33,312 nucleotides of DNA from a virus. Below the pieces are notes generated by a model. It ran no database searches, was not told the DNA's origin, and was given only the letters and a program-made list of their open reading frames with translations. This document shows, one piece after another, positions 1 through 33,312 of the stretch (positions are counted from its first letter, which is position 1; every line of letters begins with the position of its first letter). The translations under genes were made by a program, and so were the position numbers. The stretch spans positions 1 through 33,312 of the IMG/VR virus record IMGVR_UViG_3300006802_000291. One strand, written 5' to 3'.

Positions 1-1
1 C

Positions 2-760
2 GATCAAAATGTTCTATCTCGTAAACGTTCTAAATATCTAGACAAGACACAATTCAGAGCACAGTACTACAATGACCCAAACGATGTCTCGTCAGCATCA
101 ATTTCCCCTGACCTCTTCCAGTACTACGACAGAAGCAAAATCAAAAGGGACAATGGACGCTGGTACGTCCAAGGACAGCCAGTCAACGTTTATGCAGCCA
201 TCGATTTCGCTTTCTCAAAGAGACAAAAGGCTGACTACACCGCAATTGTGGTTATTGGGATTGACCCGTTTCACAGGATCTACCTTCTAGAGATCGATAG
301 GTTTAAAACCAATCTAATCTCAGAATACTTCCAGCATATCTTATCTCTCCACCAGAAGTGGGACTTTCGTAAGATTAGATGTGAAGTTACCGTAGCTCAA
401 GAGATTATCGTCAAGGACCTTAAAGAGAGTTACATCCGCCCTAATGGTCTTGCTCTCTCCATCGATGAATACCGCCCTAACCGTAATCTCGGTAGTAAAG
501 AGGAAAGACTAGAGGCTACTCTACAGCCTAGGTATAGCAACCGCAGCATCTGGCATTACCTCGGTGGAAACTGCCAGCTTTTAGAAGAGGAACTCGTGTA
601 CCAGAATCCTGCACACGATGATGTAAAAGATGCACTGGCCTCTGCTATTGATATTGCTGTTGCCCCTACTGGTCATTCTAAGTTTGGCACTAGTAGGCAC
701 AATGCTTTTCTAAAAGAAGTTACCAATTCACGTTTTGGAGGAATCTCTAGTGGCCGTTAA
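2..760 (+). CDS. terL: Terminase large subunit, C-terminal nuclease part (5'-truncated by window edge)
   Basis: This is the packaging motor subunit that cuts concatemeric DNA and drives it into the procapsid through the portal. The frame is open from base 2, so about 252 C-terminal residues are present and the N-terminal ATPase is outside the window. The nuclease domain shows the three expected acidic clusters: VYAAIDFAFSKRQKADYTAI (first Asp, beta strand of the RNase H-like fold), CEVTVAQEIIVKDL (the middle Glu) and HDDVKDALASAID (the last Asp, near the C-terminus). The spacing and order fit T7 gp19-like and other large terminases. The ATG at 248 is internal and not a real start. The gene overlaps the next small gene by 11 bp and is followed by portal, the usual order. 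The identification is firm; only the length of the missing part is unknown. Confidence 0.93.
   Translation, partial: DQNVLSRKRSKYLDKTQFRAQYYNDPNDVSSASISPDLFQYYDRSKIKRDNGRWYVQGQPVNVYAAIDFAFSKRQKADYTAIVVIGIDPFHRIYLLEIDRFKTNLISEYFQHILSLHQKWDFRKIRCEVTVAQEIIVKDLKESYIRPNGLALSIDEYRPNRNLGSKEERLEATLQPRYSNRSIWHYLGGNCQLLEEELVYQNPAHDDVKDALASAIDIAVAPTGHSKFGTSRHNAFLKEVTNSRFGGISSGR
737..741 (+). promoter_or_regulatory. Shine-Dalgarno GGAGG deciding the start of the small gene after terL
   Basis: GGAGG lies eight bases before a GTG at 750, inside the end of the terminase gene. It makes GTG 750 a better start than the in-frame TTG at 735, which would overlap the Shine-Dalgarno itself. Confidence 0.6.
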
Positions 761-983
761 TCGTAAGGAAGACCCAGAGAAGGCAGTAAAGCGCTTCCAG
801 AAGTCGAAGGAAGCTGCAGCTAAGATGAGTAGCGGTAAGCATATGAAAGTTGCTGACAATCGTACTATTGGTACTCAGTCGCAGCTGAATGACAACACTG
901 AAAAGGGTTGGACTGGTAGAGATCCATCTCCCCAGTCTCTTACTGTTCAAGACCTTCGCAAGATTAAGCTGCAGACTCGCTAA
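750..983 (+). CDS. Small basic protein between terminase and portal, unknown function
   Basis: About 77 residues, hydrophilic and rich in Lys, Arg, Gln and Ser, without Cys, signal or membrane segment. I do not recognise a family. The start chosen is GTG 750, preceded at eight bases by GGAGG; it overlaps the terminase stop by 11 bp. Its own stop (TAA 981-983) overlaps the portal ATG at 983, so terminase, this gene and portal look translationally coupled. Small basic proteins occur at this place in several podoviruses and may assist packaging or head completion, but nothing in the sequence proves that. A small terminase subunit is possible but unlikely, because that gene normally precedes the large subunit. 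Confidence 0.75.
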   Translation: MAVNRKEDPEKAVKRFQKSKEAAAKMSSGKHMKVADNRTIGTQSQLNDNTEKGWTGRDPSPQSLTVQDLRKIKLQTR

Positions 984-2815
984 TGGCCGGTAAAACCCTA
1001 GACATCCAGAGTTACATCCATCCGGATATGATGGCGGAAGCCATTAGCTCTCAGTGGATGGAATGGGATATGCTTCGGGCTAAGTGGAAATCCTCAGTCC
1101 GAGAGGTTCAGCAGTACGTCTATTCTACAGATACGACTACAACTGCTAATAATGTTCTACCTTGGAAGAACAAGACGACTCTACCCAAACTATGCCAGAT
1201 TAGAGACAACATCTACGCTAACTACGATGCCTCCCTCTTCCCTAAGAGTGGCTTTGTTGAATGGCAGGGTGCTAATCGAGTAGAGCAGGGTAAGGAGAAG
1301 AAAGAGCTCCTAGAATCGTACTGTGAGTACTTCCTTAATCAACCGTCTAATAAAGAAATATTAAAGAAGCTCATTCTGGACTATATCGACTATGGCAACG
1401 TCTTTGCTATGGTTGATTGGACAGACAAAAGAGTAGAAAGCCAGTTTCATACTGCACTAGCCTACGCTGGTCCTCAGATCGTACGTATCCATCCGAACGA
1501 TATTGTTTTCAACCCTATTGCTCCCACCTTTGCAGACTCCCCTAAGATAGTCCGCTCACTAGTAACTATGGGTGAGCTAAAGAGGCGTGTTGAGTTTAAC
1601 ACCTTCTCAGACGATAACGAAGCTATGCAGGCTGCCTACGACTACCTCCGGAACACCCGGTTGAACGTAGCTCAGGCTGCAGGTGAGTTTGACGAACGTA
1701 ACAATGCCTACGCTATTGATGGCTTTACGTCCTTTGTCCAGTACCTCGGTAGCAACTACTGTGAGCTCCTTCAGTTCTACGGAGACTACTACGACTCTAA
1801 AGACGACCGTCTGTACACTAATGCTGTAATTACAGTAGCCGACAGACACAAGATCCTCGGAGTCCGTGAGAACCCGTCTGGTATTGCTTATAATCGTATC
1901 CACCATATTGGTTGGCGTACGAGGCAGGATAACCTCTGGGCTATGGGCCCTCTTGAAAATCTTGTCGGTATGCAGTATCGTATCGACCACCTCGAAAATC
2001 TCAAAGCTGACGTCTTCGATCTGATTGCAGCACCTCCGCTAATGGTGAAGGGTCTCGTGGAGGATTTTGAGTGGGGACCCTTCAGTCGCATCTATGTCGG
2101 TGACGATGGCGATGTCAAAATGATGGCTCCGGAGGGTAATGTCCTCTCTGCCAATCTTGAGATCGACCAGCTTGAAAGAAAGATGGAGGAGTATGCTGGC
2201 TCACCGAAGGAGGCTGCAGGCTTCCGTACCCCGGGTGAAAAGACAGCCTACGAAGTTCAACGTCTTGAGAATGCTGCTAACCGTATCTTCTATGCGAAGA
2301 CAAAGCAGTTCGAAGAGTTCCTCCTAGAACCGATGATCAACGAAGCTTTGGACATGGCCCGCCGCTTCAATACGTCTACGATCACAATTCGGTCTATGGA
2401 CCCAAAGACAAACGCAGTATCGTTTAGGGATATTACTACTGAAGACCTCTCTGGTTTTGGTAGGATGAAGCCCGTAGCTGCCAGAAACTTTGCTGACAAA
2501 GCAGAAAAGGTGCAGTCTATTAACGCATTCTTCCAGAGTGCCCTCGGTAATGACCCCGAGATGAAGGCCCACTTCTCTACTGTCAATCTGTCTCGTATGT
2601 TCGAAGAGCTTCTGGATATTGAACCCTACAAAGTGGTTCGTCCTTACGTTCGCCTCTACGAACAGCAGGAGGCTCAGTCTATCGTTAATGCTGGGCAGGA
2701 ACAGATCGCTACCGAAGCAATGACCCCAGCAGGAATAGCACCAGATGACACGACCGGCCCAATCTCTTCCAATGGCATGGTACCGGGGATGCTCGTCCCC
2801 GGAGGAAAAGCGTAA
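983..2815 (+). CDS. Portal protein (head-tail connector)
   Basis: Portal forms the dodecameric ring at one capsid vertex; DNA enters through it during packaging and leaves during ejection. The 610-residue length is in the range of podovirus portals. The sequence begins with a helical N-terminus, has the early VLPWKNKTTLPKLCQIRDNI stretch, then NYDASLFP and a long mixed alpha/beta body, with helical segments near residues 380-460 (LEIDQLERKMEEYAGSPKEA). The C-terminal 40 residues are rich in Pro, Gly, Ala and Gln, as in other portal tails. The start is ATG 983, sharing a base with the preceding stop. It lies between terminase and scaffold/capsid genes, which strongly supports the call. It resembles portals of SIO1/cobavirus-like phages more than the 530-residue T7 gp8; this is recognition by eye, not a search. 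Confidence 0.9.
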   Translation: MAGKTLDIQSYIHPDMMAEAISSQWMEWDMLRAKWKSSVREVQQYVYSTDTTTTANNVLPWKNKTTLPKLCQIRDNIYANYDASLFPKSGFVEWQGANRVEQGKEKKELLESYCEYFLNQPSNKEILKKLILDYIDYGNVFAMVDWTDKRVESQFHTALAYAGPQIVRIHPNDIVFNPIAPTFADSPKIVRSLVTMGELKRRVEFNTFSDDNEAMQAAYDYLRNTRLNVAQAAGEFDERNNAYAIDGFTSFVQYLGSNYCELLQFYGDYYDSKDDRLYTNAVITVADRHKILGVRENPSGIAYNRIHHIGWRTRQDNLWAMGPLENLVGMQYRIDHLENLKADVFDLIAAPPLMVKGLVEDFEWGPFSRIYVGDDGDVKMMAPEGNVLSANLEIDQLERKMEEYAGSPKEAAGFRTPGEKTAYEVQRLENAANRIFYAKTKQFEEFLLEPMINEALDMARRFNTSTITIRSMDPKTNAVSFRDITTEDLSGFGRMKPVAARNFADKAEKVQSINAFFQSALGNDPEMKAHFSTVNLSRMFEELLDIEPYKVVRPYVRLYEQQEAQSIVNAGQEQIATEAMTPAGIAPDDTTGPISSNGMVPGMLVPGGKA

Positions 2816-3029
2816 GCGTGAGGAGTTTGTCCTCAACAACCAACAATTTGCTAGTCTATTCTTAGAAATTCTCCAAGCGGAGTATGAAAGAATAGACCGA
2901 AAAGGATTCCGAGAAGAGGATTACGAAGATTCTAACTGGGTCTTCCTACAAGCCTTCCGGAATGGCAATCTAGCACAGATTACTAAGATTGCTGAACTGT
3001 TCTCTTACCTAGACCGAGGAAAGAAATGA
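2745..3029 (+). CDS. Small hypothetical protein between portal and scaffold
   Basis: Up to 94 residues. From about residue 22 it is highly charged and predicted helical (EEKRKREEFVLNNQQF, then LEILQAEYERIDRKGF). No family is recognised. The start is uncertain. ATG 2745 has an AGGAA at 2731-2735 but overlaps the portal gene by 71 bp in another frame. ATG 2772 shortens the overlap but has no visible ribosome site. The first 20 residues overlap portal and have a different composition, so translation could begin at 2772. The stop codon overlaps the scaffold start (ATGA at 3026). Its position suggests a head-assembly role, which is only inference. Confidence 0.7.
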   Translation: MTRPAQSLPMAWYRGCSSPEEKRKREEFVLNNQQFASLFLEILQAEYERIDRKGFREEDYEDSNWVFLQAFRNGNLAQITKIAELFSYLDRGKK

Positions 3030-3781
3030 CCAACGAACCTAACCTCTTCGACGAAGTTGACAACCTTCCAGAAGTGGAAGTCCCAGACCAAACGGACGAT
3101 CGTGATTACGCTTCCGAGCTAATCGGTGATGGCAAGAAGTACTCCGATATTAAGAAGGCTGCTAAAGCTCTCCTTGATAAGGACAACTTCATCGAACGTC
3201 TTAAAACCGAGAATGCAGAAATGCGTGCCTCATTGAAGGGAGAGGCTAAAATGGATGAGTTTCTAGAACGTATCTCTAAGCTCAACCAGACTCCTTCCAA
3301 CGCTGCGCCCTCCGGTAACCAACCCGCAGATCCGCCAGCTGGTACAGAAACTCTCAAGGGACTCTCCTTGGAAGATGTCGAAAAGCTCTTGAGCAATAGG
3401 GAATCCGCCGCAATTGAGCGGAAGAACCTCGAACAGAGCAAAGCTACTGCCATGAAGGCATTCGGTGCGAACTACGCTGCAGAGCTCAAAGTTAGAGCTA
3501 CTGAGCTGGGTACCACTCCTGAATTCCTGAATAGTATCGCTAAGCAGAATCCTAGTGCTTTTGCCAGACTGATTGGTGCTGAAGTTGCACCAACGGCTCC
3601 GTCAGTGCCTAGGACAAGCGTTAATAGTGGTGCAAACCGGGATAACAAGGGTGACGTACGGAATGAGAAGTACTATAGCGACCTCCGTCGTAAGATGGGT
3701 GACGCAGAGTTCTTCCGACCTAAAGTGCAGACACAGCTTCATCAAGACATGCTTTCTCAGGGAAAATCCTTTTTCGATTAA
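3026..3781 (+). CDS. Capsid scaffolding protein
   Basis: Scaffold co-assembles with the coat protein to set procapsid size and leaves before or during packaging. The protein has 251 residues: a very acidic N-terminus (NLFDEVDNLPEVEVPDQTDD), a coiled-coil region around residues 45-95 (KAAKALLDKDNFIERLKTEN), a Pro/Ala/Gly linker near 95-110, a second helical charged stretch at 112-160, and a basic C-terminal region. That layout, the length and the place directly before the capsid gene are typical of T7 gp9-like scaffolds. There is little sequence conservation in this family, so the call rests on composition and synteny. ATG 3026 overlaps the upstream TGA and follows a GAGGAAAG-type ribosome site. 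Confidence 0.85.
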   Translation: MTNEPNLFDEVDNLPEVEVPDQTDDRDYASELIGDGKKYSDIKKAAKALLDKDNFIERLKTENAEMRASLKGEAKMDEFLERISKLNQTPSNAAPSGNQPADPPAGTETLKGLSLEDVEKLLSNRESAAIERKNLEQSKATAMKAFGANYAAELKVRATELGTTPEFLNSIAKQNPSAFARLIGAEVAPTAPSVPRTSVNSGANRDNKGDVRNEKYYSDLRRKMGDAEFFRPKVQTQLHQDMLSQGKSFFD

Positions 3782-3803
3782 CCCCTAGAAAAGGAATTGT
3801 GCA

Positions 3804-4754
3804 ATGGCCGGTTGGCTTGCATCTAATGACGACCATTTGATTCGTTCGAATCTGTGGTCTAGCCAGATCAAGGAAGTCCTCGAAGACGACCTGATCGGTA
3901 CTAAGTACGTCGATATGATCACCGACTTCCCGGACGGTGACACTCTGAACATCCCGTCTATCGGTCAGGCTGAAGTCAACGACTATGTTGAAGGTCAGGC
4001 TGTTTCGTACACGGCGATGGACACTGGTAACTTCACGTTTACCGTGGACCAGTACAAGAGCTCGGCTACGTTCATCACTGAGAAGATGAAGCAGGACAGC
4101 ATGTATATGTCTCGTCTTGTTGCGTCCTTCGTCCCCAAGCAGGCTCGTGCTATCGCTAAGGCGATGGAACAGAAGATCCTGTCGGTGGGTCCTGCGGCTC
4201 AGACTTCGGCAGACCTCAACACCATTAACGGTGCTGATCATCGCTGGGTGGGCTCGGGTACGAACGAAGTTATGGTCCCGGCAGACTTCGCTAAGGCGAA
4301 CTATGCTCTGGATATGGCTAACGTTCCGATGAACAACCGTATCGCTATTGTCCACCCCTCGGTGGGCTACGCGCTCTCCACCCTCTCGAACATTGTCAAC
4401 GTTTCCAACAACCCTCGTTGGGAAGGTGTCATTAAGGATGGTGGTCTGACGGGCTCGAAGTTCCTGATGAACGTGTATGGTTTCGACGTGTACACTTCGC
4501 AGAACCTGAAGGTGAACACCGCGTCTGAGACGATTGACAGCGTTACGGCTGCGGCTGGTGTGGCAAACCTCTTCTTCTCGGCAGCCTCTGATGTGCTCCC
4601 GATCGTCGGTCTGATTCGTCAGCCCCCGAAGGTCGATTCGGAGTATAACAAGGACTACCAGCGTGAAGAGTATGTCACGACTTGTCGCTATGGCTTCAAG
4701 CTGTTCCGTCCTGAGAACATGGTCGTCGTCCTTACCGATACCGATCAGGTCTAA
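3804..4754 (+). CDS. Major capsid protein
   Basis: This is the main shell subunit, 316 residues, expected to adopt the HK97 fold. It has the features of podovirus coat proteins: an N-terminal arm, then DGDTLNIPSIGQAEVNDY, a long spine-helix candidate around residues 95-130 (MYMSRLVASFVPKQARAIAK), NNRIAIVHPSVGYALSTLSN in the axial-domain region, and a late YGFKLFRPENMVVV strand. The start ATG 3804 follows AAAAGGAA. The gene uses C/G-ending codons (CTG, TTC, AAC, GTC) far more than flanking genes, as expected for the most heavily translated phage gene. It sits between scaffold and two small structural genes that share this codon bias and lead to a terminator at 5830. The call is firm. Confidence 0.93.
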   Translation: MAGWLASNDDHLIRSNLWSSQIKEVLEDDLIGTKYVDMITDFPDGDTLNIPSIGQAEVNDYVEGQAVSYTAMDTGNFTFTVDQYKSSATFITEKMKQDSMYMSRLVASFVPKQARAIAKAMEQKILSVGPAAQTSADLNTINGADHRWVGSGTNEVMVPADFAKANYALDMANVPMNNRIAIVHPSVGYALSTLSNIVNVSNNPRWEGVIKDGGLTGSKFLMNVYGFDVYTSQNLKVNTASETIDSVTAAAGVANLFFSAASDVLPIVGLIRQPPKVDSEYNKDYQREEYVTTCRYGFKLFRPENMVVVLTDTDQV

Positions 4755-4775
4755 CTTTAGGAAAGGAATAGACTA

Positions 4776-5312
4776 ATGTCTTGGATGAATAGTGACGGCC
4801 TCTATGTCAAGTTTGGCAAAGAGGAAGGTGATGTCGCCTCTGGCGGCTGGAAGGAAATCGACGGCAACCGTGTTATGGTTGAAGTCCAGATTCCTTACAC
4901 CGAACTGCTCTCCGCAACTGACGCTATCGTCGGTTCGGTGGCTAACCCGGGTGCATTCGGTGTGGAACTCCCTGAGGGTCTCCGCATCGAGGCGATCGAA
5001 ACGGTTGTTACTACGGCTTTCACGAGCTCTGGTACGATCGGTTCGTCTACGCTGGTCCTTGGCCTGAAGAAGGCTTCGGATCGTAGCACCGAGCTCGACC
5101 ATAACGGTCTTCTGACCGCCTCCTTCGTTGGTGGTGTTCTGGACGCTGTTGGCGAGCGTACGTACATCGTTCCCGGTTCTACGGGTGCTGGTGCCCTTAT
5201 CGGTACCACGCTCTCCGAGAATGGTGTCATCTCTGCAAGCAACTCGGCCCATGGCTCGCATCCCTACACCGCTGGTTCGGTTAAGGTGCGGATCTGGGGC
5301 TTCTACCCGTAA
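4776..5312 (+). CDS. Putative capsid decoration / head structural protein
   Basis: 178 residues, rich in Gly, Ser, Thr and Val and predicted mostly beta, with no signal peptide, membrane segment or Cys. It contains VEVQIPYTELLSATDAIVGS and ends GSVKVRIWGFYP. I do not know a named family. The start ATG 4776 follows AGGAAAGGAAT. It lies 21 bp after the major capsid gene and shares its C/G-ending codon use, so it is probably made in large amounts. Together with its beta-rich composition this suggests a capsid decoration or cement protein. Mass spectrometry of virions would settle it. The long antisense ORF over this gene is judged a coding shadow. Confidence 0.75.
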   Translation: MSWMNSDGLYVKFGKEEGDVASGGWKEIDGNRVMVEVQIPYTELLSATDAIVGSVANPGAFGVELPEGLRIEAIETVVTTAFTSSGTIGSSTLVLGLKKASDRSTELDHNGLLTASFVGGVLDAVGERTYIVPGSTGAGALIGTTLSENGVISASNSAHGSHPYTAGSVKVRIWGFYP

Positions 5313-5330
5313 CGAAAAGGAGTCCTTAAT

Positions 5331-5825
5331 ATGGCAACAACTCTTGGTGCAAGCTATATCGAGGACTTCAATGGCCTTGAGATCAAGGCTACACAGCTGA
5401 ACCTTGGGGGTACGGTCTTCGACAAGGATGACCTCCCCCTTGGGACTGGTACCCAGACTATTCAAGGAGCGAAGACGTTCGATACGACTCCGATCCTTGG
5501 AACGGGTACTACGGTTGATCTGGCTAGTACGACTGCTACGCTTTCGAGTCATGCAGCTACGATTACTCAGTATGCCGCTGTGATTACCACCGAAGCTCTG
5601 ACGACTGCCGCTGGCGCAAGCCAAGCCTTCGTGATTACGAAGACCGGTGTTGTCGCTGGGGACCTTGCCTTCGTACAGGATATTGGCGGTACTAACACCG
5701 TCTATGCCTACCAGTACAAGGCAGTGTGTACGACTAACACGATTACCGTGACGGTCTACAACTCTGGTCCTACTAATGCTTTGAATGGTACTTTGAAGTT
5801 CAATCTTCTTGTCCTTCATGCTTAA
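5331..5825 (+). CDS. Putative virion structural protein (beta-rich, head fibre or decoration type)
   Basis: 164 residues, rich in Thr, Ala, Gly and Val. Residues 1-70 resemble collars or fibre attachment segments (TLGASYIEDFNGLEIKATQL; GTGTQTIQGAKTFDT). Residues 85-164 look like a compact beta-sandwich ending LNGTLKFNLLVLHA, a pattern seen in small phage surface proteins. The start ATG 5331 follows AAAAGGAGT, an excellent ribosome site. The gene keeps the C/G-ending codons of the capsid gene and stops five bases before a strong terminator hairpin, so it closes the highly expressed head unit. Function is inferred from composition and position only. Confidence 0.72.
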   Translation: MATTLGASYIEDFNGLEIKATQLNLGGTVFDKDDLPLGTGTQTIQGAKTFDTTPILGTGTTVDLASTTATLSSHAATITQYAAVITTEALTTAAGASQAFVITKTGVVAGDLAFVQDIGGTNTVYAYQYKAVCTTNTITVTVYNSGPTNALNGTLKFNLLVLHA

Positions 5826-5829
5826 CGGT

Positions 5830-5845
5830 GGGGGCTTCGGCCCCC
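5830..5845 (+). terminator. Rho-independent terminator with UUCG tetraloop after the head genes
   Basis: GGGGGC-TTCG-GCCCCC forms a perfect six-base-pair stem with a UUCG loop, extendable outward by two G-C pairs past one T-T mismatch. It is followed by TCCTATTTCT, a modest T-rich tract. It lies five bases after the stop at 5823-5825 and before the ribosome site of the gene at 5868. The weak T tract suggests partial termination, which would reduce transcription of downstream fibre genes relative to capsid. Confidence 0.8.
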
Positions 5846-5867
5846 TCCTATTTCTCTGGAGAATTAT

Positions 5868-6362
5868 ATGGCTAACCACGCTGACCTAACTGGAGCTGAA
5901 CTCCATGAGAACAAAGGAGTAGCTGCTGCTACAGACGACTTTGTTGCTACAGCTGCTAGTAGTGCGACTGTCTGGAAAAAGATTACGACAGACAATATTG
6001 ACACTACAGACATCTTTGGTCTTAATACTATCGTTGTTACATGCGAAATTCCGGATATCTCTACCGCAAGTAAGACTTGGGTAGTGATGCCATTTGCTGT
6101 ATCAGTGACGACTATCTACACTGTCATTGATGCCGCTATTACTGCTGCTGACGCTACGCTGACTGCTAGGAACCACTCCGGTGGTAGCATGGGTACGATT
6201 ACTATTACCCAGTCTGGTTCAGCCGCTGGCGATGTAGACAGTTTAACCCCAGTGTCAAACAATACGTTTGCTGCTGGAGAACATTTTACTATTGAAACTG
6301 ATGGAGGTTCTACTACTACTTCTAAGGCCATTGTCACCTTGGTCCTAACTCGGACTGCATAA
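5868..6362 (+). CDS. Small beta-rich structural protein, unknown role
   Basis: 164 residues, rich in Thr, Ala, Ser and Val. It starts MANHADLTGAELHENKG, an N-terminal pattern I associate with small phage structural proteins encoded beside head or fibre genes. It continues with VWKKITTDNIDTTDI and a beta-rich C-terminal half (TITITQSGSAAGDVDS; FTIETDGGSTTTSKA). There is no Cys pair, signal or membrane helix. ATG 5868 follows CTGGAGA. Codon use changes here to A/T-ending codons, unlike the three genes before the terminator. The stop overlaps the next start (TAATG at 6360-6364). It may be a minor head protein, head fibre or fibre adaptor; I cannot choose. Confidence 0.7.
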   Translation: MANHADLTGAELHENKGVAAATDDFVATAASSATVWKKITTDNIDTTDIFGLNTIVVTCEIPDISTASKTWVVMPFAVSVTTIYTVIDAAITAADATLTARNHSGGSMGTITITQSGSAAGDVDSLTPVSNNTFAAGEHFTIETDGGSTTTSKAIVTLVLTRTA

Positions 6363-6706
6363 TGGAAAGAGTAGTAGTTGGAAAGGATGACTACGTCCTA
6401 ACGAAGGGAGACATCCTCGATATAAAGAGTATCTTGGAGAAGGTCCACCGTGTTGGTGACTTTCATGTTTTTACAAAGTCAGACCAAGAAAAGATTGATA
6501 AGCTTGCTACTCTACTGAATAAGGAGGGAGTTCCAGAGGCACTATTAGAGCTTGCTGAAAGAATCGCCGTTAGGCGCTACTGGATGAAGTTACGAGGTGC
6601 ATTTTGGAAGTCCCTCCTTTTGTTCTTTGCAGGCTTCTCTGCAATTATGATCTTCTTCCGTGACTTCCAGAACCTCTTGGATATGCTAAGAGGTATTGTA
6701 AGGTGA
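6362..6706 (+). CDS. Small tail-anchored membrane protein, unknown function
   Basis: 114 residues. Residues 1-80 are soluble, charged and helical (ILDIKSILEKVHRVGDFHVF; SDQEKIDKLATLLNKEGVP). A single hydrophobic helix follows at about 84-101 (SLLLFFAGFSAIMIFF), then a short charged tail. With Arg/Lys before the helix, the large N-terminal part probably stays in the cytoplasm. The start overlaps the previous stop, and the stop overlaps the next gene by four bases (GTGA), so the two membrane proteins are likely made together. I do not recognise the family. Candidates are an accessory lysis or envelope protein, or a superinfection-related protein; none is shown by the sequence. Confidence 0.72.
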   Translation: MERVVVGKDDYVLTKGDILDIKSILEKVHRVGDFHVFTKSDQEKIDKLATLLNKEGVPEALLELAERIAVRRYWMKLRGAFWKSLLLFFAGFSAIMIFFRDFQNLLDMLRGIVR

Positions 6707-7161
6707 GGCTAGGTAGAATTCGAGATTGGGTAGCTTATGTCTTTTATGCCTTTTGGCTAATCGTAGCTCCTATACTAGTAGCTACGTTTATTGCTATGAA
6801 GGGTGAAAGTGGTCCAATCGAATCATTTAACCGTAGAGTTTACCCTGTAGAAGTAACTCCCGGAATGATCGTAACTGTTGAATCAGATGTTATCCGGACT
6901 AAGAGATGTTCAAGCCACGTTACTAGACGTTGGATCAATAACAAAGGTGACACCTTTGTAACTGAAGAGCAGGCAATACCTCTCCTCCCTGAGGGCCGAG
7001 AGCATTTCCTAGCGAAGCTTCAGATTCCATTAGTAAGATACAGTGGGGTTCTTACCCTTCGTACAGAAGTAGAATTCAAGTGTAATATCATCCAAGAGTA
7101 CTTTGGAGGTACTATCCTCCCTCTCTCTGATGTAACATTTAAGGTAGAATATAATGGCTAA
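6703..7161 (+). CDS. Membrane-anchored protein with extracytoplasmic beta domain, unknown function
   Basis: 152 residues starting with GTG 6703 in a GTGA overlap. A basic N-terminus (MRLGRIRDW) is followed by one hydrophobic helix at about 9-32 (YVFYAFWLIVAPILVATFIA). The rest, about 115 residues, should lie in the periplasm and looks beta-rich (EVTPGMIVTVESDVIRTKRC; YSGVLTLRTEVEFKCNIIQE). Two cysteines in that part could form a disulphide. It overlaps the fibre gene start at 7154. The family is not recognised. With the previous gene it makes a membrane pair between head and fibre genes. Position would allow a lysis accessory (spanin-like) or receptor-masking role, but there is no lipobox and no direct evidence. 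Confidence 0.72.
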   Translation: MRLGRIRDWVAYVFYAFWLIVAPILVATFIAMKGESGPIESFNRRVYPVEVTPGMIVTVESDVIRTKRCSSHVTRRWINNKGDTFVTEEQAIPLLPEGREHFLAKLQIPLVRYSGVLTLRTEVEFKCNIIQEYFGGTILPLSDVTFKVEYNG

Positions 7162-9241
7162 GCTGACTACTACAGATCTCGCTAGTCTAACCAGCGAATC
7201 TTCTGCAGTATCTGCTATTAATGACAACTTCGCTGCTGTAGAGACTGCTCTAGAGAATACACTCTCTAGGGACGGTACGTCTCCTAACAGCATGGAGTCT
7301 GACTTTGATATGAATTCTAACGACATCCTTAATGCTGGGGATGTTGAAGCTGATACGCTTACCTTAAATGGCCTTACAGTTACTGCTGAGGATGTACTCG
7401 GTAGTACTACTGTTACAATCATCAATAATGGTGAGGGAGACGTAAAAGAGCCTGTAGCAACTGCTACTACAGCTAATATTACTCTTAGCGGTGAGCAGAC
7501 TATTGATGGTGTTCTTACTAGTGCTAGTCGGGTCCTAGTTAAAGACCAAAGCGATGCTAGTGAAAATGGTATCTATTTGTCTGGTGCTGGAGCTTGGTCT
7601 AGGGCTACAGATGCTGATGACAACGGTGAGTTGCAGCCCGGTACACTAGTCTGGGTTGATTCTGAAGCTACTGTCAACGGTGACAAGCTTTTTACACTGA
7701 CTACTCCCAGCAATGTAGAACCAGTTATCGGTACTACGGATCAGACTTGGTCAAGCATTACTCCTGCTGCTAGGTACAAGTCTAACAAGAACAAAGGGGT
7801 CTTGGTCACTACGTATACTCTAGAACTGGCAGATGCTAACTGCATCCTGTACTTCTATGCTAGTGATCCTGTTACTGTTACCATCCCAACTAAAGCTGCT
7901 GTTAACTTCAGCAACAGAGTTGAGATCGGCCTAGTCAACTACGGCGGTGGTGCTATTACAGTCGTAGCAGATACTGGCGTTACTCTGTACAGTCCGGGTG
8001 ACAAGACGATCTCCCGTCAGTACGGATTAGCTTGGTTGAAAAAGAAGGGCGCTAACACTTGGTTTATGAATGGGGAAGCCCTCTCTACCGAGATGGAGAC
8101 CCTTCACGCTCTTACTGATCCTTCTGCAGATCGTATCCTTTTCTGGGACACGTCTGCGTCAGCCTACGGTCAACTGACAGTTGGCTCAGGGCTCACCCTT
8201 TCTGGGACCACCCTTAGTGCTGATGCTAGTAGTGCTGCTTGGGGGGCAATAACAGGGACTCTTTCTGATCAGACAGACCTACAGGCTGAACTTGATGCAA
8301 TCCTAGGCTATGGGTACATCGTAGACGCTGCAGAAGTTGACCTCCCTAATAGCCGTGCTGCAGCTAGTTCTACTAGTGTAACTGTAAATACCAGTCTTTC
8401 TGGGTACATCTCCTTTGAGCGTGCTGCTCTTACTGGCGATATTACCGCTTCTGCCAACTCTAATGCTACTACTCTAGCAACAGTTAACGCTAACGTTGGT
8501 TCATTCGGGGGTGCGTCTACAGTCCCTGTTATCACTGTTAATGCAAAGGGGCTAGTTACCGCTGTCTCTACAGCCTCTGTTAGTGCTACTGTAGGCGATG
8601 CAGACTATGGGGATATTACTGTAGCCTCTGGTGTCTGGACGATCGACAACGCTGCTGTAACCTACGCTAAGACCTCTGCTGGAGTTCAGGCTTCCCTAGA
8701 CCTCGCTGACTCTTCTCTGCAGTCTAGTGATATCGGAAGCACTGTTCAAGCCTACGATGCAGATCTAGCTACGATTGCTGGGTTGACTGCGACTACGGAT
8801 AACTTCATCCAGTCGAAGTCTTCTGCATGGGCTTCTCGTACGCCTACGCAAGTCGCAGCTGATCTGTCCTCCCTTATCAAACCGGTTGAACACATAGCGA
8901 TTGCATGCTCTGACGAGACAACTGCGTTGACTACTGGGACAGCTAAAGTAACGTTCAGGATGCCTTACGCATTCACCCTGACCTCTGTTAGAGCTTCTGT
9001 TACTACTGCTCCTACAGGGGCTAACCTGAATGTAGACATCAACGAGTCAGGGGTTACAATCCTCTCGACTATCCTTTCGATCGATGCGGGAGAGAAAACT
9101 AGTACTACAGCTGCAACTCCCGTAGTAATCAGTGATACTAGTCTGGCAGACGATGCTGAGATCACCATTGACATTGATCAGATCGGTAGCACCGTTGCTG
9201 GCGCAGGTCTGAAAGTCTACCTCATCGGTACTCGAACCTAA
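7154..9241 (+). CDS. Tail fibre protein, modular
   Basis: 695 residues, rich in Thr, Ala, Ser, Gly and Asp, predicted trimeric beta fibre. Three module types common in phage fibres are visible: ATTANITLSGEQTIDGVLTS with RVLVKDQSDASENGIYLSG (residues about 95-190); a ...GTLSDQTDLQAELDAIL joint near 375; and ATLATVNANVGSFGG-like text (here NATTLATVNANVGSFGG with VPVITVNAKGLVTAVSTASV) around 440-480. A C-terminal domain ends GLKVYLIGTRT, also widespread in phage adhesins. The N-terminal 30 residues (LASLTSESSAVSAINDNFAA) look like the short virion-binding segment. ATG 7154 overlaps the upstream gene; the stop overlaps the next fibre gene (TAATG). Host attachment is the expected role; the receptor cannot be read from the sequence. 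Confidence 0.85.
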   Translation: MAKLTTTDLASLTSESSAVSAINDNFAAVETALENTLSRDGTSPNSMESDFDMNSNDILNAGDVEADTLTLNGLTVTAEDVLGSTTVTIINNGEGDVKEPVATATTANITLSGEQTIDGVLTSASRVLVKDQSDASENGIYLSGAGAWSRATDADDNGELQPGTLVWVDSEATVNGDKLFTLTTPSNVEPVIGTTDQTWSSITPAARYKSNKNKGVLVTTYTLELADANCILYFYASDPVTVTIPTKAAVNFSNRVEIGLVNYGGGAITVVADTGVTLYSPGDKTISRQYGLAWLKKKGANTWFMNGEALSTEMETLHALTDPSADRILFWDTSASAYGQLTVGSGLTLSGTTLSADASSAAWGAITGTLSDQTDLQAELDAILGYGYIVDAAEVDLPNSRAAASSTSVTVNTSLSGYISFERAALTGDITASANSNATTLATVNANVGSFGGASTVPVITVNAKGLVTAVSTASVSATVGDADYGDITVASGVWTIDNAAVTYAKTSAGVQASLDLADSSLQSSDIGSTVQAYDADLATIAGLTATTDNFIQSKSSAWASRTPTQVAADLSSLIKPVEHIAIACSDETTALTTGTAKVTFRMPYAFTLTSVRASVTTAPTGANLNVDINESGVTILSTILSIDAGEKTSTTAATPVVISDTSLADDAEITIDIDQIGSTVAGAGLKVYLIGTRT

Positions 9242-10458
9242 TGAGCTTCATCCTTAATCCATACCGCTATGCTTCTACTGGATTCCCTTGGTACGCTCAA
9301 GCTGATGGAGCGGGTACCGATATTTACGATGCTACTGGCATCCAGTCTGGTGGTACATTTACTGTTCCTTCTAGTTGGAATGGCAGGTATGTCCGCCATG
9401 TAGGCAACCTTGCTCGCGGTTTTGCTGGTGGTACTATCTACGCTTTAAAAGGGGGTAGTAAATATAGTGGTGGTGGTGGTTCCACTATGGAGAATGTTGG
9501 TGGTACTGAAAGGGGTTTCTTCTTTGGGGCTCCTGTATCTGTTTCTACTAGTGATACCTTTACCGCCTCTGGGCTAAGCGGAACGACAGACTACCATGAA
9601 GTAGCAGTACAACCTTCGGGTTTCAATGGTGCACTAGTCTACCATAATACTACTCAGAGTATCACAACCTCCCCGACTTCCCTCGCCTTTAACAGTGAAA
9701 CCTACGATCTAGACTCGTGGCACGATACTGCTACTAATAACGATAGACTGACAGTTCCTAGCGGTGTCTCACTAGTACGTTGTAGTGGGCAGGTCTACTG
9801 TTCTGGGTTTTCTGTTCAGATGCAGCTTACTATCTACATGAATGGTAGTAATGTTGTTGGTGTCTCTCCAATTTGTGATCGTGTAGGAGAGTACGTTAAT
9901 GTTACTACCCCTCCGATTGCATGTTCTCCCGGAGACTACTTTACTCTAGTCGCTACAGCTTCTTCGGGTACTGGTACTGCGGCAGCGAATGGAGACACTT
10001 GGTTTGCCGCTGAGGAACTAAACGCTAGTTTGAAATACGCTGTTGGTGTAGTTACAACGAACCAAGCAGTCTCTGGTGGTTCAACCTTTGGTGGACCTAT
10101 ATACATGGGTTCCCAATACGCCGATGTAGGTACTTGGTTTACCCCGGGAGACGAGTTCTTTACAGTACCCTCGGGTATTACAAAGATTCGAATGGGTTTC
10201 TCTGCTTGGTCTGGAAACACTAGTACCACCAATTACGGTAGTATGGGTATCAATGGTGATACTAGTGGCGATATCCCGCAAATCTCTTGTGGGTATAGTG
10301 GTGTGAATACCGGTGTTGAACAGCAGCATGGTATTAGTGGTATATGCACAGTCACCCCCGGAGATCTAATATACCCAACCCACGCTGCAGCTGTCGCTGG
10401 AAATATTCAACCTGACAGTTTCTATTGGGTTGAAGAGGTTTTGGAAGTAACATCATAG
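9241..10458 (+). CDS. Second fibre / receptor-binding protein, starts FILNPYRY
   Basis: 405 residues. The N-terminal MSFILNPYRYAS is a short leader I recognise from many phage tail or adhesin proteins with otherwise unrelated bodies. The body is rich in Gly, Ser, Thr and aromatic residues, with Gly-rich turns (GGSKYSGGGGSTMENVGG). At least two similar beta-sandwich segments are apparent: around residues 140-260 (DRLTVPSGVSLVRCSGQVYC) and 290-405 (EFFTVPSGITKIRMGFSAWS), each containing FTVPSG/LTVPSG and ending near a PGD(Y/L) turn. These resemble C1q/TNF-like jelly-roll tips. It is coupled to the preceding fibre gene by TAATG and is probably a distal tip or alternative receptor binder. The exact fold is inferred. 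Confidence 0.78.
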   Translation: MSFILNPYRYASTGFPWYAQADGAGTDIYDATGIQSGGTFTVPSSWNGRYVRHVGNLARGFAGGTIYALKGGSKYSGGGGSTMENVGGTERGFFFGAPVSVSTSDTFTASGLSGTTDYHEVAVQPSGFNGALVYHNTTQSITTSPTSLAFNSETYDLDSWHDTATNNDRLTVPSGVSLVRCSGQVYCSGFSVQMQLTIYMNGSNVVGVSPICDRVGEYVNVTTPPIACSPGDYFTLVATASSGTGTAAANGDTWFAAEELNASLKYAVGVVTTNQAVSGGSTFGGPIYMGSQYADVGTWFTPGDEFFTVPSGITKIRMGFSAWSGNTSTTNYGSMGINGDTSGDIPQISCGYSGVNTGVEQQHGISGICTVTPGDLIYPTHAAAVAGNIQPDSFYWVEEVLEVTS

Positions 10459-10465
10459 GTGATTC

Positions 10466-11167
10466 ATGTTTCGTAACTACTTCCTCTCTATCGCTACTGT
10501 GGCTGTCTTTGCAGCTGTAACAGGCTACACTTTCCTAAAGCCTGACAATCTTCAGGCTATTCAAGATAGCCAAGTACAGGTGGCTAGTCTAGACGCTAAG
10601 TGTACTGGTACGATTATCGATGATGAACAGAATTACATCCTGACGGCAGCCCACTGTCTTTCTACAAATGCTAAGCAGGGGTTTTATGACATCATCCATC
10701 GAGAGTACAAGAATGGAAAAATTGCTGTAACAAAGACTTATAAAGCTAAGGTCATAAAGTTTGACAAGTCTGTAGACCTAATGCTCATGCAGCTGGTCGA
10801 AGGTGACTTTGAGAGTGGTACGGAAGTCAGTATCTCTACAGACTACAAAGTTGGAGACCCAGTCTTTGTCTATGGTAATCCGATTGGTCTGATCGACATT
10901 CTAACTCGTGGTGTTGTCGCTAGGGAGCTTATGTTTCTAGACAGTGCCAACCTGAAGCGTCCTGAGATGGTCATCGACGCTCTTATCAATGTCGGTAATA
11001 GTGGCGGTGGTGTTTTCAATGAGAGTGGCGAGCTGGTAGGTGTCTTGAATATCTCCTATGCCAGACGAATGTTTATAGGTATGGGAACTATTCTTAGTGA
11101 TGCACCTTACGGCATGGCTGTCCCATCTGAGTATGTTCTGGAATTCCTTGAAGGATACGTTGTGTGA
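10466..11167 (+). CDS. Exported trypsin-like (S1/HtrA-type) serine protease
   Basis: 233 residues. An N-terminal hydrophobic segment (residues 5-24, YFLSIATVAVFAAVTGYTFL) indicates export or membrane anchoring. The chymotrypsin-fold catalytic triad is visible: His63 in LTAAHC, Asp104 in KSVDLMLMQL, and Ser179 in NVGNSGGGVF. The oxyanion-type GNSGG and the following GELVGVLNIS strand match DegP/HtrA family proteases, but there is no PDZ domain, so only the protease core is present. It starts eight bases after the second fibre gene and shares GTGA with the endolysin start at 11164, placing it at the head of the lysis cassette. Cleavage of periplasmic or envelope proteins during lysis is the simplest hypothesis. 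Processing of a virion protein is the alternative. Confidence 0.88.
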   Translation: MFRNYFLSIATVAVFAAVTGYTFLKPDNLQAIQDSQVQVASLDAKCTGTIIDDEQNYILTAAHCLSTNAKQGFYDIIHREYKNGKIAVTKTYKAKVIKFDKSVDLMLMQLVEGDFESGTEVSISTDYKVGDPVFVYGNPIGLIDILTRGVVARELMFLDSANLKRPEMVIDALINVGNSGGGVFNESGELVGVLNISYARRMFIGMGTILSDAPYGMAVPSEYVLEFLEGYVV

Positions 11168-11790
11168 TTGACCACGGTTTATTCTTCCGCTTTATGAGGT
11201 CTACCTTTGGACCTCTAAGGCAGGAGCAGGTAGATGGGTTTAATGTACTTCTTCCCGAGCTTGAAGGTCTACCCTTTAGGCATCAGGCCTACATCCTAGC
11301 TACTGTCTGGCATGAGACTGGAAAGACTGTCCAGCCTGTACGTGAAGGCTTTAATGTCTCTGAGAAGTACAGGAAAGAGCACTTCCGTTATTACCCCTAC
11401 TACGGTCGTGGCTATGTCCAGCTGACTTGGGCTCACAACTACAAGAGGGCTGGAGACTACTTCAAAGTAGACCTCCTTAAAGACCCTGACAAGGCCCTAG
11501 AGCCTAAGCTTGCAGCTAAGATTCTAGTAGTAGGTATGACGAAGGGCTGGTTTGGTAAGCCCCTAGCTGACCAGTCGTACTACGAGATGCGAAGGTCAGT
11601 CAATATCCTAGACCAAGCCCAGAGGATTGCAGACTATGCCTACCTCTTCGAGAAAGTCCTGATTGACTCAACTGTAAATACTACAGCACCTGCAGTTGTC
11701 CCTCCTGCTTCTAAACCTAAGACGCTATCTAAACCTAAGACGCTAATTGAATTGATTGTATCCTTGATTAAAAGGTTGTTTGGTAAATGA
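11164..11790 (+). CDS. Endolysin, GH19 chitinase-like peptidoglycan hydrolase
   Basis: 208 residues starting at GTG 11164. The catalytic domain covers about residues 5-165 and carries ILATVWHETGKTVQPVREGF, where the Glu of WHETG is the expected acid, then YYGRGYVQLTWAHNY and GMTKGWFGKPLAD, all typical of GH19-like phage lysozymes (COG3179 type). No signal peptide is present, so release to the wall should depend on a holin. The C-terminal 40 residues are a Pro/Lys linker containing a perfect 18-bp tandem duplication (KPKTLS KPKTL), followed by a cationic amphipathic helix (LIELIVSLIKRLFGK) that could bind membrane. It overlaps the protease upstream and the small membrane protein downstream (ATGA). 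The family call is strong; the tail role is inference. Confidence 0.88.
   Translation: MIDHGLFFRFMRSTFGPLRQEQVDGFNVLLPELEGLPFRHQAYILATVWHETGKTVQPVREGFNVSEKYRKEHFRYYPYYGRGYVQLTWAHNYKRAGDYFKVDLLKDPDKALEPKLAAKILVVGMTKGWFGKPLADQSYYEMRRSVNILDQAQRIADYAYLFEKVLIDSTVNTTAPAVVPPASKPKTLSKPKTLIELIVSLIKRLFGK
11710..11745 (+). repeat. Two perfect 18-bp tandem direct repeats in the endolysin tail
   Basis: Unit TCTAAACCTAAGACGCTA occurs at 11710-11727 and again at 11728-11745. In the endolysin frame it encodes a duplicated Ser-Lys-Pro-Lys-Thr-Leu unit in the linker before the C-terminal cationic helix. The identity of both copies at all bases suggests a recent duplication or slippage. Confidence 0.9.
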
Positions 11791-12032
11791 AGAAAGTTTG
11801 GGAAAAGTTCAAGTACTACATCCACGCTAAAAGCTTAGTATGGTGGACTGGTCTAATGTCTGTATTACTGGGTATCTCTCAGTGGTTCACGGACAACCCT
11901 ATTGTACACTCCCTAGCAGAAGTAGTTAACTCTCTTGGTGGTGGAATGGGTCAGGTCAGCCCTGCGAATCTAATCATCCTCGGTCTTAGCCTTATCGGTA
12001 TCCGCGCTAAACTGGAAGACATGGCAAAGTGA
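11787..12032 (+). CDS. Small membrane protein in lysis cassette (possible holin partner)
   Basis: 81 residues. A basic N-terminus (MKKVWEKFKYYIHAK) is followed by a hydrophobic helix at about 16-36 (SLVWWTGLMSVLLGISQWFT). A Gly-rich stretch comes next, then a second hydrophobic segment at about 60-72 (NLIILGLSLIGIRAKL), and a short charged end. Two membrane segments, small size and position between endolysin and the 3TM holin suggest a holin, antiholin or pinholin-like protein. It is coupled at both ends: ATGA with the endolysin and GTGA with the next gene. I do not recognise a specific family, so the function rests on topology and context. Confidence 0.72.
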   Translation: MKKVWEKFKYYIHAKSLVWWTGLMSVLLGISQWFTDNPIVHSLAEVVNSLGGGMGQVSPANLIILGLSLIGIRAKLEDMAK

Positions 12033-12391
12033 TCTGGAAGCTCTTTAGCCTCTTCTTTACGTCTGGGTTGAGCTCCATAGGGGATCAGCTTAACCGGGCA
12101 TATCAGGCTAAACTGACTGCACAGAATGACCATGAGCGTATTGCAGCAGAGCTGGATATCAAACAACTAGAGGCTAGACAAGCTGTCCTAATAGCAGAAC
12201 AAGGGAACTGGGTTACTAGGTGGATTCGCCCTGCTATCGCCCTCCCTGTAGTCATCTTTCTCTGGAAGGTCCTCGTCTATGACCTCGTATTGGGCCTAGG
12301 AGCTACAGACAACCCTAGCCAGAACGTCTGGTACGTCATCATGACTGTCCTTGGTGCATACTTCCTCACCCGTCCATTCGAGAAGAGATAA
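12029..12391 (+). CDS. Holin of the GTA 3TM type
   Basis: 120 residues starting at GTG 12029. A first hydrophobic patch lies at residues 1-16. A charged coiled-coil-like helix follows around 22-56 (YQAKLTAQNDHERIAAELDI, LEARQAVLIAEQ). Then NWVTRWIRPAIALPVVIFLW and VLVYDLVLGLGATDNPS precede a last hydrophobic helix (WYVIMTVLGAYFLTRPFEK). This layout and the WxxRxxRPxxA and VLGLG patterns match the three-transmembrane holin family described in gene transfer agents (GTA_holin_3TM). It should open the inner membrane for the upstream endolysin. The stop overlaps the tail tube gene start (TAATG at 12389-12393). Confidence 0.85.
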   Translation: MIWKLFSLFFTSGLSSIGDQLNRAYQAKLTAQNDHERIAAELDIKQLEARQAVLIAEQGNWVTRWIRPAIALPVVIFLWKVLVYDLVLGLGATDNPSQNVWYVIMTVLGAYFLTRPFEKR

Positions 12392-13140
12392 TGAAATACA
12401 CACTCCTTGAGATGATCCAGCGTATCCTCTCCGCTATTAAGGGCGAAGAGGTTAATAGCTACAGTGATACCGCTGAGTCCCTAGCAGTCCGTGACATAGT
12501 CAAGGAATGCTATTTCAACATCATCAGCAATCAGGACTTTCCGGAGCTCAAGACGTTCTTCGAACTGAATGCCAGTGGAGACAACAACCTCCCTGTCCGG
12601 ATGTCTATCCCTGACGATGTCATTGGTGTAGAGTGGATTAGGTATAATGGTGAGGTGTTGTCCTACCTTGAGCCTGACGATTTCTACACCAAGCAGAACA
12701 ACCTCGATACTACCGCTGACAATGTCGGTACGATGAATATCGAGACTGGTACCGGACCTGATACCATACCGTTTAACTACACTAACGATGCTGACCCCCA
12801 GTACTATACGTACTATGAAGACAAGTACATCATCTTTGATTCGTACGATAGTGATACTGAGGCTACCCTCCAGAAGGCGAACACAGTATGCTATGGACTA
12901 CGTACGATTGCATGGGAGGATGATGACTCCTTTACCCCGACCCTAGACGCCCATTCCTTCAATATCCTCATGAAGGACGCTAAGGCTATGGCCTTCCTAG
13001 AACTGCGTCAGATGACCAATCAGAGTGAGATTGCTGCTGGTCGTAAAGCTAGGATCAAGGCAGAGCAGAAGAAGCATAGGGCTAACTACAAGAGGATGGA
13101 ATACTACTACAACGACTATCCCAACTACGGAAAGAGATGA
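12391..13140 (+). CDS. Tail tubular protein A (T7 gp11-like adaptor)
   Basis: 249 residues. The N-terminus TLLEMIQRILSAIKGEEVNS followed by DTAESLAVRDIVKECYFNII is characteristic of the gp11-like tail adaptor, which joins the portal ring to the tail nozzle and helps close the head after packaging. The middle contains DDVIGVEWIRYNGEVLSYLE and later WEDDDSFTPTLDAHSFNILM with KDAKAMAFLELRQMTNQSEI, also family-typical. The C-terminus is basic and Tyr/Asn-rich. It overlaps the holin stop and is followed by a small gene and the gp12-like nozzle, the expected partner. The length is somewhat above T7 gp11 (196 residues) but normal for marine podoviruses. Confidence 0.88.
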   Translation: MKYTLLEMIQRILSAIKGEEVNSYSDTAESLAVRDIVKECYFNIISNQDFPELKTFFELNASGDNNLPVRMSIPDDVIGVEWIRYNGEVLSYLEPDDFYTKQNNLDTTADNVGTMNIETGTGPDTIPFNYTNDADPQYYTYYEDKYIIFDSYDSDTEATLQKANTVCYGLRTIAWEDDDSFTPTLDAHSFNILMKDAKAMAFLELRQMTNQSEIAAGRKARIKAEQKKHRANYKRMEYYYNDYPNYGKR

Positions 13141-13454
13141 CCATGGCACTAAAGTTTGTTGATGCTGACCTGAACACTAACAACTTTGACCCTACTCGTG
13201 ATATCCCGAATGAACGTGTAATTCATACGTCTCACGGCAGAACGTTTAAGCTCCTGCGAAAAGACCCATACGGTCTGGTAAGCATCCAGTGGGACAAGGG
13301 CCCCACTCCAGAGAAGATCTCTGGACACTATACAGATTTCTCGAAGGCTCGTGATGCTCTAATGTTGTACATTAATAATGAGACCTTCATGAAGGAGGTC
13401 CCTGAGCCGATCGAGACCCCTACAGTGAAGTACAAGAAGGTCAAGGATGCCTAA
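13137..13454 (+). CDS. Small protein between the two tail tube genes, unknown function
   Basis: 105 residues (or 103 if ATG 13143 is used). It is hydrophilic, with HTSHGRTFKLLRKDPYGLVS and SGHYTDFSKARDALMLYINN, suggesting a small alpha/beta domain, and a basic tail ending VKYKKVKDA. No signal, membrane helix or Cys. I have seen small genes at this site between gp11-like and gp12-like genes in related podoviruses, but know no assigned role. The ATG at 13137 forms an ATGA overlap with the upstream gene, and its end overlaps the nozzle start by eight bases. A minor tail protein or assembly factor is plausible; nothing is shown. Confidence 0.75.
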   Translation: MTMALKFVDADLNTNNFDPTRDIPNERVIHTSHGRTFKLLRKDPYGLVSIQWDKGPTPEKISGHYTDFSKARDALMLYINNETFMKEVPEPIETPTVKYKKVKDA

Positions 13455-16400
13455 GAATCTAGGTCAGGCTGTCGAGAACAACTTCATTCAGGGCCTCGTC
13501 ACTGAGGCTACTGGAATGAACTACCCTGAACACGCTGTTACCGAGTCGTTTAACGTCCGGTACAACAGAAAGGGTAATGTCAATCGACGCCTTGGTATCA
13601 ACTACGAAGCGGGATACACTGCGGCTGGTGATGCAGCTACTGGTGATGTGTCCCGTTCGTTCATCTGGAATGGTGTAGGCTTTGAAGGCCAACGCACCTT
13701 TCTAGTTGTCCAGAGTGGTACCACGATCTACTTCTACGAAGCTCAGAGCGGTGGTATTTACAGCACTGGGCAGAAGGACTTTGAGATTGATCTGACTGCC
13801 CATGGAAGCAATGCTAGCAACATTAACATTGCCGACAGAGCATGTTCTTTCGCTAGTGGGGTTGGCAAGCTCTTCATTTGCCACCCCTACTGCGAGCCTA
13901 TGTACGTAGAATATGACGATGTTACAGACGATATCACTGTTACAGAATTCACTATCGAAGTCCGAGACCACGGAGGTCTGGAAGAGAGCGGTGTAGAAGC
14001 TGGTGATCGTCCTACTACGCTTACTAACACCCATAAGTACAACCTCTGGAATCAGGGCTGGTGGGAGCGTAAAGTCTACGATGGCAAGTACCCTATTACG
14101 GCTTTCCTTGCTGGTGGTGAGGGGTACCCTAGCAATGCAGATGTCTGGTGGATCTATAAAGACGAGCAGAACCTCTTTGATAAGACCCTGATCAATAAGG
14201 TTGACATTGGTAACTCCGAGTCTCCTCGTGGCCATTACATCTACAATGCCTTTGACATCAACCGTGAAGCTAAGACTGGTATAGCTGATATCGAGTCTAA
14301 GACTACTGGTGGTATCCGCCCTAGCTGTGTAGCTTTTTACAGTGGACGTGTCTGGTTTGGTGGCGTTAACGTACCGGGTTTTGGTAACAAGATCTACTAC
14401 ACCCAGATTATCGTACGAGACGAACAGATTGGACGCTGCTACCAGCAGAATGACCCTACCTCTGAAGAGCAGTCTGACCTCCTCGATAACGATGGTGGTG
14501 ACATTCTAATCCCAGATATGGGAGCTCTGTCTACCTTCTACAATATGGGGAATGCTCTAGTCCTCTTCTCTAACAATGGTATCTGGCAGGTCTCTGGTAG
14601 TGGTACTGGTGGGACTGGTTTCCGTGCTACAGACTTTACTGTAGCTAAGGTTAGCTCTACTGCATGCCCTACCAGCTTCACGCTAGTCGAAGCCGAGAAT
14701 GTCCCCTTCTGGTGGAACTTTGATGGTATCTGGGTGCTAAAGCCGGATGCTAGCGGTATCCCTATTGCTGAATCCCTCTCTAATGACACTATCAAGACCT
14801 TCTACCATGACATCCCACCTGAGTGCCGTGTCTATGCTCAGGGTGCCTATAACCCTCTAGAGCGTACTATCCAGTGGGTGTACAGGAGCACTACTGCAGA
14901 CAATACTGAGGAAAGGTTTACGTACGATCGTGCTCTAGAGCTCAATCTTACAACTGGTGCCTTCTACCCATTCTCGTGGACTGAAGCAGACCAGCGTATT
15001 GCTGGTATCTTCTGTGCCGCTAACGCTAGTGTCAACCGCTCCCTTTACCTAGAGCCTGTTACCAAGACAGACGGTGAGACAGTTACCGCTACTACTTCTG
15101 GGTCTGCTGGTGCAGTAACCCCTGCTTCAGCTTTCTTGGACGACGAATCGTCTACTCAGACTGCAAGTAACTCTCCTGCTGGCTATAGGTCTACTGGTGA
15201 CAACGCTTTCGTTCGTGCCTACGGTGTAGACTACTGTGTAACTGTAGCTGCATCCCATGGTTACATCCGTGTCTATAGTGTAGACACTGGTACAGACGCT
15301 ATTGAACTGACTGACTATGTCACTCCTGCAACGCTCTATAGTAGGATGTCGCTTGCTGGTACAGACTTCTCTGGTGGTATTAGTGCAATTGCTGGTGTCG
15401 GCTGTTCTGTCATTTCACAGGCTGCTAACAAACTGTACATCGTCTGCTACAACGGTGGTACTGGCTCAGATGATCTCTTCTTTGTCCACGCAGAGATTTC
15501 CTCTACTGGTCTAATCGATATTCTGGGTGTGATCCGTCAGAAGATAAGCACGCTAGACATCAACTATGCCCCTAATGGTGGCTGGAAGATGCTTACTCAG
15601 ATGGGTACAACGGCAGATACTGCTCAATCTATAATTGGTATGAGTAACTACAGTACCTCTGTCTCTGGTGCTGTACCGTCTATCTGGCTGCTACCGAGTA
15701 TCGATGAGATCGGAACTAGCTTCCAGTATAGTAGTGATACTGCAGTAGGGGATTCGTACCGTAAGCTTGCTACAGAGCTTGGTAAGTGGTTTGGGAATCA
15801 CTCCAGTTATCGCCCTGTCTGGAGCAACTGCTTCTGCATTCCGTCTAGTACTACCCTTAGTAAGATGTACTTCTCTATGGGGCCCGGTGATGTCAATGCA
15901 CATATTGATGGTGCTGGGTACTACTCGGATCAGCAGAGCCCGTTCATTGATGGAAAGACTGGAGCGTACCCTAACGGTATGATCTTCAATCTACCGTTTA
16001 CTATCTCTACTCATCCTGTCTTCGATACTGCTGCAAGCTGGTCTTTAGGCACAGTAGCAGCAGCCCCTGACCTGTTTACAGATGAGTACGGGAACAGTAA
16101 CTACCCCTTCCCCGATACCCTCGATACAGCCTTAAGCTTAGGTGCTGCTAACACTAAAGGCTACAATGACTACGGCCCTCGTCCTACTATCGTATACGCT
16201 AGTTCAAAGTGGTACGCTATCTGGACTCAGATGCTGGAGAACAGGAACTTCAACTCTTACGTAGGTCAAGATACTACTGAGGCTCTAGCTAGAGCAAGAA
16301 TCTTTGAGATTAATACTACTGACCAAGTGTGCACTCAGAAGGATGCTTGGGACTTTATCCCATTTGACTGGGATACTGACTTTGCTGGGTGGACTAGCAG

Positions 16401-17025
16401 CAGCACCTTCTACCCTAGATGTTGGCAGATCTTCTATGACCCTCAGTCTGACAAGATGTACGGGCATGGTGACGTAGTAGGTACAAACACTAGGGAATTC
16501 TTCTGCTCAGCGGGTCTGTTTACTGCTACTATCGTTAGTGAGACTGTGACAGTTCCTAGGTACCTTGATGCTAACCCTCCTCCGACTAAGCACAAGTACA
16601 TTGGTATGTACAACTACGTTTGTATCCTAGAAGAGTCTGACTATAAGTACAAAGACTTTCGTGCACGGTATGTAGATGATGAAGGGAAGGACTTTGACAG
16701 CTACTTTACCAGCGGTGCTAAAGTCCCCGGTGAAGGGCACAGGAGTGCCACTATTGAATACTTAACGATCTTCGGTAATGTAGAAGAAACGAGCTCTGCA
16801 TACCTTAAGACAAAGTGGGACTGGAGTAATAGTAGTGACTCAAATAAATGGTCCTCCGAGCAACAAGTTTACACAGCTAACCGCTCGTATCGAGATGTCT
16901 CTAGGAAGCGGCTACTTATCAGAGGCAGTGGTCCTGCCGTTCAGCTATATGTTAGGTCTGAGACTAGCAAGCCCTTTGACCTCATTGGCTGGTCTATTTG
17001 GTTTGGTGTAGATGGCTCACCATAG
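13447..17025 (+). CDS. Tail tubular protein B (T7 gp12-like nozzle), enlarged by a central insertion
   Basis: 1192 residues, against roughly 800 in T7 gp12. The N-terminus NNFIQGLVTEATGMNYPEHA with ESFNVRYNRKGNVNRRLGI is diagnostic for the nozzle family, as are VWFGGVNVPGFGNKIYYTQ and LVLFSNNGIWQVSG. The C-terminal part (residues about 1045-1192) returns to the family pattern with KYIGMYNYVCILEESDYKYK and SRKRLLIRGSGPAVQLYVRS. Between about 540 and 1040 there is a Gly/Ser/Thr/Tyr-rich insertion of repeated beta-strand character that T7 lacks. The nozzle forms the hexameric tail tip through which DNA leaves. ATG 13447 follows GAAGG and overlaps the preceding gene. The insertion could carry a receptor-binding or beta-propeller-like domain; that part is inference. 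Confidence 0.88.
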   Translation: MPKNLGQAVENNFIQGLVTEATGMNYPEHAVTESFNVRYNRKGNVNRRLGINYEAGYTAAGDAATGDVSRSFIWNGVGFEGQRTFLVVQSGTTIYFYEAQSGGIYSTGQKDFEIDLTAHGSNASNINIADRACSFASGVGKLFICHPYCEPMYVEYDDVTDDITVTEFTIEVRDHGGLEESGVEAGDRPTTLTNTHKYNLWNQGWWERKVYDGKYPITAFLAGGEGYPSNADVWWIYKDEQNLFDKTLINKVDIGNSESPRGHYIYNAFDINREAKTGIADIESKTTGGIRPSCVAFYSGRVWFGGVNVPGFGNKIYYTQIIVRDEQIGRCYQQNDPTSEEQSDLLDNDGGDILIPDMGALSTFYNMGNALVLFSNNGIWQVSGSGTGGTGFRATDFTVAKVSSTACPTSFTLVEAENVPFWWNFDGIWVLKPDASGIPIAESLSNDTIKTFYHDIPPECRVYAQGAYNPLERTIQWVYRSTTADNTEERFTYDRALELNLTTGAFYPFSWTEADQRIAGIFCAANASVNRSLYLEPVTKTDGETVTATTSGSAGAVTPASAFLDDESSTQTASNSPAGYRSTGDNAFVRAYGVDYCVTVAASHGYIRVYSVDTGTDAIELTDYVTPATLYSRMSLAGTDFSGGISAIAGVGCSVISQAANKLYIVCYNGGTGSDDLFFVHAEISSTGLIDILGVIRQKISTLDINYAPNGGWKMLTQMGTTADTAQSIIGMSNYSTSVSGAVPSIWLLPSIDEIGTSFQYSSDTAVGDSYRKLATELGKWFGNHSSYRPVWSNCFCIPSSTTLSKMYFSMGPGDVNAHIDGAGYYSDQQSPFIDGKTGAYPNGMIFNLPFTISTHPVFDTAASWSLGTVAAAPDLFTDEYGNSNYPFPDTLDTALSLGAANTKGYNDYGPRPTIVYASSKWYAIWTQMLENRNFNSYVGQDTTEALARARIFEINTTDQVCTQKDAWDFIPFDWDTDFAGWTSSSTFYPRCWQIFYDPQSDKMYGHGDVVGTNTREFFCSAGLFTATIVSETVTVPRYLDANPPPTKHKYIGMYNYVCILEESDYKYKDFRARYVDDEGKDFDSYFTSGAKVPGEGHRSATIEYLTIFGNVEETSSAYLKTKWDWSNSSDSNKWSSEQQVYTANRSYRDVSRKRLLIRGSGPAVQLYVRSETSKPFDLIGWSIWFGVDGSP

Positions 17026-17443
17026 TGTTCGTATAGCTACTCCTTCTGATGTCCCTGCTGTTGCAAGGCTAATGGAAGAACTCTTCAACTCCTCTGTCTA
17101 CTCAGACCATGCGAGTTTCAAGAAAGAGGATGTAGTAGATACTACTAAATCTATAATCTCAGGTAACCCTCGTGATGCTATCGTCTTCATCCTAGAGGTT
17201 AGCGGTGTAGCTCAAGGAGTACTAGCGGCTAGTACCTTTACTCACGCCTTTAATAAAGACTATAAGATGGCTTGTGAGATCGGCTTCTGGTTGACAAAAG
17301 ACTATAGGACTAAGTCTACAATTCGTGCTCTAATATCAGGATACAAAGCTTGGGCAAAAGCGGTAGGATGTTCAAGTATGTTGATGGGTAAGTTGAAATC
17401 TCCGGGAGAACCAGAGACGTATAAGATAAGGAAGGTGAGTTAA
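17012..17443 (+). CDS. GNAT-fold acetyltransferase-like protein at the gp13 position
   Basis: 143 residues. The opening VRIATPSDVPAVARLMEELF is the classic first strand and helix of a GNAT acetyltransferase. The middle has IVFILEVSGVAQGVLAASTF and ACEIGFWLTKDYRTKSTIRA, corresponding to the acetyl-CoA-binding strand and following helix. The pyrophosphate-binding R/QxxGxG/A loop is poorly preserved (here TKDYRTKSTI), so activity is doubtful. It lies between nozzle and gp14-like genes, exactly where T7 carries gp13, a small virion-assembly protein for which a GNAT-like fold has been proposed. A structural or assembly role is therefore as likely as enzymatic acetylation. The start overlaps the nozzle gene by 14 bases; the stop is directly followed by ATG 17444. 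Confidence 0.8.
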   Translation: MAHHSVRIATPSDVPAVARLMEELFNSSVYSDHASFKKEDVVDTTKSIISGNPRDAIVFILEVSGVAQGVLAASTFTHAFNKDYKMACEIGFWLTKDYRTKSTIRALISGYKAWAKAVGCSSMLMGKLKSPGEPETYKIRKVS

Positions 17444-17875
17444 ATGTTAGCGGGTGTTGCTGCAATCGCAGGTGTTGTTGGTACAGGCCTGCAGATGTTC
17501 TCTTCATTCAAGCAGGCTGCTGCCCAGAAGAAGGCTCTTAAAGCTGAAGAAAGAGCCCGAAAGTTGGCTGCAATGCGAGAGCGTAGAGAGATCATTCGTC
17601 AGCGTCAGGTAGCTATGGCACAGGCCCAACAGGGCGGTGTCAATGCTGGTGCTGCCCAGAGTTCTGCCCTTGCTGGTGTTATGGCTAGTACGTACAATCA
17701 GGCAGGACGTAATGTACAGGCTAACCTCGGGAACGACTCAGCCGGTAGTAAGATCTATAAAGCCAACATGGACTACGCTTCGTGGGGTCAGATTAGTACT
17801 ATCGGTGCTGGGATTAGTCAAGTTCCGGGTATGATCTCTGGAATCGCTGAAACTGCAACAAGGACATTTGGGTAA
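17444..17875 (+). CDS. Internal virion protein, gp14-like
   Basis: 143 residues. A hydrophobic Gly/Ala-rich N-terminus (MLAGVAAIAGVVGTGLQMFS) could insert in membrane. A strongly charged helix follows at about 24-60 (AAAQKKALKAEERARKLAAM, RREIIRQRQVAMAQAQQGG), then NAGAAQSSALAGVMASTYNQ and a Gly/Ile-rich end. This layout is that of T7 gp14-type ejection proteins, which leave the capsid and form the outer-membrane part of the DNA conduit. Directly after a gp13-like gene and before two large internal proteins, it has the expected synteny. ATG 17444 is next to the preceding TAA. The stop at 17873-17875 overlaps the possible TTG start of the next gene. Confidence 0.82.
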   Translation: MLAGVAAIAGVVGTGLQMFSSFKQAAAQKKALKAEERARKLAAMRERREIIRQRQVAMAQAQQGGVNAGAAQSSALAGVMASTYNQAGRNVQANLGNDSAGSKIYKANMDYASWGQISTIGAGISQVPGMISGIAETATRTFG

Positions 17876-20800
17876 ATTAATGGAAGACTTCATCAATCCA
17901 AGTGTTGACAGTCAACCGCAACAGGTCGAAGATAATTATATTGACCTGACAGCGGCAGGCCCGAGTGAGCCTACTCTGACTGAAGACCGCTTGGACGATC
18001 GGGCTAGTCGAATCCACATTGCTATGGGAGACGACTCTCCCGGCGTAGACAACATTAAGACAGAGATTGGCTCAAGTCCAGAAGCTGAGGGAGTATTCTC
18101 AAAGCAGGTGATGGACAAGCAGAATGCCCGTTTTCAGTCACTAGCGGGTGAGATGCTTGGCAAGGCTATCCGTGCTGGCGTAGAGGTTACCCCTGAAGAA
18201 GGGGCAGCATTCCTGCGTGACCAGCCTAGGACTGATCCCGGCACTATCTTGGACGAAGAGTACGTCAATAAGACTATCGAAGGCATCATGTCCGTCGAGG
18301 ATACTGACCGCATTGCTACAATGCTGGAGAAGTACCCTACTGAAGGTGGTGGTGTCTACGCTGGTGCTGTAGACGTAATGGTGAAGTCTGCTATTATCCA
18401 GAGGTACTCCGAAGACTGGAGAGAGCGGGCTAAGAATCAGAGTTGGACTGGCTGGGGGTGGGATACTACTAAGCAATTTCTTGGTCTTCCTACGTACCTG
18501 AACCTTACGGTCAACCGTGGTAATATGAGAGACACAACGTCTTGGACCACGGCTGGGGCTATGAGGGAGAAGATTGCCAACCTGTACGAAATGCCTCCCG
18601 ATAAATTCAACCAGTACCTCGAGAAGGAATTGAAAGCTGTCGGTAGTCATAACACTCTTGATGCTCTCCAGCTAATTGAAGGTTTGGTAGAGTACTCCTC
18701 TACTAAGGCTACACTAGACACGATTAATGATCTGTCTCTCATCCCTATTGCTACCGGTATTAAAGCTGGTGGTAAGGCAGTTAGGGCAACCCCTAAGTTC
18801 TTTACTAAAGCTGGTAGAGACGCTGCAAGAGAGGCTACTCAGTTTATTGGCCCTAAGATTCCTGACGGTCATGATCTTCATGCTGACTTCATTGGGCCTA
18901 AGCATCCTCCGGGATGGAAACCGACTACTGCTGAGAAGCTTGATCCACCTGTTAAAGATGGGTCTAGTCCGAAGAATGGCCTTGATGGTGCGAGTATCCA
19001 TTATGAAGAGGTAAATGGTACAAAGGCTATTGACGTTAACAGTGGGTATTTAAAGGGTGTCTCTGAAGGCCCTATGCGTGTCAATCTGGCTAATGGTGAC
19101 ATTGCCGATGTACGGGTTACAGCTAGTGGTAAGATTGAAGGACCCCATGGTTCACATCTAGACCCTAGGGCGATCCTTGCATACGAGAAAGACGGTAAGT
19201 GGTACAAGACGGGGAAGGGTCCAGATAACCTTTCCAAGCCTAAGGACCTCATTGACAAGGCTGAACACTACCAAGTCACTGAGGGTAAGCGTAGGAAAGA
19301 GATGGCTATGGCTGGGGAGGACATCCCTAACCCGCCTTCTGTACGTCCTGAGCCTACCGATGTTCTTCTGCAAGATGGCTCGATCATTAAGATCAATGGC
19401 GATGTCATCCCTAGTAAGGCAGAGGTGGAGAAGGCTGCTAAAGAAGACTTTTACAGTGTCTTTGAGGCTCCTGAAGAAGACTTTGGTAAGTTCTTTGGGC
19501 CTGATCCTCTTCAGCAGGCGCAGCTGGATGACATGGCTAAGCTTTCTAACGCTAGAAGGCTGGAACCCCATGAAGTCCTGTCTGTCGCTGGTAAGGATGA
19601 AGCTGCTATTGAAGCTAAAGTCAAGAAGGATATAGCTCTTGACGAAGCTGCTAAACTGGTAGACGAAGACCAGCCATTCCCAGCAGCTACGGCTCCAACA
19701 CCTAGTGCTAATAACCCTAATGTCAATGTCCCTAATGTACAAGCTCCTAAGGGCTCTGAGGCTATTCTAACTGCCAAGCAGTTCCTAGAAAAGCATTATG
19801 GTCAAGTACCTGAGAGTGTACGTAGAGAAATCCGTGAGCTACTGAAGGACGCTGGTAGCCTCTTTGCTCCAGAACCCGGGGTAGCTAGGGCTCATTTCTA
19901 CGCTAGTTTAACAGCCCGTGAGATCAAGAATATGATCGAAGGGCAGGACCTCCTGCGTAAGATGCTTGAGGGGCAGGGAATCTCCCGTCTTGACAAAGCC
20001 CCTATTGACAGAGCAATTGAAATAGCTAAGAACGCTATAGTTCGGAACAACAACAATACCGAGGACATGATCTTGGATATGCGCCAGATCCTCCCCGGGG
20101 ATTCCGCTACTGGTGTAGGCTATGTCATAGCAGATATTGGTCCCGGTGCTGGTAAACGATTTGATAATGTCGTAGACGTTCAGAAGTTTATCCAAGAGCG
20201 GGGAATCCCAGACGAAGCATACGGTGGTATCAAGCCTACTGCTGGTGGTTATGTCCTTGAGATCCATGTACCACTAGATGAATACGGTGTTGCTCACCTT
20301 AACGTGACCCCTGCTACTAAGAACAGGAATAGTACGTGGACAAGGCTGCGGCACCTGATGGGTACAAAGCAGCAGTTCTCTGAGCTTAGCAACGCCCAAA
20401 GAACTAAAGCTGTCCTTGGGGATCAGCGTATGAGCATGCTCTTTGAGCGTGTGTACAAGCCGTGGGACAAGCTGGATAAAGACAGCAAGCAGGCTATAGA
20501 TAATCTGATCCATCACACTATGGTGACGGAAGCAGAGAGAGGTAAGCCAGAGACTAGAGGGTGGTTCTTCCGTGACTCCTTCCACCTAGACGATGTAGCT
20601 AAGCAGGTCCTTGGTAGAGTTACTACGTCTGCTGAGAAGGAAGCCTACTGGGCCTTTAAGCGTGGTCACGAGATGGACTATCTCTTCCGTCTCACCCAGA
20701 GGTATAGGCTGAAGACTGTTCAGGGCTTTAAAAAGTTCACCCTGACCCGCAAAGGTAAGATGATGCGGGATGTCTTCTCGGAGATCGAGGGTAGAGAGGT

Positions 20801-23615
20801 CAAACTGGATGCCTTCCCTAACGCATCTGGCCACAATGTAGACTACACTATCGTTCATTCCGGTGGTATGATCGACCAGATGAACTTGAAGACTAAACAT
20901 GACCCAGCTAATGTTGAGAGACTGGTGAATGAGGAAGGCTACAAGATCATCCAAGTCTGGAACCCTAGGGACGGCAATGTCACTCGTTATGGTGGCCTTG
21001 TAGACCAGCCCGAGGTTACCCCTGCCTTCATTATTACTCCGAATATCAAGAGGGTTGATCCTCTCTCTATGAAGGGTCAGCTTGGGTACGCCCCCGGTGG
21101 TCACGTAAAGTACAAGTCTCGTATCTTCCTCCGTCAGGCTAAGCTTGAGAAGGGTAGGTACGCTGGTGATCGTACTATCTTTGGGTTTGAGAACGAGGTA
21201 GAGGCAGCAAAGCTTGGATCTTGGATGGAGAAGGCCCGGGTAGCCCTCCTGAACAAGGATGCTAAGGCTCTAGACGAAGCTCTCACTCACCTTCCATTCA
21301 ATAAGAACAAGCTGGTGAACCTCTTCGATCCTAATCTTGGTGGCTTGGATATAAACACACCCTTTGTTATTACAAAGCAGGGGCAGAACAGTAAGAAGTA
21401 CGGTGGAAAGCTCTTGAATGGAGAGAGCTGGGCTGACCATATGGCCAAAAGGGGCATCGATACGTCTACTGAGCTAGACGATCTGTACAATCCTAGTGCA
21501 CAGCTGGGTGATCCCTTCTCTAACGGTAGAGACCCTCTCCTGTTTGGTATCAAAGGTGGCACTGAAGACGCCCCTATGATCGAGTTGGCTAGTGCTGAAC
21601 TAATGTCTCCTATGTCTGTTCAGCAATCAGCTATCCGGAACCTAGTGAAGAGTGAGTACTTCACTGATTACCAGCTTGCATCTGCTGTTGACTATGTCAA
21701 TGAGTTCGCTGATGAGCTCTGGTATAACGGAACGAGGGTAACAAAAGACAACCTCTTGAGAAACCCCCTGTTCTATCTTGAACATGCTACCGTCGAAAGT
21801 GAAAACAGTATCCGCAAACTGCAGGCTCAGCAGATAAGGAACGGTATCCAGAACCTCCTTGGTACAAAGGCACCTCTTGACCAACAGGTCGAGAACATGA
21901 TGGACAAGGTAATGTCGTGGGGTGAGAGAACCGGGAACAAGAAGGTAGCTAGGTACGTCTCTGAGAAGGCCCTTCCCAAGATTAAGGACCCTCTGCACTA
22001 CCTTCAGTCTGCAGCCCATACTACTACAATGGGTCTGTACAACTTTGCTCACCTCTTTATTCAGGGGTCTGCAGCATTTAACCCCGTCTTTGTCTCTCCT
22101 AGGGCTGGTATGTCCAGTATCATCCCCAACATTGTGTCTGGGTGGCTACGGTTCACCGATGACCCGAATATCATTGAGCATGCTGCTGATCTAGTCGGTA
22201 AGACAAACCCCGGCTGGACTAAGGAGATGTTCAAAGAAGCCTATAATGGCTTGAACAAGTTTGAGTTCATGGGTGTACGCCAGAGCTCAGCTTGGTCAGT
22301 GACTACGGCTGACATGACTCTAAGCAGAGGTAAGGTTCAGAAGTTCTTAGACTACGGCAACACCTTCTTTGAGACTGGTGACCGAGTCAACAGACTTGCC
22401 TGTTGGAACACCGCCTATGCTGAGTACGTCTGGAGGAACAAGGGTAAGGTTGGCAAACTCAACGAATACGATTGGAATGAGATTGTCAACAAGGCTAATG
22501 CCTACAACATCAACATGACTAAAGACGCTAATGCTGTCTGGCAGCATAGGTGGTACACGAAGGGTGGTACACAGTTCTTGTCCTACCCGGCTAGGCTTCT
22601 GGAGACCTACATTGGTAAGGACCTAACCCCCCTTGAAAAGTATCGTCTGTTCGCAGGGCAGAACATGCTCTTCGGTAGTCCAATTGCTAGTGGTCTCTTG
22701 TACTTCATGCAGACTGGTGATGCACAGGGTATTAACACGGCTCTAAATCCCTTTGCGTCAGACCTAAAAGCTAATGCTCTAGCTAACGGTATAGACCTTG
22801 AAGATACCACTGTAGACGCCTTGAATAGCGGCCTAGCATCCCTTGGAATGGAGTACATGACGGGGATGAAGCTGGACTTCGTAGGTAGGTACGGCTGGAA
22901 TACCCCCCAGTTCTTCGAGCAGATGAAGAGGAACTACAACGAGATTGACAATACGGTACTAGCTACCCTAGTGTCTTTCCTCGGCCCCTCGGGCTCTCTT
23001 GGCAACCACATGATTAGCTCTGTTAACAAGGTTGTAGGAGACATAATGGACATCGCAGGGGGTAGAAACCCTGAGGCTTCCTCTGAGCTACTAGTGACAG
23101 ACACTATGAACGCTTTAAATAGAATCTCCTCGCTCTCAGCAGCAGAGAAGATTTGGGCTGCCTTTAATGCTGTCCAAGTACGTACAAAGAGTGGTAACCT
23201 TGTCCGACAGGCTGAAGATCCCTACCTTGAAATCCTTCGTCTTGCCCTTGGTACGTCTTTCCAGCAAGACAAGTTCGATATGGCTCTGAATGCTCAGAAC
23301 ATTGACGACGAAAAGGTAAACCAGAAGCTCATGAAGCACATTGGGCAGCTATCTGACAAGATGATTGATGCTCATAATCGTGGTGATTTCGATAGAGCTA
23401 AGGAACTGAGGGAAGAAATCTTCAATTACCGGGATTCAGTGACGCTCTCCTCTGAGGAGATCTTCAAACTGATGTATCCCTCTTTGAAGCGTGGTGAGTT
23501 CAGGTCTGATGAGATACTGAAAAAGGCTGGTAAGACTAGAGCAAAAGACCTTGAGTCTAAGAGAGCTCTTGAAGATGCTAGAGAATCTCGTAAGAGGAAA
23601 TTGGAGAATAATTAA
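17868..23615 (+). CDS. Giant internal virion / DNA ejection protein
   Basis: 1915 residues, the largest gene of the window. It should be an inner-core protein that is ejected with the DNA, as T7 gp15/gp16 are. Visible regions: an acidic N-terminus; a repeated FIGPKxPxG motif near residues 325-350; a Pro/Asp-rich linker around 590-630; a long helical body; EHVWRNKG-like and FETGDRVNRLACWNTAYAEY stretches near 1510; a hydrophobic LFAGQNMLFGSPIASGLLYF near 1600; and a highly charged helical C-terminus (KRALEDARESRKRKLENN). No lytic domain is obvious, unlike the T7 gp16 N-terminus. The start is uncertain: TTG 17868 has AAGGA three to four bases upstream, ATG 17880 is in frame but lacks a close site. 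The ejectosome call is by size, composition and position. Confidence 0.82.
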   Translation: MGKLMEDFINPSVDSQPQQVEDNYIDLTAAGPSEPTLTEDRLDDRASRIHIAMGDDSPGVDNIKTEIGSSPEAEGVFSKQVMDKQNARFQSLAGEMLGKAIRAGVEVTPEEGAAFLRDQPRTDPGTILDEEYVNKTIEGIMSVEDTDRIATMLEKYPTEGGGVYAGAVDVMVKSAIIQRYSEDWRERAKNQSWTGWGWDTTKQFLGLPTYLNLTVNRGNMRDTTSWTTAGAMREKIANLYEMPPDKFNQYLEKELKAVGSHNTLDALQLIEGLVEYSSTKATLDTINDLSLIPIATGIKAGGKAVRATPKFFTKAGRDAAREATQFIGPKIPDGHDLHADFIGPKHPPGWKPTTAEKLDPPVKDGSSPKNGLDGASIHYEEVNGTKAIDVNSGYLKGVSEGPMRVNLANGDIADVRVTASGKIEGPHGSHLDPRAILAYEKDGKWYKTGKGPDNLSKPKDLIDKAEHYQVTEGKRRKEMAMAGEDIPNPPSVRPEPTDVLLQDGSIIKINGDVIPSKAEVEKAAKEDFYSVFEAPEEDFGKFFGPDPLQQAQLDDMAKLSNARRLEPHEVLSVAGKDEAAIEAKVKKDIALDEAAKLVDEDQPFPAATAPTPSANNPNVNVPNVQAPKGSEAILTAKQFLEKHYGQVPESVRREIRELLKDAGSLFAPEPGVARAHFYASLTAREIKNMIEGQDLLRKMLEGQGISRLDKAPIDRAIEIAKNAIVRNNNNTEDMILDMRQILPGDSATGVGYVIADIGPGAGKRFDNVVDVQKFIQERGIPDEAYGGIKPTAGGYVLEIHVPLDEYGVAHLNVTPATKNRNSTWTRLRHLMGTKQQFSELSNAQRTKAVLGDQRMSMLFERVYKPWDKLDKDSKQAIDNLIHHTMVTEAERGKPETRGWFFRDSFHLDDVAKQVLGRVTTSAEKEAYWAFKRGHEMDYLFRLTQRYRLKTVQGFKKFTLTRKGKMMRDVFSEIEGREVKLDAFPNASGHNVDYTIVHSGGMIDQMNLKTKHDPANVERLVNEEGYKIIQVWNPRDGNVTRYGGLVDQPEVTPAFIITPNIKRVDPLSMKGQLGYAPGGHVKYKSRIFLRQAKLEKGRYAGDRTIFGFENEVEAAKLGSWMEKARVALLNKDAKALDEALTHLPFNKNKLVNLFDPNLGGLDINTPFVITKQGQNSKKYGGKLLNGESWADHMAKRGIDTSTELDDLYNPSAQLGDPFSNGRDPLLFGIKGGTEDAPMIELASAELMSPMSVQQSAIRNLVKSEYFTDYQLASAVDYVNEFADELWYNGTRVTKDNLLRNPLFYLEHATVESENSIRKLQAQQIRNGIQNLLGTKAPLDQQVENMMDKVMSWGERTGNKKVARYVSEKALPKIKDPLHYLQSAAHTTTMGLYNFAHLFIQGSAAFNPVFVSPRAGMSSIIPNIVSGWLRFTDDPNIIEHAADLVGKTNPGWTKEMFKEAYNGLNKFEFMGVRQSSAWSVTTADMTLSRGKVQKFLDYGNTFFETGDRVNRLACWNTAYAEYVWRNKGKVGKLNEYDWNEIVNKANAYNINMTKDANAVWQHRWYTKGGTQFLSYPARLLETYIGKDLTPLEKYRLFAGQNMLFGSPIASGLLYFMQTGDAQGINTALNPFASDLKANALANGIDLEDTTVDALNSGLASLGMEYMTGMKLDFVGRYGWNTPQFFEQMKRNYNEIDNTVLATLVSFLGPSGSLGNHMISSVNKVVGDIMDIAGGRNPEASSELLVTDTMNALNRISSLSAAEKIWAAFNAVQVRTKSGNLVRQAEDPYLEILRLALGTSFQQDKFDMALNAQNIDDEKVNQKLMKHIGQLSDKMIDAHNRGDFDRAKELREEIFNYRDSVTLSSEEIFKLMYPSLKRGEFRSDEILKKAGKTRAKDLESKRALEDARESRKRKLENN

Positions 23616-26083
23616 TGGCTGGCTTTGGCGTAAATGACATCCCGGAGAACCCTAATGCTGGGGGTACTCCCTCTGCAGGTAGGCCCCCTACTTTGCCTTC
23701 CGGGACAGCCGAAGGTATTGCAGGAATCTCTGGTACGATCAAGGACGTTTTTGATACGTACGATACGGTTACCAAGACGAAGATCGAGATGGAGGCCTTT
23801 AAGGGTGTCGATGATATTCTCCAAGGGAAGACCTTTGAGACAGGGGATGACACTGAGAAGCTCCCTCAGGCCCTTATAGACGGCCAGAAGTCTATTGATA
23901 GTCTTAGGGGTGCTGCTGAGCAGGGTGTTTTGTCACCTCTTGAGTTGGCAACCCAGATGTCTATGCTGTCTAAACGTCTAAGGAACGCAGTTCCTCAGGG
24001 GTATGGCAGCTATGTCAACCGTATGATCGGTCAGGCCCTTGGTAGCAACCCTGCAGATGACGAACGTAGAGCTCTTCTTCAGGAGATGGAAGACGCTAAG
24101 TCTAGTAGGGATTCTACGTACAAGTCTGACATGAGTTTCATCCACTCGAACATCGAAGTTATGGGTGATGATGTAGCCTCAGGAGCCTATAAGCAGGCAA
24201 CTGGTAGGGACTTTGGTTCTGACCTAGCTGCAGGTAATGTTCAGACTGGTGCTGCTAAAGAAGCTATTCTGGCTGTAAAGGGTAGAGACTATAGAGAGAG
24301 CCGAGTAGCTACCATCCTTAAGCAAGAGTCTAGTAAGCGTGACCTAGCCTATAATGAGCTAGCTGGGGACTGGATGAAGGACACTCTAGTAGCTACTGGC
24401 ACACCTTTCGCTGTCCTCCAGAAGACCTTCGATGACTTCCTTTCGAACGACAACACTATCGATTACGAAGAGTCCCTTAAGCTGAACCAGTTGATGAGCA
24501 CTGCTAAAGCCTATATGACTTCTCGTAAGATGGCCTTTATTGCAGAAAACAACCTGCCTAAGGACCAAGCTGAGCGTCTAGATAATGTCGTAGACAATAT
24601 GTTCTCTGGCTTCTCTGACGCTATTAACAACAAGGACACTGGGTACATTGGTGCCGCTATGCGTGACGCTAAGTACAGGCAGGAGTCTTATGTCCTAGCA
24701 GTACAGGGTCAACCTTTGTCTCAGCTGTCTAATGCTATGCAGCTGATGGGTTACCCAGATGAAGCACGAATGTTAGTCCTAGACGAAGCAGCTAGGACTA
24801 GCATGGGCTACAAAGACCTCTCTGAAGGGGTCCAGTATGAAATTGCACAGGCAAGAGCTCAGGTAGCTACTGGATTTACGTCTATGGCTACGGCTGTAGA
24901 CAACATCCAAGCGAACAACCCTACGGATAAGAAGCGTCTAGGTGCCCTAGTCATTGAAGACATGGTGGGGATGATTAACAATCCCAGTATGCCAGATGAG
25001 GGCCGAATTGCTCTAGCAAAGCAGATCTTTGGTAGTAAGAACCTAGACTTCATCGAGAGTAAGATCGCTCCTGCTCAGCGTGCAGACTTCTTCAAGCGTA
25101 TCATGTCCCCGAAGGTCATTGAAGCTATGAAGTCTGATCCTACAGCTAAGGCTCAGATGGAGAGGTATGCGGTAAACGCATTCTCAGCTATTACTAAGCC
25201 GTTTGCTGATCAGATTATCGATGGTAAGCAGAACGCTTACCTCTCTGATGTCACTTTTGATGGAAAGCATTTTGTCTATAGTGGTAGAGAGGCTACTTGG
25301 GGAGAAGCACTGACTACCCTAGACATGGACATGAAGGGTACTAGTGTCAATCTCTTCAAGGCTGTCAACGATATGAACACCTACATTGACGTTATGAGCA
25401 ACGTTATGGGTGAAGACTCTGGTAAGTGGCTTAGCAACTTCATGCCGGTAGACAGCATTAATGAGATGGAGAAGAACCCCACGTTCATTCAGGGACTGGC
25501 CTACAAGGTCCATGAATGGGTTACTGGGGCTGAGCACGGAGAGAACCCTAAGAATCAGGGTAAGAGCTACAGCCAGACTACTGCTGCAGTACCCCCGGAT
25601 GCTGGTCAAGTCCTTGATTTCATTAGTAAAGCTGAGGGAGCAGACTATAGTACTCTCTACGGCGGTACTAAGAAGGACATGAGCGGCATGACTGTTAGAG
25701 AGGTCATGGTGAACTCTAAGGCCCATGGTAAACGCAAAGGTTCAAGTGCTACAGGGCGATACCAGTTTATGTACAAGACACTTGGAGACCTTGTGGATCG
25801 TGAAATCATTGGGCTAGACGACAAGTTTACCCCTGAGACTCAAGACAAACTTGGGTATGCCCTCCTTCGTGATGCTGGTTGGGAAAGGTGGAAGGCAGGT
25901 AGGATCTCCGATGAGAAATTCCTGCACAACATCTCTGGTATCTGGGCTGGGATAGCCACTCCGTTTTCCAAGACGGGAGGCGGGAGGTACGACGGTACAG
26001 GGAAAAGAGGTGCCATCAATAAGGCTACGGTTAGCGTAGACGATGGCCTAGAGGTTCTCAGGGGGATCAAGTCTTTAGCGTAG
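23615..26083 (+). CDS. Internal virion protein with C-terminal muramidase domain
   Basis: 822 residues starting at ATG 23615 within TAATG. Residues 1-640 are largely helical and charged with Gly/Pro-rich N-terminus, as in T7 gp15-like ejection proteins. From about 665 a lysozyme-like domain begins: VLDFISKAEGADYSTLYGGT, whose Glu is the expected catalytic acid, then GSSATGRYQFMYKTLGDLVD, TPETQDKLGYALLRDAGW and ISGIWAGIATPFSKTGGGRY. These match phage GH104/COG4678-type muramidases or transglycosylases, which cut peptidoglycan locally during DNA entry. In T7 the wall-cutting domain is at the N-terminus of gp16; here it is at the C-terminus of a different protein. The domain call is firm, the gp15-like relation is inference. 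Confidence 0.85.
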   Translation: MAGFGVNDIPENPNAGGTPSAGRPPTLPSGTAEGIAGISGTIKDVFDTYDTVTKTKIEMEAFKGVDDILQGKTFETGDDTEKLPQALIDGQKSIDSLRGAAEQGVLSPLELATQMSMLSKRLRNAVPQGYGSYVNRMIGQALGSNPADDERRALLQEMEDAKSSRDSTYKSDMSFIHSNIEVMGDDVASGAYKQATGRDFGSDLAAGNVQTGAAKEAILAVKGRDYRESRVATILKQESSKRDLAYNELAGDWMKDTLVATGTPFAVLQKTFDDFLSNDNTIDYEESLKLNQLMSTAKAYMTSRKMAFIAENNLPKDQAERLDNVVDNMFSGFSDAINNKDTGYIGAAMRDAKYRQESYVLAVQGQPLSQLSNAMQLMGYPDEARMLVLDEAARTSMGYKDLSEGVQYEIAQARAQVATGFTSMATAVDNIQANNPTDKKRLGALVIEDMVGMINNPSMPDEGRIALAKQIFGSKNLDFIESKIAPAQRADFFKRIMSPKVIEAMKSDPTAKAQMERYAVNAFSAITKPFADQIIDGKQNAYLSDVTFDGKHFVYSGREATWGEALTTLDMDMKGTSVNLFKAVNDMNTYIDVMSNVMGEDSGKWLSNFMPVDSINEMEKNPTFIQGLAYKVHEWVTGAEHGENPKNQGKSYSQTTAAVPPDAGQVLDFISKAEGADYSTLYGGTKKDMSGMTVREVMVNSKAHGKRKGSSATGRYQFMYKTLGDLVDREIIGLDDKFTPETQDKLGYALLRDAGWERWKAGRISDEKFLHNISGIWAGIATPFSKTGGGRYDGTGKRGAINKATVSVDDGLEVLRGIKSLA

Positions 26084-26095
26084 GAGTAACTCTTA

Positions 26096-26407
26096 GTGTG
26101 GCGGAAGGACGGACAAGTAGACACTCGGTTCCTCCCAAAGATCATTAGGAGGCCACTCCTCCAGCATGGTGCTGAAGGTTTATCATGGCAAACCCTACAT
26201 AGTTGGGGTGAACCAAACGAAAAAGAAGGCCCTCCAGAGCCTACCATCGAAATAGACAGTAGGTTGGAGGGCTGTAGAAGGCTAGATACAGAGATCCATG
26301 AAGTGCTACATCTAGCATGTCCATGGATGCCAGAGTATGCAGTACGAAGAACTGCTACCTACCTAGCGAAGGTTCTCTGGCATATAGGATACAGGTTGAA
26401 ACAATAA
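26096..26407 (+). CDS. Small protein with HExxH zinc-protease motif
   Basis: 103 residues starting at GTG 26096 with AGGAG nine bases upstream. The N-terminal third is basic. From about residue 55 the text GCRRLDTEIHEVLHLACPWM contains HEVLH, a perfect HExxH motif in a predicted helix, followed by MPEYAVRRTATYLAKVLWHI and a short basic end. Small phage proteins with this layout (helix with HExxH, then Pro, then an EEAV...AxxLARxLWRLGY-like helix) are familiar to me, but I know no demonstrated activity. A Glu, His or Asp downstream that could serve as third zinc ligand is present (Glu82, His99). It is the last gene before the terminator at 26409 and could act late in infection. Confidence 0.78.
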   Translation: MWRKDGQVDTRFLPKIIRRPLLQHGAEGLSWQTLHSWGEPNEKEGPPEPTIEIDSRLEGCRRLDTEIHEVLHLACPWMPEYAVRRTATYLAKVLWHIGYRLKQ

Positions 26408-26408
26408 A

Positions 26409-26430
26409 GGGGCATCCGATTGGGTGCCCC
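26409..26430. terminator. Bidirectional rho-independent terminator between convergent gene blocks
   Basis: Arms GGGGCATCC and GGGTGCCCC pair over nine positions (one G-T wobble) around a GATT loop. Downstream on the plus strand is TTCTGCTTT. On the minus strand the hairpin is followed by TTTATTGTTT. It starts two bases after the plus-strand stop at 26407 and ends eight bases before the minus-strand stop at 26438, so it serves both the late and the replication blocks. Confidence 0.88.
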
Positions 26431-26437
26431 TTCTGCT

Positions 26438-26761
26438 TTAGCGGTAGTCTCCAGACCCTCCGATAACACCTCTTGTACTACGGTCACTCAGCTTATCAAG
26501 ATTCACCTGAGCAACCTGCTCAAGGGTGAAATCCATATCCTGAGCGATAGCTGCTATGTACCAGAGTACATCTCCTAGTTCTCTAATGGCACTGTCTTTG
26601 AAAGAGTCTTCGTAGAAGTCCCCACCGTAATCCCGGATCTGTTTACCGAACTTCTCTGCTACCTCCCCAGCCTCACCACACAATTTAAAGACAGCGTAGG
26701 TTAGGTCTGCTGAGGGCTTCCTTGTCTTCATGGCCTCTTTCATGTAGTCGTTCATAAGCAT
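26438..26761 (-). CDS. mazG: MazG-like nucleoside triphosphate pyrophosphohydrolase
   Basis: 107 residues. It hydrolyses (d)NTPs, and possibly alarmones, to monophosphates. The all-alpha MazG metal site is visible as ExxE...E in GEAGEVAEKFGK (Glu30, Glu33, Glu36) and ExxD in RELGDVLWYIAAIA (Glu61, Asp64). The ending DRSTRGVIGGSGDYR is the usual tail of phage MazG proteins. The start ATG 26761 is supported by AAGGAG on the minus strand (26774-26769), seven bases away, even though it overlaps the preceding small ORF by 77 bp. It is the last gene of the replication block, after ribonucleotide reductase. In marine phages MazG is often paired with nucleotide-metabolism genes; its true substrate here is unknown. 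Confidence 0.92.
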   Translation of the reverse strand: MLMNDYMKEAMKTRKPSADLTYAVFKLCGEAGEVAEKFGKQIRDYGGDFYEDSFKDSAIRELGDVLWYIAAIAQDMDFTLEQVAQVNLDKLSDRSTRGVIGGSGDYR

Positions 26762-26867
26762 TACACTTCTCCTTAACTAGGGTCAATTCGATACGCAGGT
26801 CAACGTTTTTACAGACCATCTCTCTATATCTAGTTTTGTAGTACTCAAGCTCTTCTTTAAGTGTCAT
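26685..26867 (-). CDS. Small coiled-coil ORF overlapping mazG, uncertain
   Basis: 60 residues beginning at ATG 26867, which overlaps the ribonucleotide reductase stop (ATGA), so coupled translation is plausible. The first 45 residues are charged and heptad-like (LKEELEYYKTRYREMVCKNV, then DLRIELTLVKEKCNAYERLH), consistent with a short coiled coil. The last third lies over the mazG start in another frame and looks less protein-like. There is no recognised family. Without this ORF there would be an otherwise unusual 100-bp gap between the reductase stop and the mazG start, which is weak support for its being real. Confidence 0.5.
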   Translation of the reverse strand: MTLKEELEYYKTRYREMVCKNVDLRIELTLVKEKCNAYERLHERGHEDKEALSRPNLRCL

Positions 26868-28567
26868 TCACAGCTCTTCACGCCAGTCTCAGGGTCGAAG
26901 TAGCAGGCAGCACCTTCACCTTCTTGAGGTGCAGTCTTTAGGATTCCTTCTCGCTTACCAGCTGATCGGAAGGTGGTACATCCTTTCGCCCCTCCTTCGT
27001 AGGCTTTCCAGTAGATGTTTTTGAAGTCTTCGAACGATACGTGGTCCCCGACGTTAAGGGTCTTAGAGACTGCAGAATCCATCCATTTGCTAGCCACCAG
27101 TAAGACAGAAAGATGTTCATCAATAGATAGTTCATCCGCTGTTTTACCCTTCACTTTCCAGTTGCGGTACCCGTAATCATCGATGGTTTCGGTTCTGGGC
27201 CCGTTAGGCGTTTGTATTGTTCGGGTGTAAGTGTGGGAGAAGACTGGTTCAATACCGCTTGAGACATTGTCTGCGACAAGAGAGATTGTCCCAGTTGGCG
27301 CAATGCTGGTAAGATGGGAATTCCGTATACCATAGCGTGCAATAGCCTCCTGTAGATTACGGTTCAGTTTCTTAACGAAGCCACGCTTACCATACAACTC
27401 GAAGTCAAAGGAGGGGAAAGGCCCCTTCTCCTGAGCTAGGGAGACAGACTGCCAGTAGATAGCATGAGTAAAGTCACGAAGGAGGTTATCGAGGTACTCA
27501 CAGAACTTCTTACTACCATACGGATAGCCTATCGCTTCGATGGCATTTGCAACACCTGTAACACCGAGTCCCATACGACGCTTCGAAATGGCTTCTTCGT
27601 ATTGCGATTCGAGAGGGTACAGAGCACGATCGACAACATTATCCATAGCACGAACAATATGAGGAATGTCGTCAAGTAGTTGATCAATATCAATATACTT
27701 ACTCTCTCCGTCTTGCTTAACGTATCGGACTAGATTTACACTACCGAGAAGACACGCTCCATTAGGAGGTAGGGGCTGCTCAGCACATGGGTTAGTAGCA
27801 GAGATCTCTTCACAGTAAGACAGGTTGTTAAGGAGATTGATGCGATCAATAAACAGGACCCCGGGTTCAGCCCAGTCCCAAGTGCTTCGCATAATCTCAT
27901 TCCAAAGGTTCCTTGCGTTAACGGTAGAGTACTTCCTTCCGTTGAACGTAAGATCAAACCCTTCGTTGTTCTTTACTGCATCCATGAACTCATCAGTAAC
28001 TGCTACCGAGACGTTGAAGTTCCGGAGGTCGCTTCCGTTCTGTTTGGCTCTAATGAACTCTTCGATGTCTGGGTGGGAAACGAGAAGCACACCCATTTGA
28101 GCTCCTCGTCGGTGTCCTGCTGCTGCAACAGTCGAACAAACTGCGTCAAAGATCCGCATGAAAGACACTGGCCCGGAAGAAACAGAACCTGTCTTGCTAA
28201 TCGTGTCTCCTCGAGGACGCAGGGTTGAGAAGTCGTATCCGATTCCACCTCCAAGTCGCATAGTTTCTGCAGCTTCTGCCGCTCTCTGCATAATTCCAGC
28301 CATTGAGTCCGGGATCGTTCCTGATACAAAGCAATTGTATGGTGTGACTTGCCTAGCAGCTCCCATAGCAGACTGAACGCGGCCAGCAGGTAGAAACCGC
28401 ATATCAAGCAGGATATCACGAAAAGAATTGTAGTGGTCATCGTTGTCTTTCAGAGCATCAGCAATCCGTGAACACTTCTCACGGAAGGATTCACCGGGCT
28501 GCCTGTACTTCAGTTCATCAATCTCGATAGAAATTGGTAGGGTAGGTCCGTGTTCTGCAGTGTTCAT
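26864..28567 (-). CDS. nrdJ: Class II (cobalamin-dependent) ribonucleotide reductase
   Basis: 567 residues. It reduces ribonucleotides to deoxyribonucleotides for phage DNA synthesis, with adenosylcobalamin generating the thiyl radical. Landmarks: Cys79 in TPYNCFVSG, ATNPCAEQPLPPNGACLLGS with Cys261 as the thiyl cysteine and Cys272 eleven residues on as the redox partner of Cys79, Asn259 and Glu263 as the catalytic pair, and APTGTISLVADNVSSGIEP as the phosphate-binding loop. Two cysteines near the end (Cys555, Cys566) could relay electrons. There is no radical-generating partner subunit (NrdB) or glycyl-radical motif, supporting class II. The compact size is normal for phage enzymes. It precedes mazG, and its stop overlaps a small ORF. 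The host would need to supply B12 and a thioredoxin-like donor. Confidence 0.93.
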   Translation of the reverse strand: MNTAEHGPTLPISIEIDELKYRQPGESFREKCSRIADALKDNDDHYNSFRDILLDMRFLPAGRVQSAMGAARQVTPYNCFVSGTIPDSMAGIMQRAAEAAETMRLGGGIGYDFSTLRPRGDTISKTGSVSSGPVSFMRIFDAVCSTVAAAGHRRGAQMGVLLVSHPDIEEFIRAKQNGSDLRNFNVSVAVTDEFMDAVKNNEGFDLTFNGRKYSTVNARNLWNEIMRSTWDWAEPGVLFIDRINLLNNLSYCEEISATNPCAEQPLPPNGACLLGSVNLVRYVKQDGESKYIDIDQLLDDIPHIVRAMDNVVDRALYPLESQYEEAISKRRMGLGVTGVANAIEAIGYPYGSKKFCEYLDNLLRDFTHAIYWQSVSLAQEKGPFPSFDFELYGKRGFVKKLNRNLQEAIARYGIRNSHLTSIAPTGTISLVADNVSSGIEPVFSHTYTRTIQTPNGPRTETIDDYGYRNWKVKGKTADELSIDEHLSVLLVASKWMDSAVSKTLNVGDHVSFEDFKNIYWKAYEGGAKGCTTFRSAGKREGILKTAPQEGEGAACYFDPETGVKSCE

Positions 28568-28571
28568 TCAA

Positions 28572-28835
28572 CTACTTACCTCGCTTCGGTTGGTCCTTGC
28601 GGTTCGCTTCTTTCGATATGACTCTAGTACGAGACGGAAGGCTTCCTTTTCTTGGGGCGTTAATGTGCCCAACTTCCTTTCCATCTCCCTTATGAACGGC
28701 TCCAGACTTCTCAGCCTTTCTTCGGGCTTTGTTCCTCTGCGCCCGCCTCTTCTTCTGCTCCGCAGTACCGTGGTATGCGTCGTATTCGGACCCTTCGGCA
28801 CCCTTCTTATAGACTCTCTTAGTATTCTTGGGCAT
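28572..28835 (-). CDS. Small basic HNH-like protein
   Basis: 87 residues, very rich in Lys and Arg. The pattern YDAYHGTAEQKKRRAQRNKA followed by KSGAVHKGDGKEVGHINAPR and TRVISKEANRKDQ resembles a small phage family in which HGxPEQxxxRAxRNxARR precedes KGDGKDVDH and LRVxSxxxNR, an HNH-type beta-beta-alpha core. Here the usual Asp-His pair is VGH instead of VDH and the Asn-rich segment is altered, so the nuclease may be inactive or act only in DNA binding. The start overlaps the upstream stop by one base, and the stop is four bases before the reductase start. Another ORF of 77 codons overlaps in a different frame; this frame is preferred on family resemblance. Confidence 0.72.
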   Translation of the reverse strand: MPKNTKRVYKKGAEGSEYDAYHGTAEQKKRRAQRNKARRKAEKSGAVHKGDGKEVGHINAPRKGSLPSRTRVISKEANRKDQPKRGK

Positions 28836-28999
28836 TAGCAGGGTTCCTCCGGAAACTCGATGTGGCCTTCAACATATAGTGTAACAAGAAGTTCCTCCTG
28901 TGTCAAATCATTGTGTTCCAAGATGTCTTCAAGAGTGTAGGTTTCTAGAAGCCTAATGACTCTTTCCAGTAGTTCGATCTTACCTCGATCCACTGCCAT
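28835..28999 (-). CDS. Small acidic helical protein, unknown function
   Basis: 54 residues from ATG 28999, which has GAGGG (minus strand) a few bases upstream. An upstream in-frame ATG at 29059 would add 20 residues lying over the metallophosphoesterase gene and lacks a clear ribosome site, so the short form is preferred. The text LLERVIRLLETYTLEDILEH, then NDLTQEELLVTLYVEGHIEF, suggests two or three short helices with an acidic end (PEEPC). Similar small acidic proteins with a LEHNDLTxEExLxxL signature occur in phage replication regions; no function is known to me. It overlaps the end of the metallophosphoesterase gene by 20 bases and its stop touches the HNH-like gene. Confidence 0.7.
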   Translation of the reverse strand: MAVDRGKIELLERVIRLLETYTLEDILEHNDLTQEELLVTLYVEGHIEFPEEPC

Positions 29000-29750
29000 A
29001 TTCCCTCTTAAGGGTTTCGAGACTGATGAATTGGGGGTTGTAGGTTCCGTTGGAGACATTACGTTTTACCACCACTCCTCTCCACCATAGTCTGTTGACG
29101 TTCCCCGCCCAGTCGGAGTCATAGTCTTGGTAGACTCCAGCCACGCATCCAATGATCTTGCGACCATCTGAACTGGTGCGGTAACAAAGGTCAGCAAGGT
29201 GGCTGTGACCCGCAGTGCAACTGGTGAACCGCTTAGTGACCAAGGAATAAGCAGGATGTTCACCACCAACAGGACGACCCATAAGACCGCTAACGTGGTA
29301 GTGAGCATAATGTATGCCATCGAGTGCAATAGTCCCCGGAGTGCCACCTTCATAGGGTATAACTTCATCATAGTACCTCTCCAGTTCTAGGTCCTGCATA
29401 CCAATAGCTCCCTCGAGCTCTGGCTGCATATTGATTGCCTTATTGATTCGTTCTTCGTGGTTCCCTACCAGAAAAATACGTCTGGGTAAACGTTTCTTAG
29501 CTGACTTAACGATAGACCAAAGGCGGTCATTGAAATCAAGGTGAGCATCAATGTCAGCACGGTAAGTCCTACCTTGGAAAGACTTACGCCCTTTGTCATA
29601 TCCTGACAGAGACGGCATATCAGCACTGTCCCCAAGATGGATAACAACATCTGGCTTAATGTCATTGATAAGATGGCCAAGATACTCAGCCCTTTTGTTA
29701 TGGTGTTGGTAGTGGGCGTGGGTGTCGGGTATGATCAAGTGGGTTGTCAT
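28980..29750 (-). CDS. Calcineurin-like metallophosphoesterase
   Basis: 256 residues. All metal-binding blocks of the superfamily are present in order: PDTHAHYQHH (DxH), VIHLGDSADMPS (GDxxD-like), FLVGNHEERI (GNHE), IHYAHYHVSG (His block) and CTAGHSHLAD (GHxH). Such two-metal enzymes act on phosphodiesters or phosphomonoesters; members include nucleases such as SbcD/Mre11 and protein or nucleotide phosphatases. At this length, with no capping domain and in a DNA-metabolism operon, a nuclease or DNA-end 3'-phosphatase role is possible, but substrate cannot be read from the motifs. ATG 29750 forms an ATGA overlap with the small Cys protein upstream. Confidence 0.9.
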   Translation of the reverse strand: MTTHLIIPDTHAHYQHHNKRAEYLGHLINDIKPDVVIHLGDSADMPSLSGYDKGRKSFQGRTYRADIDAHLDFNDRLWSIVKSAKKRLPRRIFLVGNHEERINKAINMQPELEGAIGMQDLELERYYDEVIPYEGGTPGTIALDGIHYAHYHVSGLMGRPVGGEHPAYSLVTKRFTSCTAGHSHLADLCYRTSSDGRKIIGCVAGVYQDYDSDWAGNVNRLWWRGVVVKRNVSNGTYNPQFISLETLKREYGSGSR

Positions 29751-29950
29751 CGGGGCTTCCGGTACTTGAAAGTTATATCTTGGGTTGGGCAGTAATAACA
29801 GTTATCACAAGGATAATCGGTTTCTTGACCAAGGCTTTCGCAGAAGAAGTAACTGTTCCAACCGGGTGTAACACGCAGGAGTATCTCTTCCTCATCAGTG
29901 AGATCTGCTATGTGGTAGGTCTGTCGTTTGTCAGGGAACTTTTCCATCAA
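29747..29950 (-). CDS. Small Cys-motif protein, possibly zinc-binding
   Basis: 67 residues. It starts MMEKFPDKRQTYHIADLTDE and has a C-terminal half with YFFCESLGQETDYPCDNCYY and a closing basic KYRKPR. Four cysteines, three of them as CxxCxxC, and nearby His could make a zinc site or simple redox site. I do not recognise the family. It overlaps endonuclease VII upstream and metallophosphoesterase downstream by four bases each (ATGA type), so it is translated in the same operon. The tight coupling and acidic N-terminus support a real gene; its role is open. Confidence 0.7.
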   Translation of the reverse strand: MMEKFPDKRQTYHIADLTDEEEILLRVTPGWNSYFFCESLGQETDYPCDNCYYCPTQDITFKYRKPR

Positions 29951-30396
29951 CTTTCCTTCTTTCTACGACTTCTAGGACGTTGCTTCGGTGCTATGTATCC
30001 GGTATATGGACCTTTAAGGTACTGAAAGGCACGATAAAGGATATCAGGGTTCCTGTTTCTTCCGATGATCGTCCTGTTACAGTGGGTGCAGAGGAGCCCA
30101 CGGATCTCCATAGTAACATGATCATGGTCTACCGCTAACCTTTTCTTAAAGACATCAGCATCCTTTTGACAAATGAAACACTTCCCACCCTGCTTCTTGA
30201 GTATCTTGAGGTACTCTTCTTCAGTGAGACCCCAAGTACGAAGAAGGTATGCAGCCTTTGTCTGACCCGGAGGTCTGTTAGCGTTACCCTTCATGTAGTA
30301 CTTCTTGCTTCGATGGTATGCATTAAGTTCTTCTCGGTTCTTCTCTCGGTACTTCCTTTGGTACTCAGCTTTCTTTTCTTTTGTACTATACGGCAT
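29947..30396 (-). CDS. Endonuclease VII (HNH recombination endonuclease)
   Basis: 149 residues. A basic helical N-terminus (STKEKKAEYQRKYREKNREE) precedes TWGLTEEEYLKILKKQGGKC, FICQK, LAVDHDHVTMEIRGLLCTHC and NRTIIGRNRNPDILYRAFQY. The paired CxxC motifs bind structural zinc and VDHDH is the catalytic core of the T4 endonuclease VII family, which resolves Holliday junctions and branches. T4 gp49 is 157 residues, so this is a near full-length form, but with a different N-terminus. In this operon it would debranch replicating DNA before packaging or release host DNA fragments. It starts at ATG 30396, two bases after the exonuclease stop. Confidence 0.92.
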   Translation of the reverse strand: MPYSTKEKKAEYQRKYREKNREELNAYHRSKKYYMKGNANRPPGQTKAAYLLRTWGLTEEEYLKILKKQGGKCFICQKDADVFKKRLAVDHDHVTMEIRGLLCTHCNRTIIGRNRNPDILYRAFQYLKGPYTGYIAPKQRPRSRRKKES

Positions 30397-30398
30397 CT

Positions 30399-31271
30399 TT
30401 ACTCATGCTTACCGAAGACAGCTTCTTTAGAGAGCTGATCCACATTAGGTGGACGTTTGACTACAGCAAGGTACCTAGGCTTACCACTATAGTTGTATAC
30501 CTTAAGGTTATCCCAGCACTTCCATTTGAATTCACAGTAGGAGCAGTTCAAGCCTAGCTTCTGGTTGCCACTCTTACCGTCATCCTCTAGCATAAAGCCC
30601 CTAGGGGGAGCCTCAGGAGACTTAAGCATGGCCCTCTTGCGACTAGGGGTTTGGCTAAGGTCTACTGAAGCCATTCCAAAGTGTCTATCGATACACATCT
30701 TGCCTAACGTCTTGTCAATAACAACGAAGGCAGCCATGTTCTTGTTAGTAACCCTAGGGTCTTCCCTACTAGCATAGGAGTAGCTCTGTAGCTGGGTAAG
30801 GTAGCCAAAGGCATCGTCTAGTTCAGTTAGATGGTTCTCAAACTTCTTAAAGGAAAGGGAAGAGGCAGACTTAACATCGACAATAACGCCATCAATAATA
30901 GCGTCACGATGACCTTCTACACCATCGATGTTGAGCTCATCCTGACGACCTTCAACACTATGCCCAGCTTCTTCCGCAAGCCACAGTACTAGCTCCTCGA
31001 GGATGTCCCCAATGAGGAACTTAAGTCGTAGATAAGGGGAGCTAGGTTCAGCTTCATCCGAATTGTGGACAGAGAAGTAGAGCTTACGCTCACAAGGTTG
31101 TCCCATGTTAGACATACGGAGGCTTCCGGGACCACGGGTCTCATTGATCCGAGAGCGAAGGTGACTAGCTAAACGCTGACCAAACTCCTGAAGACGCTCT
31201 TCTGGGATCTGATGGTCAGTATTGAAGAGGGAGTAGATGTCTTCAATTAGAGTGTCAAGGGTCTTTGTCAC
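30399..31271 (-). CDS. Cas4/RecB-type PD-(D/E)XK exonuclease with probable Fe-S cluster
   Basis: 290 residues. The nuclease motif is GVEGHRDAIIDGVIVDVKSA: His, then Asp of HRD, Asp and Lys of DVKS form the PD-(D/E)XK core. One cysteine near residue 60 (GQPCERKLYFS) and three near 260 (CSYCEFKWKC) are spaced as the four ligands of the 4Fe-4S cluster in Cas4, AddB and related phage exonucleases. The enzyme would resect DNA ends for recombination or degrade host DNA. The GTG start at 31271 has TAGGAG about eight bases upstream. It lies after a 92-bp gap with a hairpin and before endonuclease VII. The family is clear; polarity of digestion is not predictable. Confidence 0.88.
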   Translation of the reverse strand: MTKTLDTLIEDIYSLFNTDHQIPEERLQEFGQRLASHLRSRINETRGPGSLRMSNMGQPCERKLYFSVHNSDEAEPSSPYLRLKFLIGDILEELVLWLAEEAGHSVEGRQDELNIDGVEGHRDAIIDGVIVDVKSASSLSFKKFENHLTELDDAFGYLTQLQSYSYASREDPRVTNKNMAAFVVIDKTLGKMCIDRHFGMASVDLSQTPSRKRAMLKSPEAPPRGFMLEDDGKSGNQKLGLNCSYCEFKWKCWDNLKVYNYSGKPRYLAVVKRPPNVDQLSKEAVFGKHE

Positions 31272-31298
31272 TACTTACTCCTAATAATAATGGGCATC

Positions 31299-31322
31299 AC
31301 TAGGGTCGTTAACCCATCTAGT
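31299..31322 (-). promoter_or_regulatory. Hairpin in the gap before the exonuclease gene
   Basis: In the 92-bp gap between the SSB and exonuclease genes, ACTA and TAGT plus inner GGGT and ACCC arms pair around a five-base loop with a three-base bulge. On the minus strand it is followed by an AT-rich ATTATTATTA tract, then the ribosome site. It could attenuate transcription or shield mRNA ends. No clear -10/-35 pair is visible. Confidence 0.35.
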
Positions 31323-31363
31323 GCGGACTTCTACCGCTTATAGCCCATCCCCGGAGGGATTAG

Positions 31364-31825
31364 TTAGAAGGGAACTTCATCGTTGAGATTACCATCACTG
31401 GTAACACCAGCGACAGCCATCATCTCAGCGGTGTCATCCCCTCCATACTCGATAAGGTTAGTCACCATCACTTTCTCAAGGCGATGGCCCTTGCCCTTAA
31501 CGGTGTCGTAGACGGACACCTTGCAGACAATGTCACTCCCATTACCGACAAGCTTATCAACAGGATGACCTTCGGTATCGATCACCGTAGGCGGATCGAA
31601 ATCGACCTGCTTTCCATTGATAATCTTAGACACCGGACGCCGAAGGACGATGTAACTTCCGTCATCGTCAGTCTTCAGCTGAAGAGCCAACTGGCTATTC
31701 TTGTACAGTGACATCGACCTGTCGTCTAGATACAGGTTGGTCTTCCAGTTGTTGTACTTGTCGTCAGGGGTCTTAAACTTCGACCACTTGGACTTGCCAG
31801 AAAGATAGAGCGTTGCAGTTGCCAT
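31364..31825 (-). CDS. Single-stranded DNA-binding protein (phage type)
   Basis: 153 residues. Protects and organises single-stranded DNA at the fork and probably recruits replication partners. The N-terminal pattern LYLSGKSKWSKFKTPDDKYN, then WKTNLYLDDRSMSLY, DGSYIVLRRPVSK and GNGSDIVCKVSVYDTVKGKG, is typical of a beta-rich phage ssDNA-binding family in podoviruses. The C-terminus ends NLNDEVPF, acidic and closing in Pro-Phe, like the protein-interaction tip of bacterial SSB. It lies between the polymerase region and the exonuclease. ATG 31825 follows GGAGAA on the minus strand. Divergent from T7 gp2.5; the identity is by motif and context. Confidence 0.83.
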   Translation of the reverse strand: MATATLYLSGKSKWSKFKTPDDKYNNWKTNLYLDDRSMSLYKNSQLALQLKTDDDGSYIVLRRPVSKIINGKQVDFDPPTVIDTEGHPVDKLVGNGSDIVCKVSVYDTVKGKGHRLEKVMVTNLIEYGGDDTAEMMAVAGVTSDGNLNDEVPF

Positions 31826-31850
31826 TTTAGTTCTCCATGGTTAGGGTCAG

Positions 31851-31863
31851 GGTTGTACCAACC
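31851..31863. promoter_or_regulatory. Short interrupted palindrome upstream of the SSB gene
   Basis: GGTTG-TAC-CAACC forms a five-base-pair inverted repeat in the 59-bp gap between the SSB gene and the next gene upstream. It may be a small operator or RNA hairpin, but such short palindromes also arise by chance. Confidence 0.25.
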
Positions 31864-31884
31864 AGTTAATGCAAGCAGTTTAAT

Positions 31885-32109
31885 TCAGTTTACAATCTTC
31901 AGGTTGGGTCGAGTTTTCTCCTTTTCAGCTTTGATTTTCTCGTCTGTAACGAGACTATCTGAAACGGAGAGTATCTCCAGATCTCTTGTGAAGTTTCTGA
32001 AGAATTCAGTTGCCCTTTCTACTGCCTGTTCTTCGCTTTCAGCCTGAACAACTGCAGTAGAAGCGGTTAGCTCCCAGTATTCTACTTCAACGTCATAGAA
32101 CTTGACCAT
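31885..32109 (-). CDS. Small acidic protein after DNA polymerase, unknown function
   Basis: 74 residues from ATG 32109, which has AAGGAG on the minus strand four bases upstream (32119-32114). A longer in-frame start at 32190 would read 81 bases further over the polymerase gene and lacks this signal, so the short start is chosen. The protein starts MVKFYDVEVEYWELTASTAV and has VQAESEEQAVERATEFFRNF, an alpha-beta pattern with a regular EAxxxA helix common in small phage proteins. No family is recognised. It lies between polymerase and SSB, ten bases after the polymerase stop, so a replication-linked role is conceivable but unproven. Confidence 0.75.
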   Translation of the reverse strand: MVKFYDVEVEYWELTASTAVVQAESEEQAVERATEFFRNFTRDLEILSVSDSLVTDEKIKAEKEKTRPNLKIVN

Positions 32110-32119
32110 TAGACTCCTT

Positions 32120-33283
32120 TCAGTGGGTGTCCATCCAGTTAGAACCGATCTTGATGCTACCTTTGAGCGGACACCGGAGCCCAAGGTCAAGACCTGTTTG
32201 TCTTATGCTGTCTGATATTATAGTACCACACATATTCACTGTTGTCAAGTCTCTCGTTAGCACTCTAACTTGCCACTCATCGTGTACGAAATTGGACTGT
32301 ACAAATGGGATATTCTGCTGTGCTAGTTGAGATCTCCAGAGAAGGTTGGCCTTCTTCATGATTACAGCCTCACCATTCTGGAGGTATCCAGCTAGCATAT
32401 GGTGGGCACTATTGCACTTGACTAGTCTACCATCGAAGCCCTCGAAGTACCCACGAGCTGCATCCCGGGGGATCTTATCTTCACGGAGTACTTTAAGACC
32501 GGGGTAGAACTCCATGAATTGATTGATAGAATCCTTTGCTTCAGAGAAGGAGCAGCCTAGGATATCACCGACCTTACCAATGCCAGCACCTAGAAGAAAG
32601 GCGTAAATGAATGTTTTAGCTACACTTCTTGAGACACACTTTGGGCCTAGGGCTCTCATGTTCATCGAATGTGGGTCAGTTCCATCGTCTTGAGACCCGG
32701 AAACGATAGCGTCTATAAGCTTTTTGTCATTGATGTAGTGAGCGAAGATCCGAAGTTGTATTGAGTCTGCGTCTACCCCTAGTAGTGTCTCATTGGGTTT
32801 GGCTATCCAACATGACCTCATCTCTTCCCCAAATTCACTGTCTCCTGAGGGTACATTAGCCATGTTAGGGGCAGCGTGGGACATCCTTCCGGTCCATGCA
32901 CCGATATGCCTAAAGGTCCCGTGTATACAGCCTGTATCAGCGTTGTAGGCAGCATGCCACTCATCCATAGTGGACAACCTAGCTGCCAGCATTAGCCAGC
33001 GTACAAGCTTCTGGTATCCTTCTGGAGCAGAGACAGGGAGTGTTGCAAGATTTTGTTCTGATACACGCCATCCGTATACCTTGTAGAGTTCAAGACGTTC
33101 TTCAAGAGCCTTTCGTTTGGCTTTGTTACGCTCTAGTTGGAGCTCTCGTTCAGCCTTTATGTGACCCTTTGTCTTTTCGGTAGGTTCCCATCCAGCTTCC
33201 CAGAGACGATCGATACACTGCTTTGGTGAACGAGGGTTGAACGGTACGGATTCTATTAGGGTAAAGCATCCTCCGTTGTACAC
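32120..33283 (-). CDS. Family A DNA polymerase, T7 gp5-like, C-terminal part (5'-truncated at contig end)
   Basis: 387 residues are present, about the polymerase domain; the N-terminal 3'-5' exonuclease lies outside. Visible are NPRSPKQCIDRLWEAGWEPT, TGRMSHAAPNMANVP, motif A VDADSIQLRIFAHYI with Asp171, motif B RSVAKTFIYAFLLGAG with Arg219, Lys223 and Tyr227, motif C VHDEWQV with Asp335, and a T7-like end (GSNWMDTH). Tyr227 aligns with E. coli Pol I position 762 and T7 Tyr526; Leu231 replaces the usual Tyr at 766. The GTG at 33283 is not a true start: it lies just beyond the centre of a terminal inverted repeat that folds the sequence back, so coding is authentic only up to about 33280. Replicative polymerase function is firm. 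Confidence 0.93.
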   Translation of the reverse strand: MYNGGCFTLIESVPFNPRSPKQCIDRLWEAGWEPTEKTKGHIKAERELQLERNKAKRKALEERLELYKVYGWRVSEQNLATLPVSAPEGYQKLVRWLMLAARLSTMDEWHAAYNADTGCIHGTFRHIGAWTGRMSHAAPNMANVPSGDSEFGEEMRSCWIAKPNETLLGVDADSIQLRIFAHYINDKKLIDAIVSGSQDDGTDPHSMNMRALGPKCVSRSVAKTFIYAFLLGAGIGKVGDILGCSFSEAKDSINQFMEFYPGLKVLREDKIPRDAARGYFEGFDGRLVKCNSAHHMLAGYLQNGEAVIMKKANLLWRSQLAQQNIPFVQSNFVHDEWQVRVLTRDLTTVNMCGTIISDSIRQTGLDLGLRCPLKGSIKIGSNWMDTH

Positions 33284-33312
33284 AACGGAGGATGCTTTAC
33301 CCTAATAGAATC
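33249..33312. repeat. Perfect 31-bp inverted repeat at the window end
   Basis: The last 64 bases are two exact reverse-complementary 31-base arms separated by two bases (AC at 33280-33281). The left arm is part of the DNA polymerase coding frame, encoding NGGCFTLIES. The right arm is its mirror image and brings a stop (TAG on the minus strand at 33304-33302). The position at the extreme end suggests fold-back of the contig during amplification or assembly. A natural hairpin end is possible but would truncate the polymerase. Confidence 0.95.

Follow-up and report, generated by a model that had tools for sequence, protein, structure and literature searches.

A phage lysis cassette with an HtrA-like serine protease that lacks a PDZ domain and might assist lysis from the periplasm

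The stretch of DNA analyzed here, hereafter the window, is the whole IMG/VR virus record IMGVR_UViG_3300006802_000291 with 33,312 bases. It represents a genome fragment, cut off within the terminase gene at its start and within a DNA polymerase gene at its end. Based on portal, coat and tail genes, its nearest phages are podoviruses of the family Zobellviridae, for example Vibrio phage ICP2 and Celeribacter phage P12053L, to whose portals that of the window is 40–45% identical. Its coat protein is P22-like (PHROG 267). A lysis cassette lies between a fibre gene and a tail gene (Table 1). Its holin shares up to 56% identity with holins from the lysis cassettes of other phages, and the Pfam match of this gene sits just under the cut-off. 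For the small protein encoded in front of the holin, no match above noise was obtained in Pfam or PHROG. The sequence-only reading of this DNA had emphasized that the protease is translationally coupled to the endolysin. Both reading frames indeed share a GTGA overlap. However, the window comprises six such 4-base overlaps (at 3026, 6703, 11164, 11787, 12029, and 13137), so that the overlap alone says little and reflects ordinary gene packing.

Table 1. Genes of the lysis cassette and the two genes marking its borders.
Feature	Position	Strand	Evidence
Fibre / virion structural gene, left marker of the slot	7154..9241	+	PHROG 11518 tail fiber, 27782
Trypsin/HtrA-fold serine protease, predicted exported, 233 aa, ATG start	10466..11167	+	Pfam, PHROG, AF2
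GH19 endolysin, 208 aa, GTG start	11164..11790	+	Glyco_hydro_19 8.7e-6; PHROG 181 endolysin 1e-23
Small protein with hydrophobic segments, 81 aa, holin-like by position	11787..12032	+	
GTA_holin_3TM-like holin, 120 aa	12029..12391	+	PHROG 3427 holin 1.3e-5; Pfam PF11351 7e-5
Tail protein, right marker of the slot	12391..13140	+	PHROG 7592 1.2e-53

The protease matches the Pfam families Trypsin_2 (2e-18) and Trypsin (2.6e-13) and, over its full length, PHROG 9683 'protease' (residues 5–231 on 7–224 of 233, E 2.9e-23). Its catalytic triad was correctly recognized from the letters alone: all 35 aligned phage proteins retain His63, Asp104, and Ser179. A PDB sequence search returned plant Deg1, DegQ, DegP, and DegS. 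Structure prediction and search, as proposed by the earlier reading, pointed in the same direction, since the AlphaFold (AF2) monomer model calculated from 34 aligned phage proteins (pLDDT 87.9, pTM 0.84) matched DegP (3otp, E 4e-14) and the protease domain of DegS (2qf0) best, with TM-scores on target of about 0.73–0.79. The S1-pocket region reads DALINVGNSGG, while the corresponding sequence of DegP is DAAINRGNSGG. Such a DegP-like pocket suggests that small aliphatic residues would be accepted at the cut site. No PDZ domain was detected by Pfam in the protease and only 54 aa remain after Ser179, in agreement with what had been noticed before. Consequently, the protein is HtrA-like in fold, but without the PDZ domain that is among the hallmarks of the HtrA family. 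With the HtrA/Deg proteases (DegP, DegQ, DegS; MEROPS S1C) it shares the chymotrypsin fold, the His-Asp-Ser triad, a putative N-terminal export or anchor segment and the S1 pocket. In contrast to them, it is encoded by a phage within a lysis cassette and possesses a pair of cysteines next to the catalytic His, as trypsins do. Its homologues are only 22–32% identical to it, so conclusions drawn from the family may not fully carry over, and a single-sequence search of IMG/VR revealed no close relatives of the protease.

The N-terminus carries a hydrophobic segment (residues 5–23), and all 35 of the aligned phage proteins start in a comparable way. Thus, the segment is probably of the export type, as had been proposed. 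Within the N-terminus of the window protein no clear AxA cleavage site was found, while other homologues display clear signal-peptide cleavage motifs or lipoboxes. It could therefore be an uncleaved anchor similar to that of DegS. The cysteines that flank the catalytic His (Cys46 and Cys64) occur together in 29 of 35 aligned proteins and are both missing in the other 6, while a single one is never found (0/35). This pattern favors a disulphide bond and thus an oxidizing compartment. Taken together, we infer that the protease is exported, proteolytically active and expressed late in infection.

Is its position beside lysis genes a coincidence? The nearest relative from a characterized genome within PHROG 9683 is SUAG_00063 of Sulfitobacter phage pCB2047-A (about 31% identical). 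It is likewise predicted to be exported and is located at the end of a cassette with a GH108 endolysin, two holins and an XhlA-like gene. However, the endolysin is thus GH108 instead of GH19, and the gene order relative to the endolysin is reversed if compared to the window. In Microcystis phage Mae-JY35 the order is amidase, holin, Rz, Rz1, XhlA-like gene and protease, and in Rhizobium phage RHph_X2_25 a lysozyme, holins and an XhlA-like gene are followed by the protease ~2 kb further on. A profile-derived search of IMG/VR for protease homologues yielded 59 loci (designated, like the other contigs, by L numbers); the underlying alignment comprised four phage proteins, all lysis-linked, which had been picked as phage database matches regardless of their neighbors. 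Endolysins were mapped on whole contigs by Pfam endolysin families and counted as linked within 2.5 kb. On this basis, the protease is linked to an endolysin in 14 of 24 contigs that carry both (expected 3.0, P about 2e-8) and in 10 of 20 contigs >30 kb (expected 1.6, P about 8e-7), where the expectation assumes a uniformly placed endolysin and some dependence remains among homologous contigs. The assignment of the protease to the lysis cassette is consequently borne out by its recurrence in diverse phages. The linked endolysins belong to four families (GH19, GH24, GH108, and amidase). The protease precedes the endolysin in the window, L032, L038, and L049, and follows the holin in pCB2047-A, L013, L035, L048, L050, L058, L064, and L080. 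With endolysins and gene orders this varied, the linkage has probably been established more than once.

Not all members of the family follow this pattern. The protease lies away from any detected endolysin in 10 of the 24 contigs, among them very large phages with lipoprotein types of the protease and the longer type of L012, and in Rhizobium phage RHph_N3_13 the homologue is found among nucleotide-metabolism genes. Thus, some members are not tied to lysis. Furthermore, many cassettes with the same holin type (scanned with alignments A5 and A6, since A3 was too divergent) are free of the protease, which is therefore dispensable. The sister phages of the window, L097–L111, which were identified by the tail gene at 12391 that they share with it, illustrate this. 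Homologues of the fibre gene occupy the same place in L097, L099, L100, L102, and L109–L111. Between fibre and tail gene, XhlA is accompanied by a lysozyme and a holin in L102, by a holin-like gene and a hydrolase-like gene that resembles CHAP by eye in L105, and by a lysozyme in L110, while in this slot of L097, L098, L100, and L104 no lysis genes are visible. None of the sister phages L097–L111 has the protease. With sister slots that vary and never contain it, the protease of the window is an accessory gene in a variable lysis slot. Two further searches gave little: the portal recovered a single truncated contig from IMG/VR, and the search for prophage copies in the genome collection led to one false lead, a Bacteroidetes fragment.

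The patchy, accessory distribution, the homologues outside lysis modules and the fact that DegP, DegS, and DegQ are the closest solved relatives would all fit a DegP-like passenger that serves periplasmic quality control or host takeover. Late in infection, such a protease would dispose of envelope proteins that are misfolded or harmful, and its seat in the lysis block would merely provide late expression. We regard this main rival explanation as rather unlikely, because the linkage to lysis genes is far above chance and occurs in many gene orders, and because the protease lacks a PDZ domain for the recognition of unfolded substrates. That the gene instead encodes a virion or maturation protease, as its fibre and tail gene neighbors might indicate, is hardly credible. 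The predicted N-terminal export segment and the cysteine pair speak against it, as do the homologues, which sit with lysis rather than capsid genes. The P22-like coat points the same way: to our knowledge, P22 itself needs no prohead protease. Another scenario is a superinfection block, in which the protease would cut ejection proteins or the receptor of incoming phages in the periplasm. It would suit a protein that presumably faces this compartment, and the protease-bearing phage pCB2047-A also encodes an integrase; a PHROG match to a Sie-like family is at noise level (E 0.21). However, the protease is linked to late lysis genes instead of lysogeny genes and has no repressor or immunity neighbors, which makes this scenario improbable.

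The more specific proposal of the sequence-only reading was that the protease might replace spanins, thus executing the outer-membrane step through cutting of tethers between outer membrane and peptidoglycan. We scanned all six frames with a relaxed lipobox pattern that recovers 6/6 controls (the unimolecular spanin of P12053L and five o-spanins). In the 33.3-kb window no credible o- or u-spanin candidate was detected in any frame; the pattern matched just two ORFs (31 and 37 aa), both of which lie within long genes in another frame. Cultured cobaviruses encode, near the endolysin, a spanin that begins with a lipoprotein signal and ends in a transmembrane domain (PMC6775973). In P12053L this unimolecular spanin is located beyond the internal virion proteins, and the corresponding place inside the window, after 26083, holds no spanin, just a 103-aa gene. 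The statement that no spanin pair is visible is therefore true for the window, itself a genome fragment. A spanin elsewhere in the genome had been named as refutation; in the part that the record covers none was detected, which speaks for the earlier reading as far as this fragment reaches. The 103-aa ORF (26096–26407) closes the late arm, at the position of endolysin and u-spanin in P12053L, and shows an HExxH-like motif (EIHEVLHLACPW).

While both the missing spanin and the empty u-spanin place would fit a replacement, the relatives argue against it. The protease of Mae-JY35, L043, and L052 has Rz-like spanins next to it (PHROG-supported, the o-spanin of L052 weakly), and spanin pairs were detected by profiles beside the protease of L008 and L016 (the o-spanin of L016 weakly). 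If proteases stood in for spanins, both should avoid each other. Instead, lipoprotein spanin candidates within 3 kb were found in 6 of 22 loci linked to the protease, but in 0 of 18 loci without it, the latter with the same holins or slot and after two chance matches had been discarded by eye, in two samples that were collected differently. This is opposite to the predicted co-occurrence of the protease with missing spanins. Moreover, ~13% of 677 surveyed phages have no recognisable spanin anyway (PMC6139136). Thus, we reject spanin replacement on co-occurrence and give it little credence for the window as well, while lysis assistance through the cutting of envelope proteins is favored over it. 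Like the phage spanins (Rz/Rz1 or unimolecular), the protease would work within the envelope during the lysis stage. In contrast to them, it is an enzyme, not a fusogen, and has neither lipobox nor coiled coil.

If disruption of the outer membrane is needed at all, the endolysin may contribute to it. Its C-terminus is predicted to form a cationic amphipathic helix (KTLIELIVSLIKRL; hydrophobic moment 0.65), with a net charge of +6 over the last 35 aa, and cationic amphipathic endolysin tails were discussed as possible spanin alternative (Kongari et al., PMC6139136). Amphipathic or transmembrane tails are frequent in such cassettes, with or without a protease (window 11700–11787, L001, L003, L048, L049, L058, and L080), and can be considered candidates for outer-membrane attack or membrane tethering. 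Close relatives of the window endolysin were not found in IMG/VR. Given the tight linkage of the protease to holin, endolysin, and XhlA-like genes, one might also envision that it activates or tunes one of these lysis proteins by cleavage. This appears very improbable: the linked endolysins stem from four unrelated families and have no visible pro-region in common, and no export signal was found in the window endolysin, which would consequently meet the protease only after holin triggering.

Based on these considerations, we propose, with confidence barely above even, that the gene encodes an accessory protease that faces the periplasm and acts at the lysis stage, where it cuts host envelope proteins and thereby aids lysis without being a spanin stand-in. 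After export, the protein would either stay tethered to the inner membrane, as DegS does, or be set free in the periplasm, and its expression would coincide with that of the late lysis genes. When the infection ends, it would attack host envelope proteins from the periplasmic side. The envelope might thereby become looser, or an obstacle to lysis might be removed, and holin and endolysin could then complete their work sooner. It might do so with or without spanins, but never in their place. A wider generalization is tentative and, on balance, rather doubtful: exported proteases of the trypsin/HtrA fold might form an optional, yet unnamed class of lysis-cassette enzymes in phages of Gram-negative hosts. 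Such enzymes would have been gained repeatedly beside unrelated endolysins and would cut tethers between outer membrane and wall or other envelope proteins, helping the outer membrane to yield, alone or together with spanins, next to which they occur in several phages.

The nearest experimental parallel is LypABC (PMC13236601). There, the trypsin-like serine peptidase domains of LypA and LypC are required for alphaproteobacterial lysis in the release of the Caulobacter gene-transfer agent, and the catalytic Ser of LypA is needed for lysis. However, LypA comprises CARD and ATPase domains and LypC an endonuclease domain in an NLR-like system, whereas the window protease is a single domain of 233 aa, and no export segment appears to be reported for LypA or LypC, while the window protease has a hydrophobic N-terminus. 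In the open-access literature (subscription papers were outside our scope) we found no description of a recurrent lysis-cassette protease. The HtrA-fold protease itself is well known; what appears to be new is its use as an accessory gene of lysis cassettes. For the question of how phages without spanins breach the outer membrane, a recurrent lysis-cassette protease is a testable candidate for a periplasmic step of lysis, for which isolated phages of Sulfitobacter, Microcystis, and Rhizobium are among those available. Nevertheless, the absence of spanins by itself does not predict a protease.

Besides the lysis cassette, some related and neighboring genes were noticed. Upstream of the fibre gene, the window encodes a 114-aa protein with a C-terminal transmembrane segment (6362–6706) and, just behind it, a 152-aa protein with an N-terminal transmembrane segment and a Cys-containing extracytoplasmic domain (6703–7161). 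The latter matched no database family and is weakly similar (21%) to a 150-aa protein (L048:5444–5896) encoded directly upstream of the protease in L048 and L055; support for this kinship stayed weak (BLASTP E 0.003, hhalign probability 3%). Lipoprotein-signal versions of the small protease occur in L011, L024, L029, L034, L041, L053, L059, and L062. Several of these contigs are very large, and no endolysin was detected within 2.5 kb. Phage-encoded DegP-like proteases of 402–444 aa, with a C-terminal extension that is PDZ-like by eye, are present in L010, L012, L014, L019, and L060. Finally, in many of these phages the protease or the lysis cassette is followed by a metallophosphoesterase-like gene (about 360–470 aa), the product of which has a DNA-binding-like segment at its N-terminus (L001:8558, L003:7724, L035:6706, L043:6606, L050:6893, L058:6719, and L080:7401).
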